A DNA stretch of 64,000 nucleotides from Aurantimicrobium photophilum (lineage in GTDB: Bacteria; Actinomycetota; Actinomycetes; Actinomycetales; Microbacteriaceae). A program made the position numbers and the translations under genes. Under the pieces are notes generated by a model. It worked only from the letters and a program-made list of their open reading frames with translations. It searched no databases and had not been told where the DNA came from. The stretch covers positions 1,178,001 to 1,242,000 of the forward strand of contig NZ_CP023994.1 of the NCBI RefSeq assembly GCF_003194085.1. The letters are read 5' to 3'. Of this stretch, positions 1-64,000 are shown piece after piece (position 1 is the stretch's first letter; every line of letters begins with the position of its first letter).

Positions 1-3
1 GGC

Positions 4-1440
4 TTAGTCCCCGATGTAGCTCATCACGTGCTTGATGCGGGTGTAGTCATCAAAGCCGTAACCAGAGAGGTCCTTGCCGTATCCGGAGTGCTTGAATCCA
101 CCGTGAGGCATCTCAGCAACAATGGGGATGTGGGTGTTGATCCACACACAACCAAAGTCGAGCTTCTTTGCCATGCGCATTGCACGGCCGTGGTTCTGAG
201 TCCACACAGAGGAAGCCAAGGCGTAGTTCACGTCGTTGGCCCAGGTCAATGCCTGTGCTTCATCGGTGAACTTCTGCACGGTCATGACCGGACCAAAGAT
301 CTCATTCTGAATAACCTCATCTGTTTGCTTGAGGCCAGAAATAATCGTTGCTTCGTGGAAGTAACCCGTGTTGCCTTGACGCTTGCCACCAAGTTCGATG
401 GTGGCGTTATCGGGCAGGCGCTCAATAAAGCCCTGGACCTGTGCCAGCTGGTTCACGTTGTTGACGGGACCAAACATGGTGTTGGCATCCAGTGGTGAAC
501 CAGTGATGGCATTCGCACGGGCATACTTGACGAGCTCTGCCATGAATTCGTCATAGATGCCTTCTTGCACGAGCAAACGCGTTGCTGCAGTGCAGTCCTG
601 GCCGGCGTTGAAGTAACCCGCACCGACAATGCCTTCGACAGCAGAGGGAATATCTGCATCGTCAAAGACGATGACGGGGGCCTTGCCGCCAAGTTCCAGG
701 TGGACGCGCTTGAGGTCAGTGGCAGCACTCTTGGCCACTTCCATACCGGCACGCACAGAACCGGTGATGGAGATCATCTGTGGAGTCTTGTTCTCCACCA
801 TTGCTTTACCGGTGTCGCGGTTACCCATCACGGCGTTGAAGACACCGGCGGGCAGGAACTCTGATGCCATCTCAGCCAACAGCATGGTCGAAGCAGGGGT
901 GGTGTCGGAGGGCTTCAGCACAATCGTGTTACCCGCAGCAATTGCAGGAGCGAACTTCCACACCGCCATGTTGAGCGGGTAGTTCCAGGGGGTGACCTGT
1001 CCGATCACACCAATAGGTTCGCGGCGAATCATGGACGTGTGATCGGCCATGTATTCGCCTGCAGACTTGCCTTCGAGGTGGCGAGCAGCGGTAGCAAAGA
1101 AACGAATCTGGTCCACCGAGGGCATGATTTCGTATTCCACGAGCGTCTCGAGTGGCTTACCGGTGTCCTTGGACTCCACCTCTGCAAACTCACGCGCACG
1201 GGATTCCATGGCATCTGCAATACGGAAGAGAGCAAGAGAGCGCTCGCTGGGGGTGGTCTCACCCCAGGCTTCGAATGCTGTTGCCGCGGCGCCATAGGCG
1301 TCGGCAACATCCTTCTCACTAGAGACAGGGCTGGTGGCATAGACCTCTTCGGTGGTGGGGTCGAGGATGTCCAGACGCTCGTCTGTGGTGGATTCGACAA
1401 ACTGGCCGTTGATGAAGTTCTTCAATGCGTGAGTACTCAT
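4..1440 (-). CDS. Gamma-aminobutyraldehyde dehydrogenase (PatD/Prr-like)
   Basis: NAD-dependent aldehyde dehydrogenase of 478 aa, probably oxidising 4-aminobutanal to 4-aminobutyrate in putrescine breakdown. Seen: the Rossmann-side TPWNYP motif (about residues 150-155), the LELGGK general-base region (Glu249) and the catalytic cysteine in NAGQDCTAATR (Cys283); the QDCTAA form is typical of the YdcW/PatD subgroup. The frame is open for 63 codons upstream, but homology starts at the ATG ending at 1440. A TATGCT -10 element (complement of 1447-1452) lies 6 bases before it, so the mRNA may be leaderless. It diverges from an Lrp regulator and a class III aminotransferase, which supports an amine-catabolic role. 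Another aminoaldehyde substrate is possible. Confidence 0.85.
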   Translation of the reverse strand: MSTHALKNFINGQFVESTTDERLDILDPTTEEVYATSPVSSEKDVADAYGAAATAFEAWGETTPSERSLALFRIADAMESRAREFAEVESKDTGKPLETLVEYEIMPSVDQIRFFATAARHLEGKSAGEYMADHTSMIRREPIGVIGQVTPWNYPLNMAVWKFAPAIAAGNTIVLKPSDTTPASTMLLAEMASEFLPAGVFNAVMGNRDTGKAMVENKTPQMISITGSVRAGMEVAKSAATDLKRVHLELGGKAPVIVFDDADIPSAVEGIVGAGYFNAGQDCTAATRLLVQEGIYDEFMAELVKYARANAITGSPLDANTMFGPVNNVNQLAQVQGFIERLPDNATIELGGKRQGNTGYFHEATIISGLKQTDEVIQNEIFGPVMTVQKFTDEAQALTWANDVNYALASSVWTQNHGRAMRMAKKLDFGCVWINTHIPIVAEMPHGGFKHSGYGKDLSGYGFDDYTRIKHVMSYIGD

Positions 1441-1527
1441 GAACCCAGCATAAGGCGAAAACCGATAGTAAAAGAAGGGTAATTCTGAGGATTTCGTAGT
1501 TTTATCCACATAAATGTGCGGTTTCAC

Positions 1528-1556
1528 TTGCTTCGGGTGTTTTTTCCTGCCAGAAT
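1528..1556 (+). promoter_or_regulatory. Promoter of the Lrp-family regulator
   Basis: TTGCTT (1528-1533), a 17-base spacer and an extended -10 (TGC then CAGAAT, 1551-1556). The ATG follows 7 bases later without a Shine-Dalgarno sequence, so transcription could begin at or near the start codon. Inferred from motif spacing only. Confidence 0.45.
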
Positions 1557-1563
1557 CAACCCC

Positions 1564-2031
1564 ATGAACTCTAAGACTCGCGCCGCGCAGCTCGATGATG
1601 TGTCCAAGGCCATCATTGAACAGCTGCAAGAAGACGGTCGCCGCTCCTATGCCGAAATCGGCAAGGCGGTAGGTCTATCTGAGGCTGCTGTCCGCCAACG
1701 CGTGCAAAAGCTGACCGAAGCTGGCGTGATGCAGGTGGTCGCTGTGACCGACCCCATGCAACTTGGGTTCTACCGCCAAGCAATGATCGGCCTGCGCTGC
1801 TCGGGTGACACCCGCGCCATCGCCGACAAGCTGGCTGCATTAGAAGCCGTCGATTACGTGGTGCTCACCGCCGGGTCATTCGACATCATGGCTGAAGTTG
1901 TCTGTGAGTCCGACGAAGATCTCATCAATCTTCTCAACGAACAGATCCGAAAGCTTGAGGGAGTGGTTTCAACCGAAACCTTCGTCTATCTCAAGCTCCA
2001 CAAACAGTTATATAACTGGGGAACGCGATAA
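1564..2031 (+). CDS. Lrp/AsnC family transcriptional regulator
   Basis: A 155-aa feast/famine regulator. The N-terminal winged helix (DDVSKAIIEQLQEDGRRSYAEIGKAVGLSEAAVRQRVQKL) is followed by a RAM ligand-binding domain ending near SFDIMAEVVCESDEDLINLLNEQIR and the dimer strands. The start at 1564 is chosen because family homology begins at MNSKTR; upstream codons of the frame are not family-like. It is divergent from the aldehyde dehydrogenase and 2 bases upstream of the aminotransferase, so it probably controls both in response to an amine or amino acid. Lrp-type regulators commonly activate catabolic neighbours; the ligand cannot be read from the sequence. Confidence 0.88.
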   Translation: MNSKTRAAQLDDVSKAIIEQLQEDGRRSYAEIGKAVGLSEAAVRQRVQKLTEAGVMQVVAVTDPMQLGFYRQAMIGLRCSGDTRAIADKLAALEAVDYVVLTAGSFDIMAEVVCESDEDLINLLNEQIRKLEGVVSTETFVYLKLHKQLYNWGTR

Positions 2032-2033
2032 AA

Positions 2034-3512
2034 ATGCCGTTATTTACCTCTCGGAAAACAAAGACTGCAGCTCACGCCGCAGCCCCATCTCATGTTGTTG
2101 CACCTGCCGCTGCAACCGAGGCAGAGAAGCCTTACGTTGCGCCAACCTACGACAACAAGGACCTTCAAAAGAAGGCCAGTGATCACCTCTGGATGCACTT
2201 CACACGCCAGTCGGTCATGCACGAAAACGGTGTGCCCATCATCGTCAAGGGTGACGGTCACATGATCACCGACATCCAGGGCAAGAGCTACATCGATGGA
2301 CTCTCTGGTCTGTTCGTTGTTCAGGCTGGACACGGACGCAAGCGTCTGGCTCAGGCTGCCGCTAAGCAGGCCGAAGAACTCGCCTTCTTCCCCATCTGGT
2401 CTTACGCACACCCTTCCGCCATTGAATTGGCTGACCGCCTCGCAGACTATGCACCTGGCGACCTCAACAAGGTCTTCTTCTCCACCGGTGGTGGTGAAGC
2501 TGTTGAAACTGCTTTCAAGTTGGCAAAGCAGTACTGGAAGAAGATGGGTAAGCCCACTAAACACAAGGTGATTTCTCGCTCTGTTGCGTATCACGGAACC
2601 CCTCAGGGTGCTCTCTCGATTACGGGTATCCCTGCGATGAAGGAAATGTTTGAGCCTCTGGTTCCTTCGACCTTCCGTGTTCCAAACACCAACTTCTACC
2701 GCGCTGAACAGCACGGAGATGACCTCTACGCATTCGGTCAGTGGGCAGCAAACCGCATCGAAGAAATGATCGAGTTCGAAGGCCCTGACACTGTTGCAGC
2801 TGTCTTCCTTGAGCCCGTTCAAAACTCTGGTGGCGCGTTCGCACCACCTCCCGGATACATGGAGCGCGTACGCGAGATCTGCGACAAGCACGACGTCCTC
2901 ATGGTTTCGGACGAGGTTATTTGTGCATTCGGTCGTATCGGTGAAATGTTTGCCTGCAACGCCTATGGCTACGTCCCCGACATGATCACCTGCGCCAAGG
3001 GTATGACCAGTGGTTACAGCCCCATCGGTGCAACCATCATCTCTGACAAGATCTATGAGCCCTTCTCCAAGGGCACCAGCTACTTCCCCCACGGTTACAC
3101 CTTCGCCGGTCACCCCGTGTCTGCAGCTGTTGCACTGGAAAACCTCAACATCTTCGAAGAAGAGAAGCTCAACGAGAACGTGCGCACCAACTCGCCACTG
3201 TTCCGTGCTGAGCTGGAGAAGCTCCTCGACATCCCCATCGTCGGTGACGTGCGTGGTGACGGTTACTTCTTTGCAATCGAACTCGTCAAGGACAAGGCCA
3301 CCAAGGAGACCTTCAACGACGACGAGTCCGAGCGTTTGCTCCGTGGCTTCCTCTCCAAGGCTCTCTATGACGCAGGACTGTTCTGTCGTGCAGATGACCG
3401 TGGAGACCCCGTTGTTCAGCTTGCTCCACCGCTGACAATTGGACCCAAGGAATTCGTTGAAATGCGTGAAATCCTCGAGGGCGTCCTCAAGGAAGGCGCA
3501 AAGATCGTCTAA
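2034..3512 (+). CDS. Class III PLP aminotransferase, putrescine--pyruvate type
   Basis: A 492-aa fold-type I aminotransferase, likely moving the amino group of putrescine or a similar diamine to pyruvate or 2-oxoglutarate. Seen: STGGGEAVETAFKLA phosphate-binding region, YHGTPQGALS, the aspartate motif VSDEVICAFGR and the PLP lysine in TCAKGMTSGY (Lys322). The N terminus has an extra 35-residue Ala/Pro-rich stretch before family homology. The start lies two bases after the Lrp stop, indicating an operon. With the divergent dehydrogenase it forms a putrescine to GABA route. Sequence alone does not exclude beta-alanine:pyruvate or other omega-aminotransferase activity. Confidence 0.85.
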   Translation: MPLFTSRKTKTAAHAAAPSHVVAPAAATEAEKPYVAPTYDNKDLQKKASDHLWMHFTRQSVMHENGVPIIVKGDGHMITDIQGKSYIDGLSGLFVVQAGHGRKRLAQAAAKQAEELAFFPIWSYAHPSAIELADRLADYAPGDLNKVFFSTGGGEAVETAFKLAKQYWKKMGKPTKHKVISRSVAYHGTPQGALSITGIPAMKEMFEPLVPSTFRVPNTNFYRAEQHGDDLYAFGQWAANRIEEMIEFEGPDTVAAVFLEPVQNSGGAFAPPPGYMERVREICDKHDVLMVSDEVICAFGRIGEMFACNAYGYVPDMITCAKGMTSGYSPIGATIISDKIYEPFSKGTSYFPHGYTFAGHPVSAAVALENLNIFEEEKLNENVRTNSPLFRAELEKLLDIPIVGDVRGDGYFFAIELVKDKATKETFNDDESERLLRGFLSKALYDAGLFCRADDRGDPVVQLAPPLTIGPKEFVEMREILEGVLKEGAKIV

Positions 3513-3564
3513 CACTCTGGCTCAGTAGGGTTTCGTCGCCACTACTCGATGTCAGTATCCCAAT

Positions 3565-3594
3565 GGGGCTGCTACCGCGTGCGGTGGTAGCCCC
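3565..3594 (+). terminator. Intrinsic terminator after the aminotransferase
   Basis: A 14-bp stem (ggggctgctaccgc/gcggtggtagcccc) fully paired in plus-strand RNA if two G-U wobbles are allowed, followed by attatctttg. It abuts the -10 region of ogt. Confidence 0.75.
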
Positions 3595-3609
3595 ATTATC
3601 TTTGTAAAT

Positions 3610-4110
3610 ATGACCTCCACCTTCGCCACCATCGACTCCCCCATCGGTCGCATTGAGCTGACCAGCGATGGCGAAGCCATCACCTTTCTCAGCATTGAAG
3701 GCGTGGAGGGTTCACCTCACGGACGGTTGCAGCACGGTGGTCGCCCAGGTGTTCCCGACAAGGTGATTAAGCAGGCAACCAAGGAACTTGGTGAATACTT
3801 CGCCGGCAAGAGAAAAGACTTTGACGTTCCCGTCAAGCTGGTGGGAACACCATTCCAGCAGGCCATCTGGCATGAGCTCTTGGCCATCCCCTATGGCGGT
3901 CATGCTTCCTATGGAGACCTTGCTGCCCGTGCGGGGAACCCCAAGGCAGCTCGTGCCGTGGGAGGTGCTGTGGGAGCGAATCCCGTGCCCATCATTGTTC
4001 CCTGCCATCGCATTCTTGCTGGCAACAGCAAGCTCACCGGCTACTCCGGTGGTTCAGGTGTCTCCACCAAGATTCAGCTCTTGGACATCGAAGGCATTAC
4101 TTACAGGTAA
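3610..4110 (+). CDS. ogt: Methylated-DNA--protein-cysteine methyltransferase
   Basis: A 166-aa suicide repair protein that takes methyl groups from O6-methylguanine onto its own cysteine. Seen: the active site PCHRIL (Cys132), the upstream YGDLAARAGNPKAARAVGGA helix-turn-helix that flips the base, and the C-terminal GYSGG substrate loop. There is no Shine-Dalgarno sequence; TATCTT (3597-3602) sits 7 bases before the ATG, so a leaderless mRNA is predicted. Its stop overlaps the start of tag (TAATG), pairing two alkylation-repair enzymes in one transcript. Length is normal for Ogt without an Ada domain. Confidence 0.93.
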   Translation: MTSTFATIDSPIGRIELTSDGEAITFLSIEGVEGSPHGRLQHGGRPGVPDKVIKQATKELGEYFAGKRKDFDVPVKLVGTPFQQAIWHELLAIPYGGHASYGDLAARAGNPKAARAVGGAVGANPVPIIVPCHRILAGNSKLTGYSGGSGVSTKIQLLDIEGITYR

Positions 4111-4727
4111 TGGCCTACAAAGATCTCGAGATCGGCGAAGACGGCCTCGCTCGTTGTGGCTGGGTCGGCACCGACTCCGAATACATGCGCTATCACGATG
4201 AAGAGTGGGGCGTGAAGCTCCTGGGTGACCAGAAGCTCTTTGAAAAGCTCTCACTGGAAGCCTTTCAGGCAGGGCTCAGCTGGATCACGATTCTCAAGCG
4301 CCGCCCCGGATTTCGCGAAGCGTTCTCAGACTTCAATATTGACGCGGTGGCAAGCTTCACCGATGACGACGTCGAACGGCTCATGCTCGATGAACGCATT
4401 ATTCGTAATCGCGCCAAGATTGTGGCGACCATAGAAAATGCGAAGGTAACCAAAAACTTGCTTGAGCAATCCGCTGGCGCCCTGCACGACTTAATCTGGT
4501 CATTCCAACCGATGTCCAGGCAGCGCGCCAATTCCTGCGCTGGTGACGAGCACGCGCGCTATGCAACCCTTGCAGAAGTGCCCGCTGTGACAACCGAGTC
4601 CGAACAGCTCAGCAAAGCTTTGAAGAAACTCGGTTTCAAGTTCGTGGGCGCCACCACAATGTATGCGCTGATGCAATCAGCTGGCTTAGTGGATGACCAC
4701 CTTGCGGGTTGTCATCTCGCGAACTAG
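4110..4727 (+). CDS. tag: DNA-3-methyladenine glycosylase I
   Basis: A 205-aa base-excision enzyme removing 3-methyladenine. Seen: the N-terminal RCGWVGTDSEYMRYHDEEWG signature, FEKLSLEAFQAGLSW, and the C-terminal GLVDDHLAGCHL that supplies zinc ligands with the N-terminal Cys and His. Translation is coupled to ogt by a one-base stop/start overlap. The pair makes a small alkylation-damage operon with no visible ada-type regulator nearby. Confidence 0.93.
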   Translation: MAYKDLEIGEDGLARCGWVGTDSEYMRYHDEEWGVKLLGDQKLFEKLSLEAFQAGLSWITILKRRPGFREAFSDFNIDAVASFTDDDVERLMLDERIIRNRAKIVATIENAKVTKNLLEQSAGALHDLIWSFQPMSRQRANSCAGDEHARYATLAEVPAVTTESEQLSKALKKLGFKFVGATTMYALMQSAGLVDDHLAGCHLAN

Positions 4728-4845
4728 TCCTCCACAAGCTGAGTTGAGGCGCCAGCCTCACTCAGCTTTGTATTCCCGCTCCACGTAACCACCTGTTCTT
4801 CGTATCGTGAGCTTTCAAGTTGCGCTCCGTTAAGAGGAATATCAG

Positions 4846-5262
4846 ATGTCCAGGTGGTGTATAGAAATCTTTGGTCGATCGTATGGCAGGTTTTACTCAT
4901 CCCTCTCCAAGTATCTACAATTAGTTGTCGACTCTGCGCTATTGAATGTTTTGAGTGTTGAAGGAATCGGGATTTGTTCAGGCGAGTGGGGGAAGCCACT
5001 CGGTGGCGGTTTGTATGAATTCCGAATAAGGAAATCACTTCTTGCAATTGAAAACTCGACAAACGAGACATCGCTCATGTCTCGTACCGACTCAAGGAAC
5101 TCTCCAGTCCTCATCCGCATATTCTGCACATTCCATGGAGACAAGATTGTGGTTCTTCATCATGGATATGACAAACAACGTGATCCCTCTCCCAAAAGGC
5201 AACAACGAGAGATCCGTGCGGCAAGGAAACTTCATAATGAATGGAAGGAAGGGTTGAAATAA
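4846..5262 (+). CDS. RelE/HigB-like toxin (phage-derived Gp49-like family)
   Basis: A 138-aa protein resembling Gp49/HigB-like ribosome-dependent mRNA interferases. Seen: the GKPLGGGLYEFRIRKS strand, the LIRIFCTFHGDKIVVLHHGYDKQ core and the basic C-terminal helix with REIRAARKLHNEW. AAGAGGA at 4832-4838 is a good ribosome-binding site 7 bases before the ATG. It precedes an Xre-type antitoxin, the HigBA gene order. Base composition is visibly more A+T-rich than the surrounding repair and tat genes, which suggests recent acquisition. The spacer between conserved parts (residues 70-85) is somewhat long, so the folding details are uncertain. Confidence 0.75.
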   Translation: MSRWCIEIFGRSYGRFYSSLSKYLQLVVDSALLNVLSVEGIGICSGEWGKPLGGGLYEFRIRKSLLAIENSTNETSLMSRTDSRNSPVLIRIFCTFHGDKIVVLHHGYDKQRDPSPKRQQREIRAARKLHNEWKEGLK

Positions 5263-5289
5263 AAAGTGTTTAATCACATAATTACTGAC

Positions 5290-5634
5290 ATGGCAAAGAA
5301 TCAAAAAACCATTCCCTACGAAGACTTCATGAGGGACATCCGTCAGTCTTGGTCAGAAGATGACTGGAATATCTACAACGCTATTTCTGCAGATTTCCAG
5401 AAAGAAATGAATGATCGAGCTGAGCTTGGTGCAGCTCTCCAGTCAGCCCGAAAAGCACAATCACTCACTCAACCCACCCTTTCCAAGCTGGCTGATGTTC
5501 AGCAAGCCGAGATAAGTCGCATCGAACGTGGCGTGGGGAACCCAACTGCGACAACACTCTTTCGCCTCACCCATGCGTTAGGGCTGAAATTAGCATTTAT
5601 TCCGGATAAAGAATCTGAAAGAACTCAGTTATAG
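5290..5634 (+). CDS. Xre-family HTH antitoxin (HigA-like)
   Basis: A 114-aa antitoxin with an Xre helix-turn-helix in its C-terminal half (LGAALQSARKAQSLTQPTLSKLADVQQAEISRIERG). The N-terminal half (FMRDIRQSWSEDDWNIYNAIS) probably wraps the toxin. A GTG at 5266 is possible, but the ATG at 5290 is preferred: CATAAT (5277-5282) lies 7 bases upstream, so the antitoxin may also have its own leaderless promoter, as is known for other higBA loci. It lies 27 bases after the toxin and ends 3 bases before the tatB stop on the other strand. Confidence 0.8.
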   Translation: MAKNQKTIPYEDFMRDIRQSWSEDDWNIYNAISADFQKEMNDRAELGAALQSARKAQSLTQPTLSKLADVQQAEISRIERGVGNPTATTLFRLTHALGLKLAFIPDKESERTQL

Positions 5635-5637
5635 CCT

Positions 5638-5988
5638 TTACGTCGATTCAAGATCAAAGGGCGTGGACGCATTCGTGTCACGCACAACAGGCTTCTTCAC
5701 AACCGGTGCTGCCACTGGAGTTTTATTTACTGGCGCATCATCAAGGAGTGCCTCGCGAATGATGCGTCGAGGGTCATATTGGCGAGGGTCGAGCTTCTTC
5801 CACTCTTCCTCGTCGAAATCGTCACCGAGTTCTTCTTTGATACGGTCTTTGGCACCCGAGCTCATTTCTTTGAGTTTGCGCACTAATTGACCAAATTTCG
5901 CCGAGTAAGCAGGCAGGCGTTCAGGACCAATAACGAAGACAGCAATCACTCCAATCAGGAGTAATTTCTCGAAGGTCAAACCAAACAC
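5638..5988 (-). CDS. tatB: Sec-independent protein translocase TatB
   Basis: A 116-aa single-span protein of the twin-arginine translocase. Seen: the N-terminal membrane helix FEKLLLIGVIAVFVIGPERLP with the conserved Gly-Pro-Glu-Arg-Leu-Pro hinge, an amphipathic helix (AKFGQLVRKLKEMSSGAKDRIKEEL) and an acidic then Pro/Val-rich tail. The GTG start ends at 5988; TAGTCT (complement of 5995-6000) is 6 bases upstream, a leaderless arrangement. The divergent O-methyltransferase neighbour matches the wider actinobacterial tatB/O-methyltransferase neighbourhood, where sigE and htrA often lie between; here they are absent. Confidence 0.88.
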   Translation of the reverse strand: MFGLTFEKLLLIGVIAVFVIGPERLPAYSAKFGQLVRKLKEMSSGAKDRIKEELGDDFDEEEWKKLDPRQYDPRRIIREALLDDAPVNKTPVAAPVVKKPVVRDTNASTPFDLEST

Positions 5989-6051
5989 ACTACGAGACTA
6001 CCGCGCCTAAACACGGGGAAAGCTCTACGCTTGGGAAGCAAGGAGACTGAC

Positions 6052-6681
6052 GTGACACACAACGAACTAACGTGGAAGTTCCTCAACGAATTTGATGTTG
6101 AGTCGAGCACCCAGGCTAAAGCCCGCGCCATTTCACTTGAGCATGGCGTGAACGTGATTTCACCCGCTGTGGGAGCACAGCTTGCACTGGTTGCTGCGGC
6201 AACGAATGCCACCAACATCATTGAGATTGGCACAGGTCTGGGTCTTTCCGGTCTGTGGCTGTTGGCTGGTGCACCAGAGGCGACCCTGACTTCGATTGAC
6301 CCTGAGTTTGAGTATCACGAGCAGGCTCGTGAGCTCTTCACCGAAGCCGGTTACCCCGCAAGCCGTGTGCGCTTGATCACCGGTAAGGCACTGGATGTTC
6401 TCCCTCGCATGAACGAAAACAGCTACGACATCGTTCTTGTTGATGGTGACCCTGCACAGGTTGCGCAGAACGCGGAGCACGCGTTGCGTCTGGTTCGCGT
6501 GGGCGGCACCGTGCTTGTTCCTCACATCCTGCAGGATGGCGACATTGCAAACCCCGCCAAGCGTGCCGGAATCATTGCCGGCTTCCGCACCGTGCTCACC
6601 GAAGCTACTGAGTCGGAGAACATCGTGGTTGCCCTCTCCCCTGCTGGAGACGGTCTGCTGCAGTTCACCAAGATCGCGTAA
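6052..6681 (+). CDS. Class I SAM-dependent O-methyltransferase
   Basis: A 209-aa catechol-O-methyltransferase-type enzyme. Seen: the SAM motif I IIEIGTGLGLSGLWL, the acidic end of strand 2 (TSIDPEFEY), and YDIVLVDGDPAQVAQNAEHALRLVRVGGTVLVP, which contains the metal-binding Asp region. A TTG at 6031 is in frame, but the GTG at 6052 has AGGAGA (6041-6046) at proper distance and is chosen. The substrate is unknown; family members methylate catechols or small phenolics. It is convergent with the DUF3117 gene across a shared terminator. Confidence 0.82.
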   Translation: MTHNELTWKFLNEFDVESSTQAKARAISLEHGVNVISPAVGAQLALVAAATNATNIIEIGTGLGLSGLWLLAGAPEATLTSIDPEFEYHEQARELFTEAGYPASRVRLITGKALDVLPRMNENSYDIVLVDGDPAQVAQNAEHALRLVRVGGTVLVPHILQDGDIANPAKRAGIIAGFRTVLTEATESENIVVALSPAGDGLLQFTKIA

Positions 6682-6698
6682 GTCACAGACTTCATAAG

Positions 6699-6727
6699 AA
6701 AACCCCCGCTCAGTGAGCGGGGGTTTT
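6699..6727. terminator. Bidirectional intrinsic terminator
   Basis: A perfect 12-bp stem (aaaacccccgct/agcgggggtttt) with a 5-base loop. The A and T runs on either side allow it to serve both the O-methyltransferase (plus) and the DUF3117 gene (minus). Confidence 0.9.
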
Positions 6728-6757
6728 CTGTATTCGGTTTCCCGAAGAAGTTGTTTA

Positions 6758-6928
6758 CTAGGCAGGAACTACCTTCGCCAATACGTCGTGAAGCTCCTTC
6801 GCCTCAGCGTCGTTGACGGAGACGACCAAACGGCCACCACCTTCGAGAGGTACGCGCACAATAATGAGGCGACCTTCCTTGACAGCCTCCATGGGACCGT
6901 CACCGGTCCGTGGCTTCATTGCAGCCAT
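6758..6928 (-). CDS. DUF3117 domain small protein
   Basis: A 56-aa protein that begins MAAMKPRTGDGPMEAVKEG and continues with RVPLEGGGRLVVSV, the hallmark of the actinobacterial DUF3117 family. Function is unknown; members are short, soluble and highly conserved in Actinobacteria, often beside tat or glycogen genes. A strong AAAGGGG ribosome-binding site precedes the ATG at 6926-6928. It is read from the minus strand and ends at the shared terminator. Identity is secure from sequence pattern alone; the role is not. Confidence 0.9.
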   Translation of the reverse strand: MAAMKPRTGDGPMEAVKEGRLIIVRVPLEGGGRLVVSVNDAEAKELHDVLAKVVPA

Positions 6929-7041
6929 TTAGGCCACCCCTTTCACTTACTTTGTGTACTTCTATTATCCCGTATTGTTTGGTGCCCAAAAACCACATGA
7001 AGGCCTCAAACAGCTTCGGAATCCGTTGTTTCGGACGCTTT

Positions 7042-8226
7042 TCAGGGCGGACTCCAGTCGTATCCATCGATACGCCAGCAGATCAAGAGCCAACCCCACT
7101 GCAAGACGATGAATAGCACCACCATGATGACGCGATAGACCTTGGACTTGGGCGCCGCAATGGCTCCCAAGACAGGAAAGAGCGGCGCGAGCAGACGGAA
7201 TGTGCTCGACTGTGGGAAGAACACTGCCAGCAGATACAGCGCATAGCTGGCCAGCCAGAATCGAACATCCACGCCCAGCTTCTTCATCGCAGGGGTGAAG
7301 AGGAAGACAAAGAAACCCAGCACGAGAGCACCGAGCAGAATGTAGCCACCGAGTTCGGGATAACCAAAGCTTGTTGTCCACCACTGGGCAGCGTGAATCC
7401 AGGGGGTGAAAGGAATGAGTTCTTGGTAGCCAATGTAGGCAGAGCGCCAAGCCAGTTCAGTATCCAGATAGGCAGTGGGAACGCCAGTTACCCAACCAGC
7501 GATAAACATCCAGGCAAAACCGGCACCCGCAGAGATGAGTGCCACAGAAGCTAACAGCACTCGCTCACGAGTGGGGAAGCGAGAACGCTTCCGCTTGGCA
7601 TAGCGATAAATCCAGTGCAGGCCAATCGCCAGTGCCACAGCTAACGCTCCTGGCCTGGTCAAGGACAACACAATGACCACCGGAATAACCCAGCCATAGA
7701 GTTTGCGCTGCATGAGCAAGATCACCAGAGCAATCAGGAACAGTTGCATGGATTCGGCATAGGCCAGCTGGAAGAGCGGTGACACCGGGGAAACAGCGAA
7801 CAGCACGATGGCAAAGAGTGCCTGCTGAGCAGGCACATGCTTGATCAGGACCTTGTAGAAGACCAGGGATGCCGCCAGTGCAAACAGTACCGAGATGAGC
7901 ACACCTGAGATGCTCCAGGGCAGCCCCGTAATCGCCATAAGCCCGCGCACGATGGCCGGGTAGGCGGGCAGGAAAGCCCAGGCATTCTCACCGACGTGAC
8001 CGTCATCGGTATAGGGAAGCTCGTGCGGATAGCCCGTCTCGGCGATGATGTTGTACCAGCGACCATCCCATATCGTGGAGAAATCCCACAGTGACGGCTG
8101 GGCGCCAGTCCAGGCATTCTCAGCCTGTTGACTGGCCAAAACCAGCAGCATGACGGTGGAAACTGCCCGACCCAGCAAAAACACCAAGGTGACTTTGAGC
8201 CACCATGGCAGTCGAGTTCTTGTCAT
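7042..8226 (-). CDS. PIG-V-like membrane mannosyltransferase
   Basis: A 394-aa polytopic GT-C type glycosyltransferase resembling GPI mannosyltransferase 2 (PIG-V). Seen: the lumenal-loop motif STIWDGRWYNIIAETGYP, where the Asp is the predicted catalytic residue, followed by AFLPAYPAIVRG, and about ten hydrophobic segments. In Actinobacteria such proteins use polyprenyl-phosphate sugar to modify lipids or secreted proteins; the acceptor here is unknown. An in-frame start at 8277 would overlap dapE; the ATG at 8224-8226, just after the dapE stop, is preferred and suggests co-transcription with dapE. Confidence 0.75.
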   Translation of the reverse strand: MTRTRLPWWLKVTLVFLLGRAVSTVMLLVLASQQAENAWTGAQPSLWDFSTIWDGRWYNIIAETGYPHELPYTDDGHVGENAWAFLPAYPAIVRGLMAITGLPWSISGVLISVLFALAASLVFYKVLIKHVPAQQALFAIVLFAVSPVSPLFQLAYAESMQLFLIALVILLMQRKLYGWVIPVVIVLSLTRPGALAVALAIGLHWIYRYAKRKRSRFPTRERVLLASVALISAGAGFAWMFIAGWVTGVPTAYLDTELAWRSAYIGYQELIPFTPWIHAAQWWTTSFGYPELGGYILLGALVLGFFVFLFTPAMKKLGVDVRFWLASYALYLLAVFFPQSSTFRLLAPLFPVLGAIAAPKSKVYRVIMVVLFIVLQWGWLLICWRIDGYDWSPP

Positions 8227-8240
8227 CCCCCGAAGACCTG

Positions 8241-9323
8241 TTACTTGGTCAGCCAGCTGCGCAGTGCGCGCTCGCACTCGAGGATCTGCGAAGTCAGAAC
8301 CCGCTCGTCATCGGTGTGGGCCAGGGAAGGATCTCCGGGGCCAAAGTTCACCGCTGGAATTCCTAATGCCGAGAAACGTGCCACATCTGTCCAGCCATAC
8401 TTTGGCATGGGCTCAGCACCGACGGCAGCAACGAAGTCCTGAGCCAGTGCAGCTGTGAGCCCCGGACGAGCACCTTCAGCGCTATCCGTGACGACGACTT
8501 CGAAGCCAGCAAAGACGTCTTCAACGTGAGCCAGTGCTTCTGCAACGCTCTTATCGGGAGCGAAGCGGTAGTTCACGGTTAGTGCTGCCTCGTCAGGAAT
8601 GACGTTGCCCGCAACACCGCCAGAGACACCCACGGCACTGAGGCCTTCACGGTAGTCGAGGCCGTCCACGGTCACGGTTGCGGGACTATAGCTCGCAAGG
8701 GCGGCAAGGGCAGGTGCAAGCTTGTGAATGGCGTTCTCGCCCTTCCAGGCGCGAGCAGAGTGTGCTCGCACACCGTGTGTGCGCACCTCTACACGCAGGG
8801 TGCCATTGCATCCACCCTCCACAGTTGAATTACTAGGTTCACCCAAGATGGCAAAGTCACCCTGCAGAAGTTCTGGCGACTGTACTGCGAGACGGCCCAA
8901 GCCGTTGAGTTCTGAAGCAACCTCTTCATTGTCGTACCAAATCCAAGTGATGTCATAAGCGGCCTCAGTGAGCTCTGCAGCGAGTTTCACTGCCACGGCC
9001 ACACCAGCCTTCATATCGACTGTTCCGCGCCCCCAGAGCCACTCAGCACCCTCGTCTTCGCTGTATCGAACAGGGAGGTTGTTATTGACAGGAACAGTGT
9101 CGAGGTGACCAGCAATAACCACACGCTGTGCACGACCAAGGTTCGTCTTCGCAACGAGTGCATTGCCGTTGCGGATGATCTCGAGATGGCCCAAACCCGA
9201 CAGCGAAGATTCGATGGCATCAGCCAGCGTCTTCTCATTCCCCGAGACCGACTCAATGTTGCAGATGTCTGCGGTGAGCTCCACGCTTGAGCGTGAGAGG
9301 TCAAGCGAAGAAGTGGAGGACAT
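8241..9323 (-). CDS. dapE: Succinyl-diaminopimelate desuccinylase
   Basis: A 360-aa M20-family di-zinc amidase of the succinylase route to meso-diaminopimelate and lysine. Seen: zinc-binding GHLDTVP (His and Asp), the bridging Asp in GRGTVDMKAG, the general-base YDNEEVASELNGLG, GEPSN, and the C-terminal GPGDPSLAHTDDE histidine. It is divergent from dapD, with only 31 bases between start codons, and a TAAACT -10 (complement of 9330-9335) lies 6 bases before its ATG, so a leaderless transcript is predicted. The PIG-V-like gene follows in the same direction. Confidence 0.92.
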   Translation of the reverse strand: MSSTSSLDLSRSSVELTADICNIESVSGNEKTLADAIESSLSGLGHLEIIRNGNALVAKTNLGRAQRVVIAGHLDTVPVNNNLPVRYSEDEGAEWLWGRGTVDMKAGVAVAVKLAAELTEAAYDITWIWYDNEEVASELNGLGRLAVQSPELLQGDFAILGEPSNSTVEGGCNGTLRVEVRTHGVRAHSARAWKGENAIHKLAPALAALASYSPATVTVDGLDYREGLSAVGVSGGVAGNVIPDEAALTVNYRFAPDKSVAEALAHVEDVFAGFEVVVTDSAEGARPGLTAALAQDFVAAVGAEPMPKYGWTDVARFSALGIPAVNFGPGDPSLAHTDDERVLTSQILECERALRSWLTK

Positions 9324-9357
9324 GCCTCAAGTTTATCGCCGGTAATCTAGAGGCATG
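9321..9357. promoter_or_regulatory. Interlocked divergent dapE/dapD promoters
   Basis: The interval is bounded by a perfect 8-bp inverted repeat, CATGCCTC (9321-9328) and GAGGCATG (9350-9357), that includes both start codons. TAATCT (9343-9348) fits a dapD -10 and TAAACT (complement of 9330-9335) a dapE -10, each 6 bases from its ATG. The -35 zone of each promoter would cover the other gene's start. No TTGACA-like -35 is evident. Confidence 0.55.
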
Positions 9358-10302
9358 GTTTCTACGCAGACGAACACGCACGCTTGGGGTTATGGCCTGG
9401 CAACAATTGCCGGCGATGGCACCGTTCTCGACACCTGGTATCCCGCCCCCCAACTGGGACAACTTCCAGCAGGTCGTGACAAGTGGATTGTTCCTGCAGA
9501 GATCGAAGACCTCGTTGGCGAAGATGCACGTCGTAACGTCAAGCTCGAAGCAGTCACCATTGAAATCTCTCTTTCTGAGCCAGCTAACGGCGCATCTGAT
9601 GCCTACCTGCGCCTCCACCTGCTTTCCCACCTCCTTGTTGCCCCCAACACCATCAACCTCGATGGCATCTTTGGCCAGCTTCCCAACGTGGTCTGGACCA
9701 ACGCAGGCCCCGTCCACCCCGATGACTTCACTGCCCTGCGCCCACGCTTACTTCGCGCCGGCATTCAAGCGCAGGGAATTGACAGATTCCCCCGACTGAC
9801 CGACTACGTCACACCAGACCGAGTGCGCATCGCTGATGCGTCTCGTGTGCGCTTGGGTGCTCACCTTGCTCCGGGCACCGTGATCATGCACGAGGGCTTT
9901 GTGAACTTCAACGCCGGAACCCTCGGCACCTCTATGGTTGAGGGTCGCATCTCTCAAGGTGTCGTCGTCGGCGATGGTTCTGACATCGGTGGAGGCGCCT
10001 CCATTATGGGCACCCTTTCTGGCGGTGGCACCGAGAAGGTCAGCATTGGTCAACGTTCACTGTTGGGAGCAAACTCTGGCATTGGTATCTCCATCGGAGA
10101 TGACTGCGTTGTTGAAGCAGGGCTCTATGTGACAGCTGGCACCAAGGTGAACGTGATTGACGGCGAGAACACCACGGTTCTCAAGGCCAAGGAACTCTCC
10201 GGCGTGAACAATCTGTTATTCCGCCGAAACTCTCTCACCGGCGCAGTGGAAGTCACCTCGCGCACGGGCGTGGGCATCGTGCTGAACTCAGCACTTCACT
10301 AG
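9355..10302 (+). CDS. dapD: Tetrahydrodipicolinate N-succinyltransferase
   Basis: A 315-aa left-handed beta-helix acyltransferase catalysing the first step of the succinylase branch of lysine biosynthesis. Seen: hexapeptide-type stretches ([28 protein letters not shown]), [33 protein letters not shown], and [28 protein letters not shown]. Length and N-terminal domain fit the actinobacterial DapD class rather than the shorter E. coli form. The gene has no Shine-Dalgarno sequence and probably starts transcription at the ATG. A terminator follows at 10322. Confidence 0.93.
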
Positions 10303-10321
10303 AATCTCTAAGTTAAATAGA

Positions 10322-10347
10322 GAATGCCCCTCGCAAGAGGGGCATTC
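10322..10347. terminator. Terminator between dapD and the large adhesin
   Basis: A perfect 11-bp stem (gaatgcccctc/gaggggcattc) with a gcaa tetraloop followed by ttctttgttc. It serves dapD and can also end the convergent adhesin gene. Confidence 0.88.
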
Positions 10348-10375
10348 TTCTTTGTTCAGAGCGCATAGCTCCTAC

Positions 10376-13300
10376 TTACTCTTTTTGAAGATCACGTCGT
10401 CGACGAATCACAGCAAGTAGTCCCCCGCTGAGCATAAAGAGCGCTAATACAAGTGCCGGGAAAACAACTGCTCCGGTTTGAGCAAGGCTCAAACGCGGGA
10501 CAGTAGTGACACTGGAACTAAGTGTTGCTGTTCCCCGCTGACCATAACCGTCAACAATTCCATAGGTAATGACAGCCACTCCCGCATAACCTGTTGCCGG
10601 CACGAACAACACACGGCCGTTAGAGACTGTGTATGTTCCCTGACCAGGTACGGAGTATCCGGTAACGGAGTTTCCGTTGGGATCGACGAGAGTAAGGCTT
10701 GCGCCTGCGGGGATAACAGGCGTGAATACGTGAGTTTCTGAATCCGTACCGGACGTCGAACCCGGCTGAGGCGAGGGCGCAGAAGGAATTGTGACGTTGG
10801 TACTAATGGTCTGCGTCGCAGTGGATTGGTAAGCATCGGTGGCCCGATACGTCACAGGAGTAGTGGCACCTGAATATCCGTTCTCAGGCACAAAGGTCAC
10901 GATTCCTGTTGAGGGCACAACGGTATACGTGCCCTCACCAGGAACAATCAAGGTGGTGACAGAATTCCCTTGAGCATCAACAAGCTTGACAGAACCTGAG
11001 GGGGGAACAGTTACTTGAATCGTTTGAGGCTGGACACCGACTCCGCCGGAACCGGTTAGTGGACTGAGAGGGCCAAAAGGTGGCGCTAAAACAGTTGGTG
11101 TGTAGGTTGTGAGCCCAACCTGCCCAAAACTGTCGGTGAAGGCAACGGTTATCGCAGTTGGTGTGCCGGCATAGCCGTAAACCGGCGTGAACTTGATTTC
11201 ACCAGTTGAACTGTTGAAGTCGTACACTCCTTCACCGGGAATTGTGTAAGTGGTTTGAGATGTACCAAGCGGACTGCGCATCTGAAGTGTGACGCCAACC
11301 GGTACCGAAATAACTACACTTTGACTCACTGCGGGATCCGTCGAGAGTGCCTTGTTATAGCCCGAAGAAACTTGCGGGGTGGGCGTAGTTGGCGGGATGA
11401 CGTTGATGGCAACCGTCGATGAGGTCGACTGGCCGTATGAATCAGTTACACGATATGGGACTGGTGTCGCTGTTCCAGTAAAGGCAGGGTCGGGGACAAA
11501 GTCAGTACGCCCTGTACCAACGTTCACCGTATAAGTACCTTCACCAGGAACAGTGACAGAAGTCACGGGACTTCCGGAACCGTCGATTAATCTGAGTGTT
11601 CCACCGGAAGGAATCGCTACTGAAACAGAGCCGCCCGCCGAAGACTGAGGGATTGAAACACCGACAGGGATTGCACTGGGTACACCGGGAAGAGTAACTG
11701 TCGCGGTGTAAGTTGCAATACCGGTCTGCCCGAACACGTCAGTCACTCGGTAGATGATTGGGTCAGCAACACCACTAAACCCAGGTTCAGGATCAAAGGT
11801 AATGCGACCAGCTGAGAATGAATATGTTCCCTGCCCTGGCACAGCGAATCCACTAGAGGAAGAACCTGAAGGGTTCAGGAGTGTCACACTTCCGTTTGAT
11901 GGAGCAGACACGCTGACCCGCTGTGGAGAAGTTCCAACTCCCGTAGTTGCAACATCTGGTGCTGTCGGAGGTATACCCGCAGGGCCGTAAGTGCCGGGCA
12001 TTGCCAGTGTTACTGATGGAGATTCAGCGGCATTAAGGAATGAGGATTGACCAAACTCGCGGATGACATACGCGGATGAGGATTTTGCTTTTTCGTTTGT
12101 CAGCGGAGAGTTAACTAAGGGGTTAACAATCGCAAAATCCGGTTCAGAAGCACCGGTGGTCGGAGTTGTCACTGTCATGTCTACGTTCCATGAACGGCCA
12201 GGCAGTAGAACATTGGAGCCAAAATCAAACTTCAGCGCAGTTACCGTTTGAAGGTTTCCTGGAGGAGTTGTGCTCCAGCTTGCGGATACACATCCAGCGG
12301 GAGAGTAATTCAATTCGGTTCTACAAATATTTGCCTGAGTTGAATAACTCACAGTTGCGCCAGTGAGTCCAACAGGAAGTGTCGGGACACTCGTTAGCAG
12401 CACCGGGAATGTTGAAGAAGAGGTGTTTCTAGTTGTTCCGGAGAGAACATTGGTATCTCCCGGACGCGGCAAAATCGTGATGACTGTTGCAGCATCAAGG
12501 CGCACGGTACCACGGTTCTTTAGAGAGACTCTGAAGCCATCCGTTGCACCAGGAGTGGTGTATCCCGTTGAAGGCCCTCCAATGAATGAGGTATCCCATG
12601 AACCCTTTACCGACTGGGTAAGCGATGCGGCAACGCTGGCAGCAGGAACCACCTGAGCGTTGAATGTAGGGAACAACACGGAGTCAGTACCAGTATTCAG
12701 AGTGTTACCCACCCGTCCGTCGCCATCTAGGTCGGCAGATGTGTCGCCGAATGCTCCCCAGTATTGAGCTTCCATCCCGTAGGAGTTGTTTGTTCTCGAG
12801 CTGAAGGCAGCGACAACACTTGGACTGCCCATCAAAGTGTCCTGGAGGTCCAGAGAGAAGTCAACGGACAGAGTAGACCCAGAAGCAATTTTTGTTCCGG
12901 TTGGGAACGTAATTTTGATCAATTCACCAGTCAGTGAAGGATTGTTGGTTATCCATCCAGAACTGTTATATCCAAAGCCACTAGTCCTCGTTACGGTGTA
13001 GTTGGTCAGAGTAGTCGATCCGTTTTTCACGACCAAGGAAGAATTAGCAATGGTCGTATCTGCCGGCTGAATGATAAAGAGTACTGGGTCCGGAAGATCC
13101 GCTGAATACGCAGCGAATCCCGCGGTAAAAGGCGCCGTCCGCACACCAGGAAGAAGGTTTGCAGAAAGGTTATTCCTCAAACCAACTCGAGTCGCCAAGC
13201 TTGGTGCGGGCGGTGGAGGTTCTGAAATGACCGAGGTAGATGAAGTATCGACAAGAGTGCGGGTTGATTGAGGGAATCCCGGGACAGTCTCGGTGAAATC

Positions 13301-14722
13301 AAAATATGCAGTCTCAGGAAAAACATCGCCGATTACGACAGGAACGCCTGTCCGAGTAGTTGAAAGAATTACCCACGAATAAGAAAGCAGATCTAATGAA
13401 CCGCTACCAACTGGAATTACTCCATAGGTAGCTTTGATGTACGTGATGTAGTTGCCACCTGACATAGCCGCGGCACCAGAAGGCATGGTGTTAGAAACAT
13501 TAACCACGGCGGTGGAGCCAGCCGCAATTCCCGATTCAGCTAGGTAAGCGAGGTTATCGTCTGAGTTACCTTGAATTCCATCGGCACCAAATTTTGATTT
13601 CACCCACAAGGCAGCCAAGCCGGCGCTTTTGTTATAGATCGTGACTGTGGTCAGACCAAGACCAACCGGAATAGTTTCGCGAATGGAGATGGAATCCAAA
13701 GGCTGGCTGGAGTCATTTGGGTTTTCAGCCTTGAAATCAATGGATCCCCCTGCACCAATCCATTTGCCCGTTGGAGCAGAAATGCGGTCTACGAGGACTT
13801 GTGCTGGCCCTGGCGCAACCAGACTTACCACCGCTGTGGATGTACCCAGTGTTCGGGCTGGACTGGAACTTCCTATGTCTGTCCCTGTCCACGTGTAGGG
13901 GTAGGGAACAAGTTGTCCGACAGCAAAATACGCAGAAGGGTGCATCGTGATGAGGTTGTATGAGACACAACCAATTACATTCGAAGCGACGGTCCATGTC
14001 ACTTCTCGAGTGCTCGAATTATATGAACCGCTCGGTGCAGATTGGAAGACGACATTGGCAGGTAACGTCACCTTGATAACTGAACCAGCAGCAATACCGA
14101 CGGGACCATAACCTGCAGTTGTAGGCGCTACGGGACATGCAGTGACGCTTGTCGTCGCAAAATCATCGAGGTTACCACCAGAACTAAAGCTGGAATTCAC
14201 GGTAGTTGTGTTTGCCGCCCTCACCGTCACCGTGTTCACCGTAGTAGTGACGTTCTCCCCATCGGATGTTGAGAAATTTGAAGTGTGATCAGCCACTGTT
14301 CCATTTGGCGTACTCCACGGAGCAACGCTCATATTCACAACAATTTGGCTGGATGTTCCGACTGGGACGGTGGAGTTCAGCACAAAAACAAGTTGTGTTG
14401 ACGAACGAATGACTCGGCTCACTTCGCTCACAGAATAACTTGCTGTCCCCGCAACCATAGAAGACGGGAAATTCAATCGAATCATTCCGTCGTGACAGTC
14501 ATTGTTACTGCACGTAAAATTCACAGTCCAGACGTAGGAACTTCCGGAGCCAACCGTGATTGCCGAAGAAGGTGTACCACTTGGTAGCTTGAGAGACTGA
14601 GTGATTCCAACATTTCCGCCCACTGCATTTGCAGGAGCTGAGAATCCGAGCAGCAGCACTGAAAATATTGCTACCGCTGCCGCGATGCGCAGAAATGCGC
14701 GCTGAAATGTGTTTTGTAACAA
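10376..14722 (-). CDS. Giant secreted surface protein with CshA-type fibril repeats and LAxTG sorting signal
   Basis: A 1448-aa predicted cell-surface adhesin. Residues 1-33 form a signal peptide (RIAAAVAIFSVLLLGFSAPANA). Residues about 35-915 are Ser/Thr/Val-rich beta-sandwich-like sequence resembling conserved-repeat (DUF11-like) surface modules. Residues about 918-1409 hold five tandem repeats of 95-104 aa, each with a VPGEGTY or VPGQGTY core, an FxPxxGY/F-G segment and a YRxTDxYGQ ending, matching CshA-type fibril repeats. The C terminus has LAQTG (1413-1417), a membrane helix and RRRRDLQKE, a sortase-type signal. The start is a TTG with weak TAGG upstream and is uncertain. No sortase gene is in the window. 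Confidence 0.8.
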   Translation of the reverse strand: MLQNTFQRAFLRIAAAVAIFSVLLLGFSAPANAVGGNVGITQSLKLPSGTPSSAITVGSGSSYVWTVNFTCSNNDCHDGMIRLNFPSSMVAGTASYSVSEVSRVIRSSTQLVFVLNSTVPVGTSSQIVVNMSVAPWSTPNGTVADHTSNFSTSDGENVTTTVNTVTVRAANTTTVNSSFSSGGNLDDFATTSVTACPVAPTTAGYGPVGIAAGSVIKVTLPANVVFQSAPSGSYNSSTREVTWTVASNVIGCVSYNLITMHPSAYFAVGQLVPYPYTWTGTDIGSSSPARTLGTSTAVVSLVAPGPAQVLVDRISAPTGKWIGAGGSIDFKAENPNDSSQPLDSISIRETIPVGLGLTTVTIYNKSAGLAALWVKSKFGADGIQGNSDDNLAYLAESGIAAGSTAVVNVSNTMPSGAAAMSGGNYITYIKATYGVIPVGSGSLDLLSYSWVILSTTRTGVPVVIGDVFPETAYFDFTETVPGFPQSTRTLVDTSSTSVISEPPPPAPSLATRVGLRNNLSANLLPGVRTAPFTAGFAAYSADLPDPVLFIIQPADTTIANSSLVVKNGSTTLTNYTVTRTSGFGYNSSGWITNNPSLTGELIKITFPTGTKIASGSTLSVDFSLDLQDTLMGSPSVVAAFSSRTNNSYGMEAQYWGAFGDTSADLDGDGRVGNTLNTGTDSVLFPTFNAQVVPAASVAASLTQSVKGSWDTSFIGGPSTGYTTPGATDGFRVSLKNRGTVRLDAATVITILPRPGDTNVLSGTTRNTSSSTFPVLLTSVPTLPVGLTGATVSYSTQANICRTELNYSPAGCVSASWSTTPPGNLQTVTALKFDFGSNVLLPGRSWNVDMTVTTPTTGASEPDFAIVNPLVNSPLTNEKAKSSSAYVIREFGQSSFLNAAESPSVTLAMPGTYGPAGIPPTAPDVATTGVGTSPQRVSVSAPSNGSVTLLNPSGSSSSGFAVPGQGTYSFSAGRITFDPEPGFSGVADPIIYRVTDVFGQTGIATYTATVTLPGVPSAIPVGVSIPQSSAGGSVSVAIPSGGTLRLIDGSGSPVTSVTVPGEGTYTVNVGTGRTDFVPDPAFTGTATPVPYRVTDSYGQSTSSTVAINVIPPTTPTPQVSSGYNKALSTDPAVSQSVVISVPVGVTLQMRSPLGTSQTTYTIPGEGVYDFNSSTGEIKFTPVYGYAGTPTAITVAFTDSFGQVGLTTYTPTVLAPPFGPLSPLTGSGGVGVQPQTIQVTVPPSGSVKLVDAQGNSVTTLIVPGEGTYTVVPSTGIVTFVPENGYSGATTPVTYRATDAYQSTATQTISTNVTIPSAPSPQPGSTSGTDSETHVFTPVIPAGASLTLVDPNGNSVTGYSVPGQGTYTVSNGRVLFVPATGYAGVAVITYGIVDGYGQRGTATLSSSVTTVPRLSLAQTGAVVFPALVLALFMLSGGLLAVIRRRRDLQKE
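10496..11971 (-). repeat. Five tandem CshA-type repeat modules
   Basis: Protein-level repeats of about 100 residues within the large adhesin (approximate residues 918-1409). They share the VPGxGTY turn, FxPxxG and TDxYGQ signatures but have diverged, so the DNA copies are not near-identical. Boundaries are by eye. Confidence 0.75.
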
Positions 14723-14749
14723 AGGAAACCTACAATCAAGTTATTTAAA

Positions 14750-14755
14750 ACTATA
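14750..14755 (-). promoter_or_regulatory. Possible -10 of the adhesin gene
   Basis: TATAGT on the minus strand, in an A+T-rich intergenic stretch about 28 bases before the TTG start. No good -35 was found. The 166-base gap to the TetR gene otherwise holds only a short CCCTGC/GCAGGG hairpin at 14853-14871. Confidence 0.3.
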
Positions 14756-14888
14756 TTCGATTTCATTAATTACTTTTCTGGGAATTTCTAGAGGAAAACC
14801 ACATTCTCCAAGCCAATTTCTTGAACCAAACGCAATCTAAGAAGATGATGCGCCCTGCCCTATGTGCAGGGGCCCTCAAAAGCTAAAT

Positions 14889-15632
14889 TTAGAAGGCTCT
14901 ATCTCGCTTGATGCCCTCAATAGCTTCTGCAATTGCAAACCCAACAATTTGTTCAAACATTTCTTGAGCCTCAGGAAAATCCTGCGCACGTGCGGCAGCG
15001 CTAGAAGCCCATACGGACATACCCAGAGCCGCCCATCCCACGATCGTTGATCGTGCAACTGCTCTCTGATCTTTCATCAGCACTTCGCGGGGCACTTCGC
15101 CAACACCATAAGTGATGTCCGTCACACTGTTTTCACGAACATCAATGGTGAGTTGACCTAAACGAGCAAGATTGAGCTCAAGAAGTTGGCTCATTTCTTC
15201 TTGATGCTCACTCTGAAGAATTGCAGAAATACCCTCAAAGCTACCGGGGTAGTTGATCACAGCACTCCATCCAGACATTTTCTGAGCGTGCTCTAGCTGG
15301 GCTCGAATAAGTGCTGTAAGTCGCGCTTCAGGGTCTCGGGAAGCAGAAAGCACTGCTTCCCAGGTGCTCGCCACATAACCTCGGTAGGTCTCCACAGTTG
15401 CGGCAGCAAGTAGACCATCCCAGCTTCCAAAATGGTGATTCACAGCGCCAAAAGAGACACCTGCTTTTTCACAAACAAATCGCGCGTTGATGGAAAATGC
15501 GCCGTGGATTGCAACTTGCTCAATGGTGGTCCGAAGAAGAGCTTCCGAAGCGGCGACAAAAGATGACTCTTTGCGTGGTCTACCTACAGGGCGGCGTTGA
15601 TTAACGCTTTCGCTACCCTGGTTTTGTTTCAC
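14889..15632 (-). CDS. TetR family transcriptional regulator
   Basis: A 247-aa regulator. The N-terminal part (VGRPRKESSFVAASEALLRTTIEQVAIHGAFSINARFVCEKAGVSFGAVNHHFGSWDGLLAAA) is a TetR DNA-binding domain; the helix-turn-helix ends in the family-typical VNHHFGS. The C-terminal ligand domain is unassigned. An in-frame GTG at 15650 has no signals; the GTG ending at 15632 has TATTTT (complement of 15639-15644) 6 bases upstream and is preferred. It lies downstream of the zinc alcohol dehydrogenase on the same strand and upstream of the adhesin, either of which could be its target. Confidence 0.82.
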   Translation of the reverse strand: MKQNQGSESVNQRRPVGRPRKESSFVAASEALLRTTIEQVAIHGAFSINARFVCEKAGVSFGAVNHHFGSWDGLLAAATVETYRGYVASTWEAVLSASRDPEARLTALIRAQLEHAQKMSGWSAVINYPGSFEGISAILQSEHQEEMSQLLELNLARLGQLTIDVRENSVTDITYGVGEVPREVLMKDQRAVARSTIVGWAALGMSVWASSAAARAQDFPEAQEMFEQIVGFAIAEAIEGIKRDRAF

Positions 15633-15724
15633 CTTCCAAAAATAGACCACAAAAGTAACAATTAACTTGGTCGCAGGAAGGAACTTAGGAAAAATTAATT
15701 TCCCCGCAACATTGACCGCTTCAC

Positions 15725-16768
15725 TTACGGCTGAATGATGGTGACACCAGGTTCAGTACCTGTGCTCATCTGAGCAAGGGCTTCCGGCACAGCGTCCAGA
15801 GGGATTCTGTGGGTGATGAAGGTTCCGGGATCAATGATTCCGGCACCTATATCTGCCAGCATCTCGGGGTAGGCAGCTGCTGCCATTCCGTGAGATCCAA
15901 GCACCTGAAGCTCTTTAGCGATAACCACGTGCATGGGCACCGTTGCCTTGTCGCCGATCTTGGCGGGCAAGAGCAAACCAATCTGAACGTGACGTCCCTG
16001 AACCCTCAGGCTCTCAACCGCTGACTTGGCTGTGGAAATACTTCCCAGAGCATCAATAGAGACATCCACGCCGCCAGGAATCACACGGTGAATCGCTTCG
16101 ACGACGTCCACTTCTGCAGCATTGAACACATGCGTAGCTCCCACCTGCGAGGCAAGAGCTAGAGCCTCGTTGTTCACGTCAACTGCAACCACGGTTGCAC
16201 CTGACGCGGCGGCAATCATGATTGCAGCAAGACCTATTCCGCCGCAGCCAAAGACGGCCACCGTTTCACCGGGCTGCACTTCAGCTACGTGCTTGATGGC
16301 GCGGTAGCTGGTGGCAAAGCGACAGCCCAAGCTAGCTGCCACATCAAAAGAAACCTCGTCAGGGAGAACAACCGCGTTGAAGTCTGCACGAGGAATAGCT
16401 ACATACTCGGCATATGTTCCCGGACCACTGAAACCTGGTTGCCATTGATCGGGGCAGACCTGAGCATTCCCAGACTCACACCACGAACATTCTCCACAGC
16501 CACAGACAAAGGGAAAGACAACACGGTCACCGACCTTGAGGGACGAAACTCCAGAGCCCACCTCGTGCACAACACCAGCAAACTCATGGCCAGGGACGTG
16601 AGGGAAGACCGTGATGTCGGGATCATGGCCCTGCCAGGCATGCCAGTCGGAACGGCAGAGGCCTGCGGCCTTCACCTGCACGACTACGCCACCCGGTGGC
16701 GCAACGGGAGTAACCAGTTCTGCCACGACAAGTGGCACACCGAATTTCTCGAACTGTACTGCCTTCAT
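15725..16768 (-). CDS. Zinc-dependent medium-chain alcohol dehydrogenase
   Basis: A 347-aa MDR enzyme. Seen: the catalytic zinc ligands in GLCRSDWHAW (Cys) and GHEFAGVVHEVG (His-Glu), the four structural-zinc cysteines in CGCGECSWCESGNAQVC, and the NAD-binding GCGGIGLAAIMIAAASGATVVAVDV with the Asp that favours NAD. The substrate is unknown. TAAGCT (complement of 16775-16780) precedes the ATG by 6 bases, predicting a leaderless mRNA. A TetR regulator follows with its own start signals. Confidence 0.85.
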   Translation of the reverse strand: MKAVQFEKFGVPLVVAELVTPVAPPGGVVVQVKAAGLCRSDWHAWQGHDPDITVFPHVPGHEFAGVVHEVGSGVSSLKVGDRVVFPFVCGCGECSWCESGNAQVCPDQWQPGFSGPGTYAEYVAIPRADFNAVVLPDEVSFDVAASLGCRFATSYRAIKHVAEVQPGETVAVFGCGGIGLAAIMIAAASGATVVAVDVNNEALALASQVGATHVFNAAEVDVVEAIHRVIPGGVDVSIDALGSISTAKSAVESLRVQGRHVQIGLLLPAKIGDKATVPMHVVIAKELQVLGSHGMAAAAYPEMLADIGAGIIDPGTFITHRIPLDAVPEALAQMSTGTEPGVTIIQP

Positions 16769-16804
16769 GAGGTCAGCTTAACAGCGGGGATATCGCCTCC
16801 GCGA

Positions 16805-18682
16805 TTAGAAGTCGATGGAACGAATACGGCGCTTGACGAAGTCAAGCTCGCCATCAGCATTTCGTGTCAACGTCATCACACGCATGAAGTCAGGGTTGAT
16901 TTCACGGGCAATGAAAAAGGCAATGAATCCCATCACGAGAGCAATGATCGAGAGAGGAATAGCACCGGCAGTCAATGCGCCGGTGAAGGCCAACTCTGCT
17001 GGGGTATCAGTGGATGTAGCCAGAAGAGTGCCGTCTGCAGTGATCTTGAAGTAGACCTTTTCTTCCACAGCAGCACCATCAGATCGTGTTGCACTGAAGG
17101 TAATAGAGTGCCATCCAGCTTCAAGGTTGTCAGGAATAGTCACCGAGGTATTGAAGGAGCTCGATACTGTGCGGCCTTGTGCAAGGATTTGTGGGGTGCT
17201 TCTCAAGACCACAGCGTAATCAGTGCTCAGCGCAAGATCAGTTGCCGAAATGGTGACATCCTCACCCACAATCTTTTGACCAGGAGCAACAGGAATGGTG
17301 AAGCTCACGGGTGAAGCTGGAGCTGAAGGAGTCGGGTTAGCACCATCAAAAGGCTGCGAAACGTGAGCCATCCATCGGGGGCTGACACTGTTATTGAAGA
17401 GGGTGGCGAAGTAATTGAGGTTTCCTGCTTGACTCACCACAAAAACACCTGCAGCAGTATCGATAGAGATTTCTGCGCTCGTGGGAGTAGCGAATTTCAC
17501 TGCATTCCAGTACTGAGTTGCCGAACCAGAAACACTTGAGGTCGACTTCACGCAGGTGATGCCGCTGTTTGCAGTTTGAGTAACGCCACCAATTCGGATG
17601 GCCGTGATGCCGCAGGTGGAGGAAGAAGGATTCCAAGCGGCGTAGTTCTGGCTGTTACTACTCACAGAGCCAGGGACCGTATAGAAGATGTCGTTGTATG
17701 GGTCGCCCAGAATGTAGTTGATTTGGTCGACTGCGGCGCCAGCTGAATAACCACCAAACGTCATGGTGAACGCGGGAACGTTAGCCCCGACAGCGAGTGT
17801 GGAAAAAGAGGGCGAGGACCCCCGCTGAAAGCTGGAGCTCCCAACTGTAAAGGGAGTGGACTGGCTCTGCTGGTTTTGTGGAGAAGACCCAATTGTCACC
17901 ATAGCTCCACCAAAGTTCATCTGGGGTGGTGAACCGGGGGTCTGCGACAGGTTGATATTTAGTCCTGCTGAGCTTCCTGCGCCTTGGCCGTTAGGGGTGG
18001 TGAAGGCATTCGCCAACATCGTCACGACAAAGTTTGTGTTGGCGTCGAAATCAATACCAGTCCAGTTATAGGAAACCGAGTTTTGGGTGGCGTTGATTGT
18101 GCATCCGGCGCTGCTCACGCTGAGGGTCACATCGGAGCAGTCAGTTGTGTTGTTGGGAACGAACCCAGTGGTGATAAAACTAACGCCACCCGTGGTTCCA
18201 GAGATGAAAGAGTCGTGACTAAAAGAGGCGGTAATCGGTGTGGTCACGAGCGTGCTCGCTGGCAGCTGAGAAACGTTAGAGGTAACGGTGATCACAGAAG
18301 CGACGCTGACTTGAATAGTCGCGGTGGCTGTTGCAGCAGAACCCGTGGTGGTTGACGTTCCAGATGCCGTGACAGTGTGCGTCACCGGCGCATAGGCAAC
18401 TGTTGGAGTGCCCGAGATAGTTGCAGTGTCACCGCTTGTCGACATAGACAGTCCTGCAGGAAGTGCAGGCGTGATTGTGAAGGTTGTTCCTCCTGAAACA
18501 AAGCCAACGGCAGTGAATGCAGGGGTACGCCACAACTGAGAGTTGAGAGTTCCCTGCAGGTAGTGATCTGACTGAGTGATGCTTTCACTACTGGTGGAAT
18601 ATGACGGAGCAACAAAACCTAATGCTGCAGCAATGCTCAAAACAAGGGAGAGCAGGAGGGTACGAACAGCAATCTTCTTCAC
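16805..18682 (-). CDS. Secreted surface protein with putative Ig module and LAFTG-TM tail
   Basis: A 625-aa exported protein. Residues 1-29 are a signal peptide (TLLLSLVLSIAAALGFVAPSYS). Residues about 50-110 contain ITPALPAGLSMSTSGDTATISGTPT, the signature of a He_PIG/cadherin-like putative Ig domain. The rest is Ser/Thr/Asn-rich with isolated cysteine pairs (TTDCSDVTLSVSSAGC). Near the C terminus LAFTGA (564-569) precedes a membrane helix, but 33 residues follow it, far longer than a normal sortase tail. The GTG start has TATCTT (complement of 18689-18694) 6 bases upstream. Function unknown; adhesion or envelope role inferred. Confidence 0.72.
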   Translation of the reverse strand: MKKIAVRTLLLSLVLSIAAALGFVAPSYSTSSESITQSDHYLQGTLNSQLWRTPAFTAVGFVSGGTTFTITPALPAGLSMSTSGDTATISGTPTVAYAPVTHTVTASGTSTTTGSAATATATIQVSVASVITVTSNVSQLPASTLVTTPITASFSHDSFISGTTGGVSFITTGFVPNNTTDCSDVTLSVSSAGCTINATQNSVSYNWTGIDFDANTNFVVTMLANAFTTPNGQGAGSSAGLNINLSQTPGSPPQMNFGGAMVTIGSSPQNQQSQSTPFTVGSSSFQRGSSPSFSTLAVGANVPAFTMTFGGYSAGAAVDQINYILGDPYNDIFYTVPGSVSSNSQNYAAWNPSSSTCGITAIRIGGVTQTANSGITCVKSTSSVSGSATQYWNAVKFATPTSAEISIDTAAGVFVVSQAGNLNYFATLFNNSVSPRWMAHVSQPFDGANPTPSAPASPVSFTIPVAPGQKIVGEDVTISATDLALSTDYAVVLRSTPQILAQGRTVSSSFNTSVTIPDNLEAGWHSITFSATRSDGAAVEEKVYFKITADGTLLATSTDTPAELAFTGALTAGAIPLSIIALVMGFIAFFIAREINPDFMRVMTLTRNADGELDFVKRRIRSIDF

Positions 18683-18762
18683 CCGTCAAAGATACCGGGT
18701 TATAGGGGTTTGGTTTAACTCAGGAACCGCTCAGGTAAGGGGATTAACCCCTAGTGCAGGAC

Positions 18763-20070
18763 TTAGTTGAAGCCAGGAAGGTTACGCTGCTGCTCGCCAA
18801 TGTAGAGCTGCTGTGGGCGACCAATCTTGGTCTGTGGGTCGAGGTTCATCTCGCGCCAGTGAGCGATCCAACCAGGCAGACGTCCCAGTGCGAAGAGCAC
18901 AGTGAACATACGGGTGGGGAAACCCATGGCCTTGTAGATCACGCCGGTGTAGAAGTCGACGTTGGGGTAGAGCTTACGCTCCTTGAAGTAGTCGTCCTCG
19001 AGAGCGATGCCTTCGAGTTCCTTTGCAATACCCAGCAGTGGGTCGTTCACACCGAGAGCTGCGAGAACCTCATCTGCGGTGTCCTTAACCAGACGTGCAC
19101 GAGGGTCGTAGTTCTTGTACACACGGTGTCCGAAGCCCATCAGGCGGACACCGTCTTCCTTGTTCTTGACGCGCTCAACATACTTCGAAACGGATTCGCC
19201 TGATGCCTGGATTTCACCGAGCATGGTGAGCACTGCTTCGTTAGCACCACCGTGAAGAGGGCCGAACAGAGCGTTGATACCGGCAGAGACGGACGCAAAC
19301 ATGTTGGCGTCGGTGGAGCCGACGAGACGAACGGTCGAGGTGGAGGCGTTCTGCTCATGGTCTGCGTGCAGAATAAGCAGGCGCTCAAGAGCGTTAACCA
19401 CAACTGGGTTCTGAACGTATGGCTCAGCCTTGTTGCCGAAAGTCAGGCGCAGGAAGTTCTCAACGTAAGAGAGGGAGTTGTCTGGGTAGAGACGAGCCTG
19501 ACCGATGCTCTTCTTGTGAGCGTAGGCAGCCATCACGGGAAGCTTGGCCAACAGGCGGTAGGTCGAGGTCTCAACCTGTTCTGCATTGTTGGGGTCGAGG
19601 GAGTCTTCGTAGTAGGTAGACAGTGCAGAAACACCAGCAGATAGAACAGGCATGGGGTGTGCACGGCGAGGGAAACCGGAGAAGAAGTCCTTGAGATCCT
19701 CGTGCAGCAGGGTGTGCATACGGATCTTGTCTTCAAAGTTCTCGTACTCGTTCTGAGTAGGTACTTCTCCGTGGATCAGAAGGTATGCAGTCTGCAGGAA
19801 GTTAAGGTTAGTGGCCACCTGGTCGATGGGATAGCCGCGATAACGCAGAATTCCCTGCTCACCGTCGATGTAGGTGATTTTCGACTTGGTGGAAGCGGTG
19901 TTAACGAAGCCATAGTCCAGTGCAGTGAGACCGGTCTGCTTGGTAAGCGAGGACAAATCGATGGAGGGAGCACCCTCGGTTCCACGAAGGACCGGAAGTT
20001 CAACGGTCTTTCCGCCATAGGTGAGCGAAACTACGTCGCCTGTGGGCACTGAATTAGTGGCTTCAGTCAC
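18763..20070 (-). CDS. gltA: Citrate synthase
   Basis: A 435-aa type II (hexameric-type) citrate synthase condensing acetyl-CoA and oxaloacetate. Seen: catalytic His regions LILHADHEQNAST and GFGHRVYKNYDPRA, and GPLHGGANEAVLTML. The frame extends 30 codons upstream, but the GTG at 20068-20070 has AGGAG at proper distance and gives the usual N terminus (VTEATNSVPTGDVV). It entrenches the TCA cycle and supplies carbon to 2-oxoglutarate. Downstream is the surface protein on the same strand, with its own predicted promoter. Confidence 0.95.
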   Translation of the reverse strand: MTEATNSVPTGDVVSLTYGGKTVELPVLRGTEGAPSIDLSSLTKQTGLTALDYGFVNTASTKSKITYIDGEQGILRYRGYPIDQVATNLNFLQTAYLLIHGEVPTQNEYENFEDKIRMHTLLHEDLKDFFSGFPRRAHPMPVLSAGVSALSTYYEDSLDPNNAEQVETSTYRLLAKLPVMAAYAHKKSIGQARLYPDNSLSYVENFLRLTFGNKAEPYVQNPVVVNALERLLILHADHEQNASTSTVRLVGSTDANMFASVSAGINALFGPLHGGANEAVLTMLGEIQASGESVSKYVERVKNKEDGVRLMGFGHRVYKNYDPRARLVKDTADEVLAALGVNDPLLGIAKELEGIALEDDYFKERKLYPNVDFYTGVIYKAMGFPTRMFTVLFALGRLPGWIAHWREMNLDPQTKIGRPQQLYIGEQQRNLPGFN

Positions 20071-20172
20071 GAAGACTCCTTGTGGATACTGTCTGGGTGA
20101 TCGGGTACCCAGGTGCTCCGTTGTGACGGAATTCCCTGAATTATCCAAGCCTATTGGCAAAAAGTGCTGTTA

Positions 20173-21276
20173 TTACACACTCATTAAGCGACGAGCGGCC
20201 TCAGCAATACGCTCATCGGTTTCAGTCAGCGACAGGCGCACGTGCTGGGGATAGAAATCTCCATAGAAAACACCGGGGCCGGCAATGATTCCCAAGCCCG
20301 CAAGCTTGTCAATAGAAGCCCATGCATCCACGCCTTCGGTCACCCAGAGGTAGAGTCCTGCTTCACTGTGATCAAGACGGTAACCAGCAGAATTCAGTGC
20401 AGGAATGAGCAGGTCACGGCGAGCGCGGTAGAGCTCTTTCTGAGCAGCAACGTGGGCATCGTCAGCCAGGGCAGCAACCATGGCTGCCTGCACGGGGCCT
20501 GGCTGCATCATGCCCGCGTGCTTACGAATGTTGGTGAGTTGAGCAATGAGCTGTGCATCACCTGCAACGAAAGCTGCGCGATACCCAGCCAAGTTGGACT
20601 GCTTGCTCAGAGAGTAGGCGGTGAGGATTCCGGTGAGGTCTCCCCCGGTCACATCGGGGTCGAGCAGGGAAGGAATGGGTTCGTATTCCCAGCGACCTGC
20701 CCAGCCGAGTTCGGCATAACATTCGTCTCCGACGATGTAGGCGCCGAGTTCTCGGGCGCGCTCAACGCGAGCTTTGAGCTGTGCCTTATCGAGCACGCGA
20801 CCATCAGGGTTTCCGGGGCTGTTGAGCCACACCAGCTTGGTGTTCTTCGGCCATTCGGCAGGATCGTCAGAGGGGAACGGGGTGGCCTCGGCCATCCGTG
20901 TCCCGATGTCATAGGTGGGGTAGGCAGCGGTGGGGTGAACCACCACATCGCCAGGGCCCAAACGCAGCATGAACGGCAACCAGGCAACAAATTCTTTGGA
21001 ACCGATGGTGGGAAGCACGTTTTCCACACCAAGCCCGGTCACACCGCGACGACGAGCAAACCACTCCACAATCGCTTCGCGCAGGGCAGGGGTGCCCATC
21101 GTGGTGGGGTACGCGTGAGAGTCAGTGGCCTTGGCCAGTGCGTCACGAATAACCGCAGGGGTGGGATCTACCGGTGAACCGATGGAGAGATCAATAGCTC
21201 CACCCGGGTGAGCTTTCGCCTTCGCCACGTAGGGCGCCATGGCATCCCACGGGTATTCAGGCAGCTCGGTGAGCAT
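20173..21276 (-). CDS. dapC: Succinyldiaminopimelate aminotransferase
   Basis: A 367-aa fold-type I aminotransferase giving N-succinyl-diaminopimelate. Seen: N-terminal LPEYPWDAMAPYVAKAKAHPGGAIDLSIGSPVDPTP typical of actinobacterial DapC, the WLNSPGNPDGRV motif, and the PLP lysine in AYSLSKQSNLAGYRAAF. It sits 5 bases after the ferredoxin stop, a conserved fdxA-dapC operon in Actinobacteria. It completes, with dapD and dapE 10 kb away, three consecutive steps of the succinylase pathway. Confidence 0.92.
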   Translation of the reverse strand: MLTELPEYPWDAMAPYVAKAKAHPGGAIDLSIGSPVDPTPAVIRDALAKATDSHAYPTTMGTPALREAIVEWFARRRGVTGLGVENVLPTIGSKEFVAWLPFMLRLGPGDVVVHPTAAYPTYDIGTRMAEATPFPSDDPAEWPKNTKLVWLNSPGNPDGRVLDKAQLKARVERARELGAYIVGDECYAELGWAGRWEYEPIPSLLDPDVTGGDLTGILTAYSLSKQSNLAGYRAAFVAGDAQLIAQLTNIRKHAGMMQPGPVQAAMVAALADDAHVAAQKELYRARRDLLIPALNSAGYRLDHSEAGLYLWVTEGVDAWASIDKLAGLGIIAGPGVFYGDFYPQHVRLSLTETDERIAEAARRLMSV

Positions 21277-21281
21277 GAAAC

Positions 21282-21599
21282 TTAAGCCTGGGGTGGAAGA
21301 GCAGTGATGACAGCGTGGTCACCCTTGATCACACCGACCTTGGCAGCGCCACCGGGAGAACCAATCTCCTGGAAGAATTCCACGTTGGCCTTGTAGTAGT
21401 CAGCCCACTGCTCTGGAAGGTCATCTTCGTAGTAAATGGCTTCAACAGGGCAGACAGGTTCACACGCACCACAGTCGACGCACTCGTCAGGGTGGATGTA
21501 GAGCATACGGTCGCCTTCGTAGATGCAGTCCACGGGGCATTCATCGATGCAGGCACGGTCCTTGACGTCTACACATGGCAGGGCAATGACGTAGGTCAA
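21282..21599 (-). CDS. fdxA: 7Fe-8S ferredoxin
   Basis: A 105-aa electron carrier with one 3Fe-4S and one 4Fe-4S cluster. Cysteines at 9, 17, 21, 25, 40, 43, 46 and 50 give the CxxxxxxxCxxxCxxxCP and CxxCxxCxxxCP patterns. The start is TTG (21597-21599), supported by GGAG 8 bases upstream and by the invariant MTYVIA beginning. It is upstream of dapC in the same operon. Confidence 0.93.
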   Translation of the reverse strand: MTYVIALPCVDVKDRACIDECPVDCIYEGDRMLYIHPDECVDCGACEPVCPVEAIYYEDDLPEQWADYYKANVEFFQEIGSPGGAAKVGVIKGDHAVITALPPQA

Positions 21600-21639
21600 C
21601 TTGTTACTCCTTCAGGAAGGGACTGTACTTGAGACAAGT

Positions 21640-22062
21640 TTATGCGGTTACGGCAGTGCCGTTGTCCGCGCCACGGTGACGCTGAGGCAAGCGAGGCCAT
21701 GCGACCACGATCGTGGCAATCAGTGTGGGCGCTATCGCCCAGATTGTGCCCCAGAGGTTATTGGGAATGAGTACAGATCCACCAGTGCTGGCCTGGCTGA
21801 GCATAAAGACCATGGCAACGAGTCCCAGTGCGGCAACGAGGACAACAAGACGGTCCTGTACCACGATGCGCAGTCCCACTAAGAAGCCGGTTACCACCAG
21901 CACCCCCAGAATCAATCCCCAGGGCACGTCCACTTCGGCAATTGTGATCACGCTTTGGTGAACCACGGTAGTCACAGAACCCACGAAGAGCCCCAGGAGG
22001 AAGCCGCCAGCGCTCAGGAGCAGGCGCTGTGGGAATGGGCGGAGAGGTGCAGTTTCGGGCAT
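21640..22062 (-). CDS. Four-helix membrane protein, possibly DUF6113
   Basis: A 140-aa protein with about four hydrophobic spans (LLLSAGGFLLGLFVGSVTTV; PWGLILGVLVVTGFLVGLRI; LVVLVAALGLVAMVFML; IWAIAPTLIATIVVAW) and a short hydrophilic tail. Its place directly upstream of fdxA-dapC on the same strand resembles the DUF6113 neighbour seen in other Actinobacteria, but the family assignment is from memory of gene order, not a search. Function unknown. Confidence 0.6.
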   Translation of the reverse strand: MPETAPLRPFPQRLLLSAGGFLLGLFVGSVTTVVHQSVITIAEVDVPWGLILGVLVVTGFLVGLRIVVQDRLVVLVAALGLVAMVFMLSQASTGGSVLIPNNLWGTIWAIAPTLIATIVVAWPRLPQRHRGADNGTAVTA

Positions 22063-22141
22063 TCCCCCAGTGTATCTAGCTAAATTTCGTTCGTATCCGT
22101 ATGATTATTTCCACTGAGTGAATGCTCAGAGATTGACGAGG

Positions 22142-22190
22142 TTAGGTAATCCTTACTAAGGTAAACCTAAGTTAGGCAACCCTAACTTTA
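22142..22190 (+). promoter_or_regulatory. Three tandem DtxR/IdeR-like iron boxes
   Basis: Three overlapping 19-bp sites start at 22142, 22157 and 22172, exactly 15 bases apart. They match the consensus TWAGGTWAGSCTWACCTWA at 15, 15 and 16 of 19 positions by hand count. A -10-like TAGATT follows at 22191-22196, so bound repressor would block the efeU promoter when iron is plentiful. Confidence 0.75.
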
Positions 22191-22219
22191 TAGATTCACA
22201 CGAAAGAGACGTGCACTTC

Positions 22220-23035
22220 ATGCTCGCAAACCTGCTCATCGGCCTCCGCGAAGGTCTTGAAGCCGCACTTATCATCGGAATTCTTGGCGCGTACTTAATC
22301 AAGATCAACAGACGCGACGTTCTTCCCAAAATGTGGATGGGTGTGGGCTTAGCTGCTCTTCTCTCCACCATCGTGGGAGTCATTCTTGGGGTCGGCGTTG
22401 CCACACTGGATGACCGATCCGAAGAAATCATGGCAGGCACCCTCTCTTTCCTTGCCGTCGGACTGGTCACGTGGATGATTTTCTGGATGGCCAAAACTGC
22501 CCGGAATTTAAAGTCTCACCTCGAATCAGATGTTGAGAATTCATTAGCGGGCAATGGCTGGGGAATCATGTTCGTGGCTTTCCTGGCTGTAGGGCGTGAA
22601 GGTGTGGAAACTGCGTTGTTCATTTGGGCAGCAGCGAACGCCACCGGCGAGCGCATCCTCCCCGTCCTGGGAGCATTCATCGGATTGGGCATCGCTGCAG
22701 TTTTGGGATGGCTCATCTTCAAGGGAATGGTGCGCCTCAACCTCAAGAAATTCTTCGCCTGGTCAGGCGCATTCCTCATCATTGTTGCCGCTGGGATCCT
22801 GAGCTACGGCATTCACGAATTCCAAGAAGCAGGAATCCTCCCTGGCGATGCCGACAAGGCTTTCAACGTCAGCGCAGTTATTGCTCCAGACACCTGGTAT
22901 GCGGTTCTCCTTCGCGGCACAATCGGGTTCACCCCCGAAATGGCATGGGGTCAGATCATTGGCTGGGCGCTTTACGTCGGAATCACACTAACTGTCTTCC
23001 TGCGTCAGATTAATGCGAAAACCCCCGCCAAGTAA
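22220..23035 (+). CDS. efeU: FTR1-family iron permease (EfeU-like)
   Basis: A 271-aa seven-helix iron transporter. Seen: two REGxE motifs, GLREGLEAALI near residue 12 and GREGVETALF near residue 120, which bind iron. The ATG at 22220 is preferred to the GTG at 22211 because family members begin MLANLLIGLREGLEA; AAAGAG lies about 11 bases upstream. The usual EfeO and EfeB partners are absent, so it may act alone or with proteins elsewhere. Iron-box control fits an uptake role under iron shortage. Confidence 0.88.
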   Translation: MLANLLIGLREGLEAALIIGILGAYLIKINRRDVLPKMWMGVGLAALLSTIVGVILGVGVATLDDRSEEIMAGTLSFLAVGLVTWMIFWMAKTARNLKSHLESDVENSLAGNGWGIMFVAFLAVGREGVETALFIWAAANATGERILPVLGAFIGLGIAAVLGWLIFKGMVRLNLKKFFAWSGAFLIIVAAGILSYGIHEFQEAGILPGDADKAFNVSAVIAPDTWYAVLLRGTIGFTPEMAWGQIIGWALYVGITLTVFLRQINAKTPAK

Positions 23036-23048
23036 GGCGAGGGTTTTC
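23017..23048. terminator. Bidirectional terminator between efeU and typA
   Basis: A 13-bp stem (gaaaacccccgcc/ggcgagggttttc) with one C-A mismatch on plus that becomes G-U on minus, so typA termination is favoured. It includes the efeU stop codon. Confidence 0.8.
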
Positions 23049-23074
23049 AGCTAGATCAAAAACGAGAACGAGAA

Positions 23075-24982
23075 TTACTCGTTCTGCTTCTTCAAGCGGC
23101 TAGCCGAGCGGGCACGAGCATTCGCGTCTAGCTCAACCTTACGAATACGCACGTGCTCAGGGGTAACCTCAACACACTCGTCTTCACGAGCGAACTCAAG
23201 GCACTCTTCCAAGGTGAGCTTGCGTGAGGGGGTCATGCGCTCAAAGCTGTCCGAGGTGGACTGACGCATATTAGTCAGCTGCTTTTCCTTGGTGATGTTG
23301 ACATCCATGTCTTCGGAACGTGAGTTCTCGCCGACAACCATGCCTTCATACACTTCCTGAGTGGGCTCCACGAAGAAGCTCATACGCTCCTGCAGTGCAA
23401 CCATGGCAAATGGAGTGGCAACACCGGCACGGTCAGCAACGATCGAACCGTTGGTGCGGGTCACGATGGAACCAGCCCAAGCTTCATAACCGTGAGACAC
23501 AGCGTTGGCGATACCAGCACCACGAGTAATGGTCATGAACTCAGTGCGGAAACCGATCAGACCACGGGAAGGAACGATGAATTCCATACGAACCCAGCCG
23601 GTGCCATGGTTCGTCATGGACTCCATGCGACCCTTACGAGCAGCGAGGAGCTGAGTCACAGCACCGAGGTATTCCTCAGGAGCATCGATGGTGAGGTGCT
23701 CGAAAGGCTCGTGAACCTTGCCGTCGACCTTCTTGGTCACTACCTGTGGCTTACCCACGGTGAGCTCGAAGCCTTCGCGGCGCATGTTCTCAACCAAGAT
23801 GGCCAGAGCAAGTTCACCACGACCCTGGATTTCCCAGGCGTCGGGGCGACCAATGTCAACGAGCTTGATAGAGACGTTACCGACGAGTTCGCGGTCCAAA
23901 CGGTCCTTCACCATACGAGCGGTGAGCTTGTGCCCCTTAACCTTGCCCACGATGGGCGAAGTGTTGGTTCCAATGGTCATCGAGATTGCGGGGTCATCCA
24001 CGGTGATGGTGGGCAACGGACGAATGTCGTTGGGATCCGCAATGGTTTCACCAATGGTGATGTCTTCAATACCGGCGATAGCAACGATGTCACCAGGACC
24101 AGCTTCGTCAGTAGGGAAGCGCTCCAGTGCCTTGGTAATAAGAAGTTCAGTGATCTTCACGTTCGCCACGGAACCATCACTCTTGACCCAGGCAACCTGC
24201 TGGCCCTTCTTGATGTTGCCGTTGAAGATACGCAGCAGAGCAAGACGACCCAGGAATGGCGATGCATCCAGGTTGGTCACGTGAGCCTGCAGAGGGTGTG
24301 CGTCGTCATAGGAAGGAGCAGGAACGTGCTTCAGGATAGCTTCGAACAGAGGCTCGAGGTCATCGTTGTCAGGCAGTGAGCCATTCTCAGGCTTGTTGTG
24401 GCTGGCAGCACCGGCACGACCAGATGCGTAGACAACAGGAACATCCAGGATCGAGTCCAGGTCGAGGTCAGGAACGTCATCGGCCATGTCGGAAGCAAGA
24501 CCAAGAAGAAGGTCCTGGCTTTCGCCCACAACCTCATCGATACGAGCATCGGGACGGTCGGTCTTGTTGACTAGAAGAATCACGGGAAGCTTTGCTTCCA
24601 GTGCCTTACGCAGAACGAAGCGAGTCTGAGGAAGAGGGCCCTCAGATGCGTCAACGAGAAGAACAACGCCGTCCACCATGGACAGACCGCGCTCCACCTC
24701 GCCACCGAAGTCGGCGTGGCCGGGGGTGTCAATCACGTTGATGATGATGGGGCCGTTGTCGGCGTGCTTTCCCTCGTAGGACACAGACGTGTTCTTCGCG
24801 AGGATGGTGATGCCCTTTTCGCGTTCGAGGTCGTTGGAGTCCATCATGCGGTCTTCGCCAGCAAAGTGGGCGTCGAACGAGTTGGTCTGCTTGAGCATTG
24901 CGTCTACAAGCGTGGTCTTACCGTGGTCAACGTGAGCAACGATTGCAACGTTGCGGCGGTCTGAGCGGAGGGCGTGCGCCAT
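23075..24982 (-). CDS. typA: GTPase TypA/BipA
   Basis: A 635-aa translational GTPase that binds ribosomes and affects stress and large-subunit assembly. Seen: G1 AHVDHGKTTL, the ITILAKNTSV switch, G3 DTPGHADFGGEV, G4 NKTDRPDAR, and the BipA-specific C-terminal region with VMRREGFELTVGKPQVV-like sequence and GFRTEFMT. The frame is open further upstream, but MAHALRSDRRN is the family N terminus, with GAGAGGA before the ATG ending at 24982. Confidence 0.95.
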   Translation of the reverse strand: MAHALRSDRRNVAIVAHVDHGKTTLVDAMLKQTNSFDAHFAGEDRMMDSNDLEREKGITILAKNTSVSYEGKHADNGPIIINVIDTPGHADFGGEVERGLSMVDGVVLLVDASEGPLPQTRFVLRKALEAKLPVILLVNKTDRPDARIDEVVGESQDLLLGLASDMADDVPDLDLDSILDVPVVYASGRAGAASHNKPENGSLPDNDDLEPLFEAILKHVPAPSYDDAHPLQAHVTNLDASPFLGRLALLRIFNGNIKKGQQVAWVKSDGSVANVKITELLITKALERFPTDEAGPGDIVAIAGIEDITIGETIADPNDIRPLPTITVDDPAISMTIGTNTSPIVGKVKGHKLTARMVKDRLDRELVGNVSIKLVDIGRPDAWEIQGRGELALAILVENMRREGFELTVGKPQVVTKKVDGKVHEPFEHLTIDAPEEYLGAVTQLLAARKGRMESMTNHGTGWVRMEFIVPSRGLIGFRTEFMTITRGAGIANAVSHGYEAWAGSIVTRTNGSIVADRAGVATPFAMVALQERMSFFVEPTQEVYEGMVVGENSRSEDMDVNITKEKQLTNMRQSTSDSFERMTPSRKLTLEECLEFAREDECVEVTPEHVRIRKVELDANARARSASRLKKQNE

Positions 24983-25130
24983 GAAAAATCCTCTCGATGA
25001 CCGAACATGGTCATCGTTGGTTAGAAGTGATTGCCCGACAAAATAAAACCAGCGGCACCACAGGTGTGCAATGCCGGGTAAATCGAGCATTTCAAGCATA
25101 CCGTAGGCATCTCTAACTAGGCTTATCGGC

Positions 25131-25907
25131 GTGAGTGAATGGACCCCGAAACAGCAACGTGCACGCACCTGGCTTGAGATTGCCATTGTGCTGGGACTCT
25201 CTCTGGGGTCCTCCGCGGTGTATTCGATTGTGTCGCTCATTCGAAAGCTCACTACTCCTGAAGCACTCAATGCTCAGAAGGCGGTCATCAACCAGCCTCT
25301 GTCGGATCAGCCCATCTTTGATCTGGTCTACCAACTCTTAGGTATCTTCTTTGGCCTGGTTCCTGTTGTGTTGGTGTTATGGCTGTTAGCGAAACCAGGC
25401 AACAGCGCGTTCACCCAATTGGGATTCAACTTCAAAGAACCCGGCAAAGACCTGCTGCGCGGATTTGGCTTGGCAGCGATTATTGGCATTCCAGGTCTAG
25501 GCCTCTACCTCGTCGGTAATGCCTTAGGAATTACGGTCACGATTGTTCCGACCGCACTGGATACCTACTGGTGGACTGTGCCGGTATTGGTCCTGGCAGC
25601 GCTGCGTGCAGCCCTGGTCGAAGAACTCATCGTCGTTGGCTACCTCTTCACTCGCCTGCGTGAATTTGGCTGGAAGACTTGGCAGATCATTCTCACGTCG
25701 GCTGCCTTGCGTGGCAGTTACCACCTGTATCAAGGTTTTGGTCCCTTCGTGGGCAACTTCGTGATGGGCGTGGTGTTCGGTTTGGCTTATCAGCGCTGGG
25801 GTCGCACGATGCCTCTCGTGATTGCGCACTGGATCTTGGACATTGTTTCCTTCACTGGCTATGCCGCAGTGAAGGCACTTGCTCCGGGCTTCCTGCCCGG
25901 CACCTAA
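25131..25907 (+). CDS. CPBP family intramembrane protease-like protein
   Basis: A 258-aa membrane protein of the CAAX protease/bacteriocin-processing (CPBP, Abi) family. Seen: motif 1 VEELIVVGYLF (Glu164-Glu165), motif 2 LRGSYHLYQG (His198) and motif 3 HWILD (His233, Asp237). The Arg of the usual EExxxR is replaced by Val169. About seven hydrophobic segments are present. The GTG start has TAGGCT (25118-25123) 7 bases upstream, so a leaderless transcript is predicted. Target unknown. Confidence 0.78.
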   Translation: MSEWTPKQQRARTWLEIAIVLGLSLGSSAVYSIVSLIRKLTTPEALNAQKAVINQPLSDQPIFDLVYQLLGIFFGLVPVVLVLWLLAKPGNSAFTQLGFNFKEPGKDLLRGFGLAAIIGIPGLGLYLVGNALGITVTIVPTALDTYWWTVPVLVLAALRAALVEELIVVGYLFTRLREFGWKTWQIILTSAALRGSYHLYQGFGPFVGNFVMGVVFGLAYQRWGRTMPLVIAHWILDIVSFTGYAAVKALAPGFLPGT

Positions 25908-25960
25908 ACCACCTTTCTTTCACAGCCAGCACATAAGAAACTCTCGGTAGGGTTGTACCT

Positions 25961-26518
25961 ATGTCTAAGCGCTTTATCGGTGCGACCATGGTCGCTCTCC
26001 TCATCACCGCTGTTCTCTCCGCATGCAGCATCACTGACCACAAAAATCTCTCTGGCAACGCTGCCCGTAATGCTGCTGTTGCCGTGGTGGCTAACTCGGT
26101 CAAGGAGTTCAAGGCCAAAGGCGGAACTGAGACTCTTTCGGTAGCAGATAAAGAATTCGTCCTTGTCTATGACCCCAGCGCACCCGAAGGCAAGCAGGTT
26201 GTCACAGCAAACCTGGGCGACAAGACCACTCCGACTTTTGATGAAGCTAAGTCAATCTCCATCAATGCATTGAAAAAGCTCCTCGACTCGAAGACGTTCG
26301 CGGACGCAGAGTTCAAGCTCAGTGACAACATCTTCAAAATTACGGGTACCGATTTCACCATCGAACTTCACACCAAAAATGACCTCGTCATGACCTCTGT
26401 TATTTCCGGCAAGGCGACGGGCGTTAACGTTCCTCAGATCGTGGTGTCTTCCTATGGTCTCAGCGAGGAAGCACAGAAGCTCTTTGACTCTGCTGTTGAG
26501 CCCGCGACAGCCCAGTAA
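25961..26518 (+). CDS. Putative lipoprotein of unknown function
   Basis: A 185-aa secreted protein. Residues 1-22 form a lipoprotein signal with the lipobox LSAC, so Cys22 would be lipidated. The mature part is soluble alpha/beta with KNDLVMTSVISGKATG near the end; no known domain is recognised. TAGGGT (25948-25953) precedes the ATG by 7 bases, a leaderless arrangement. It lies between a CPBP protein and a TetR regulator, each with its own start signals. Confidence 0.7.
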   Translation: MSKRFIGATMVALLITAVLSACSITDHKNLSGNAARNAAVAVVANSVKEFKAKGGTETLSVADKEFVLVYDPSAPEGKQVVTANLGDKTTPTFDEAKSISINALKKLLDSKTFADAEFKLSDNIFKITGTDFTIELHTKNDLVMTSVISGKATGVNVPQIVVSSYGLSEEAQKLFDSAVEPATAQ

Positions 26519-26540
26519 TAAATACCTTTCGTCCAATTTT

Positions 26541-26556
26541 CCGCTTCACAAAGCGG
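26541..26556 (+). terminator. Short hairpin after the lipoprotein gene
   Basis: CCGCTT (26541-26546), loop caca, AAGCGG, then ttta. Six base pairs only, so a weak terminator at best; the TAGAAT of the next promoter follows directly. Confidence 0.4.
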
Positions 26557-26569
26557 TTTAGAATTAACT

Positions 26570-27172
26570 ATGGCGAAATCTTCACACCCCACCCGCGATC
26601 GTCTTATTGAGACGATGGCGGAACTGCTGGATGGTTCTGATCCAGAACACATCACAGCCGATCAGGTGTTGACAGCCTCGGGGGTTTCTAAGGGTTCGCT
26701 GTATCACCACTTCGAAGATTTTGAAGACCTGCTCGAAGCAGCACTTATTGCTCGATTTAGCGTGAACGTGGACGCGACCATTGATGCTCTCGCGCAGATT
26801 TTGGCCACCGTGGGCTCACGCGATGACCTTCTGAAAGCTCTCCGCAAGCTCAACATTTATAACCAGGATCAAGCACGTTCTAGCTTCCGCCTCGAGCGCG
26901 CTCGTGCAGCTGGCTTGACCTACAGCAGCCCTCGCTTCCACGAAGCACTAGGCGCTGAACAGAAGCGCCTCACGGATGCCTTCACTGACCTCTTCATCGA
27001 AGCCCAGAACAAGGGCTGGATGTCAGAGAATGTCGATGCTCGCGCTGCTGCCGTCTTCGTTCAGGCTTACACCGTAGGTCGCGTCGTTGACGATATCGCC
27101 CCTGAAAAGGTAGACCCTGCAGCCTGGATCGACCTCGTGATGCACGTGGTCGATAAGGCCATCCTGAACTAG
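26570..27172 (+). CDS. TetR/AcrR family transcriptional regulator
   Basis: A 200-aa regulator with an N-terminal HTH (DRLIETMAELLDGSDPEHITADQVLTASGVSKGSLYHHFEDFEDLLEAA); GSLYHHFED is the family signature. The C-terminal domain (RLERARAAGLTYSSPRFHEALGAEQKRLTDAF) is a ligand domain of unknown specificity. TAGAAT (26559-26564) stands 5 bases before the ATG, a strong leaderless candidate. The stop codon overlaps the stop of the convergent hydrolase in a shared CTAG. Confidence 0.88.
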   Translation: MAKSSHPTRDRLIETMAELLDGSDPEHITADQVLTASGVSKGSLYHHFEDFEDLLEAALIARFSVNVDATIDALAQILATVGSRDDLLKALRKLNIYNQDQARSSFRLERARAAGLTYSSPRFHEALGAEQKRLTDAFTDLFIEAQNKGWMSENVDARAAAVFVQAYTVGRVVDDIAPEKVDPAAWIDLVMHVVDKAILN

Positions 27173-27717
27173 TTCGCTAGTACTTCTGCGGTTGAACGAA
27201 CCGTGGCGAATTCGCCGTGCAGGTTTGCTCCGGTGATTCGTGCTATTTCGTCAGCGGGTATGATTTTTCCCTCAACATCTTTCCGGTCATTAGTGTGCGT
27301 AGCATCCAGTACGAACGTGACGTCATAACCAAGATTTCCTGCCATGCGTGCCGTTGTTTCACAACAGTGGTTCGTCGTGATGCCACAAATTGTGACTGAA
27401 GAAATTCCTACTGCCTTGAGCCACGCATCGAGGTCAGGCGTTCCATAGAAAGCTGAGTTCACCTGCTTCGAAATAAGGAGGTCATGAGCTCCATCTATTC
27501 CAGCTTTGAAATCGTTGCCCGACTGCCCCGGACGAAGGGGCGAGGTTGCGCCAACAGAATCATGACGTACCAACACGACAGGTTGACCTTCGGAACGCCA
27601 TTTCCCGAGCAAGGAACGAATGTTGTCTTCACATGCAGGGTTATTTCGCGGTCCCCAGTAATCCAGCTGGTCAAAACCCTGCTGGACATCAATCACGATG
27701 AGAGCGTTCTTCGTCAT
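27169..27717 (-). CDS. Isochorismatase-family cysteine hydrolase
   Basis: A 182-aa hydrolase of the nicotinamidase/isochorismatase fold. The Asp-Lys-Cys triad is visible: Asp10 in VIDVQQGF, Lys84 in ISKQVNSAF and Cys118 in TNHCCETTA. Substrate is unknown; family members cleave nicotinamide, isochorismate or ureido compounds. TAACCT (complement of 27724-27729) lies 6 bases before the ATG. The gene is divergent from the HTH-MntA gene, and the palindrome at 27751-27770 covers its expected -35 zone, so the two may be co-regulated. Confidence 0.85.
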   Translation of the reverse strand: MTKNALIVIDVQQGFDQLDYWGPRNNPACEDNIRSLLGKWRSEGQPVVLVRHDSVGATSPLRPGQSGNDFKAGIDGAHDLLISKQVNSAFYGTPDLDAWLKAVGISSVTICGITTNHCCETTARMAGNLGYDVTFVLDATHTNDRKDVEGKIIPADEIARITGANLHGEFATVRSTAEVLAN

Positions 27718-27750
27718 GGCTTCAGGTTACTCTGCTGCCGCCTAGAACAC

Positions 27751-27770
27751 TTATATCAATATTGATATAA
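27751..27770. promoter_or_regulatory. Perfect 20-bp palindromic operator
   Basis: TTATATCAATATTGATATAA is its own reverse complement. It overlaps the TATAAT -10 (27766-27771) of the HTH-MntA gene. Autoregulation by the HTH domain is inferred. Confidence 0.75.
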
Positions 27771-27771
27771 T
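27766..27771 (+). promoter_or_regulatory. Consensus -10 of the mntA-hepT operon
   Basis: TATAAT, ending 5 bases before the ATG at 27777; there is no room for a Shine-Dalgarno site, so the mRNA should be leaderless. Confidence 0.65.
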
Positions 27772-27776
27772 TAGTT

Positions 27777-28286
27777 ATGGTCATCTCTACGCTCATTTCT
27801 GAGGCTCGACTTCAGAGTGGTCTCACGCAGACAGAGCTAGCGTTGCGAGCTGGCACATCGCAAGCAACCTTGAGTAAATACGAGTCAGGCGAAGCGGTCC
27901 CCACTCTGGTGACATTGGAAAGAATTCTGGCAGCAGCTGGTTCCACGCTCGAGCTCACTGCAACGAGTTCCCCTCGGCAACTGGATGTTCGCCGAGGAAT
28001 AATGGCTCTGGTTCAGGCCAAAAGAAAACAGATCATCGAGATCCTCGCCGGTTTTGACATGTTCAACCCGGCAGTGTTTGGCTCCGTCGCCCGAGGCGAG
28101 GAAACAGAAACTTCTGACATCGACATCATGGTTGATTTTGACGCGAGAAAGTATGGCTTGATGCCTTTGCTTGATGCTTCCGATGCCCTTCAAGAAATAC
28201 TTTTTCAACAGATTGATGTAGCCCCCCGTTCTGTCCTCGCTGAGCATGTAGCTTTACACGCTCATCGAGAGGCAGTTCCTTTATGA
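27777..28286 (+). CDS. HTH-MntA fusion: Xre DNA-binding plus minimal nucleotidyltransferase antitoxin
   Basis: A 169-aa protein. Residues about 6-55 are an Xre HTH (EARLQSGLTQTELALRAGTSQATLSKYESGEAVPTL). Residues about 85-169 are a minimal nucleotidyltransferase with the GSx10DxD motif (Gly102-Ser103, Asp114, Asp116). In known HepT-MntA pairs, MNT AMPylates the HEPN toxin at its tyrosine and neutralises it. Fusion to an HTH gives the antitoxin its own operator-binding domain. Stop and hepT start overlap as ATGA, so translation is coupled. Confidence 0.88.
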   Translation: MVISTLISEARLQSGLTQTELALRAGTSQATLSKYESGEAVPTLVTLERILAAAGSTLELTATSSPRQLDVRRGIMALVQAKRKQIIEILAGFDMFNPAVFGSVARGEETETSDIDIMVDFDARKYGLMPLLDASDALQEILFQQIDVAPRSVLAEHVALHAHREAVPL

Positions 28287-28624
28287 CCCGAAGCGACAAA
28301 CAACGTATTAGCGACATCCTGAAAGCCATCCAGTCCATCCACAGAAGCAAAGCATTACTCGAGAAACATTCTGAGGATGAAATTGAAGAGACGGTGTTGG
28401 CCGCCGTCACTTTTCAACTATTCATCATTGGTGAAGCGGTGAAGTCTCTCAGCGCTAGTCAACGAGAGACGCTGCCGGAAGTCCCCTGGAGCAAAATAAT
28501 GCGTCAGCGCGACCTCATTGGTCACCACTACTTCACCGTAGACGCGGAAATGATTTGGGAAACATTAGATAAGCCCCTCAACCAGCTTCATGCTGCTTTG
28601 AGGGGCTTATCAATTCAAGATTGA
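28283..28624 (+). CDS. hepT: HEPN-domain toxin HepT (DUF86)
   Basis: A 113-aa HEPN ribonuclease. The Rx4HxY catalytic/AMPylation motif is Arg76 to Tyr83 (RDLIGHHY). An AVTFQLFIIGEAVKSLS helix forms the dimer core. Overlap with the upstream HTH-MntA gene marks a type VII toxin-antitoxin operon. An 11-bp hairpin at 28571-28608 lies inside its last codons. The convergent gcvP ends 6 bases downstream. Confidence 0.88.
   Translation: MTRSDKQRISDILKAIQSIHRSKALLEKHSEDEIEETVLAAVTFQLFIIGEAVKSLSASQRETLPEVPWSKIMRQRDLIGHHYFTVDAEMIWETLDKPLNQLHAALRGLSIQD
28571..28608. terminator. Terminator-like hairpin inside the hepT 3' end
   Basis: A perfect 11-bp stem (aagcccctcaa/ttgaggggctt) with a 16-base loop, in the coding sequence and between the convergent hepT and gcvP. 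The downstream T run is poor, so function as a terminator is tentative. Confidence 0.5.
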
Positions 28625-28630
28625 GAAATG

Positions 28631-31531
28631 TTAGTTCTCAAACGCTTCTGGTGGTGGGCAGGAGCAGACCAGGTTGCGGTCACCGTAGGCGTTGTCGATA
28701 CGACGAACCGGAGCCCAGTACTTGCTCCGCACGCGCATAGTGCGGGTGGCAGCATCGAGGCCTTCAGCGAAGGGATAGACAGCCTTCTCGCGAGAGTAAG
28801 GGTGGTTCCACTCCCCTGCGATGGAGGCAGCCGTGTGAGGAGCGTTGTGCAGTGGGTTGTCATCTGCAGGCCACTGCCCAGCAAGCACAGCGTCAGCTTC
28901 TGCCTTGATGGTGATCATGGCGTTGATGAAGCGTTCGATCTCGTCAAGGTCTTCCGATTCGGTGGGCTCAATCATGAGCGTGCCCGCAACGGGGAAGCTC
29001 ATGGTGGGAGCGTGGAAGCCAAAGTCCACCAAACGCTTAGCCACGTCATCCACGCTCACACCGGTCTCTGCCGTCAGCGGACGCAGATCGAGGATGCACT
29101 CGTGCGCAACCAAACCGTTGTCACCGGTGTAGAGGGTGGGGTAGTAATCCGCGAGGCGCTTGGAAATGTAGTTCGCTGCGAGAACTGCAGATGCTGTTGC
29201 ATCTCGGATGCCTTGCTCACCCATCATGCGCACGTATGCCCACGAGATGGGAAGAATGCTGGGCGAACCGTAAGGAGCAGCTGAGATCTGAGCACCATCG
29301 TGAGTAACGGTGGAGACGGTGTCACCTTCCACCAACACGTGGTGAGGGTTCTGGATAGCGAAGTGGCTGGGCAGGTAAGGAGCAAGGTGCGCCTTCGCTG
29401 CGACGGGGCCCACGCCGGGACCGCCACCACCGTGAGGGATGCAGAAGGTCTTGTGCAGGTTCAGGTGGGAGACGTCGCCACCAAAGTCACCGAAGCGAGC
29501 AAAGCCGGTCATCGCGTTGAGGTTTGCACCGTCAACATAAACCTGGCCACCTGCTGCGTGAACCGCAGCGGTGATGTCGGGCACTGCGTGCTCATACACA
29601 CCGTGAGTGGAGGGGTAGGTGATCATGAGAGCAGCGAGTGTGTCACCGTGCTCGGCGATCTTGGCGCGCAGGTCATCGAGGTCAACGTTTCCGACCTCAT
29701 CACAGGCGACCACAACCACGCTCATGCCAGCTAGAACTGCGGAGGCTGCGTTGGTGCCGTGGGCACTGGAAGGAATCAAGCAGACGGTGCGCTGAGTGTC
29801 ACCGTTGGCCAAGTGGTATCCACGAATAGCGAGCAGACCAGCAAGCTCGCCCTGGCTTCCCGCGTTGGGCTGGAGGGAAACGGTGTTGTAACCGGTGAGG
29901 TCAACAAGCCATTTCTCGAGCTGAGCAATGAGTTCAACGTAACCGGCAACATCCTCAGCGGGAGCGAAGGGGTGTAGACCACCAAACTCGGGCCAGGTCA
30001 CTGCTTCCATTTCGGTGGCAGCGTTGAGCTTCATGGTGCAGGAACCCAGCGGGATCATGCCACGGTCGAGTGCGTAGTCGAAGTCAGCAAGACGCTTGAG
30101 GTAGCGCATCATGCTGGTCTCGCTGCGGTGCGTGTTGAACACGGGGTGCTCAAGATAGGTCGAAGTGCGCACCAGCTTGGCGGGTACGGCCGAAGCCACT
30201 GCTTGGTAAGCAGCGTCTGCACCGAAGAACCCCGCAACGGCTTCCACTTCACCGGGGGTGGTGGTTTCATCCACGGAGATGGTGAGGGTGTCAGCATCAA
30301 CCTGGTTGAGCAAGAAGCCACCAGCTTGTGCAGCGGCAGCGATAGCTGCTGCCTTGCCAGGAACGCTGACGTGGAGGGTGTCGAAGAAGTTGTCGTGAGT
30401 GACGGTGACACCGCCGGCGCGAAGAATCGCTGCCAGTGCGGTGGCACGCTCGTGCACCTGGGTTGCAATTTCCTTCAGGCCCTCGGGGCCGTGGTACACC
30501 GCGTACATTCCGGCCATCACAGCGAGGAGTACTTGTGCAGTACAGATGTTCGAGGTTGCCTTGTCGCGGCGGATGTGCTGCTCACGTGCCTGCAGGGTCA
30601 AGCGATAGGCAGGCTCACCATTGGCGTCGAGAGAAACTCCCACCAGACGGCCAGGCATGCTGCGCTCAAGGCCAGCACGAACAGCCATGTAACCGGCGTG
30701 GGGACCACCAAAGCCCATGGGAACACCGAAGCGCTGTGAGGATCCCACAGCAACATCAGCACCGAGTTCAGCAGGGGAAGCAATGAGAGTCAAGGCAAGC
30801 AGGTCAGCAGCCACGATCGTGATGGCACCGGCCGCCTTGGCCTTCTCGATGACGGCACTGGGGTCCCAGATGCGACCATTCGCACCGGGGTATTGAATGA
30901 GAACACCGAAAGCCTCAGGAAGCTCTGCACCGGCAGCAAGATCAAGCTCAACTACCTCGATGCCCACTGCAGCAACGCGGCCGGCAATCAGGCTCTTGGT
31001 CTGAGCCAGGACATGGGTGTCGACAACGAAAACGTTGGAGTCCACCTTGGAGGAGCGACGAGCCAAGAGCATGGCTTCCACAGCCGAGGTGCTCTCATCG
31101 AGCATCGAGCCGTTGGCGGTTGCCAGACCGGTGAGGTCAGTGACCATGGTCTGGAAGTTGATGATGGCTTCCAGACGACCCTGGGAAATCTCAGGCTGGT
31201 AGGGCGTGTATGCCGTATACCAGCTGGGGTTCTCCAACACGTTGCGCTTGATCACCGCAGGAGTAATCGTGTCGTAGTAACCCTGACCGATCAGTGAGCG
31301 ACGAAGAGTGTTCTTCGAGGCCAACTCACGCAGTTCCGCAATCGTTTCGCGCTCAGTAGCAGGCTCAGGGAGCAGAGATGAGCCAGCAGCACGGAACTGG
31401 TCGACGTGAATCGACTCAGGGATTGCAGCCTCGATGAGGTGCTCGATGCTGTCATAGCCCAGGTGCTTCAGCATCTGGGCTTGTGCTGCAGAGTCAGTTC
31501 CGATGTGGCGGTTGACGAACGCGTTCGACAT
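28631..31531 (-). CDS. gcvP: Glycine dehydrogenase (decarboxylating), P protein
   Basis: A 966-aa single-chain P protein of the glycine cleavage system: PLP-dependent decarboxylation of glycine onto the lipoyl arm of GcvH. Seen: N-terminal FVNRHIGT, and the C-terminal half PLP lysine in [21 protein letters not shown]. Length fits the fused alpha-beta type. It is the third gene of gcvT-gcvH-gcvP, 78 bases after gcvH, all under the glycine riboswitch. Confidence 0.95.
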
Positions 31532-31609
31532 TCAATTTCCTTGACAGGTTGAGGGCATTACAAAAGTTGGAACAGGTGCTGCCGGGGCAGCGACGAGAGT
31601 TCTTGTGAA

Positions 31610-31981
31610 CTATTCGCCCGTGAGTGCGGTGTAGGCGTCAGCGTCCAGCAGTGCGGGAACGTCAGCGAAGCTCACCTTGATGAGCCAGCCAGCGCCGAAG
31701 GGGTCTTCGTTGACGAGCTCAGGGCTGGAGACAACTGCGTCGTTGACCTCGGTGACAGTTCCGGTGACAGGGGCGTAAAGCTCTCCTACGCTCTTGGTGG
31801 ACTCGATCTCGCCAACAACGGTGCCCGCGGTGATGGAGGCGCCGACCTTGGGCAGCTCAACGTAGACAACGTCGCCGAGCTTCTCAGCTGCGTAGGCGGT
31901 GATGCCCACTGTTGCGCTGTCGCCGTCGACAAGCAGCCACTCGTGTTCTTCGGTGTACTTCAGGTTGGTGGGGTTAGCCAT
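31610..31981 (-). CDS. gcvH: Glycine cleavage system H protein
   Basis: A 123-aa lipoyl carrier protein shuttling the aminomethyl group between P, T and L proteins. The lipoylation lysine is Lys63 in [13 protein letters not shown] terminus YTEEHEWL is typical. It lies 2 bases after gcvT. No lipoyl ligase or lpd gene is present in this window. Confidence 0.95.
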
Positions 31982-31983
31982 GG

Positions 31984-33123
31984 TTAGTTCTTCTTTCTGC
32001 TGTAGAAGGGTAAAGCGGTAACGGTATAGGGAAGACGAGTGCCGCGGATATCCACATCCACGATGGTGCCCAGCTCGGAGACCGAGGGGTCAACGAACGC
32101 CATGGCAACGGGGTATTCAAGCGTGGGTGACAGGGCACCGGAGGTGACCACACCCACCTTGTTCTCACCGGAGTAGACCTCATAGTCAGCACGAGCAGCA
32201 CGCTTGCCTTCGCCGACGAGACCCACCAGAACGGGAGCATCTGCAGAGACGCCCTTCTCAGATGCTGCGCGTCCGACGAAGTCGCCTTCCTTGGACAGGG
32301 CAACAACCTTGCCCAGGCCTGCCTGAACAGGAGCGGTGGTGAGGTTGAGCTCGTGACCATAGAGAGGCATACCGGCCTCGAGGCGGAGAGTGTCACGGCA
32401 TGCCAGACCGGTGGGTACCAGTCCACGGCTTTCACCGGCAGCCATCAATGCGTTCCAAAGAACTGCTGCGTGCTGTACATCGACATAGAGCTCAAAGCCG
32501 TCTTCACCGGTGTAGCCGGTACGACCGATCAGCATAGGGTTGCCCAGGAACGTAGCAGGAAGAGACCAGTAGTACTTGAGGGACTCAAGGGTGGGCTCGG
32601 GACGCTCAGCAGCTTCAGCTGCGAGCTCGAGACCGACGGTGTGCTTGAGAATGTCGAGAGCGTTGGGTCCCTGCACGGCAATAAGCGCAGTGGCGTCGCT
32701 TTCGTCCTTGACGTTGACATCAAAACCTGTGGTGCGGTGGTTCAGTGCCTCAACGGCAGGGAAACGGTTACCTGCATTGGCCACAACCAACCAGTGCTGC
32801 TCACCGAGGCGGTAGACCACGAGGTCATCAATGATGCCACCTGCTTCGTTGAGCAGAAGAGAGTACTTAGCCTGGCCAATGTTGATGGCAGAGAGTTTGC
32901 CAGCGAGTGCGTAGTCCAGGAATGCACCAGCTTCTGGGCCGGTGACGGAGATCTCAGCCATGTGGGAGATATCGAAAATACCGGCAGCAGTGCGCACGGC
33001 GTGGTGCTCAGCCAGGTCGCTGTCATAGCGAACGGGCATCATGAAGCCCGCGAAGTCGGTGAAGCTGGCACCGAGTGATTCGTGCACGGCGTACAGCGGT
33101 GAGTATCGAGGTGAGTCAGACAT
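31984..33123 (-). CDS. gcvT: Glycine cleavage system T protein (aminomethyltransferase)
   Basis: A 379-aa folate-dependent enzyme moving the methylene group to tetrahydrofolate and releasing ammonia. Seen: [13 protein letters not shown], the D-H-A-I-F-like [14 protein letters not shown], and the C-terminal folate pocket with [21 protein letters not shown] precedes the ATG. It is the first gene of the gcvTHP operon and is controlled by the glycine riboswitch in its leader. Confidence 0.94.
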
Positions 33124-33160
33124 TGAGTTCTCCTTCGGTCAAAAACCTTTTGAGTGGGAA

Positions 33161-33342
33161 CTCCCCCTCTGTCATTGGTGCCTGAGAGCTTCACTGCCGA
33201 AGCAGCTTTCACCGTGGGCGAGATGTTTTGTTCAACATCTTCTTTTCAGAGTGGTCCGTCCGATGCGGTACGCGTACCTGAGAGATTGTCGGGGAGGATT
33301 GCTCCTTCGGTGTTCACCTCGAAAGTGAACTCTCCCGCATCG
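33161..33342 (-). promoter_or_regulatory. Tandem glycine riboswitch upstream of gcvT
   Basis: On the minus strand two aptamer-like units lie head to tail. The first runs from GCGGGAGAG through CCGAAGGAGCAA, AATCTCTCAGGTA and GGACCACTCTG. The second holds ACGGTGAAAGC, GCTCTCAGGCA and GACAGAGGGGGAG. These are the conserved blocks of the gcvT RNA family. In known cases it turns on gcvT when glycine binds. The 38 bases to the ATG hold the ribosome-binding site. Confidence 0.9.
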
Positions 33343-33370
33343 ATCGCTAGACCTCGATATTCAATTAGTA

Positions 33371-33376
33371 CGTCAA
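33371..33376 (-). promoter_or_regulatory. Possible -35 of the gcvTHP operon
   Basis: TTGACG on the minus strand, about 30 bases before the riboswitch. No convincing -10 at ideal spacing was found. The rest of 33377-33486 shows no gene or clear motif. Confidence 0.3.
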
Positions 33377-33486
33377 GTCTATGGGCGGAAGTCCCGATAC
33401 TCCGCATGTTTTCTGGCCAGAGCGGAAGGAATTGAGGAAGTTACTTCAAGTCAGGGTTGAAGGTCTGAACTCAGTCCGTCACAACA

Positions 33487-33516
33487 GAATCCCCACCTCT
33501 GGTGAGGTGGGGATTC
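33487..33516. terminator. Terminator of the APC permease gene
   Basis: A perfect 13-bp stem (gaatccccacctc/gaggtggggattc) with loop tggt, downstream of the minus-strand permease. Confidence 0.85.
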
Positions 33517-33538
33517 TTGCCAACCCAATTGGAAGGAT

Positions 33539-35089
33539 TTAATCGGCGGTATGAGCGCGCTTTTCAAGGGTCTTGCCCTTGAAATACTCACTGTTGACCA
33601 CGTTCCACCAGATCATCAGGAATGCTCCTAAAGCGATAGACATCAGACCAACTACGCCGACAGCGCCGGCACCAAAGATGGTGACGTTGTTGCCGTTGGC
33701 GTCAACCAGCCAGTCCGGCAGCAGGAACTGCTGCAGGCCATAGACAAAGACGATAGCCATCGTTGTGCCACCGAGGAAAGGAATCAGGCCCCGCATGAAG
33801 AAGTTTCGAGTGCTCATAAAAAGGGTCTTGCGGAAGAACCAGGTTGCAGCGAATCCGGTAAGTCCGTAGTAGACGGCAATGAGCAGACCCAGTGCACCAA
33901 TCAACGCAACCAGCAGATCTGGGCTCACCAAAGTGAAGATGAGATAGAACGCGGCCGAGATGATGCCCATGCCCCAGGTTGCCCAGGTGGGCGTGAGGAA
34001 CTTGGGGTGCATCTTTGTGAAGTGCGAGGGAAGGGCCTTGTAGGCCGCCATCGAAAGTGCACCGCGAGCGGTGGGCAAGATGGTGGTCTGAGTCGAGGCA
34101 GCTGCCGAGGTCAGAATCGATGCGGCCAACAGCAGCATCATAATGTGACCGAGAATGCTGTCACCGAACAGGGTTGGTCCCACCGCGGCGAAGATATCGC
34201 CGGCGTTGTCAGGGTTGCCCAAACCAATACCGGTTTCACCAACACCTGCGAATGCAACGGCGCCCACAGTGACCAAGAGGTAGGTCACAACCAAGAGCAG
34301 GGTGCTAATGACTGCAGCATTACCGGGAGTCTTTTCAGGGTTTGAGGTTTCTTCGTTGATGGCCACAGCGGTGTCCCAGCCCCAGTAGATAAACAGGGCG
34401 GTCAGCACAGCAGGAGCAATAGCGGTTTCAAAGGGAAGAGTGAAGGGGTTGAACCAGCTCAGTTCAGGGATGCTGGACTCTGCAATACCGTTTCCGCTAA
34501 AGACACGGAACAGGGCAACACTGGCGAAGGCAATCAGGATGATTACTTCAATAGCGAGTAGCCAGTACTGGAGCTTGGCGGAGATCTCCACGCCTCGATA
34601 CGCAATCCAAGTCATCAGGAAGATCCAGATCAAACCGGCAAAGGTTGACCAGAAGACGTCTCCTGAGATGGCGCCAATCTCCGGGTTATTAAAGACTTCT
34701 CCCACGAAGGTGAAGGAGTAGGAACCGGCAATTTGTGCCAGGTTGGCCATCACGATGATGTCGGCGGCGATTAATGCCCAACCACCCATCCAGCCGGTGC
34801 GGGTGCCAAAGGCACGTGCTGCCCAGGTAAACACCGTGCCGCAGTCCGGCTCTACGCGGTTGAGCTCTTTGTAAGCAACAGAAATAAAGAACATGGGCAC
34901 GAATGCCAGCAAGATGATGCCCGGTGCTTGGAACCCAACAAGGGTTTCACCACCTAAGACAATGAAGCCGAGGGCAGCTGCCAGGCTATATGCCGGCGCC
35001 GTGGAGGCCATTCCGACAACAACACTGGAGACGAGTCCCAATGCTCCTGTCTTGAGTCCTTTTTGTCCGGTGAGGTCAGTAGTTGACAT
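33539..35089 (-). CDS. APC-family amino acid permease
   Basis: A 516-aa permease with 12 or more hydrophobic spans. The start of the transport core, GALGLVSSVVVGMASTAPAYSLAAALG, is the Gly-rich helix 1 of the amino acid-polyamine-organocation family. A second typical segment is WGWDTAVAINEETSNPEKTPGNAA. The frame is open further, but the ATG ending at 35089 has AAGGAG nearby. Substrate unknown; nothing in the neighbours fixes it. It is divergent from nrtR. Confidence 0.82.
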   Translation of the reverse strand: MSTTDLTGQKGLKTGALGLVSSVVVGMASTAPAYSLAAALGFIVLGGETLVGFQAPGIILLAFVPMFFISVAYKELNRVEPDCGTVFTWAARAFGTRTGWMGGWALIAADIIVMANLAQIAGSYSFTFVGEVFNNPEIGAISGDVFWSTFAGLIWIFLMTWIAYRGVEISAKLQYWLLAIEVIILIAFASVALFRVFSGNGIAESSIPELSWFNPFTLPFETAIAPAVLTALFIYWGWDTAVAINEETSNPEKTPGNAAVISTLLLVVTYLLVTVGAVAFAGVGETGIGLGNPDNAGDIFAAVGPTLFGDSILGHIMMLLLAASILTSAAASTQTTILPTARGALSMAAYKALPSHFTKMHPKFLTPTWATWGMGIISAAFYLIFTLVSPDLLVALIGALGLLIAVYYGLTGFAATWFFRKTLFMSTRNFFMRGLIPFLGGTTMAIVFVYGLQQFLLPDWLVDANGNNVTIFGAGAVGVVGLMSIALGAFLMIWWNVVNSEYFKGKTLEKRAHTAD

Positions 35090-35235
35090 TCGGTGTTGCT
35101 CCTTTGTGACGTCCGCATCCCAGCCCTGAACTGCGGTTGCTACACACTTAACTCTCATTTGTGAGAGATTTCCATCAATAACCCACCTTTCAAGAGTTCT
35201 TTACATAATCGAAATGAAGACGAATTGTGGTGTTC

Positions 35236-35250
35236 GAGTCAGAATGACAC
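35236..35250 (+). promoter_or_regulatory. NrtR-like operator 1
   Basis: GAGTCA-gaa-TGACAC, an inverted repeat with one mismatch. It lies 32 bases (centre to centre), about three helical turns, upstream of operator 2. Confidence 0.55.
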
Positions 35251-35266
35251 TAAGATGGATTTACTT

Positions 35267-35283
35267 AGAGTCAAACTGACTCT
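35267..35283 (+). promoter_or_regulatory. NrtR-like operator 2
   Basis: AGAGTCA-aac-TGACTCT, a perfect 7-bp inverted repeat ending 15 bases before the nrtR ATG. Autoregulation of nrtR-nadABC is inferred. Confidence 0.65.
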
Positions 35284-35298
35284 TACAAAGTAGGGGCA

Positions 35299-36027
35299 AT
35301 GTCAACAGCTGAGAGCCAGGTCTCGCTCGCCGTATCCACGGTGATCTTTGCGTTGCGCCCTTCAGCCTCTGGCGAGCCGGAACTGGTTCTCCCCCTGGTT
35401 CGTCGAATCCGCGAACCCTATGAGGGGCAGTGGGCGCTGCCCGGTGGTCCATTGAACTCCAACGAAGACTTGGCCGAAGCTGCCTCTCGCACTCTGCTCG
35501 AGACCACCGCCCTGGAGCCTCGCTATCTCGAGCAGCTCTACGCTTTCGGTCAGCTCGACCGCTCCCCCGATGACCGCGTGGTCTCGATTGTCTACTGGGC
35601 ACTGGTTGCTGGTGATGAAGCAGACCGCGCTATCCAGAGTGAGAACGTGCAGTGGTTCACTGCAGATAATCTGCCCGAGCTCGCCTTTGATCACAACCTC
35701 ATCGTGGACTACGCGCTGTGGCGATTGCGCACCAAGCTCGAATACTCCCGCATTGCACACGGCTTCTTGGGTGAAACCTTCACCTTGGCTCAGCTGCGTG
35801 AGGTCTATGAAGTCGTTCTTCGCAAGCCGGTTGACCCCGGCAACTTCCGCCGCATGGTGGAAGCCTCTGGCACCGTGGTCGCCACCGGCGAGCGCCTCGC
35901 GGGCACACCACACCGCCCACCCCAGCTCTATCGCTACAACACCTCCATTGACCTCACGGACCAAGGTCCGCTCTCACGCCTGAGTGCACCCCGCACTCCG
36001 GCCTCCACCCGAGGAGATAACTCATGA
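35299..36027 (+). CDS. nrtR: NrtR: Nudix-related transcriptional repressor of NAD biosynthesis
   Basis: A 242-aa protein with an N-terminal Nudix-like domain (GQWALPGGPLNSNEDLAEAASRTLLETTAL) and a C-terminal winged helix (FTLAQLREVYEVVLRKPVDPGNFRRMVEASGTVVATGE). In the Nudix box GX5EX7REUXEEXGU, only Arg64 and Glu68 of the core remain; two catalytic Glu are Thr, so hydrolysis is probably lost and the domain is a ligand (ADP-ribose or NAD-related) sensor. It overlaps nadA by ATGA. Confidence 0.85.
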   Translation: MSTAESQVSLAVSTVIFALRPSASGEPELVLPLVRRIREPYEGQWALPGGPLNSNEDLAEAASRTLLETTALEPRYLEQLYAFGQLDRSPDDRVVSIVYWALVAGDEADRAIQSENVQWFTADNLPELAFDHNLIVDYALWRLRTKLEYSRIAHGFLGETFTLAQLREVYEVVLRKPVDPGNFRRMVEASGTVVATGERLAGTPHRPPQLYRYNTSIDLTDQGPLSRLSAPRTPASTRGDNS

Positions 36028-37310
36028 ACCCGACCGCCTCGGTCAACGACCGCATCCAGCTCATTGCCGCTGGCAAGAGCGACGAGAGCACCTGCTCCCC
36101 TTCGCTAGCCAAGGGCCCGTGGGAATTCGACAAGGGCACCCCGGGCTATGGCCCAGGTGCATCCATGGGTGATGTCATCCCCACCGGTTCTCCAGTGCAG
36201 GGTGGCTTGCCTGAGGAATACAAGACCGCGACCAACGACGAACTCCACGCACGCATCCGCGCCGCTAAAGAGACTCTCGGCGACAAGGTCGTGATCCTGG
36301 GTCACTTCTACCAGCGCGATGAGATTGTGCAGCACGCCGACTACCTCGGAGACTCCTTCCAGCTGGCTGTTGCAGCTAAGGGGCGCCCCGAAGCTGAAGC
36401 CATCGTGTTCTGCGGTGTTCACTTCATGGCCGAGACCGCAGACATTCTCTCCAACGACAACCAGAAGGTCATCCTGCCTAACCTGGCAGCTGGCTGCTCC
36501 ATGGCAGATATGGCTGACATTGACTCCGTCACTCAGTGCTGGGAACAGCTCGAGGAACTCTATGGCACCGAGCCAGATGAGCAGGGTCGCGTTCCTGTCA
36601 TCCCTGTGACCTACATGAACTCCTCTGCAGCTCTCAAGGGATTCTGCGGTGAGCACGGCGGTATCGTCTGCACGTCCTCTAACGCAGCAACCGTACTGGA
36701 GTGGGCTTTTGAACGTGGTCAGCGTGTGCTGTTCTTCCCCGACCAGCACTTAGGCCGCAACACCGCCAAGGCCATGGGTATCCCCGTTGAGCAGATGCCT
36801 CTGTGGTGGGGACGCAAGCCGCTTGGTGGCAACACCGCAGAAGAACTCACTGACGCCAAGGTCATTCTCTGGAATGGTTTCTGCTCAGTTCACAAGCGCT
36901 TCACCGTGGAACAGATCGAGAAGGCACGTGCGGAATACCCCGGCGTGCGCGTGATTGTTCACCCCGAAAGCCCTATGGCTGTCGTGGATGCCTCAGATGA
37001 ATACGGTTCCACCGACTACATCCGCAAGGCCGTGGAAGCAGCCACCGAGCCCACCACCTTCGCCATTGGCACGGAGATCAATATGGTGCAGCGCCTGGCT
37101 GCGCAGCACCCCGAGCACACCATCTTCTGTCTCGACCCCGTTGTCTGCCCTTGCTCCACGATGTATCGCATCCACCCCGGCTACCTCGCCTGGGTGCTCG
37201 AGCGCCTTGTCGCGGGTGAAGTAGTCAATCAGATCACAGTCGATGAGTCTGTGGCTGAACCAGCACGCGTTGCACTCGAGAGGATGTTGGCTGCTAAGCC
37301 AGCAAACTAA
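36024..37310 (+). CDS. nadA: Quinolinate synthase A
   Basis: A 428-aa 4Fe-4S enzyme condensing iminoaspartate and dihydroxyacetone phosphate to quinolinate. Cluster cysteines are visible in AAGCSMADM, NGFCSVH and DPVVCPCSTMY; HFYQRDE and YVNSSA-like YMNSSAALK are family motifs. The N terminus carries about 60 extra residues before the NadA core. It follows nrtR by four-base overlap and precedes nadB by 2 bases. Confidence 0.95.
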   Translation: MNPTASVNDRIQLIAAGKSDESTCSPSLAKGPWEFDKGTPGYGPGASMGDVIPTGSPVQGGLPEEYKTATNDELHARIRAAKETLGDKVVILGHFYQRDEIVQHADYLGDSFQLAVAAKGRPEAEAIVFCGVHFMAETADILSNDNQKVILPNLAAGCSMADMADIDSVTQCWEQLEELYGTEPDEQGRVPVIPVTYMNSSAALKGFCGEHGGIVCTSSNAATVLEWAFERGQRVLFFPDQHLGRNTAKAMGIPVEQMPLWWGRKPLGGNTAEELTDAKVILWNGFCSVHKRFTVEQIEKARAEYPGVRVIVHPESPMAVVDASDEYGSTDYIRKAVEAATEPTTFAIGTEINMVQRLAAQHPEHTIFCLDPVVCPCSTMYRIHPGYLAWVLERLVAGEVVNQITVDESVAEPARVALERMLAAKPAN

Positions 37311-37312
37311 CT

Positions 37313-38851
37313 ATGGCCAAGATTGTTGTTATCGGTAGCGGTGTCGCAGGACTGATCGCCGCAGCTGAGGCGAGCCGTCATCACGAGGTCATCCTCGTGA
37401 CCAAGGCAAACCTTGCCGAAAGCAACACTCACTATGCCCAAGGCGGCATTGCTGCCGTTGTCTCCACCGATGACACCATCGCTGAACACGTCGCCGACAC
37501 CATGTTTGCTGGAGCGGGCATGTGCTGGGAACCCGCTGTCGAGGTTCTCTGCGCCGAAGGACCAGGTCGTATCAACGACCTGGTGAACTTCGGTGTTGAG
37601 TTTGACCGCACGGGCGCAGATTTCGCCATGGGTTTAGAAGCAGCCCACTCCCACGCACGTATTCTGCATGCCGGTGGCGACGCCACCGGTGCTGTGACAA
37701 GTAATGCCTTAGTGGAGACGGTGCGCCGCACCGCCACCGAGATTCGGGAATACACCTTCGTCGCCGACATTGTGGTTGACAACAATCACGTCACAGGCGT
37801 TCAGGTGCTTGACGCTGACGGCATGCAATTCATTGCTGCCGATGCGGTCATATTGGCCAGTGGTGGTGCCGGTCAGCTCTATCGCCACACCACCAACCCT
37901 GCTGTCACTACCGGCGACGGCGTTGCAGCCGCGTTTCGCGCAGGTGCTGAGTTGGCAGATGTTGAGTTTTACCAATTCCACCCCACTGCACTTGCTGTTC
38001 CTGGTTCGTTTCTGATCTCTGAAGCAGTCCGTGGTGAAGGCGCTGTCTTGATCGACGCCAACGGCGAGCGCTTCATGCAGAAGATCCACCCTTTGGCAGA
38101 GTTAGCGCCTCGCGATGTCGTGGCCCGAGGCATTCAGCGCACCATGATTGAGCAGGGCGGCCAGCCTGTGCTCCTGGATGCCACTGCTCTGGGAAGTGAC
38201 TTCCTAGCTCAACGCTTCCCCAGTATTACTAAGGCCTGCCGCTCTTATGGTTTGAACTGGGGACGCGACCCCATTCCTGTCACACCTGCCGCGCACTATT
38301 GGATGGGTGGCATCGCCACCGACACCTTTGGTCGCACCTCAATCCCCGGACTCTATGCCGTGGGCGAAGTTGCCTGCACGGGTGCTCATGGCGCTAACCG
38401 CTTAGCTTCGAACTCTCTGCTCGAGAGCATCGTCTTTGCCCACCGTGCTGTTCGAGCACTGGGAGAACAGTGGCCAGAAGATGCGCCCAGTGTTCGCTGG
38501 GCGAATGCAGCACCATTGGCAGAACTCGAACTTCTCGAGCCCGACCACACCACCACCGCCCAGGTCGTGGACCGTGTGGAACTGCAGACACTCATGTGGG
38601 ACAACGTGGGTCTGGCTCGCACCAAATCTGAACTCGAGAGTGCACTCACTCAACTCCACTCCTGGCGTCCGGCTGACCCTGCCCACCGCCTCTTCCCCGA
38701 CTGGGAAGATGCCAACCTGCTTCTCCTAGCCCGCACGGTGACCGAGGCTGCCCTGGCTCGCGAAGAATCTCGTGGTGGCCACTACCGTCTCGACTTCCCC
38801 GACACTGACCCGGCGAAAGCTCGCCCCATCACGCTGGTTCGAAAGGCGTAA
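37313..38851 (+). CDS. nadB: L-aspartate oxidase
   Basis: A 512-aa flavoenzyme making iminoaspartate from aspartate, the partner of NadA. Seen: FAD motif VVIGSGVAGLIAAAEA, THYAQGGIAAV, the active-site HPTAL, and GEVACTGAHGANRLASNSLLE. Its start is 2 bases after nadA and its stop 2 bases before nadC. Confidence 0.95.
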   Translation: MAKIVVIGSGVAGLIAAAEASRHHEVILVTKANLAESNTHYAQGGIAAVVSTDDTIAEHVADTMFAGAGMCWEPAVEVLCAEGPGRINDLVNFGVEFDRTGADFAMGLEAAHSHARILHAGGDATGAVTSNALVETVRRTATEIREYTFVADIVVDNNHVTGVQVLDADGMQFIAADAVILASGGAGQLYRHTTNPAVTTGDGVAAAFRAGAELADVEFYQFHPTALAVPGSFLISEAVRGEGAVLIDANGERFMQKIHPLAELAPRDVVARGIQRTMIEQGGQPVLLDATALGSDFLAQRFPSITKACRSYGLNWGRDPIPVTPAAHYWMGGIATDTFGRTSIPGLYAVGEVACTGAHGANRLASNSLLESIVFAHRAVRALGEQWPEDAPSVRWANAAPLAELELLEPDHTTTAQVVDRVELQTLMWDNVGLARTKSELESALTQLHSWRPADPAHRLFPDWEDANLLLLARTVTEAALAREESRGGHYRLDFPDTDPAKARPITLVRKA

Positions 38852-38853
38852 CC

Positions 38854-39708
38854 ATGTTGGATCAAGAAACCATCGACCGGGTTGTTGCTGAGGCCCTGCA
38901 CGAAGATGCCCCCACTGGGGACATCACTTCTCTGCTGGCCATCACCGAGGATGCCACCGCAACCGCCGTGCTGGCTGCGCGTGAACCAGGTACGTTCTCT
39001 GGTGCCGAGGTCTTTGAAGCAGCCTTCCGTCTAACCGATCCTCGTATTCAGGTGGAACTCCTCAAGAAAGATGGAGACCGCTTTGTTCCAGGGGACGAGC
39101 TAGCTCGTGTTTCTGGTCCTGCCCGAGGCATTCTCACGGCAGAACGCATTGGGTTGAACTTCACCCAGCGCATGAGTGGCATTGCAACCTTGACGGCGGT
39201 CTATGTGGACGCCATTAAGGGAACCGGTGCCACCATCTTGGATACCCGCAAGACCACCCCCAACCTGCGCGCATTTGAACGTCACGCGGTTGTGTGCGGT
39301 GGCGGAACAAACCATCGCCTCAACCTCTCCACCGCTTTCATGGCCAAGGACAACCACTTGGCTGTGTTGTTGGCAGGTGGCAAGGATCTCACCACGGAAC
39401 TTCAGCGCGTGAAGAGTGAACTTCCTGCAGGCGTGAAGTTTGAGGTGGAAGTGGACCGCCTGGACCAGATTGAACCCGTCATTGCCGGTGGCGTGGACAT
39501 CATCATGCTCGATAACTTCTCATTGGAAGACCTCAAGACCGGTGTTGACCAGGTTGCGGGCCGTGCCGTGGTCGAAGCAAGTGGTGGCGTGAACCTGAAC
39601 ACCGTGCGTGCCATTGCGGAGACCGGCGTGGACGTGATCTCTGTTGGTGCACTGACACACTCAGCCCGCGCCCTCGACCTTGGCCTCGACGTCACGATTG
39701 ATGCCTAA
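38854..39708 (+). CDS. nadC: Nicotinate-nucleotide pyrophosphorylase (carboxylating)
   Basis: A 284-aa quinolinate phosphoribosyltransferase giving nicotinate mononucleotide. Seen: EDAPTGDITS at the N terminus, LDTRKTTPNLRAFERHAVVCGGGTNHR and DIIMLDNFSLEDL, which line the active site. Third structural step of the operon. A cysteine desulfurase follows 9 bases later. Confidence 0.95.
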   Translation: MLDQETIDRVVAEALHEDAPTGDITSLLAITEDATATAVLAAREPGTFSGAEVFEAAFRLTDPRIQVELLKKDGDRFVPGDELARVSGPARGILTAERIGLNFTQRMSGIATLTAVYVDAIKGTGATILDTRKTTPNLRAFERHAVVCGGGTNHRLNLSTAFMAKDNHLAVLLAGGKDLTTELQRVKSELPAGVKFEVEVDRLDQIEPVIAGGVDIIMLDNFSLEDLKTGVDQVAGRAVVEASGGVNLNTVRAIAETGVDVISVGALTHSARALDLGLDVTIDA

Positions 39709-39717
39709 GAGTTCCTC

Positions 39718-40872
39718 ATGATTTATCTCGACAACGCCGCAACCACTCCCGTGGTTCCTGCAGCGTTGGAAGCAGCATGGCCCTGGCTTACGGCAGTGTT
39801 TGGTAATCCTTCGAGCACGCATGAGCTGGGTTTACGTGCCAAGACAGCTTTGGAAAGTGCGCGCTCACGCATAGCTAATTGGCTGGACTGCCCCGCCAGT
39901 GACCTCGTCTTCACTTCCGGTGGCACCGAAGGTGACAACCTCGCCATTACTGGCCTGGCACTGGCTAACCCTCGGGGTAAACAGATCGTTTCTGCAAAGA
40001 CCGAACACGAAGCTGTTCTTGAAACACTGGATTACCTCGAGCGCGTGCATGGCTTTGAGATTACGTGGCTGAACGTGGACCACCAGGGAAACATCGACCT
40101 GGCTGAGCTGGGAAAGGCACTGCGCTCCGACACCACCCTCGTCACACTCATGCTGGCTAACAACGAGATCGGCACCACACATCCGCTTCCCCAGATCATC
40201 CAAGCAACACATGCCGTGGGTGCTCTCGTGCACACCGATGCCGTGCAAGCAGCTGGATGGTTCGATCTGCGCGTGGGCAAGAACGGCTCAGTCGTTGCCG
40301 GTGTTGATGCACTGACAATCTCAGGTCACAAGCTCGGCGCCCCCAAAGGTTCTGGCGTGACCTACATTCGAGGACGCCTGGTCGTGGAGCCGTTGCTCCA
40401 CGGGGGCGGCCAAGAATTCGGTCGACGTTCCGGAACAGAGAACGTGGCCTGGGCTGTTGCTCTCGCCACTGCCGTTGACGGCCTGCCCGAGTTTTCGACT
40501 GAATCCGCTCGTGTGAGTGCACTCCGTGATGAGTTCATTACTCAGGTGCTCAGCTCAATCCCCGAAGCACAACTCACCGGGAACCCCACCGAACGTCACC
40601 CCGCCATTGCGAGCTTCACTTTCGCCGGGCTCAATGGAGAAACCCTGCTGTTAGAACTCGAACAGCGCGGAGTGATTGTCTCGAGTGGTTCTGCCTGTGC
40701 TGCAGGCAGTGATGATCCTTCACACGTTCTCATTGCCAGCGGCATTGACCCTGACGTGGCACAAACCTCGGTGCGCTTCAGCTTGAGCCACAGCACCACT
40801 GCTGAAGAACTCAGTACTGCAGCAGCAGCCCTAGCTGACGCTGTTTCCATCGTCAGCGGATTGGCGAATTAA
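39718..40872 (+). CDS. Cysteine desulfurase (NifS/IscS type)
   Basis: A 384-aa PLP enzyme releasing sulfur from cysteine. Seen: N-terminal YLDNAATTPV, PLP lysine in SGHKLGAPKG (Lys205), GGGQEFGRRSGTEN and the catalytic cysteine in SSGSACAAGS (Cys327). Co-location with nadA suggests that it loads the NadA iron-sulfur cluster, as in nadBAC-nifS loci of other bacteria; it could also serve the cell generally. Its stop lies one base from the convergent SRPBCC gene. Confidence 0.9.
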   Translation: MIYLDNAATTPVVPAALEAAWPWLTAVFGNPSSTHELGLRAKTALESARSRIANWLDCPASDLVFTSGGTEGDNLAITGLALANPRGKQIVSAKTEHEAVLETLDYLERVHGFEITWLNVDHQGNIDLAELGKALRSDTTLVTLMLANNEIGTTHPLPQIIQATHAVGALVHTDAVQAAGWFDLRVGKNGSVVAGVDALTISGHKLGAPKGSGVTYIRGRLVVEPLLHGGGQEFGRRSGTENVAWAVALATAVDGLPEFSTESARVSALRDEFITQVLSSIPEAQLTGNPTERHPAIASFTFAGLNGETLLLELEQRGVIVSSGSACAAGSDDPSHVLIASGIDPDVAQTSVRFSLSHSTTAEELSTAAAALADAVSIVSGLAN

Positions 40873-40873
40873 G

Positions 40874-41335
40874 TTACTTACCCTGAGCTTCGATGAGCTT
40901 CTTGAGTGAGCCGAGACCATCCGCGAAGTTCTTGGCCATCATCTTGTCGAACTTGAACAATGCGTTCATCAGCTGACCGCCAAAGCCGCGCTCGCCACCA
41001 AGGAACCAGGTCACCGTGGTGACGCCGTCAGTTTCGGTGATGAGGTATTCACTGAGTGCCTTGTCCTTGCCGTTGAAGTCCATGTCGAAGGCGATCTTGT
41101 AGGGCTTGGTGCACACGGTCATGGTCATCGAACCTGAGCCAATGCGCTTGCCCTTCCAGGAATACACCGAGCCCACACCAGATGCTGGGGTGGAGATGGT
41201 GCTGACCAGGCTGGGGTCCATGGCACTAAATGGAGACCATGCTTCAAGCTGGTTGAGGTCGTTGAGAACATCGAAGACAGTGTCGATAGGAGCGTTGATG
41301 TCTTCGGAAACTTGGAGGCTATAAGGCTTAGGCAT
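40874..41335 (-). CDS. SRPBCC-family protein
   Basis: A 153-aa polyketide-cyclase/START-like fold protein. The N terminus (SLQVSEDINAPIDTVFDVLNDLNQLEAWSPFSAMDP) is the typical first strand and helix pair, and WFLGGERGFGGQLMNALFKFDKMM forms the C-terminal helix. Ligand unknown. TAGGCT (complement of 41343-41348) lies 7 bases before the ATG. The SOUL heme protein is the next gene upstream on the same strand, with its own promoter. Confidence 0.78.
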   Translation of the reverse strand: MPKPYSLQVSEDINAPIDTVFDVLNDLNQLEAWSPFSAMDPSLVSTISTPASGVGSVYSWKGKRIGSGSMTMTVCTKPYKIAFDMDFNGKDKALSEYLITETDGVTTVTWFLGGERGFGGQLMNALFKFDKMMAKNFADGLGSLKKLIEAQGK

Positions 41336-41353
41336 GGTGACTAGCCTAGAGCG

Positions 41354-41875
41354 TTAAACCTGCCCAGGAGCAAGGGCAATGAGAACTTCATTGCGCTTGA
41401 GGAACCATGGTTTCCACGGTGGATCAAAGCGGGCGTAGTAGACATTGCCCACCGCGGTGAGGCCTGCTTCGTGGACTTTCTTTTGAAGAATGTCTCCGTT
41501 TTCTTGGAAACGGTCACCGTTCCAGCCACCACCAAACTTCAACACCGCTGCGTCGTGGGCTGCCACGTGCTTGGTAGAGACGCGAGCATTGGAAGGTAAG
41601 GGAACATCCGCAATACTCATACCGGCAGGAAGGACAAAGGAAACGGTGTGAGTTTCTTCACCACGGGTTTCTTGTAATACCGGCGCTGTCATGGCGATCT
41701 TCTTACCCACCACGTTATTGCCGGAGATGTAGCTCACGAGTGGGCCAAAGGCCACGTTGCCCGCGCGCATAAAGTCACCAGTGACGTCGACCTGAACCAG
41801 GACGTAGTCCGGGTAGTGGCGCAGCTCAAACCCGTCGTAGTTCTTGAGGACGGTATAGGGCTGTTCTTCGGTCAT
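41354..41875 (-). CDS. SOUL heme-binding family protein
   Basis: A 173-aa protein. The N terminus (TEEQPYTVLKNYDGFELRHYPDYVLVQVDV) and KKIAMTAPVLQE are SOUL/HBP family signatures; these proteins bind heme or porphyrin in eukaryotes, with unclear bacterial roles. TACACT (complement of 41883-41888) precedes the ATG by 7 bases. It is divergent from the MATE exporter. Confidence 0.85.
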   Translation of the reverse strand: MTEEQPYTVLKNYDGFELRHYPDYVLVQVDVTGDFMRAGNVAFGPLVSYISGNNVVGKKIAMTAPVLQETRGEETHTVSFVLPAGMSIADVPLPSNARVSTKHVAAHDAAVLKFGGGWNGDRFQENGDILQKKVHEAGLTAVGNVYYARFDPPWKPWFLKRNEVLIALAPGQV

Positions 41876-41931
41876 GCCTTTGAGTGTATGCCTGCCAGTT
41901 GTATGTCTGCCGGGAATAAGCTTGGGAAGTT

Positions 41932-43341
41932 ATGTCGACACCAGTAGCAGCTACTCCAGGACGGGAAATCGCGAATATCGCGATTCCGGTCAGCCTGGAG
42001 TTTGTCTTCATCCTGCTACTGAACTTCATCAACCAGATTGTGGTGGGAGCACTCGGTGCCGTTGCAGTTGCCTCTGTCGGCTTGGTCAACAGCCTGAATC
42101 TGATTCCCACCTTCACCTTGGGCGCTCTCGGTGCTAGCGCTGCCATCTTGGTTGCACGTGCGTATGGCGCCAAGCGCGAGAAAGAACTCAACACTGTTGT
42201 GTCCTCGGCGCTGATTGTGGGATTTGTTATTTCCTGCCTCGTTGCGATTCCGTTGGTGTTCTTCCCCGCGGAGATTCTCCGGGCTTGTGGCGCATCTGAC
42301 GATGTGCTCAAAGAAGGCCCCATCTATATGTCAGTGCTCTCGTTGAGTCTGCCTTTTGCCGTGCTGGCTGAAATCTTCAGCGGCATTCTGCGCTCGGCAG
42401 ACCATGCCCGCTCCCCCATGGTGGCGACCATCATCACCACGGTGCTCAACACCCCCATCGCCATCATCTTGGTGTTTGGATGGTTTGGCATTCCTGCGAT
42501 GGGGATCGTGGGCGCAGCCTGGGCAACGCTCATTATTTGCATCATCAAAGCCGCCGTGATGGCCTACCAAACCTACGGTCTTTATCGCATTGCTGGATGG
42601 GAAACCCCGGGCAACTGGGTCAGCTGGAAGCTGGTCTTGGTTCCCCTGTTTGTGTTGGGTATACCCCTGGCCCTCACCACGATTTTCTGGACCTCGGGCA
42701 ACTTCATTTACAACATCATTGCCCAGCAAATCAGCAACGATGCCTTAGCCGTTCTGCAGATCTTTGGCTCCCTGGAAGCGGTCTTCTTTGTGGCTAGCTT
42801 GGGCCTGATGAGCGCGGTCACCGCACTGGCAGGCCGTGCGGTGGGAGCCGGTGACGGCGCCCTGGCTCAGGCCTGGATTGCCAAGATCAAGCGGGTTGGC
42901 GTTTATACCGGCATCGCGTTTGGTGTTCTCTTTGCGGGCAGTGCCTTTGCTGTGCCCACACTCTTTCCCAAAGTTGGCCCCGCAGTTCTCATCCCGGTCA
43001 CCTTTGCCATCCTGCTCAATGCCACCATTCAGTTCGTCAAGGTGCGCATTGCCCTATTAGGTGCCGCTATTCTCCCCAGCGGAGATGACGTCAAGGGCGT
43101 TGTGATTGGCGACTTCATTGCACCGTTCTTGGTGGGCGTACCCATCACTATTGCCTTAGCCTTCTTCACTCCCCTGGGCATCTATGGCCTTTTCATTGGC
43201 CGAACCATTGAAGAGTTCTTCAAAGTGTTCTTCTTTAGCTGGAGAGAACGCCGCATTCAGTGGCAAGCAGTCGCTGACAAGCACTTCAAACCGGAAGAAC
43301 TTCCGGATGACCCCACCACGGGGATCATTCATGTTCCCTAG
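41932..43341 (+). CDS. MATE family efflux transporter
   Basis: A 469-aa polytopic membrane protein with duplicated six-helix MatE halves. N-terminal REIANIAIPVSLEFVFILLLNFINQIVVGALG is the MATE helix 1; about twelve hydrophobic segments follow. Family members export cationic drugs or metabolites using sodium or proton gradients; substrate unknown. The stop shares a CTAG with the convergent DUF1801 gene. Confidence 0.85.
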   Translation: MSTPVAATPGREIANIAIPVSLEFVFILLLNFINQIVVGALGAVAVASVGLVNSLNLIPTFTLGALGASAAILVARAYGAKREKELNTVVSSALIVGFVISCLVAIPLVFFPAEILRACGASDDVLKEGPIYMSVLSLSLPFAVLAEIFSGILRSADHARSPMVATIITTVLNTPIAIILVFGWFGIPAMGIVGAAWATLIICIIKAAVMAYQTYGLYRIAGWETPGNWVSWKLVLVPLFVLGIPLALTTIFWTSGNFIYNIIAQQISNDALAVLQIFGSLEAVFFVASLGLMSAVTALAGRAVGAGDGALAQAWIAKIKRVGVYTGIAFGVLFAGSAFAVPTLFPKVGPAVLIPVTFAILLNATIQFVKVRIALLGAAILPSGDDVKGVVIGDFIAPFLVGVPITIALAFFTPLGIYGLFIGRTIEEFFKVFFFSWRERRIQWQAVADKHFKPEELPDDPTTGIIHVP

Positions 43342-43700
43342 GCGTGAGGGAAAGCCTGGCTCATGCGCACGGCAATGAGCTTCTCAATCAAAGCGTCTGG
43401 CACAGCCTTATCAATGGGGAATTGCACCCCACCACCCTTTTCAGAGACGACATAGCCAGCCAGGTCATCCATCATGACGCCAAAGACTTGCCCAGAGTGA
43501 GGGTAATAGCCGATGTGTTTCTTATACGAAGCAAAACCGGCAACAACCTTGCCGTTCACCCGGAAACCTGGCATTGCATAAGAAATGCACTGCTCCGCCT
43601 CTGGAATGACAGTCAGGATCTGTTTGCGTAAGTGCTCAAGCGTGGAGCGCTGAGGCTCTGGTTGCGCCGCAATATAGGCGTCAATTTCAGCCGTTGACAT
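43338..43700 (-). CDS. DUF1801 / YdhG-like protein
   Basis: A 120-aa protein with the DUF1801 pattern EQCISYAMPGFRVNGKVVAGFASYKKHIGYYPHSG and KGGGVQFPIDKAVPDALIEKLI. Members are linked to iron chaperone-like folds of unclear role. The start overlaps the DUF4287 stop by one base (TAATG), so the two small genes form an operon, with the DUF4287 gene first. Confidence 0.8.
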   Translation of the reverse strand: MSTAEIDAYIAAQPEPQRSTLEHLRKQILTVIPEAEQCISYAMPGFRVNGKVVAGFASYKKHIGYYPHSGQVFGVMMDDLAGYVVSEKGGGVQFPIDKAVPDALIEKLIAVRMSQAFPHA

Positions 43701-43909
43701 TAGAGACCGTTGTTTACGCGATAAACAGCAACAATCGCATTGGCGTGACCGTGACCCATGCCGTGTTCGGTCTTGAGGTAGTTCACCTGGTCCATGTGCT
43801 TCTGATCTTTCACAGCATCAAGCTGGCTCATCCAGTGATCAATGGGTTGACCATACTTCTTCTCGATCGAGGGGAAGTAGGAAGCGGGGCCTTGAACTTT
43901 TTCAGTCAT
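43700..43909 (-). CDS. DUF4287 protein
   Basis: A 69-aa protein: SYFPSIEKKYGQPIDHWMSQL and YLKTEHGMGHGHANAIVAVYR match DUF4287. Function unknown. The start is the ATG at 43907-43909; an upstream in-frame extension into the IS flank is not family-like. It is translationally coupled to the downstream DUF1801 gene. The IS3 element is inserted 48 bases upstream of it. Confidence 0.82.
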   Translation of the reverse strand: MTEKVQGPASYFPSIEKKYGQPIDHWMSQLDAVKDQKHMDQVNYLKTEHGMGHGHANAIVAVYRVNNGL

Positions 43910-43940
43910 GAACAACAGAGTACTGAAACTGAAGTTAAAG

Positions 43941-43955
43941 AAGAAAGCCTCCGAA
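43941..43955 (-). terminator. Left half of a terminator split by the IS
   Basis: AAGAAAGCCTCCGAA, the exact reverse complement of 45390-45404. Before insertion it formed a 15-bp stem with loop TTAC, followed on the minus strand by a T-rich tract (complement of aaagaag). Confidence 0.85.
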
Positions 43956-43957
43956 TT

Positions 43958-43981
43958 TGAACTGAACCCCAAAAGTGGGAC
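43958..43981 (+). repeat. IRL of the IS3-family element
   Basis: tgaactgaacccc then aaaagt and gggac. The outer 13 and inner 5 bases match IRR exactly. Confidence 0.9.
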
Positions 43982-44018
43982 TCGTAATTAAGAGTCACTA
44001 CTTGAAAGGGATGAGTTC

Positions 44019-44495
44019 ATGAATGGCAAGGTTATTCATTCAATCGAAACCCGCATCGAAGCTGCAAAGCTTTTCGATGCGGGTTTTGGCTATAAAGCTG
44101 TTGCGGCGCATTTGGGGTTGAATCTGGATTCGGTCCGGCATTGGCAGGATCGTTATTTGCAGGGTCGACTTTTAGACTCAACAGTTATGGGAAAGAAGTT
44201 CTATCCGCCAGAGCTCAAGGTTGCTGCGGTTGAGAAGTTTCTTGCTGGCGCTTCAAAAACTGATGTTCTTGCCGAGTTTGAAATTTCTAATCGGGGCATG
44301 TTGACCAAATGGGTGTCGGCTTATCGCGAAGGCGGTCCTTCAGTTTTCTATGAGAAAGCTAAAGGGCGACCGCGGAAAGATTCTCGTCCGGAAACGCTTG
44401 AGGAACGGCTTGCGTTTTTGGAGATGGAGAACGAGATTCTAAAAAAATGGGTGGCTCTAGCCCAGGAGGAAGATCGACGTCTGTCCGGTCTGTGA
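44019..44495 (+). CDS. IS3-family OrfA
   Basis: A 158-aa DNA-binding subunit. Two helix-turn-helix units (ETRIEAAKLFDAGFGYKAVAAHLGLNLDSVRHWQ and PPELKVAAVEKFLAGASKTDVLAEFEISNRGMLTKW) precede a leucine-zipper-like coil (LEERLAFLEMENEILKKW), the IS150-subgroup layout. A7 at 44441-44447 is a -1 frameshift site into orfB. Confidence 0.92.
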   Translation: MNGKVIHSIETRIEAAKLFDAGFGYKAVAAHLGLNLDSVRHWQDRYLQGRLLDSTVMGKKFYPPELKVAAVEKFLAGASKTDVLAEFEISNRGMLTKWVSAYREGGPSVFYEKAKGRPRKDSRPETLEERLAFLEMENEILKKWVALAQEEDRRLSGL

Positions 44496-45358
44496 TTGTT
44501 ACTGAGTTAGAGCACAAATACTCCACACGAGCTGTTTTGAAGGCGGTGGGGTTATCTGTCTCCACCTACTATCGCCACCGCTCACAACCTGTTCCTCTCG
44601 ACCGTTATGAGCAGCTTCGTCCGCTGCTTCGTGAGGTCTTTGATGGTTCTTATCGTTCTTATGGTTATCGGCGCATTCGCGCCGTTCTTGCCACTAGACA
44701 TGGCATCCAGTTGAGCGGGAAGACGGTGTTGAAGTTGATGCGTCAAGAAGGCCGCACATGCCAAGTTCGAAGGCGCAAGAAATACAAGTCCTACAGGGGC
44801 GAGATTGGCAAGGCAGCGCCAAACGTGTTGGCAAGGAACTTTGATGCCGCACAGCCGTCGAAGAAATGGGTGACCGATGTCACTGAGTTTTATGTCCTGG
44901 GCCAGAAGCAATATCTCTCACCCGTGATTGATTTGTTTAACCGTGAAGTGATTTCTTATGAACTGGCACCATCACCAGTGATGGGTTTAGTCACAGGAAT
45001 GTTGGAGAAAGCCTTCACTCAGTTGAAACCTGGCACTGGGTTGGTGATGCATTCAGATCAGGGATGGCATTACCAACACATCAAATATCAACTCGCGTTG
45101 AAACAACGCGGCATCACTCAATCAATGTCACGAAAAGGCAACTGTCTCGACAATGCCGTTGCTGAGAATTTCTTCGGACACTTCAAAGAAGAATTCCTGC
45201 GTCAACACCACTTCACCAGCATGGGCCAGTTCAAGCGGGAACTAGAGAAATACATTCACTGGTTCAACCACGACAGGGTCCAGTTAAAGCTCAATGGTCT
45301 GAGTCCGGTTGACTACCGAACTCAGACCATTAGAGACTTGAAGCCGACTCCTCATTAA
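44447..45358 (+). CDS. IS3-family OrfB (DDE transposase)
   Basis: A 303-aa catalytic domain in the -1 frame relative to orfA. The DDE triad is visible in KKWVTDVTEF (Asp), VMHSDQGWHYQH (Asp) and AVAENFFGHFKEEF (Glu). HTH_21-like region YYRHRSQPVPLDRYEQLRPLLREVFDGSYRSYGYRRIR is present. The active OrfAB protein would arise by frameshifting; OrfB can also start at the ATG 44447. Confidence 0.93.
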   Translation: MGGSSPGGRSTSVRSVIVTELEHKYSTRAVLKAVGLSVSTYYRHRSQPVPLDRYEQLRPLLREVFDGSYRSYGYRRIRAVLATRHGIQLSGKTVLKLMRQEGRTCQVRRRKKYKSYRGEIGKAAPNVLARNFDAAQPSKKWVTDVTEFYVLGQKQYLSPVIDLFNREVISYELAPSPVMGLVTGMLEKAFTQLKPGTGLVMHSDQGWHYQHIKYQLALKQRGITQSMSRKGNCLDNAVAENFFGHFKEEFLRQHHFTSMGQFKRELEKYIHWFNHDRVQLKLNGLSPVDYRTQTIRDLKPTPH

Positions 45359-45360
45359 CT

Positions 45361-45384
45361 GTCCCAATAAAGGGGTTCAGTTCA
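45361..45384 (-). repeat. IRR of the IS3-family element
   Basis: Reverse complement reads tgaactgaacccc, then tttatt and gggac, pairing with IRL at the outer 13 and inner 5 bases. Confidence 0.9.
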
Positions 45385-45389
45385 ATTAC

Positions 45390-45404
45390 TTCGGAGGCTT
45401 TCTT
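45390..45404 (-). terminator. Right half of the terminator split by the IS
   Basis: TTCGGAGGCTTTCTT on plus, complementary to 43941-43955. It lies just after the minus-strand DUF2892-like gene, whose transcript it would have ended. Confidence 0.85.
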
Positions 45405-45414
45405 GAGGTTTTCG

Positions 45415-45627
45415 TTAGCGGCGGTTGTCGTTGCCGTTAAATCCGCGACCAAAGAGTGGCCCGAAGTAGCAGGTGTCAGAAGCACCAGCTGAAATGAGCA
45501 TGAGGCCGATAAAGAAGAAGATGGCGCCAATGGGACCCCAGGTGAGGGCAGCGATGACGAGAACGAGCCCCACAACGATGCGAGCCCAGCGACCGAAGGT
45601 CGATGACATAAATGCGGTGAAACCCAT
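45415..45627 (-). CDS. Small membrane protein, DUF2892/YgaP-like
   Basis: A 70-aa protein with two hydrophobic helices (WARIVVGLVLVIAALTWGP and AIFFFIGLMLISAGASDTCYFGPLFG), the DUF2892 pattern. AGGAG stands 6 bases before the ATG at 45625-45627. Its terminator was split by the IS, so its transcript may now read into the element antisense. Confidence 0.7.
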   Translation of the reverse strand: MGFTAFMSSTFGRWARIVVGLVLVIAALTWGPIGAIFFFIGLMLISAGASDTCYFGPLFGRGFNGNDNRR

Positions 45628-45805
45628 GATGACTCCTGTTCCTTGGGTATCTCCAGAATACTGCGAACAGAGCATTTAGCAGGGTCCTTACACAGGAGAA
45701 ATGCTCATTTCGACCGCTGAGCGGTCCAAAAACATAGGTGGCACTCAGCGGGCAGGAGGATACTGAAAGTGGATGAGGAACATCATCCAGAATGGGGAAC
45801 ACATC

Positions 45806-46609
45806 ATGGACATCGCAGGCAAAGTATTCGTCGTCACCGGTGGCGGTAACGGTATCGCTCGTGAACTCGTACTCCAACTCCTCGCCAAGGGTGCCACGGT
45901 CGCTGCCGTGGACCTCAACGCCGACGGCTTGAAGGAAACAGCCAAGCTTGCCGGCAAGGGTGCCAAGCTCTCCACCCACACCCTCAACATCACCGACCGC
46001 GCCAAGGTGATGGCACTGCCGAAGGCAGTAATCACCAAGCACGGTCAGGTTGATGCTCTGGTCAATGTGGCAGGAATCATTCAGCCATTTGTTCGTGTCA
46101 ACGATCTCGAGTTCGATGCCATAGAACGCGTCATCAACGTGAACCTTTATGGCACCATCAACACCGTGAAGGCTTTCTTGCCTGAACTTCTCAAGCGCCC
46201 CGAGGGTTACATCGCCAACGTCTCCAGCATGGGTGGCTATGCCCCTGTTCCTGGCCAGACCATTTACGGTGCCACCAAGGCAGCAGTGAAACTGCTGACC
46301 GAAGGTCTGCACTCTGAACTCATGGACACCAATGTCCACGTCACCGCGATTTATCCTGGTGCGATTGAGACCAACATTGCCCAGAACTCCGGCATGGCTA
46401 TGCCCGCAGACATGGATGTTCACGAAGGAAACAAGTTCAAGATGACCTCAGTGAACGTGGCAGCAAGCACCATCATTGGCGCCATCGAGAAGAACTCCTA
46501 CAAAGTCTTCATCGGTTCTGATGCCAAGACAATGGACAAACTCACTCGCTTGATGCCCGAGAAGGCAGCTGCTCTGATTTATAAGCAGATGAAGGCGTTA
46601 CTGGGCTAG
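45806..46609 (+). CDS. Short-chain dehydrogenase/reductase
   Basis: A 267-aa NAD(P)-dependent oxidoreductase. Seen: TGGGNGIAR cofactor motif, NVAG, the catalytic Ser in NVSSMG and YGATK (Tyr and Lys). Asp in AVDLNADG suggests NAD. Substrate unknown. An upstream in-frame ATG at 45773 has no family residues. Its stop is directly followed by the SRPBCC stop on the minus strand. Confidence 0.85.
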   Translation: MDIAGKVFVVTGGGNGIARELVLQLLAKGATVAAVDLNADGLKETAKLAGKGAKLSTHTLNITDRAKVMALPKAVITKHGQVDALVNVAGIIQPFVRVNDLEFDAIERVINVNLYGTINTVKAFLPELLKRPEGYIANVSSMGGYAPVPGQTIYGATKAAVKLLTEGLHSELMDTNVHVTAIYPGAIETNIAQNSGMAMPADMDVHEGNKFKMTSVNVAASTIIGAIEKNSYKVFIGSDAKTMDKLTRLMPEKAAALIYKQMKALLG

Positions 46610-47074
46610 TTAGTCCAGGTAGTCAGCAAGCGACTGGAAGTAGCTGTCCATTCCTGCTTTGGCGAGAGGGATGTGCTCTTCGGGGAGTTCACCATACTGG
46701 CTGAACTTCACCCAGGTTCCGGTGGGACGCTCTTCGAAGTCGACAACGATCTTGGCGAATTCACCGGAGAGATCCTTGGCAGCAAACTCTGCAGGGTCTT
46801 GGCTATAGAACATGGTGTGCTCGATGAGTTTGCCGGGTTCTATTGCGGTGTAAGTGCCCCAGAAGCAGGACTGAAAGCCTGCTTCAGGCACGTCCACGGC
46901 AATTGCCCAGTTGCCACCCACGTGAGGTTCGGAAACAGAAGAACCAGGAACGTTTGCCAGCACGGTGGGGTGATACCAGGCTTCAAGCTGAGCAGCGTCA
47001 GTCCAGGCCTCCCAGATGCGACTCATGGGCTGGGTGTATTCGCGCTCTACAGAGTAGAGAAAGTTGTGCTGCAT
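46610..47074 (-). CDS. SRPBCC/AHSA1-like protein
   Basis: A 154-aa START-like fold protein: N-terminal YSVEREYTQPMSRIWEAWTDAAQLEAWYHPTV and WVKFSQYGELPEEHIPLAKAGMDSYFQSLADYL are typical of the AHSA1/activator-of-Hsp90-like group. Role unknown. It overlaps the upstream SDR by one base (TAATG), so both are translated from one mRNA. Confidence 0.8.
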   Translation of the reverse strand: MQHNFLYSVEREYTQPMSRIWEAWTDAAQLEAWYHPTVLANVPGSSVSEPHVGGNWAIAVDVPEAGFQSCFWGTYTAIEPGKLIEHTMFYSQDPAEFAAKDLSGEFAKIVVDFEERPTGTWVKFSQYGELPEEHIPLAKAGMDSYFQSLADYLD

Positions 47075-47859
47075 TACTTGCCTTCCTTGGGCATGAACAT
47101 GGTGCCCACCAATTTGATCACCGTCTTCTTGGGGAAGAACATCACCAGTGATGAGGACATTTTATTCATTCCACCCACGACTACAGATGGTGTCGACGAG
47201 GATGCATCCAGGGCGGCGAACATGGTTTCCACTACAGCAGTTGCTGGCATGGGCTTACCGGGAGACTTTCCTCCCGCAACGAGGAAGAACTCGGACTCGG
47301 TGGCACCGGGACTCACCGCAAGAACACGCACTTTCGTTCCACGAAGCTCACCCCAGACTGCCTCAGTGAAGGAACGAACAAAAGCTTTGGTGGCGCCATA
47401 GACAGCCATGCCAGGAACGGGCTGGAACGATGCCGTGCTGGCAATGTTCACCACAACTCCGCTGTTGCGCTCCACCATGGCAGGCAAGAAAGCCGCGGTG
47501 AGGTCAACAAGTGTGCCCACATTGAGTTGAATCTCCTGAGCAATACGTGATCGGTCCTCATCCACGAAGAGGTTGTTGGTGCCAAAACCAGCGTTGTTCA
47601 CCAACACATCAACGGTGTGCTTCTTAGCAACCTTCTTCTCCAGCGCAGCGCCGGAGCCTGGAAGACTGAGGTCTTCGGTGATGACATCCACGGTGACGCC
47701 ATAGTTCTTGGTCAACTTCGCGGCAAGATCAGCAAGGAGTTCCTTACGGCGTGCAACCAGAACGAGGTTGCTACCACGGGCAGCAAAGCCCTCTGCAAAG
47801 TGCACGCCAATGCCTGAGCTTGCACCAGTGATGAGTGTGGTTTTGCCGGTGTATTCCAT
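47074..47859 (-). CDS. Short-chain dehydrogenase/reductase
   Basis: A 261-aa SDR. Seen: TGASSGIG, NNAGFG, the catalytic IASTASF Ser and YGATKAF Tyr-Lys. Arg residues after strand 2 (VARRKE) suggest NADP. A C-terminal hydrophobic stretch (MNKMSSSLVMFFPKKTVIKLVG) may touch the membrane. The ATG ending at 47859 has GGGAG at 5 bases. Followed by the coupled SRPBCC gene; substrate unknown. Confidence 0.82.
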   Translation of the reverse strand: MEYTGKTTLITGASSGIGVHFAEGFAARGSNLVLVARRKELLADLAAKLTKNYGVTVDVITEDLSLPGSGAALEKKVAKKHTVDVLVNNAGFGTNNLFVDEDRSRIAQEIQLNVGTLVDLTAAFLPAMVERNSGVVVNIASTASFQPVPGMAVYGATKAFVRSFTEAVWGELRGTKVRVLAVSPGATESEFFLVAGGKSPGKPMPATAVVETMFAALDASSSTPSVVVGGMNKMSSSLVMFFPKKTVIKLVGTMFMPKEGK

Positions 47860-47937
47860 CAGAACTCCCAAGTGGGCCCAGAAAGTGCCCTGAAGTCCCA
47901 AGTCTAGGTTGTGGAGGGAGTTTGTTACCGTGGAGTT

Positions 47938-49236
47938 ATGACTGAGCAAACACCAGCACCTGCCACACGTCCTGATGTGACAGACATGCTAACCGAAGCG
48001 GCAGCTGCCATGGTGAGCTCCACCTACCCCGCGCCCCAGGCAGAGGAAGTACTCCGTGGTCTTGCGGCTGCCTATGACGCAGATGCCGAGATTGTTCTGT
48101 TGCCCACCTTGGTGCTCACGGAGACCAAGAAGCACGGCGTTCCTCAGATGCGCTCAGTGAAGACCAGCTACCGCTTCGACCAAATGACGCAGGTGCAGTC
48201 GGTCATGGCGCAGGCTCGTCACAACAAAGAAGATGCCCACGATGTGGCCGAGAGTCTGCGTGCCATTGCCACCAAGAAGCCGATTTATCCCAGCTGGCTA
48301 CGCGTCGTGGGGTATGCCCTCTCTGCTTTAGGTTTTGGTGCCGCCTTCCGGATGGATTTGCCCTCCTTGGGCGCCATCACCGTGATGGGTGCCGTCATTG
48401 GTGTTCTCGTTTTGAATATGAGTAGAAGCCCCCGCTTCGCAGCGTTGTTGCCTCTGGTTGCCACCTTTATTGCCGGCGTCATGGTGGCCGGTATCTCCAT
48501 TGCCCTAGACAAGCCAGATCCCGTGCGCATGGTGGCGATGTTGGTTGTGGTGTTGTTGCCTGGTGCGTCACTGACCTCAGCCATTATTGAGCTGGTCAGT
48601 GGTTACATGATCTCGGGCGCAGCACGTCTGATCTATGCCGTCATGATCTTGGGCAGCATGGCCTTTGGTGGTGCACTGGCGATCAGCATCAGCCGCATTC
48701 CTGCCAACCGCCTGGAGGATCTCACCTCCACCATGACGCCCGAATGGGCGGCATGGGCAGGTGCCATTTTGTATGGCATCGGCACCTTCCTCTACTTCTG
48801 CACCCCAACCAGACTCTGGTTGCCCAGCCTGTTCGTGCTGGTGCTGAGCTTTGCCGTCTCGGTCTTCACACTGCCTGCCCTCGGTGTTGCCCTCTCAGCA
48901 GGACTTGCCACGGCAGTGGGCCTCATCATTTCCTGGGCTATCAATGCTCGTCTGGGTGGTGGTCCCGGTGACTTGGCTATCTTCTTGCCCACGTTCTGGC
49001 TGATTGTTCCCGGCTCCACGGGGTTTGTCGCCATGACCGGAGAGATTGAATCGGCACACAACCTCAGTGACGTGGCCGGAACTGCAGCACTCACCTTCTT
49101 TGCCATGGCTATTGGCATGATGTTGGCCACGGCGGTCTATCCCCTGCTGTCCAAGATTGCTCCAGACACCAAGCTCATCATGCGCAATGGGGCAGGCCTC
49201 ATCTTGAACACCGTCAAGATCAAGCCGGGGAAATAA
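47938..49236 (+). CDS. ThrE-family threonine/serine exporter
   Basis: A 432-aa membrane protein. The N-terminal soluble domain (EEVLRGLAAAYDADAEIVLLPTLVLTET) and about ten hydrophobic helices match the ThrE family (PF06738 with a C-terminal PF12821-like half). Seen is VVVLLPGASLTSAIIELVSGYMISGAARL. TACCGT (47926-47931) is 6 bases before the ATG, predicting a leaderless mRNA. Amino acid export is inferred; Corynebacterium ThrE is the named relative. Confidence 0.8.
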   Translation: MTEQTPAPATRPDVTDMLTEAAAAMVSSTYPAPQAEEVLRGLAAAYDADAEIVLLPTLVLTETKKHGVPQMRSVKTSYRFDQMTQVQSVMAQARHNKEDAHDVAESLRAIATKKPIYPSWLRVVGYALSALGFGAAFRMDLPSLGAITVMGAVIGVLVLNMSRSPRFAALLPLVATFIAGVMVAGISIALDKPDPVRMVAMLVVVLLPGASLTSAIIELVSGYMISGAARLIYAVMILGSMAFGGALAISISRIPANRLEDLTSTMTPEWAAWAGAILYGIGTFLYFCTPTRLWLPSLFVLVLSFAVSVFTLPALGVALSAGLATAVGLIISWAINARLGGGPGDLAIFLPTFWLIVPGSTGFVAMTGEIESAHNLSDVAGTAALTFFAMAIGMMLATAVYPLLSKIAPDTKLIMRNGAGLILNTVKIKPGK

Positions 49237-49237
49237 C

Positions 49238-49549
49238 CTAGGCGCGAAGCTGCTCCTGCAAGGCAGGAAGAAGCTCAATCCGGTCTAAGGTCTCATTGAG
49301 AATTTCTGACTGCTTGTCAAGGTCAAATCGCGCTTGGAGGTTCAGCCAGAATCGGGGAGTCATTCCAAAGGCTCTTGCCAAACGCAGGGCTGTGTCAGGC
49401 GTGATGGCTCGCTTACCGTGAACAATCTCATTAATTCGTCGGGCGGGCACGTCGATATGACGTGCGAGTTGAGACTGGGACAATCCATAAGGGTTAAGAA
49501 AGTCATGCAGCAAAACCTGACCAGGAGTTACCTGTTCCAATAATTTCAT
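49238..49549 (-). CDS. HigA-family antitoxin without a linked toxin
   Basis: A 103-aa HTH protein: PGQVLLHDFLNPYGLSQSQLARHIDVPARRINEIVHGKRAITPDTALRLARAFGMTPRFWLNLQARFDL is the VapI/HigA antitoxin signature. The gene upstream is an SRAP protein and downstream is ThrE, so no HigB toxin is linked. The promoter region holds TATAGGGAGAGG, which includes a usable ribosome-binding site. It may be a solitary regulator or a relic. Confidence 0.85.
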   Translation of the reverse strand: MKLLEQVTPGQVLLHDFLNPYGLSQSQLARHIDVPARRINEIVHGKRAITPDTALRLARAFGMTPRFWLNLQARFDLDKQSEILNETLDRIELLPALQEQLRA

Positions 49550-49580
49550 GAGCGTTGACCTCTCCCTATAGAGAAGTTAA

Positions 49581-50261
49581 TCAGGTGGCACGGACAATCA
49601 AGTCAGGGCCATTACCCTTGATGGGGTTCACTCGATACTCACTCAAACCAGAAGCGACCGGTCTCGCCTGAGCAACTGCCAAATCCACCAGCTGCTGCGT
49701 TCCCACTTCCTGTGGATCCAGCCACGTTGCCCAGAATTCCTGGGGTAGTGGCACCGGATTCCGGTCATGAATAGCCGCTAACTCTGGCACCGTCGGCATT
49801 GTCAATATGGTGGCCGTGAGCATCCAAGGGTCGCTCTCTGCGGTCCGCCACCACGAATACAGCCCAGCAAACGCAAGGGTCTCAGAGGAGTGAATGTAGT
49901 GAGGAACTTTCACACCGTCTTCCACAACCCACTCGTAATATCCCGAGGCCGGAACCACACAGCGCTTGGACTTCACCGCGTCCCGCCAGGAAGGCTTCGA
50001 CGCAGCGTCTTCACTGCGGGCGTTGAAGGTGGAGAACTTGGGTGGTTCACCCTTGACCCAGGAAGGAATCAGAGACCAGCGAGCGCTTTCTAAGCGCCGG
50101 CGCTGGTCGCCTGATGCATCCACGGTGTCCACCACAATGGGCACCTGGTTAGTGGGTCTGATGTTCCAGCTGGGCCCTGGGAGGTTCTCCCCCACCAGGT
50201 CAACGTTGAAGACGTCTTCCAACACTTCGGTCGGTTCCGCGAGCGCGTAACCTCCACACAT
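49581..50261 (-). CDS. SOS response-associated peptidase (SRAP/YedK)
   Basis: A 226-aa SRAP protein that crosslinks abasic sites in single-stranded DNA. After removal of Met, Cys2 is the nucleophile (MCGGYA; most relatives have MCGRYA). Family motifs NIRPTNQVPI, FNARSED, RCVVPASGYYEW and IHDRNPV, including Glu and His active-site residues, are present. GGGAG precedes the ATG. No lexA-like box was recognised. Confidence 0.9.
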   Translation of the reverse strand: MCGGYALAEPTEVLEDVFNVDLVGENLPGPSWNIRPTNQVPIVVDTVDASGDQRRRLESARWSLIPSWVKGEPPKFSTFNARSEDAASKPSWRDAVKSKRCVVPASGYYEWVVEDGVKVPHYIHSSETLAFAGLYSWWRTAESDPWMLTATILTMPTVPELAAIHDRNPVPLPQEFWATWLDPQEVGTQQLVDLAVAQARPVASGLSEYRVNPIKGNGPDLIVRAT

Positions 50262-50272
50262 GCTGGACTCCC

Positions 50273-51346
50273 TTAGACGTTGAAGCGGAACTCGACTACG
50301 TCGCCATCTTGCATGACGTAGTCCTTACCTTCCATGCGGGCCTTGCCCTTGGCACGTGCTTCGGCAACTGAGCCGGTGTCGACGAGGTCTTGGAAGGAAA
50401 TGATTTCTGCCTTGATAAAGCCACGCTCGAAGTCGGTGTGGATCACACCGGCTGCCTGAGGAGCCTTCCAACCCTTACCAATGGTCCACGCACGAGCTTC
50501 CTTAGGACCTGCGGTGAGATAGGTCTGAAGACCGAGGGTGTCAAAGCCAATACGAGCGAGTTGGTCGAGTCCGGACTCATCCTGGCCGGTTGAGGCCAGC
50601 AACTCAGCAGCATCTGCTGCGTCGAGGTCAATCAGCTCAGACTCAAGCTTGGCGTCGAGCAGAACTGCCTTGGCCGGTGCAACGAGTGCCTCGAGTTCCT
50701 TGCGCTTAGCCTCGTCACCGAGAACATCCTCATCCACGTTGAACACATAGATAAAGGGCTTTGCAGTGAGCAGACCCAGTTCCTTGATGGGAGCGAGGTC
50801 AATGGTGGTGGAAGACAGTGGCTTGCCGTCGTTGAGCACCTTCTGTGCTTCGAGAGCTGTCTCGAGGGCAACTGGCTCAGCCTTCTTGCCCTTCACTTCC
50901 TTCTCAATACGAGGAATAGCCTTCTCCAGAGTCTGGAGGTCAGCCAAGATCAGCTCAGTGTTGATGGTGTCCATGTCAGAGGCAGGGTTGACCTTGCCAT
51001 CGACGTGAACAACGTCAGGGTCAGAGAATCCGCGCACAACCTGCGCAATAGCGTCAGCTTCACGGATGTTGGCCAAGAACTTGTTACCGAGGCCTTCACC
51101 TTCGGAAGCACCTTTCACAATGCCGGCAATGTCGACGAACGACACTGCTGCAGGCAGCAGACGTTCGGAGCCGAAGATGCCTGCGAGAACGCCGAGGCGC
51201 TCATCGGGGAGGTTGACAACTCCCACGTTGGGCTCAATCGTGGCGAACGGATAATTCGCTGCGAGAACGGTGCTCTTGGTCAGAGCGTTGAACAGGGTTG
51301 ACTTGCCGACATTGGGCAGTCCCACGATTGCGATAGTTAGAGCCAC
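50273..51346 (-). CDS. ychF: Redox-regulated ATPase YchF
   Basis: A 357-aa Obg-like P-loop ATPase. Seen: GLPNVGKSTLFNAL, the switch region VNLPDERL, DIAGIVKGASEGEGLGNKFLANIREADA, and the C-terminal TGS domain (TIGKGWKAPQAAGVIHTDFERGFIKAE). The GTG start is at 51344-51346. Universally conserved; binds ribosomes and stress factors. Confidence 0.93.
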   Translation of the reverse strand: MALTIAIVGLPNVGKSTLFNALTKSTVLAANYPFATIEPNVGVVNLPDERLGVLAGIFGSERLLPAAVSFVDIAGIVKGASEGEGLGNKFLANIREADAIAQVVRGFSDPDVVHVDGKVNPASDMDTINTELILADLQTLEKAIPRIEKEVKGKKAEPVALETALEAQKVLNDGKPLSSTTIDLAPIKELGLLTAKPFIYVFNVDEDVLGDEAKRKELEALVAPAKAVLLDAKLESELIDLDAADAAELLASTGQDESGLDQLARIGFDTLGLQTYLTAGPKEARAWTIGKGWKAPQAAGVIHTDFERGFIKAEIISFQDLVDTGSVAEARAKGKARMEGKDYVMQDGDVVEFRFNV

Positions 51347-51367
51347 AAGGGTTAATCGTACCCGGGG

Positions 51368-51586
51368 CTAGAGGTTCAACTGCACCGTGTCAGCAAAAGC
51401 AAAGTGCCAGCCAAACCACCACCATGCAGCAATTACTGCCACGCGAGTCGTTCTGGACTTCATCACATGGTCCAACATGTCCCCGATGGGGGCAACGGTG
51501 TCAGGTTTGCGCTGAGCAAAGATTTCAACACCTATTGCGATGAGTGCGATGACGGCGTATCCAGCTGCAACTAAATTCCAGATCAT
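51368..51586 (-). CDS. Small two-helix membrane protein (possible DUF6186)
   Basis: A 72-aa protein with IWNLVAAGYAVIALIAIGVEIFA and VAVIAAWWWFGWHFAFADTV as two hydrophobic spans. GGAGG lies 5 bases before the ATG ending at 51586, and the start overlaps the stop of the upstream membrane gene by ATGA. Family name is uncertain; function unknown. Confidence 0.6.
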   Translation of the reverse strand: MIWNLVAAGYAVIALIAIGVEIFAQRKPDTVAPIGDMLDHVMKSRTTRVAVIAAWWWFGWHFAFADTVQLNL

Positions 51587-52170
51587 GACTTCCTCCAGAA
51601 ACGAAGAAGTCCATATCCCGCGGCAAGCCACAGTCCCACAAAAACAATCCTTCCCCCGAGGGTTTCCACAAACGGGTCAAGGAGAACAGAAATGGTGGGG
51701 AAATACAGGTAACCATTGGGCAGCGTCACGCTCAAGATGAATGCCGTGGCTTCCCACAAACACAGTACGACTGCAGCTATGGACCAGAACCACATGGAGC
51801 GAAGCATGGCTTTTCGTGGGCGTTTGACTCGTTCTGGCGCAGGCTCCCACGCCACGATGAGCACGGTCACACCAATCGCGATAAAGACTGCGAGGTCAAT
51901 CCAGCTATGCCGAGGAGCAAGCACTAAGACAACGCCAAGCACCCCCGTGATGCCGATCGTAACAATCTTCGGTGCCACAATCGGCTTCTTGAAAATGACA
52001 ATCTGACCGCCGGTCAGGCGGTCCAGCACCAGCATGGCCACAAGAGCAAAGAACAGGATGCCGTCAACATAGGCACCACGCCAGGTTTGAAACCCGGCCA
52101 TAATTCCCAGGACACAAATCCAGAGAATTGCGCTCAGTGACCACCGGGGTTTGATAACTCCGGTGGTCAC
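51583..52170 (-). CDS. Unknown multi-span membrane protein
   Basis: A 195-aa protein with about five hydrophobic helices and a short basic stretch (PERVKRPRKAMLRSMW). It overlaps the next small membrane gene by 4 bases, so the two form an operon, perhaps transcribed from mmsA. No domain recognised. Confidence 0.65.
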   Translation of the reverse strand: MTTGVIKPRWSLSAILWICVLGIMAGFQTWRGAYVDGILFFALVAMLVLDRLTGGQIVIFKKPIVAPKIVTIGITGVLGVVLVLAPRHSWIDLAVFIAIGVTVLIVAWEPAPERVKRPRKAMLRSMWFWSIAAVVLCLWEATAFILSVTLPNGYLYFPTISVLLDPFVETLGGRIVFVGLWLAAGYGLLRFWRKS

Positions 52171-52182
52171 TGAGCGCCTGAC

Positions 52183-53679
52183 TTAGTTCTGGGGGAAGCC
52201 CAAGTTGATGCCACCGTGGCTGGGGTCAAGCCAGCGACTGGTGATGGCCTTGCCGCGGGTGAAGAAGTGAACGCCTTCAGCACCGTGAGCCTTGGTGTCA
52301 CCGAACAGTGAGTTCTTCCAACCACCGAAGGAGTAGTACGCCACGGGGACAGGAATGGGCACGTTGATACCGATCATGCCGACCTCGATCTCGTTCTGGA
52401 AGCGACGAGCTGCACCACCATCGTTGGTGAAGATTGCGGTTCCGTTACCGAAAGCACCGTTGTTGATGAGCTCAACACCCTCGTCGTAACTCTTCACGCG
52501 AACGATAGAGAGTACGGGTCCAAAGATTTCCTCGGTATAGACCTTGGAAGTAGTGGGCACGTTGTCGATGAGAGTGGGGCCAAGCCAGAAACCGTCGGCT
52601 GCGCCATCGAATTCCTGCTCGCGTCCATCCACGACAACCTTTGCGCCGTCTTCCTTGGCAATGTCGATGTAGGAGGCAACTTTGTCGCGGTGAACCTTGG
52701 TAACCAAGGGACCCATGTCGCAATTACGACGACCGTCACCGGTGGTCAACTTGCCCATGCGCTCGACAACCTTCTCAATGAGGGCGTCAGCGACGGGCTC
52801 AACAGCAACAACCACGGAGATTGCCATGCAACGCTCACCTGCAGAACCGAAGCCTGCGTTGATGGCGGAATCAGCAACCAAGTCGAGGTCAGCGTCGGGA
52901 AGAACCAGCATGTGGTTCTTAGCTCCTCCGAGTGCCTGAACGCGCTTGCCGTTCTTGGCACCGGTTTCGTAGACATACTTCGCAATAGGAGTGGAACCCA
53001 CAAACGAGATGGCCTGAACGTCCGGGTGCTCGAGGAGCCCGTCCACGGATTCCTTGTCACCATTCAGGACGTTGAAGACACCGTCAGGAAGACCAGCTTC
53101 CTTCAGGAGTTTGGCAATCCAGATTGCTGCTGTGGGGTCCTTTTCAGATGGCTTGAGCACCACAGTGTTTCCTGCCGCGATGGCCACGGGGAAGAACCAC
53201 ATGGGAACCATGGCGGGGAAGTTGAACGGAGAGATAACTCCGACAACGCCGAGAGGCTGTCGAGTGGAGTACACGTCAACACCAGTGGAGGCATTCTCGG
53301 AATACTCACCCTTGAGCATTTGGTTCAAACCGCAGGCAAATTCAACAACTTCCTGGCCTCGGGTGATTTCACCCATGGCGTCAGAGAGAACCTTGCCGTG
53401 CTCGGAGGTAATGATCTCGGCAAGTTCACCCTTGCGCTCATTGAGCAGCTCACGGAACTTGAAGATGATCTGCTGACGCTTTGCCAGAGAGGCATCGCGC
53501 CATGCGGGGAAAGCAGCCTTCGCGGAAGCAATAGCTTCCAAAATTTCTGCCTGGTTAGCGAGTGCAACGTGCTTTGTTTCGACACCTAGGGCTGGGTCAA
53601 AAACAGGAGCGGTGCGACCGGATGTGGAGGGGCGCTCTGCCCCATCAATCCAGTGTGGAACAACGGGGAGTTGTGACAT
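52183..53679 (-). CDS. mmsA: CoA-acylating methylmalonate-semialdehyde dehydrogenase
   Basis: A 498-aa aldehyde dehydrogenase giving propionyl-CoA or acetyl-CoA in valine and inositol breakdown. Seen: SPFNFPAMVPMWFFP, FVGSTPIAKYVYETGAKNGKRVQALGGAKNH, and the catalytic cysteine in GSAGERCMAISVVVAV; the CoA-dependent subgroup lacks the usual general-base Glu. The ATG ending at 53679 is preferred. Valine or myo-inositol context genes are absent here. Confidence 0.9.
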   Translation of the reverse strand: MSQLPVVPHWIDGAERPSTSGRTAPVFDPALGVETKHVALANQAEILEAIASAKAAFPAWRDASLAKRQQIIFKFRELLNERKGELAEIITSEHGKVLSDAMGEITRGQEVVEFACGLNQMLKGEYSENASTGVDVYSTRQPLGVVGVISPFNFPAMVPMWFFPVAIAAGNTVVLKPSEKDPTAAIWIAKLLKEAGLPDGVFNVLNGDKESVDGLLEHPDVQAISFVGSTPIAKYVYETGAKNGKRVQALGGAKNHMLVLPDADLDLVADSAINAGFGSAGERCMAISVVVAVEPVADALIEKVVERMGKLTTGDGRRNCDMGPLVTKVHRDKVASYIDIAKEDGAKVVVDGREQEFDGAADGFWLGPTLIDNVPTTSKVYTEEIFGPVLSIVRVKSYDEGVELINNGAFGNGTAIFTNDGGAARRFQNEIEVGMIGINVPIPVPVAYYSFGGWKNSLFGDTKAHGAEGVHFFTRGKAITSRWLDPSHGGINLGFPQN

Positions 53680-53758
53680 GAATATCAATTCCTTCTGTGC
53701 TCCATCACTCTAACCGTGGGAGCAGGGATTTGTCAGTACCTGCTGACACACTAAAGGT

Positions 53759-54991
53759 ATGGATTCAGCTCTCTTTCTTCTGCTCGGATTAATCGCAGGC
53801 ATCATTGCCGGTATCTCTATTGGCTGGGCATTGCGCTCACGCAAAGGATTGCCAACGGATGCAGGCGACCTCGCTGTGCGCGCTGCCACCGCCGAGGCGC
53901 GCATCTCAGGTAAAGATGAGCAAATTTCCAGTCTTGAGCGCATGATTGCTGAACTTCGTGAGACCAATGACCGTCGCGTTGCAGAAGACGTCGAGCGAGC
54001 CAAAGAAGAGCACAAGGTTCTTGAGGCGCTCGCTCCTGTCAAAGAGACCCTGCAGGCCATGCAGACCAAGGTCAACGACCTGGAAAACCAGCGCCAAGAA
54101 CAATATGGCCAGATTGCTCAGCAACTGACGGAGTCTCGCCAGTTCGGTGAAGAACTTCGCGCAACTACTCAGTCTTTAGCTTCAGCTCTCAGCTCAAACA
54201 GCGTCCGTGGCACCTGGGGTGAAGCTCAGCTTCGCCGACTCGTTGAAGTTGCTGGCCTCACTGCCCACGTTGACTTTGACACTCAAACCACCATGAAGAC
54301 CGATGGTGGGACCATCCGTCCCGACATGGTGATTAATCTGCCCGGCGGAAAGACCATCGTCATCGACGCCAAGGTTCCGTTCAACTCCTACCTCGAGGCA
54401 AGTCAGATCCCGATCACCGCAACCGGCGAAGAAGCTGCCCGTCGCAAGAGCTTGATGGATCAGCACGTCAAGGCAGTGCGCTCTCACGTGGATGCGCTGA
54501 GCTCGAAGAGCTACTGGAGCGGTTTCGACTTCAGCCCCGAATTCGTCCTTGCATTCATTCCGAGTGAATCCCTCCTGGCCTCAGCTCTGGAAGCAGACCC
54601 CACTCTGCTGGACTACGCCTTCGGTAAGCGCGTAGCTCTAGCTTCCCCCGTGAACCTGTGGGCAGTGCTCAAGACCGTCTCCTACACCTGGCAGCAGCAG
54701 GTCGTTACCGATGAAGCAAAGAAGCTCTTTGATTTGGGTATTGAGCTCTACTCACGCCTAAGCACCATGACCAAGCACACCGAAGACCTTCGTAAAGCAA
54801 TTGAGAACACCGTGAAGCACTACAACGGCTTCATCTCTTCGCTGGAGACTCGTGTCCTCTCGACTGCTCGTAAGTTCCCCGGCATTGACCCCACCAAGAT
54901 CCTGCCTGAGGGCATTGAGGTGCACGATGCTCCTAAGCCGATCACCTCTGATGAGTTGATCGACCCCGACAATAAGGGTCTCCCCAGCTAA
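53759..54991 (+). CDS. rmuC: RmuC-family DNA recombination protein
   Basis: A 410-aa protein. Residues 1-22 are a membrane anchor (ALFLLLGLIAGIIAGISIGWAL); residues about 35-125 form a coiled coil; the C-terminal domain has a nuclease-like core, GTWGEAQLRRLVEVAGL and VIDAKVPFNSYLEA, as in RmuC. The role is limiting recombination at repeats. The MFS carrier follows 15 bases downstream, so they are probably co-transcribed. Confidence 0.88.
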   Translation: MDSALFLLLGLIAGIIAGISIGWALRSRKGLPTDAGDLAVRAATAEARISGKDEQISSLERMIAELRETNDRRVAEDVERAKEEHKVLEALAPVKETLQAMQTKVNDLENQRQEQYGQIAQQLTESRQFGEELRATTQSLASALSSNSVRGTWGEAQLRRLVEVAGLTAHVDFDTQTTMKTDGGTIRPDMVINLPGGKTIVIDAKVPFNSYLEASQIPITATGEEAARRKSLMDQHVKAVRSHVDALSSKSYWSGFDFSPEFVLAFIPSESLLASALEADPTLLDYAFGKRVALASPVNLWAVLKTVSYTWQQQVVTDEAKKLFDLGIELYSRLSTMTKHTEDLRKAIENTVKHYNGFISSLETRVLSTARKFPGIDPTKILPEGIEVHDAPKPITSDELIDPDNKGLPS

Positions 54992-55006
54992 TGACATGAT
55001 GGGAAC

Positions 55007-56242
55007 GTGAGTTCCCCATCAGCTAACGCGCCCCGAGCATTATTCGCCGGGCGCGTTTTAGCGTTTGCGGGTATCGCACTGGTGGCGTTCAGTATGCGGG
55101 CAGCTGTGGCAGGTTTGTCACCACTGATTCCGATTATTGGCCAGACCTACGAACTCAACACAGCAGCTATCGCCCTGTTGGGATCTATCGCCCCTCTGAG
55201 CTTTGCGGCCGGTGGAGTCTTTACTCCTCGCATTGAGAAGCGCATCGGCCTGGAGCGCACACTGATTTTGGCTTTAATTCTCATGATCCTGGGGCACGTC
55301 ATTCGTGCTGCCTCCGTGAATTGGCAGACCCTCGCTGTGGGAACTCTGTCTGCTCTGGTGGGCATGGGGTTTGCCAACGTGGCCATGCCGCCGGTGGTGC
55401 GCAAATACTTCCCTGACCGGGTCAGCATGATGACTTCGGTCTATATGTCGATCATGTCGATCAGTGCCTTCTTGCCTGCGCTAGTGGCTGTTCCCGTGGC
55501 TGATGCCATTGGCTGGCGTGGATCTCTACTCCAGTGGGCAGTTATTGCCACCATTGCGCTGATCCCCTGGATCCTGGAATACCGTTCTCACCGCAAAGAC
55601 TCGTCGTTCGATGCGCCAGAAGAGTCCCCACAGGTGCGGAAGATTCATCCCTGGCGCTCCCCCACAGCGTGGGCAGTGGGAACTGTCCTCGCTGTTTCTT
55701 CCATCACCGGCTATGCCATGTATGCATGGATGCCGGTCATTCTCATTGATATTGCCGGGGTGACCCCAGTACAAAGTGGTGCTCTTCTAGCCCTCTTTGC
55801 CGGCATTGGCCTGCCCTTGGCATTTGTGACCCCGGGCTTAGCAAAGCGGATGGGAAAGCACGTGCACTGGCTTGTTACTGTCGGCAGTGCTTTCTTTGTT
55901 GTGGGATATCTGGGCTTACTGCTCTCCCCCACGCATGGAACGTGGATCTGGGTTGCCATTGTGGGAACAGGATGTTTGGAATTCCCGCTGGCGCTCGTCT
56001 TGGTCAACCTGCGCACAGGTAGCGTGCGCAGCTCCATGGCATTGAGTGGGTTTGCTCAGATCGTGGCGTATTTATGCGCTGCCATGGCACCGCCACTCAT
56101 GGGCTTGCTCTACAGCAGCACCAACGACTGGACAGTGGTTCTGACAACACTCATGATCGTCTCTGTTGCAGCAAATATTCCTGCTGCCCTGATTCTGCGT
56201 CGAAACCGAATGGTTGACGCAGAACTCAAGTTGGCTACTTAA
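55007..56242 (+). CDS. MFS transporter (CynX/NimT-like)
   Basis: A 411-aa permease with about 12 helices. GIALVAFSMRAAVAGLSPLIPIIGQTYELNTAAIALLGSIAPLSFAAGG is characteristic of the CynX/NimT group (cyanate, 2-nitroimidazole and related). The GTG start follows the rmuC stop by 15 bases. Stop codon is shared in a TTAA with glpX. Substrate unknown. Confidence 0.8.
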   Translation: MSSPSANAPRALFAGRVLAFAGIALVAFSMRAAVAGLSPLIPIIGQTYELNTAAIALLGSIAPLSFAAGGVFTPRIEKRIGLERTLILALILMILGHVIRAASVNWQTLAVGTLSALVGMGFANVAMPPVVRKYFPDRVSMMTSVYMSIMSISAFLPALVAVPVADAIGWRGSLLQWAVIATIALIPWILEYRSHRKDSSFDAPEESPQVRKIHPWRSPTAWAVGTVLAVSSITGYAMYAWMPVILIDIAGVTPVQSGALLALFAGIGLPLAFVTPGLAKRMGKHVHWLVTVGSAFFVVGYLGLLLSPTHGTWIWVAIVGTGCLEFPLALVLVNLRTGSVRSSMALSGFAQIVAYLCAAMAPPLMGLLYSSTNDWTVVLTTLMIVSVAANIPAALILRRNRMVDAELKLAT

Positions 56243-57231
56243 GACTCGAGCCAGCGGTCAGCGCGGTAGTCCGCCTGAACTCGGCGGATGGTTCCGGAAC
56301 GACCTCGCAAAATGATGCTGTCGGTGCGGATGATCGGACCCTTGCGGCGAACACCTTCGACAAGACCACCATCGGTCACACCAGTTGCGACGAAGAAGGT
56401 GTTGTCACTGGTGACGAGGGTGTCCTGGTCATAGACGTAGTCAAACTTGAGGCCTGCGTCAAGACCCTTCTGCTTTTCCTCGTCATCCTTAGGGGCAAGA
56501 ACAGTCTGAATCATGCCCCCTAGTGCCTTGATGGCACAGGCAGTTACGACACCTTCAGGGCTGCCACCGATTCCTACACACATGTCGATGCGCGATTCAT
56601 AGCGGGCAGCGTTGATGCCACCAGCGACGTCACCGTCGAGAAGAAGCCTGGTTCCCGCTCCAGCGTCACGGATTTCCTGAATCAATCCTTCGTGACGGGG
56701 ACGGTCAAGAACAGCAACACGGATATCTCCGACATCCTTGCCCATGGCCTTGGCCAAAGCACGAATGTTCTCGCCAATGGGCTTACGAATGTCAACAACA
56801 CCAATACCCGCAGGGCCGGTCACAATCTTGTTCATGTAGAAGACAGAGGAGGCATCCAACATGGTGCCGCGGTCAGAAACGGCAATGACCGAGACCGCAT
56901 TCTGACGGCCGGCGGCCGTCAGGCTGGTGCCGTCGATGGGGTCTACCGCAATGTCGCAGGCAGGACCACGACCATTACCCACGTGCTCACCATTGAAGAG
57001 CATGGGAGCTTCGTCCTTCTCGCCCTCACCGATGACGATGACACCGTCAAAGTTCACGGTGGCGAGGAAAGCGCGCATGGCGTCGACTGCAGCCTTGTCA
57101 GCTGCATTCTTGTCGCCATGGCCGATGAAGGGCACTGCGCGGATAGCGGCAGCCTCGGTAGCTCGCACCAGCTCCATACCAAGGTTGCGATCAGGGTGAA
57201 GGTTCAGGATTCCGGTGTTTGTCGTAGTCAC
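56239..57231 (-). CDS. glpX: Fructose-1,6-bisphosphatase class II
   Basis: A 330-aa lithium-sensitive FBPase of gluconeogenesis. Seen: GHGDKNAADKAAVDAMR, IGEGEKDEAPMLFNGE, VDPIDGTSLTA (metal-binding) and GIGGSPEGVVTACAIKALGG. The GTG start has TAGGCT (complement of 57238-57243) 6 bases upstream, a leaderless case. It diverges from fbaA, so two adjacent gluconeogenic steps are back to back. Confidence 0.94.
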   Translation of the reverse strand: MTTTNTGILNLHPDRNLGMELVRATEAAAIRAVPFIGHGDKNAADKAAVDAMRAFLATVNFDGVIVIGEGEKDEAPMLFNGEHVGNGRGPACDIAVDPIDGTSLTAAGRQNAVSVIAVSDRGTMLDASSVFYMNKIVTGPAGIGVVDIRKPIGENIRALAKAMGKDVGDIRVAVLDRPRHEGLIQEIRDAGAGTRLLLDGDVAGGINAARYESRIDMCVGIGGSPEGVVTACAIKALGGMIQTVLAPKDDEEKQKGLDAGLKFDYVYDQDTLVTSDNTFFVATGVTDGGLVEGVRRKGPIIRTDSIILRGRSGTIRRVQADYRADRWLES

Positions 57232-57334
57232 GCTCTCAGCCTAGGCGTCGACGCGCGTCACTCCCCAGTCGACGGGCGTAATACTCACGTATTCGTTTCG
57301 TTCATACCCGAATCACGCTCACTGGTGGGCTGGT

Positions 57335-57340
57335 TAGACT
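57335..57340 (+). promoter_or_regulatory. Probable -10 of fbaA
   Basis: TAGACT, about 50 bases before the fbaA ATG. A usable Shine-Dalgarno site (TAGGAGAT) lies nearer the start, so this gene, unlike many neighbours, has a leader. Confidence 0.4.
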
Positions 57341-57389
57341 AGAGGGGCGCTTTCCCGTTTCTATTCGCGCCACAAATCTAGGAGATGTC

Positions 57390-58415
57390 ATGCCCGTCGC
57401 AACCCCGGAACAGTATGCAGAAATGCTCGACAAGGCAAAAGCCAAGGGCTTTGCATACCCCGCGTTCAACGTTTCGAGCTCACAGACGCTCAACGCTGTT
57501 CTTCAGGGACTGACCGAGGCTGGTTCTGACGGCATCATCCAGGTCACTACTGGTGGTGCTGACTACTTCGCAGGTCACACCGTGAAGGCACGTGCAACCG
57601 GTGCACTCGCATTCGCGAAGTTCGCTCACGAAGTAGCAAAGAGCTACCCCATCACCGTGGCTCTCCACACCGACCACTGCCCCAAGAACGCTCTTGATGA
57701 CTTCGTTCTTCCTCTCATCGCAGCTAGCGAAGAAGAGGTCAAGGCTGGCCGTAACCCCATCTTCCAGTCACACATGTGGGACGGTTCCGCTGTTCCTCTG
57801 GCGGAGAACCTTGAGATCGCTCAGATGATGCTCGAGAAGACCAAGAACATCAACGCCATCCTCGAGGTCGAGATCGGTGTTGTCGGTGGCGAGGAAGACG
57901 GCGTCTCTCACGACATCAACGACAGCCTCTACACCACCATCGAAGACGGCATCAAGACCGTTGAGGCTCTGGGCCTGGGCGAAAACGGTCGCTACATGGC
58001 TGCGATGACCTTCGGTAACGTCCACGGCGTCTACAAGCCCGGTAACGTCAAGCTTCGCCCCGAACTCCTCAAGGAAATCCAGGAAGGCGTTGCGGCCAAG
58101 TTCGGCACCGCAGCTAAGCCTTTCGACCTCGTATTCCACGGTGGTTCTGGTTCAACTGACGCTGAGATTGCTGAAGCTGTTGCCAACGGTGTTATCAAGA
58201 TGAACGTTGACACCGACACCCAGTACGCCTTCACCCGCTCTGTTGCAGACACCATGTTCCGCAACTACGACGGTGTGCTCAAGGTTGATGGCGAAATGGG
58301 TAACAAGAAGATCTATGACCCCCGCGCATGGGGCAAGCTCGCTGAGACTGCCATGGCAGCTCGTGTTGGTCAGGCAACTCACCAGCTCGGCTCTGCTGGC
58401 CACTCCGGCAAGTAA
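57390..58415 (+). CDS. fbaA: Fructose-bisphosphate aldolase, class II
   Basis: A 341-aa zinc aldolase of glycolysis and gluconeogenesis. Seen: the zinc ligand ALHTDHCPKN, the second-site GVVGGEEDGVSH, GNVHGVYKPGNVKL and FHGGSGSTDAEIAEAV. TAGGAGATGTC precedes the ATG. Start is set by the typical MPVATPEQYAEML. Confidence 0.95.
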   Translation: MPVATPEQYAEMLDKAKAKGFAYPAFNVSSSQTLNAVLQGLTEAGSDGIIQVTTGGADYFAGHTVKARATGALAFAKFAHEVAKSYPITVALHTDHCPKNALDDFVLPLIAASEEEVKAGRNPIFQSHMWDGSAVPLAENLEIAQMMLEKTKNINAILEVEIGVVGGEEDGVSHDINDSLYTTIEDGIKTVEALGLGENGRYMAAMTFGNVHGVYKPGNVKLRPELLKEIQEGVAAKFGTAAKPFDLVFHGGSGSTDAEIAEAVANGVIKMNVDTDTQYAFTRSVADTMFRNYDGVLKVDGEMGNKKIYDPRAWGKLAETAMAARVGQATHQLGSAGHSGK

Positions 58416-58428
58416 GACGTTCATTTCC

Positions 58429-58980
58429 ATGGCAGAAACTCCTGAGAACACGCCTGCTTCCGAGACGGAAGATAAGGCTTCTCAGGTGACCCCTGCCGCA
58501 CAGGAAAAGAACGTCAAGAAAGACAAGAACGATTCGAAGCAGGCTCCGACTCCCCTCACACCAGAGGAGAAGAAGGAGCGGAGCCTTGCTTTCGATCGCA
58601 TGATCACCTGGGGTTTGATTTTTGTCGCGGTGTATTCGGTTTTCTCCGGCCTCGGCGACTACATCAACCCACGCAACTCGATGAACCTGCTCTATGACGA
58701 GCTCAACACCTTGAACCCCGCGTTCAACCTGGGCAACTTTGAGAACATCACCTTCGCCGTTCAAATGGGCTGGGTTGCCGTGACCATTCAGGCAGTTGTC
58801 TTGGCCATGGTGGTGTGGATTTCTCGTCAGCGCATGAAGGCAAAGAAGTTCGCCTGGTGGGTTCCAGTACTGGGTGCAGTGATTTCAAACGCATTGTCGA
58901 CAGCATGCATCTTTATTGCGCTGTTTTCAGACCCTGGCTTTCAAGAGGGAATCAATTCCCTCATCAACGCCGGAAAGTAA
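58429..58980 (+). CDS. Unknown membrane protein, possibly DUF6264
   Basis: A 183-aa protein. A charged low-complexity N-terminal third (ETEDKASQVTPAAQEKNVKKDKNDSK) precedes about three hydrophobic helices (MITWGLIFVAVYSVFSGLGDY; VAVTIQAVVLAMVVWI; GAVISNALSTACIFIALF). Start is the ATG at 58429, 13 bases after the fbaA stop, so it may be read from the same mRNA. Family name is a guess. Confidence 0.65.
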   Translation: MAETPENTPASETEDKASQVTPAAQEKNVKKDKNDSKQAPTPLTPEEKKERSLAFDRMITWGLIFVAVYSVFSGLGDYINPRNSMNLLYDELNTLNPAFNLGNFENITFAVQMGWVAVTIQAVVLAMVVWISRQRMKAKKFAWWVPVLGAVISNALSTACIFIALFSDPGFQEGINSLINAGK

Positions 58981-59006
58981 TTAAGAGCCGGCGCAGTTCG
59001 CTGGTT

Positions 59007-60023
59007 TTACTTTCCAGGGTAAACGATTGCTTTGAGCTGGCCTGCAGTCTTCCCTGCGTTGAGAGCATTTTCAACTTCGTTGAGCCCAAACCTGCCAGTG
59101 ACCAAGATGTCGAGATCAACCTTGCCGCTGGACACCATCTCAATGGCAGTAGGCCAGGTGTTGGTGTAGCGGAAGACACCACTGATCCAGATCTCGCGGT
59201 TCTGGATGAACGAAATAGGCAGGCTGTACTCATCGTGACCGCCGCCGACCAGGATCACTCGACCCGCAGGACGCACAGCCAAGATGCCACCCTGCACGGC
59301 AGCCGGAGCACCTGATGCATCGATGAACGCATCAACTTCTAGACCCGCAAGCTCGTCAACGCGAGGATCCAGTGCCTTGGTTGCACCGTGCTTGAGAGCG
59401 AACTCACGACGGTCTTCAGCAACATCGGTGATGATGACTTCAGCCGCACCGAGTGCGCGAGCAGTCTGCGCCACGATGACACCAATTGGACCTGCACCGG
59501 CAATAAGTACGCGGCTACCCTTGCCCACTTCAGCACGCTCACATGCCCAGATGCCCACCGAGAGAGGCTCCATCAGGGCAGCAGCTTCGAAGGAAACGCT
59601 TTCTGGGATCTCGAAGGCGAACTTGGACTGGATAGTGACGTATTCGCAGAAGGCACCATCGATGGGTGGAGTTGCATAGAACTCGATGTCTGGGCACAGG
59701 TTGTAACGACCTGCGTTGCACTGGAAGCAGTCACCACAGGGACGCTGAGGCTCTACTGCGACGCGCTGGCCAATACGAGCTGGGTCAACATCAGAACCAA
59801 CGGCAGTAATCACACCGGAAAGCTCGTGGCCCAAGATCAAAGGCTCCTCTACGACGTAGGGGCCAATCTTGCCGTGTGCGTAGTAGTGAACGTCACTTCC
59901 GCAGACGCCAACGGCTGCGACCTGAACGAGAACTTCATCCGCACGAACCTCAGGAACGTCGATCGTCTCAACAGCAATTTCGCCCTGCTTCTTCAGAAAC
60001 GATGCCTTCATCTGGGTAGTCAT
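59007..60023 (-). CDS. Sorbitol/xylitol dehydrogenase-like zinc enzyme
   Basis: A 338-aa medium-chain dehydrogenase. Seen: GVCGSDVHYYAHGKIGPYVVEEPLILGHELSG, with Cys and the HxxHE-like ligands, four structural-zinc Cys in CGDCFQCNAGRYNLC, and the NAD-binding GAGPIGVIVAQTARALGAAEVIITD. Together with the mannitol-type enzyme upstream it likely oxidises polyols to ketoses. Confidence 0.85.
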   Translation of the reverse strand: MTTQMKASFLKKQGEIAVETIDVPEVRADEVLVQVAAVGVCGSDVHYYAHGKIGPYVVEEPLILGHELSGVITAVGSDVDPARIGQRVAVEPQRPCGDCFQCNAGRYNLCPDIEFYATPPIDGAFCEYVTIQSKFAFEIPESVSFEAAALMEPLSVGIWACERAEVGKGSRVLIAGAGPIGVIVAQTARALGAAEVIITDVAEDRREFALKHGATKALDPRVDELAGLEVDAFIDASGAPAAVQGGILAVRPAGRVILVGGGHDEYSLPISFIQNREIWISGVFRYTNTWPTAIEMVSSGKVDLDILVTGRFGLNEVENALNAGKTAGQLKAIVYPGK

Positions 60024-60067
60024 GATGTTCTCTTACTTGTTGTGGGAAATGGTGTTGTCGTGCTGAA

Positions 60068-61540
60068 TCAGCGGGTGTAGCTGGAAACGGTTTCGTGAGC
60101 ACCGCGAGTGAACAAGGACTCGAGTGCCGCAAGATATGGAACGGTGAACTTCTCGTTCTCACTCAGATTTCCAAACAGCTGTTTGTTCTGAACGAATGCC
60201 AGGTGATTCTCTCGCTGCGAGAGCGCGATAGGAATGAGTTCATCTTTGAGGGGGTCAACCACATTGATAGGTTCACCCTGCTCGTCGACACCCTCGGCAT
60301 AACGAGCCCAACTGGCCACAATGGCAGCAGAGAGCGTGACATCTCCTCCGCGAGCGAGCTGATCGTGAATGACAGGAACTAGCCACTTGGGGATACGGTC
60401 TGAGGACTCAGCACACAAGCGAGCAAGAGTGTCACGAACCTCAGGGTTTGAGAAACGCTCAATGAGCATGTGCTTGTAAGCAGTGAGGTCAATGCCAGGA
60501 ACTGGGCGCAACGTAGGAGTTGCTTCCTTATCCATATAAGCCAGGAGGAAATTGGCGATTGCGGGATCTGCCAGGGCCTCGTGAGCAAAGCGGTAACCAG
60601 AGAGGTATCCAAAGTAGGTCAAACCCTGGTGGCTGGCGTTGAGAAGACGAAGTTTCATCAATTCATATGGCTCAACATCTTCCACGAGCTGGACGTCAGC
60701 ATCTTCGAAAGGTGGGCGACCGAGTGGGAAATCATCTTCAATAACCCACTGGAAGAACGGCTCGGCTACTACCGGCCATGAGTCATTGAGCCCAGTGAGT
60801 TCAGCAACTTCAGCGATATCTTCAGGAGCTGTTACCGGCGTAATGCGGTCAACCATCGAGTTGGGGAATGCGACATTCTGCTCAATCCACTCACCCAGCT
60901 CAGCGTCCTTGAGCTTGGCAAAGGCGGTGAACATTTCCTTGGCTACGTGCCCGTTGCCTTGGATGTTGTCACAGGAAAGCACAGTGAACGCAGGGATGCC
61001 ACGTTCACGGCGACGGCGCAGTGCTTCGGTCACAAAACCGAAAGCAGTGGAGGGAATTGCACCGTCCTTGAGATCGGCTGCAACGGCTGGTGTGGAGGCC
61101 ATAAATTCGCCGGTTACACGATCAAAGTTGTATCCACCCTCAGTGATGGTGAGCGAGACAATACGCGTCTCAGGGTCTGCCATCTTTTCGATAACCGCTT
61201 CGGGGTCATCAGGAGCAAACATGTATTCACGAATGGAGCCGATAACTGAAGGTTCACGCACACCATCTGGGTGCTTGAGAACCAAGGTGTAAAGGCAGTC
61301 CTGCTCAGCGAAGATATCGCGGAGCTTCTTGTCGCCTTCGAGAAGACCAACACCACAGATGCCCCAGTCCAGAGCTTTACCGTCGTTCATAAGGCGGTTC
61401 AGCGTCATGGCCATGTGTGAACGGTGGAAACCTCCCACACCAAAGTGAACGATTCCCGTCTTCACAGCATCTAGGTCATAGCTCGGGGTGGGAACCCCGG
61501 GCTTAATCCCTGAGAGGGTGCTCTTGTTGAGGGTAGTCAT
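60068..61540 (-). CDS. Mannitol dehydrogenase family protein
   Basis: A 490-aa long-chain polyol dehydrogenase. Seen: HFGVGGFHRSHMAMTLNRLM, KLRLLNASHQGLTYFGYL and the substrate lysine region MKLRLLN (conserved Lys-x-x-x-Asn-x-x-His). Converts mannitol or a related polyol to fructose with NAD. Same direction as the ABC transporter genes and the second dehydrogenase: a polyol uptake and oxidation operon. Confidence 0.9.
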   Translation of the reverse strand: MTTLNKSTLSGIKPGVPTPSYDLDAVKTGIVHFGVGGFHRSHMAMTLNRLMNDGKALDWGICGVGLLEGDKKLRDIFAEQDCLYTLVLKHPDGVREPSVIGSIREYMFAPDDPEAVIEKMADPETRIVSLTITEGGYNFDRVTGEFMASTPAVAADLKDGAIPSTAFGFVTEALRRRRERGIPAFTVLSCDNIQGNGHVAKEMFTAFAKLKDAELGEWIEQNVAFPNSMVDRITPVTAPEDIAEVAELTGLNDSWPVVAEPFFQWVIEDDFPLGRPPFEDADVQLVEDVEPYELMKLRLLNASHQGLTYFGYLSGYRFAHEALADPAIANFLLAYMDKEATPTLRPVPGIDLTAYKHMLIERFSNPEVRDTLARLCAESSDRIPKWLVPVIHDQLARGGDVTLSAAIVASWARYAEGVDEQGEPINVVDPLKDELIPIALSQRENHLAFVQNKQLFGNLSENEKFTVPYLAALESLFTRGAHETVSSYTR

Positions 61541-61570
61541 GATCTGTTTGTCTCTGTTTGTTTCTGAGAA

Positions 61571-62383
61571 CTACTTCACAGCACCCATGGCAAGGCCGCG
61601 CACGAGCTGCTTCTGAGCAGCCCATCCCGCGATGATGACGGGGAGAACAGCGATGGTCGACGCGGCAGAAAGTACTGCAAGGAACTGACCACGACCATCA
61701 ACGAAGCTAGCCAGGAATGGCGGAGTGGTGCGTGCCGTATCCGTGGTTAGCAGCAGAGCCATGAAGTATTCGTTCCACGAGAAGATGAAACAAATCAGTG
61801 CGACAGCTGCAATACCTGGAATCACAATCGGAAGTACTACCTTGACCAGCTCGGTACGGAAGTTCGCACCATCGATCTGGGCAGCTTCGATGATTTCCAT
61901 GGGAACTTCATTGAAGAAGGAGCGCATCATCCACACAGCAATGGGGAGGTTCATTGCGGCGTAGAGGAAGGTCAAAGCGGTGATGTTATCCAGCAGGCCG
62001 GTGAACTTCAGAATGAAGAAGATGGGCAGGATGGATGCTGCCACAGGCATGAAGCGAGTGGAAATAAAGAAGAACAGGGAGTCCTGAACCTTCTTGACCG
62101 GGCGAATGCTCAGTGCATACGCGGCAGGAATAGCCAGCAACAGCACAATCAGGGTTGACGAAATGCTGGAGGAGAACGAGTTCAACAAGAATGAACCCAT
62201 GCCGCGGTCAAAAACAATCTGGAACTGATCCAGCGTGGGTGTAAAGAATAACTTGGGCGGAATAGAGGCCGCGTCGGCTTCTGACTTGAACGCCGTCATG
62301 AACATCCACGCAATGGGGAAGAAGAACAGCAGGACCAGAATCCAGGTGATGGTGGTGGTTAGCCCACTCTTGAAACGACGCAT
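61571..62383 (-). CDS. Carbohydrate ABC transporter permease (MalG-like)
   Basis: A 270-aa inner-membrane permease with six helices and the EAA loop (EAAQIDGANFRTELVKVVLPIVIPG). It couples to the ATPase, which is not in the window. ATG overlaps the upstream permease by one base. Together with MalF-like and the solute-binding protein it imports a sugar or polyol. Confidence 0.9.
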   Translation of the reverse strand: MRRFKSGLTTTITWILVLLFFFPIAWMFMTAFKSEADAASIPPKLFFTPTLDQFQIVFDRGMGSFLLNSFSSSISSTLIVLLLAIPAAYALSIRPVKKVQDSLFFFISTRFMPVAASILPIFFILKFTGLLDNITALTFLYAAMNLPIAVWMMRSFFNEVPMEIIEAAQIDGANFRTELVKVVLPIVIPGIAAVALICFIFSWNEYFMALLLTTDTARTTPPFLASFVDGRGQFLAVLSAASTIAVLPVIIAGWAAQKQLVRGLAMGAVK

Positions 62384-63312
62384 CAGCGGTCTCCTCCGTT
62401 CATGAATACCTTGAACAAAGTTCGAAGGGCGATAGTGGCAACAAGAATGGTGATGAATACGGTGACAACACCGAAGGCAGCTGCCTGGCCCACATCAAGA
62501 CCAATGAATGCTCGTTCATAGAGCAGGTAGGACAGTGTCTTGGTGCCACCAGTTCCCTTGGTCATGATGGCGATGGGGTCAAAGACCTGCAGCAACATGA
62601 TCGAGCCCAGCAGAGTAGCAATCTCGATGTATTGACGCATGTGAGGCAAGGTAATCCACTGGAATGTGCGGATAGCACCCGAGCCATCAACAGAAGCAGC
62701 TTCAAGGACATCCTTGCTCTGGCTCTGCAGACCTGCCAGCAGGATCAGCATCATGAAGGGGGTGAACTGCCAGGTCAACAACATGATGATGGTGACGGCA
62801 GGAAGATCCGTGTTCCATGCCACTGCAGGAAGACCGAGGCTAGTCAACGCGAAGTTGATCATTCCGACGTTGGCATCCAGCATGGACCACTTCCAGATCA
62901 GCGCTGCAGCAGCAGGCATGATCAGGAAGGGAGTAATGAGAAGTGTGCGAGCAATAGCTTGACCGGGGAATTTACGGTCAAGAAGAATGGCAAATCCGAG
63001 GCCAAACAACAGGGACAGGACGACAGAAGATCCTGTGATGAGCACTGTTGCTCCGAGGGATGAGAGGAAGTCTGGGCCAGTGAACACAGTCACATAGTTG
63101 GCAAACCAGTTGAAGCCGACCTCGTTGGGGTAGAGCTGGTTCCAGTTGAGCATCGAGAAGTAGATCGTGACCAAGAAGGGAATCTGGGTCAGGACCAAAG
63201 CGAAAATCAGTGCGGGGAGAATCAGCGAGCGTGAAAGTCGTACTTTCTTCTTCTCTGCTGCGCCTACCGGTGGCACTGCTTGTGCGCCTGGCTTCTGAGC
63301 GATGGTCGTCAT
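62383..63312 (-). CDS. Carbohydrate ABC transporter permease (MalF-like)
   Basis: A 309-aa permease with about six helices and the EAA loop (EAASVDGSGAIRTFQWITLPHM). One-base overlap with the downstream permease marks tight coupling. Upstream is the solute-binding gene, from which it is separated by a stem-loop. Confidence 0.9.
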   Translation of the reverse strand: MTTIAQKPGAQAVPPVGAAEKKKVRLSRSLILPALIFALVLTQIPFLVTIYFSMLNWNQLYPNEVGFNWFANYVTVFTGPDFLSSLGATVLITGSSVVLSLLFGLGFAILLDRKFPGQAIARTLLITPFLIMPAAAALIWKWSMLDANVGMINFALTSLGLPAVAWNTDLPAVTIIMLLTWQFTPFMMLILLAGLQSQSKDVLEAASVDGSGAIRTFQWITLPHMRQYIEIATLLGSIMLLQVFDPIAIMTKGTGGTKTLSYLLYERAFIGLDVGQAAAFGVVTVFITILVATIALRTLFKVFMNGGDR

Positions 63313-63347
63313 GGTTGTTCTTTCTCGTCGTTGAGGGGGTGGAAACC

Positions 63348-63377
63348 CGGGACCGGTCAGGTGAGTGACCGGCCCCG
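63348..63377 (-). terminator. Intercistronic stem-loop after the solute-binding gene
   Basis: A 12-bp stem, with one G-U in the minus-strand RNA, and a 6-base loop. There is no T run. In similar operons such hairpins protect the upstream binding-protein mRNA; here that is inferred. Confidence 0.55.
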
Positions 63378-63399
63378 AGTTGAGTTGCCTAAGAAGTTA

Positions 63400-64000
63400 T
63401 TACTTCTTGTGGGCGTCTCCAGCCTTCTGAGCGATCTCCTGGCCCTTGTTCAGAGCCTCTTCGACCGAGATGCGGCCCGCGATTGCGTCAGCTACGAGCT
63501 GTGCAACCTGGTTTCCGACATCCTGGAACTCAGGAATGGTTACGTACTGGATACCAACCCATGGCTGTGGGTTAACACCAGGCTGCGATGGGTTCACTGC
63601 GCTCATGACCTCAAGGGTGATGGGTGCGAATGCTGCAGCAGCTTCCTTGTACTCAGGGATTTCGTAGGTTGAGATACGAGCCCCTGGAGGTACGCGGGTC
63701 CAGCCGAGAGTCTTACCAACGAGCTGCTGGTAGTCCTTAGAAGTTGCCCACAGTACGAACTTGTCTGCAGCTTCCTTGTTCTTGGAGGACTCGGGAACTG
63801 CGAGGTTCCACGACCAAAGCCATCCGGACTCAGCGGTCTTGTAGGTAGGAGCGTGAGCGTAACCCATCTTGCCTGCAACCTTAGAGGTCTTAGCGTCCTC
63901 GAGGATCGATGCAGCTACAGATGCGTCGTACCACATAGCGGTCTTACCCTCCTGGAGAAGGTTAAGGCACTCGGTGAACGAGTAGGAAACGGGGTCAGCC
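63400..64000 (-). CDS. Extracellular solute-binding protein of sugar ABC transporter (partial)
   Basis: The C-terminal part (200 codons with the stop) of a family 1 solute-binding lipoprotein. The frame is open to the window end; the start is outside. Seen: GKTAMWYDASVAASIL, GWLWSWNLAVPESSKNKEAADKFVLWATSKDYQ typical of binding proteins, and basic C-terminal AHKK. Ligand likely a polyol from context. Confidence 0.88.
   Translation of the reverse strand, partial: ADPVSYSFTECLNLLQEGKTAMWYDASVAASILEDAKTSKVAGKMGYAHAPTYKTAESGWLWSWNLAVPESSKNKEAADKFVLWATSKDYQQLVGKTLGWTRVPPGARISTYEIPEYKEAAAAFAPITLEVMSAVNPSQPGVNPQPWVGIQYVTIPEFQDVGNQVAQLVADAIAGRISVEEALNKGQEIAQKAGDAHKK

Follow-up and report, generated by a model that had tools for sequence, protein, structure and literature searches.

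An IS150-type insertion sequence in the loop of a terminator-type hairpin of Aurantimicrobium photophilum, and the insertion sites of its relatives

The element and the hairpin that it splits

The DNA analysed here (the window) is a stretch of 64,000 nt from the genome of Aurantimicrobium photophilum, which comprises 1.75 Mb in a single contig. The window contains an insertion sequence of 1427 bp (positions 43958–45384, plus strand) belonging to the IS3 family, whose members rank with the most common transposons of bacteria. Its borders, with TG..CA ends, were set from six full-length copies in the genome, and its terminal inverted repeats (left, TGAACTGAACCCC, 43958–43970, plus strand; right, 45372–45384, minus strand) by inverted-repeat comparison together with the same copies. 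The element is flanked by an ATT target-site duplication (left copy, 43955–43957; right copy, 45385–45387), and TG..CA ends with a duplication of 3–5 bp were found in all six genome copies of the element and its close relatives.

Two overlapping frames with a slippery A run, a trait of the IS3 family, are present in the element. The first, orfA (44019–44495, plus strand; 158 aa), encodes tandem helix-turn-helix (HTH) regions (Pfam HTH_28/HTH_23 at residues 8–51, HTH_Tnp_1 at 59–138); the second, orfB (44447–45358, plus strand; 303 aa), encodes an integrase core with DD(35)E spacing, of which D144, D204 and E240 are invariant in an 11-row alignment. A run of seven A at the overlap (44441–44447, plus strand), read directly in the sequence, is presumably the −1 frameshift site, as in other members of the family; frameshifting itself is predicted. 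OrfB matches Pfam rve (2.4e-20) and NCBIfam transpos_IS3 (316.6 bits; cut-off 160), which, with the Pfam HTH matches, upholds the family assignment made in a preliminary description of this DNA. The element was placed in the IS150 subgroup, in that its OrfB groups with IS150 and its long OrfA (158 aa) has two HTH regions. The best named match of the transposase is from Aurantimicrobium minutum (92%), at the same site as a copy in a same-genus genome (G003).

Two hairpins are present within the element. One, of 18 bp, lies in the 5' part of orfA (44044–44089), its 3' arm ending in GGGTTTTGG. The other, of 17 bp with one mismatch, lies within the 3' end of orfB (45293–45331) and resembles a hairpin at this place in many relatives that exceeds what the protein requires: among 62 distinct elements with the motif, the mean stem was 11.5 as observed, synonymous recoding lowered it to 5.4, and for 43 of the 62 at most 5% of the recodings did as well (a further 25 rows gave no motif match). 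The orfB hairpin is present in IS150 and ISKpn1 and absent from two relatives (L268 and L318); it is also absent from all five sister IS3-type elements with the motif, and five more sister or E. coli K-12 loci gave no motif match.

The element splits a terminator-type hairpin, the arms of which (AAGAAAGCCTCCGAA, 43941–43955; TTCGGAGGCTTTCTT, 45390–45404) are 15 nt each and 100% complementary; the A of the left ATT copy doubles as the final base of the left arm. After removal of the element and one ATT, the arms refold into a single stem of 15 bp and a loop of four bases; the minus-strand fold has −25.2 kcal/mol and z = −7.1, a stability that no shuffle out of 200 reached. Insertion into the loop of a terminator-type hairpin with duplication of ATT, as described earlier, was thus confirmed. 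The site has a stem score of 18.5. In the window background (12,427 positions, every fifth base, element left out), scores of at least 12 centred within 6 nt occurred at 1.0% of the positions and scores of at least 18 at 0.1%. As in insertions of the IS1397/ISKpn1 type, the element lies in the loop of a palindrome. An affiliation with the IS1182 family (IS1272 type) was considered and rejected, as the best profile families are IS3 models and no IS1182 model was among the matches; an insertion of the IS1272 type was likewise rejected, as the ATT duplication and the two whole arms are contrary to a pattern of no duplication and stem deletion.

The hairpin closely follows the stop codon of an 86-aa gene (45415–45675, minus strand), and a 69-aa gene follows downstream (43700–43909, minus strand), whose product we take to resemble a DUF4287 protein; both were taken from the list of open reading frames and are supported by synteny in the congeners. 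To judge by its form, the hairpin is a putative transcription terminator. It had been assigned to the minus strand, on which it does read as a terminator, but not there only: the outer left arm is A-rich, the outer right arm T-rich and the stem GC-rich inside, so that the hairpin has the form of a terminator on either strand.

A search of the genus with the DNA that adjoins the right end of the element found matches in eight of eight genomes, the own one included. In each of the seven others (G001–G007) the orthologous place, between the same two genes, is occupied by a strong hairpin without interruption, which bears out the earlier expectation of an uninterrupted terminator in related strains. 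The stem sequences of these hairpins vary by species while their pairing is largely preserved, which argues that the hairpin is old and that the element entered its loop later. In the window genome the arms are now separated by 1434 nt, and the hairpin therefore cannot form normally. A simple scan of the region for terminators yielded six weak terminator-like sites (2.7 expected), those inside the element being weaker ones only. The earlier suggestions that the insertion would be neutral for the host and self-terminating are not supported.

Insertion sites of other copies, relatives and controls

The genome contains six full-length copies of the window element and its 83–93% relatives, with duplications of 3, 3, 4, 4, 4 and 5 bp, and three copies of a second IS150-type element with about 50% protein identity. 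Eight of these nine copies are inserted at sites with a stem score of at least 12 centred at the insertion, where 1.0% would be expected (binomial P about 9e-16). The exception (L001), a copy with the same sequence as the window element, is inserted close to the start of a coding gene; its hairpin is weak (six perfect pairs; strict score 8.5) and its duplication is of 4 bp. Five IS481-family copies in the genome served as internal control (the two proteins checked gave 258.6 and 331.2 bits, cut-off 224): one copy abuts a tRNA-like 3' end, one adjoins a like sequence and three lie in plain sequence, and none of the four copies scored reaches a stem of 10, the maximum being 8.0, reached by two.

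Relatives of the window element were gathered from its family (398 genomes), its phylum (396 genomes), named genomes, and three other classes (321, 295 and 348 genomes). Tip patterns and inverted repeats, but no hairpins, served to define the element ends. The first set started from 172 loci matched at the protein level. These yielded 62 distinct sites whose ends could be set and whose flanks were clean; 59 entered the counts, two being left out for doubtful ends (L052, L125) and one as an IS150 locus of Escherichia coli (L107). In a later set, scored when the pattern was known from the first and with a slightly wider end rule, 115 loci gave 82 sites (32 were lost for want of recognisable ends and one as a duplicate), of which 81 were used, L304 being dropped for a weak end score. 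Ends defined by the longest inverted repeat had overrun into the flanks for two loci (L005 and L006), since the split hairpin lengthens the repeat; tip patterns were thereafter used for the ends and checked by eye against multi-copy borders. Such borders, for which inverted repeats are not used, gave the same picture by eye for several elements and placed further ones, whose tips are unusual, in the loops of hairpins, also by eye.

A strict stem score of at least 10 was reached at 40 of the 59 sites of the first set, versus 70 of 2360 flanking control positions (3.0%), and at 53 of the 81 sites of the later set, versus 58 of 3240 (1.8%). At a threshold of 12, the counts were 35/59 versus 18/2360 and 47/81 versus 16/3240. 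A looser RNAfold criterion (at least eight spanning pairs) was satisfied at 51/59 and 73/81 sites versus 407/1180 and 537/1620 control positions; a pair count alone thus discriminates poorly, as a third of random positions reach eight, and the strict stem score was adopted. The insertions are centred on the loop, mostly within 2 bases (tolerance of the test, 6). About a third of the sites score below 10 (19/59 and 28/81), several of which resemble bulged or long-loop hairpins by eye, and one copy (L098) appears, also by eye, to lie beside rather than inside a terminator-like hairpin. Hosts with sites scoring at least 8 include Neisseria weixii, Paenibacillus brasilensis, and metagenome-assembled genomes (MAGs) of a Chitinophaga and a Clostridium; two phage-borne copies (L317 and L318) lie between terminator-like arms by eye. 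Relatives that insert mostly in such loops are thus found in several phyla of bacteria. The preliminary description had held that copies at sites with no hairpin would speak against a target preference; other copies do occupy hairpins, in the own genome as well as in other bacteria, and the preference is real.

As controls, 18 genomes that carry IS150-type elements were searched for sister elements of the IS3 family, those with TGGATCGG- and TGAATCG-type ends, and four contained them. The 39 places found represent 30 loci, of which 22 were usable, all in genomes with scored IS150-type sites; left out were two loci with N in the flank, three with no clean ends, one single copy, and two that were ungrouped (L352 and L361). 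A stem of at least 10 was found at none of the 22 sister sites and one of at least 8 at a single site, versus 93 and 106 of the 140 IS150-type sites (Fisher P = 7e-10 and 1e-10, respectively). The IS150-type sites scored in these four genomes have a stem of at least 10 in 10 of 16 cases (G788, 2/4; G791, 1/2; G1730, 4/5; G1611, 3/5); G1611 alone has ten usable sister copies, none in a hairpin (top score 6.5). In E. coli K-12, two sites of IS3 and one of IS2 scored 5.0–5.5.

In an OrfB tree, a group of 66 rows (SH-aLRT 95) holds IS150, ISKpn1 and the clusters of all scored elements except L198, and IS2, IS3 and the sister elements fall outside it; the tree was a quick one with some long branches, and its deep order is indicative only. 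Three rows lie just outside the group, among them L198, whose site is without a hairpin, and L101, which is flanked by a hairpin by eye, so that a group outside the clade may partly share the habit and the trait has no firm boundary. The preliminary description had stated that a few IS3-family members target palindromic units: targeting as such is real, but "a few" is too narrow, as the habit is spread through the IS150 subgroup.

The clade also differs in OrfA. A frame of 155–195 aa is found near the left end at 123 of the 140 clade sites (nine have a shorter and eight a longer one), versus 93–99 aa in four sister elements and 93–121 aa in the controls overall. Pfam HTH matches cover at least two regions in eight of ten clade OrfA scanned (L008 and L221 have one region) and in that of the window element, versus a single region in six of six control OrfA.

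Properties of the target hairpins and readings of the preference

The 93 target hairpins with a score of at least 10 have hardly any sequence in common. The eight inner stem positions carry 0.01–0.23 bit and pair in 87–96% of cases; the high pairing follows in part from the choice of stems of at least 10, the missing consensus does not. An inner-stem sequence motif was therefore rejected as the target, no inner position exceeding 0.23 bit across the 93 hairpins, and so was a single family of repeated palindromes of the IS1397/ISKpn1 type, the inner stems being nearly without common sequence. Further out, positions 9–15 hold 52–66% A on the left and 52–66% T on the right, and these A/T flanks are the main sequence signal (0.2–0.55 bit per position, 9–19 nt from the loop). 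Duplication length was not tied to loop length (Spearman −0.05, P = 0.68).

Most targets have the form of intrinsic terminators. At least five T in eight positions lie beside 97 of the 106 target hairpins with a score of at least 8, and for stems of at least 12 such tails accompany 93% of the targets versus 35% of equally strong background hairpins in the flanks; this preference over other hairpins could in part reflect the loss of insertions within genes. At 88 of the 106 sites, one side or both have the end of an open frame of at least 90 codons no more than 120 nt away; convergent genes enclose 35 of the sites, and 18 are without such a gene.

No significant bias in orientation was found with respect to the terminator (T tail with the element at 17 sites, against it at 13, undecided at 76; P = 0.58) or to a single adjoining gene (with 28, against 25; P = 0.78). 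With respect to the replication fork, with dnaA as mark of the origin and the terminus assumed to lie opposite, 34 copies were codirectional and 28 head-on (62 copies in 14 genomes, P = 0.53), also without significant bias; the test is coarse, as 53 of the 62 copies are from the class of G788, some of them near-identical, and single genomes are skewed (G1730, 5:0; G1611, 1:5). A hairpin used symmetrically in this way is more readily reconciled with a DNA cruciform or some other symmetric target than with docking on a polymerase or use of one strand.

Taken from sequence comparison, insertion is centred on the loop, took place into an ancestral hairpin that was intact, and is spread through the IS150-type clade; it is absent in the sister IS3-type elements and goes with no stem consensus and no detectable orientation bias. 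We consider it probable that the transposase of the IS150 subgroup is guided by structure to the loops of DNA hairpins, with intrinsic terminators as the main natural target. The transposase would pick its targets by shape and join the element ends into the loop; the usual staggered cut of 3–5 bp would fall on or beside the loop, where the joined ends would attack both strands. The hairpin would be recognised as DNA, for example as an extruded cruciform or a breathing hairpin, although what is read may also be some other symmetric feature. Recognition may be the task of the second HTH region of OrfA, which is found in most of the clade members scanned and is absent from the controls. Since intrinsic terminators are common as long, GC-cored and A/T-flanked hairpins between genes, most copies would land there, in either orientation and with genes mostly spared, and the natural outcome would be a safe landing place behind genes.

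A wider version, which we regard as possible and put forward tentatively, is that the whole IS150 subgroup is structure-guided, that the OrfA with its duplicated DNA-binding domain reads an extruded hairpin of any sequence and steers insertion to the loop, that terminators serve as safe sites throughout the genome, and that the hairpin at the 3' end of orfB belongs to the same system, for example as a control site bound by the transposase.

Among the other readings, an unlikely one is that a dimer of the transposase reads a symmetric duplex pattern (A-rich, GC core, T-rich) and that no hairpin is extruded. The A/T flanks, as the main sequence signal at 9–19 nt from the loop, are what this reading would predict; the inner stem, nearly without consensus and yet paired in 87–96% of cases (a value partly forced by the choice of scores of at least 10), is not.

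It is rather improbable, too, that targeting is coupled to transcription, the transposase docking on RNA polymerase that is paused at, or released from, terminators. The excess of T tails at targets over equally strong background hairpins would agree with such docking, whereas the insertions are not significantly biased in orientation relative to terminators or genes, IS150 of E. coli is found at the long-loop hairpins of hok leader regions, and copies at three loci (L282, L285 and L286) use a repeated palindrome by eye. The relatives IS1397 and ISKpn1 use REP palindromes, according to the accessible part of the source (PMC1525189).

We judge it very unlikely that the element targets single-stranded DNA, namely hairpins arising on the lagging-strand template of the replication fork. 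Single strands fold readily into hairpins, and some other IS families target single-strand hairpins at the fork; against this stand the fork test, with no significant bias (34 versus 28), and a target duplication of at least 3 bp at 119 of the 140 sites, as expected of double-strand targets.

Survivorship, by which insertion would occur without preference and the copies left would be only those at intergenic places where they do no harm, in many cases terminators, agrees with the frame ends near 88 of the 106 sites and is nevertheless rejected as sole explanation and highly improbable, as the sister elements gave 0/22 versus 10/16 for the IS150 type in the same genomes, as selection for intergenic positions cannot yield centring on the loop, and as the four scored IS481-family copies of the own genome reach 8.0 at most.

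If the preferred reading, structure-guided insertion into hairpin loops, is true, it would explain how elements of the IS150 subgroup multiply in small genomes and do not kill them, with little damage to genes. Next landing sites would be predictable, element borders could be checked in genome annotation, and a hairpin written at a chosen place would become a target for the transposase. The question of how a hairpin loop is read by a DDE transposase also becomes testable.

Comparison with known systems

Insertion directed by hairpins is already known, and the broad version for the IS150 subgroup is new; no report of IS3 or IS150 elements in terminator loops was found among open-access titles and abstract openings. 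Group IIC introns are mobile retroelements that target terminator stem-loops; they differ in that their machinery is unrelated and in that they insert beside the loop, not in it.

IS150 of E. coli and ISKpn1 share with the window element the transposase clade and the type of ends; IS150 has the OrfA with two HTH regions, and several copies have 3-bp duplications. They differ in that the IS150 copies examined are not in terminator loops and that the plasmid copy of ISKpn1 examined shows no clear hairpin. Of ten IS150 loci in E. coli, nine have an annotated gene of the hok family no more than about 150 bp away; the tenth (L315) adjoins glyS, in the position that hokA takes at other copies. Four copies (L308, L310, L311 and L313) are at the edge of long-loop hairpins and one (L309) at the foot of a hairpin; five of the ten loci are without a duplication and may be rearranged.

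Three IS3-family elements, IS1397, ISKpn1 and ISPsy8, target REP (palindromic unit) sequences; in the first two, the choice of target is ascribed to the transposase, as stated in the accessible part of the report (PMC1525189). Insertion into a palindrome is alike, and the targets differ: those of the three elements, so far as that part of the report describes them, are repeated families with a consensus, whereas those found here are mostly unrelated hairpins of terminator type. ISKpn1 stands next to IS150 in the OrfB tree, and its use of REP sequences may thus be a special case of the use of hairpins. Another group of IS150-like IS3 elements, the IS1447 subgroup of Firmicutes, is the subject of a paper on transcriptional slippage, in the available parts of which target hairpins are not mentioned (PMC6211511).

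The targets of IS1272/TnSha1 of the IS1182 family are, as given in the available text, hairpins without specificity of primary sequence, of which hairpins A to E are transcription terminators confirmed by RNA-seq, and the target is cut blunt, with part of the stem-loop deleted and no target duplication (PMC4923244). On that description, the two systems differ in the family of the transposase and in the outcome, as at the IS150-type sites the arms are whole and 3–5 bp at the loop are duplicated.

Hairpins within the element

Two hairpins are found inside the coding region of the IS150-subgroup element (window 43958-45384). One, of 17 bp, lies within the 3' end of orfB (window 45293-45331), and a hairpin at this position is retained beyond what the protein sequence requires in 43 of 62 distinct IS150-clade elements with the motif, i.e. 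in these 43 no more than 5% of synonymous recodings reach the observed stem; no internal hairpin of this type was found in the five sister IS3-type elements examined as controls. The other, of 18 bp, falls within the 5' part of the orfA coding sequence (window 44044-44089), its 3' arm having a T-rich end. It also occurs in L004, L012 and L023, which are closely related to the element, and is possibly an attenuator against read-through.

Possible repeated use of sites

Two copies of the other IS150-type element of the A. photophilum genome, L009 and L021, are nearly identical and occupy apparently the same terminator in two species, which may reflect shared ancestry or parallel insertion; L009 is without target duplication and carries additional bases at its right side. 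In a Cytobacillus genome (G791, contig C8), copies are found in close pairs with a spacing of 1.5-3.6 kb (near 579, 1656, 2426 and 2591 kb), which suggests tandem copies or one site used repeatedly.

Other elements and other target types

A longer IS150-like type of 1.67 kb (L165, genome G794), whose OrfA of 226 amino acids matches HTH_28 in three stretches, was also scored as inserted in a hairpin loop. The insertion sites of three copies in another genome (L282, L285 and L286 of G1611) resemble members of one repeated palindrome, hence repeated palindromes also serve as targets. Within the A. photophilum genome itself, an IS481-family element (L189, at approximately 304 kb) adjoins a tRNA-like 3' end, with CCCTAG next to the junction, and its target rule differs from that of the IS150-type elements.

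For E. coli IS150, the copies examined cluster at hok toxin-antitoxin loci, and four of them (L308, L310, L311 and L313) are positioned at the edge of long-loop hairpins; such hairpins may be the reason why these loci are hit by IS150.
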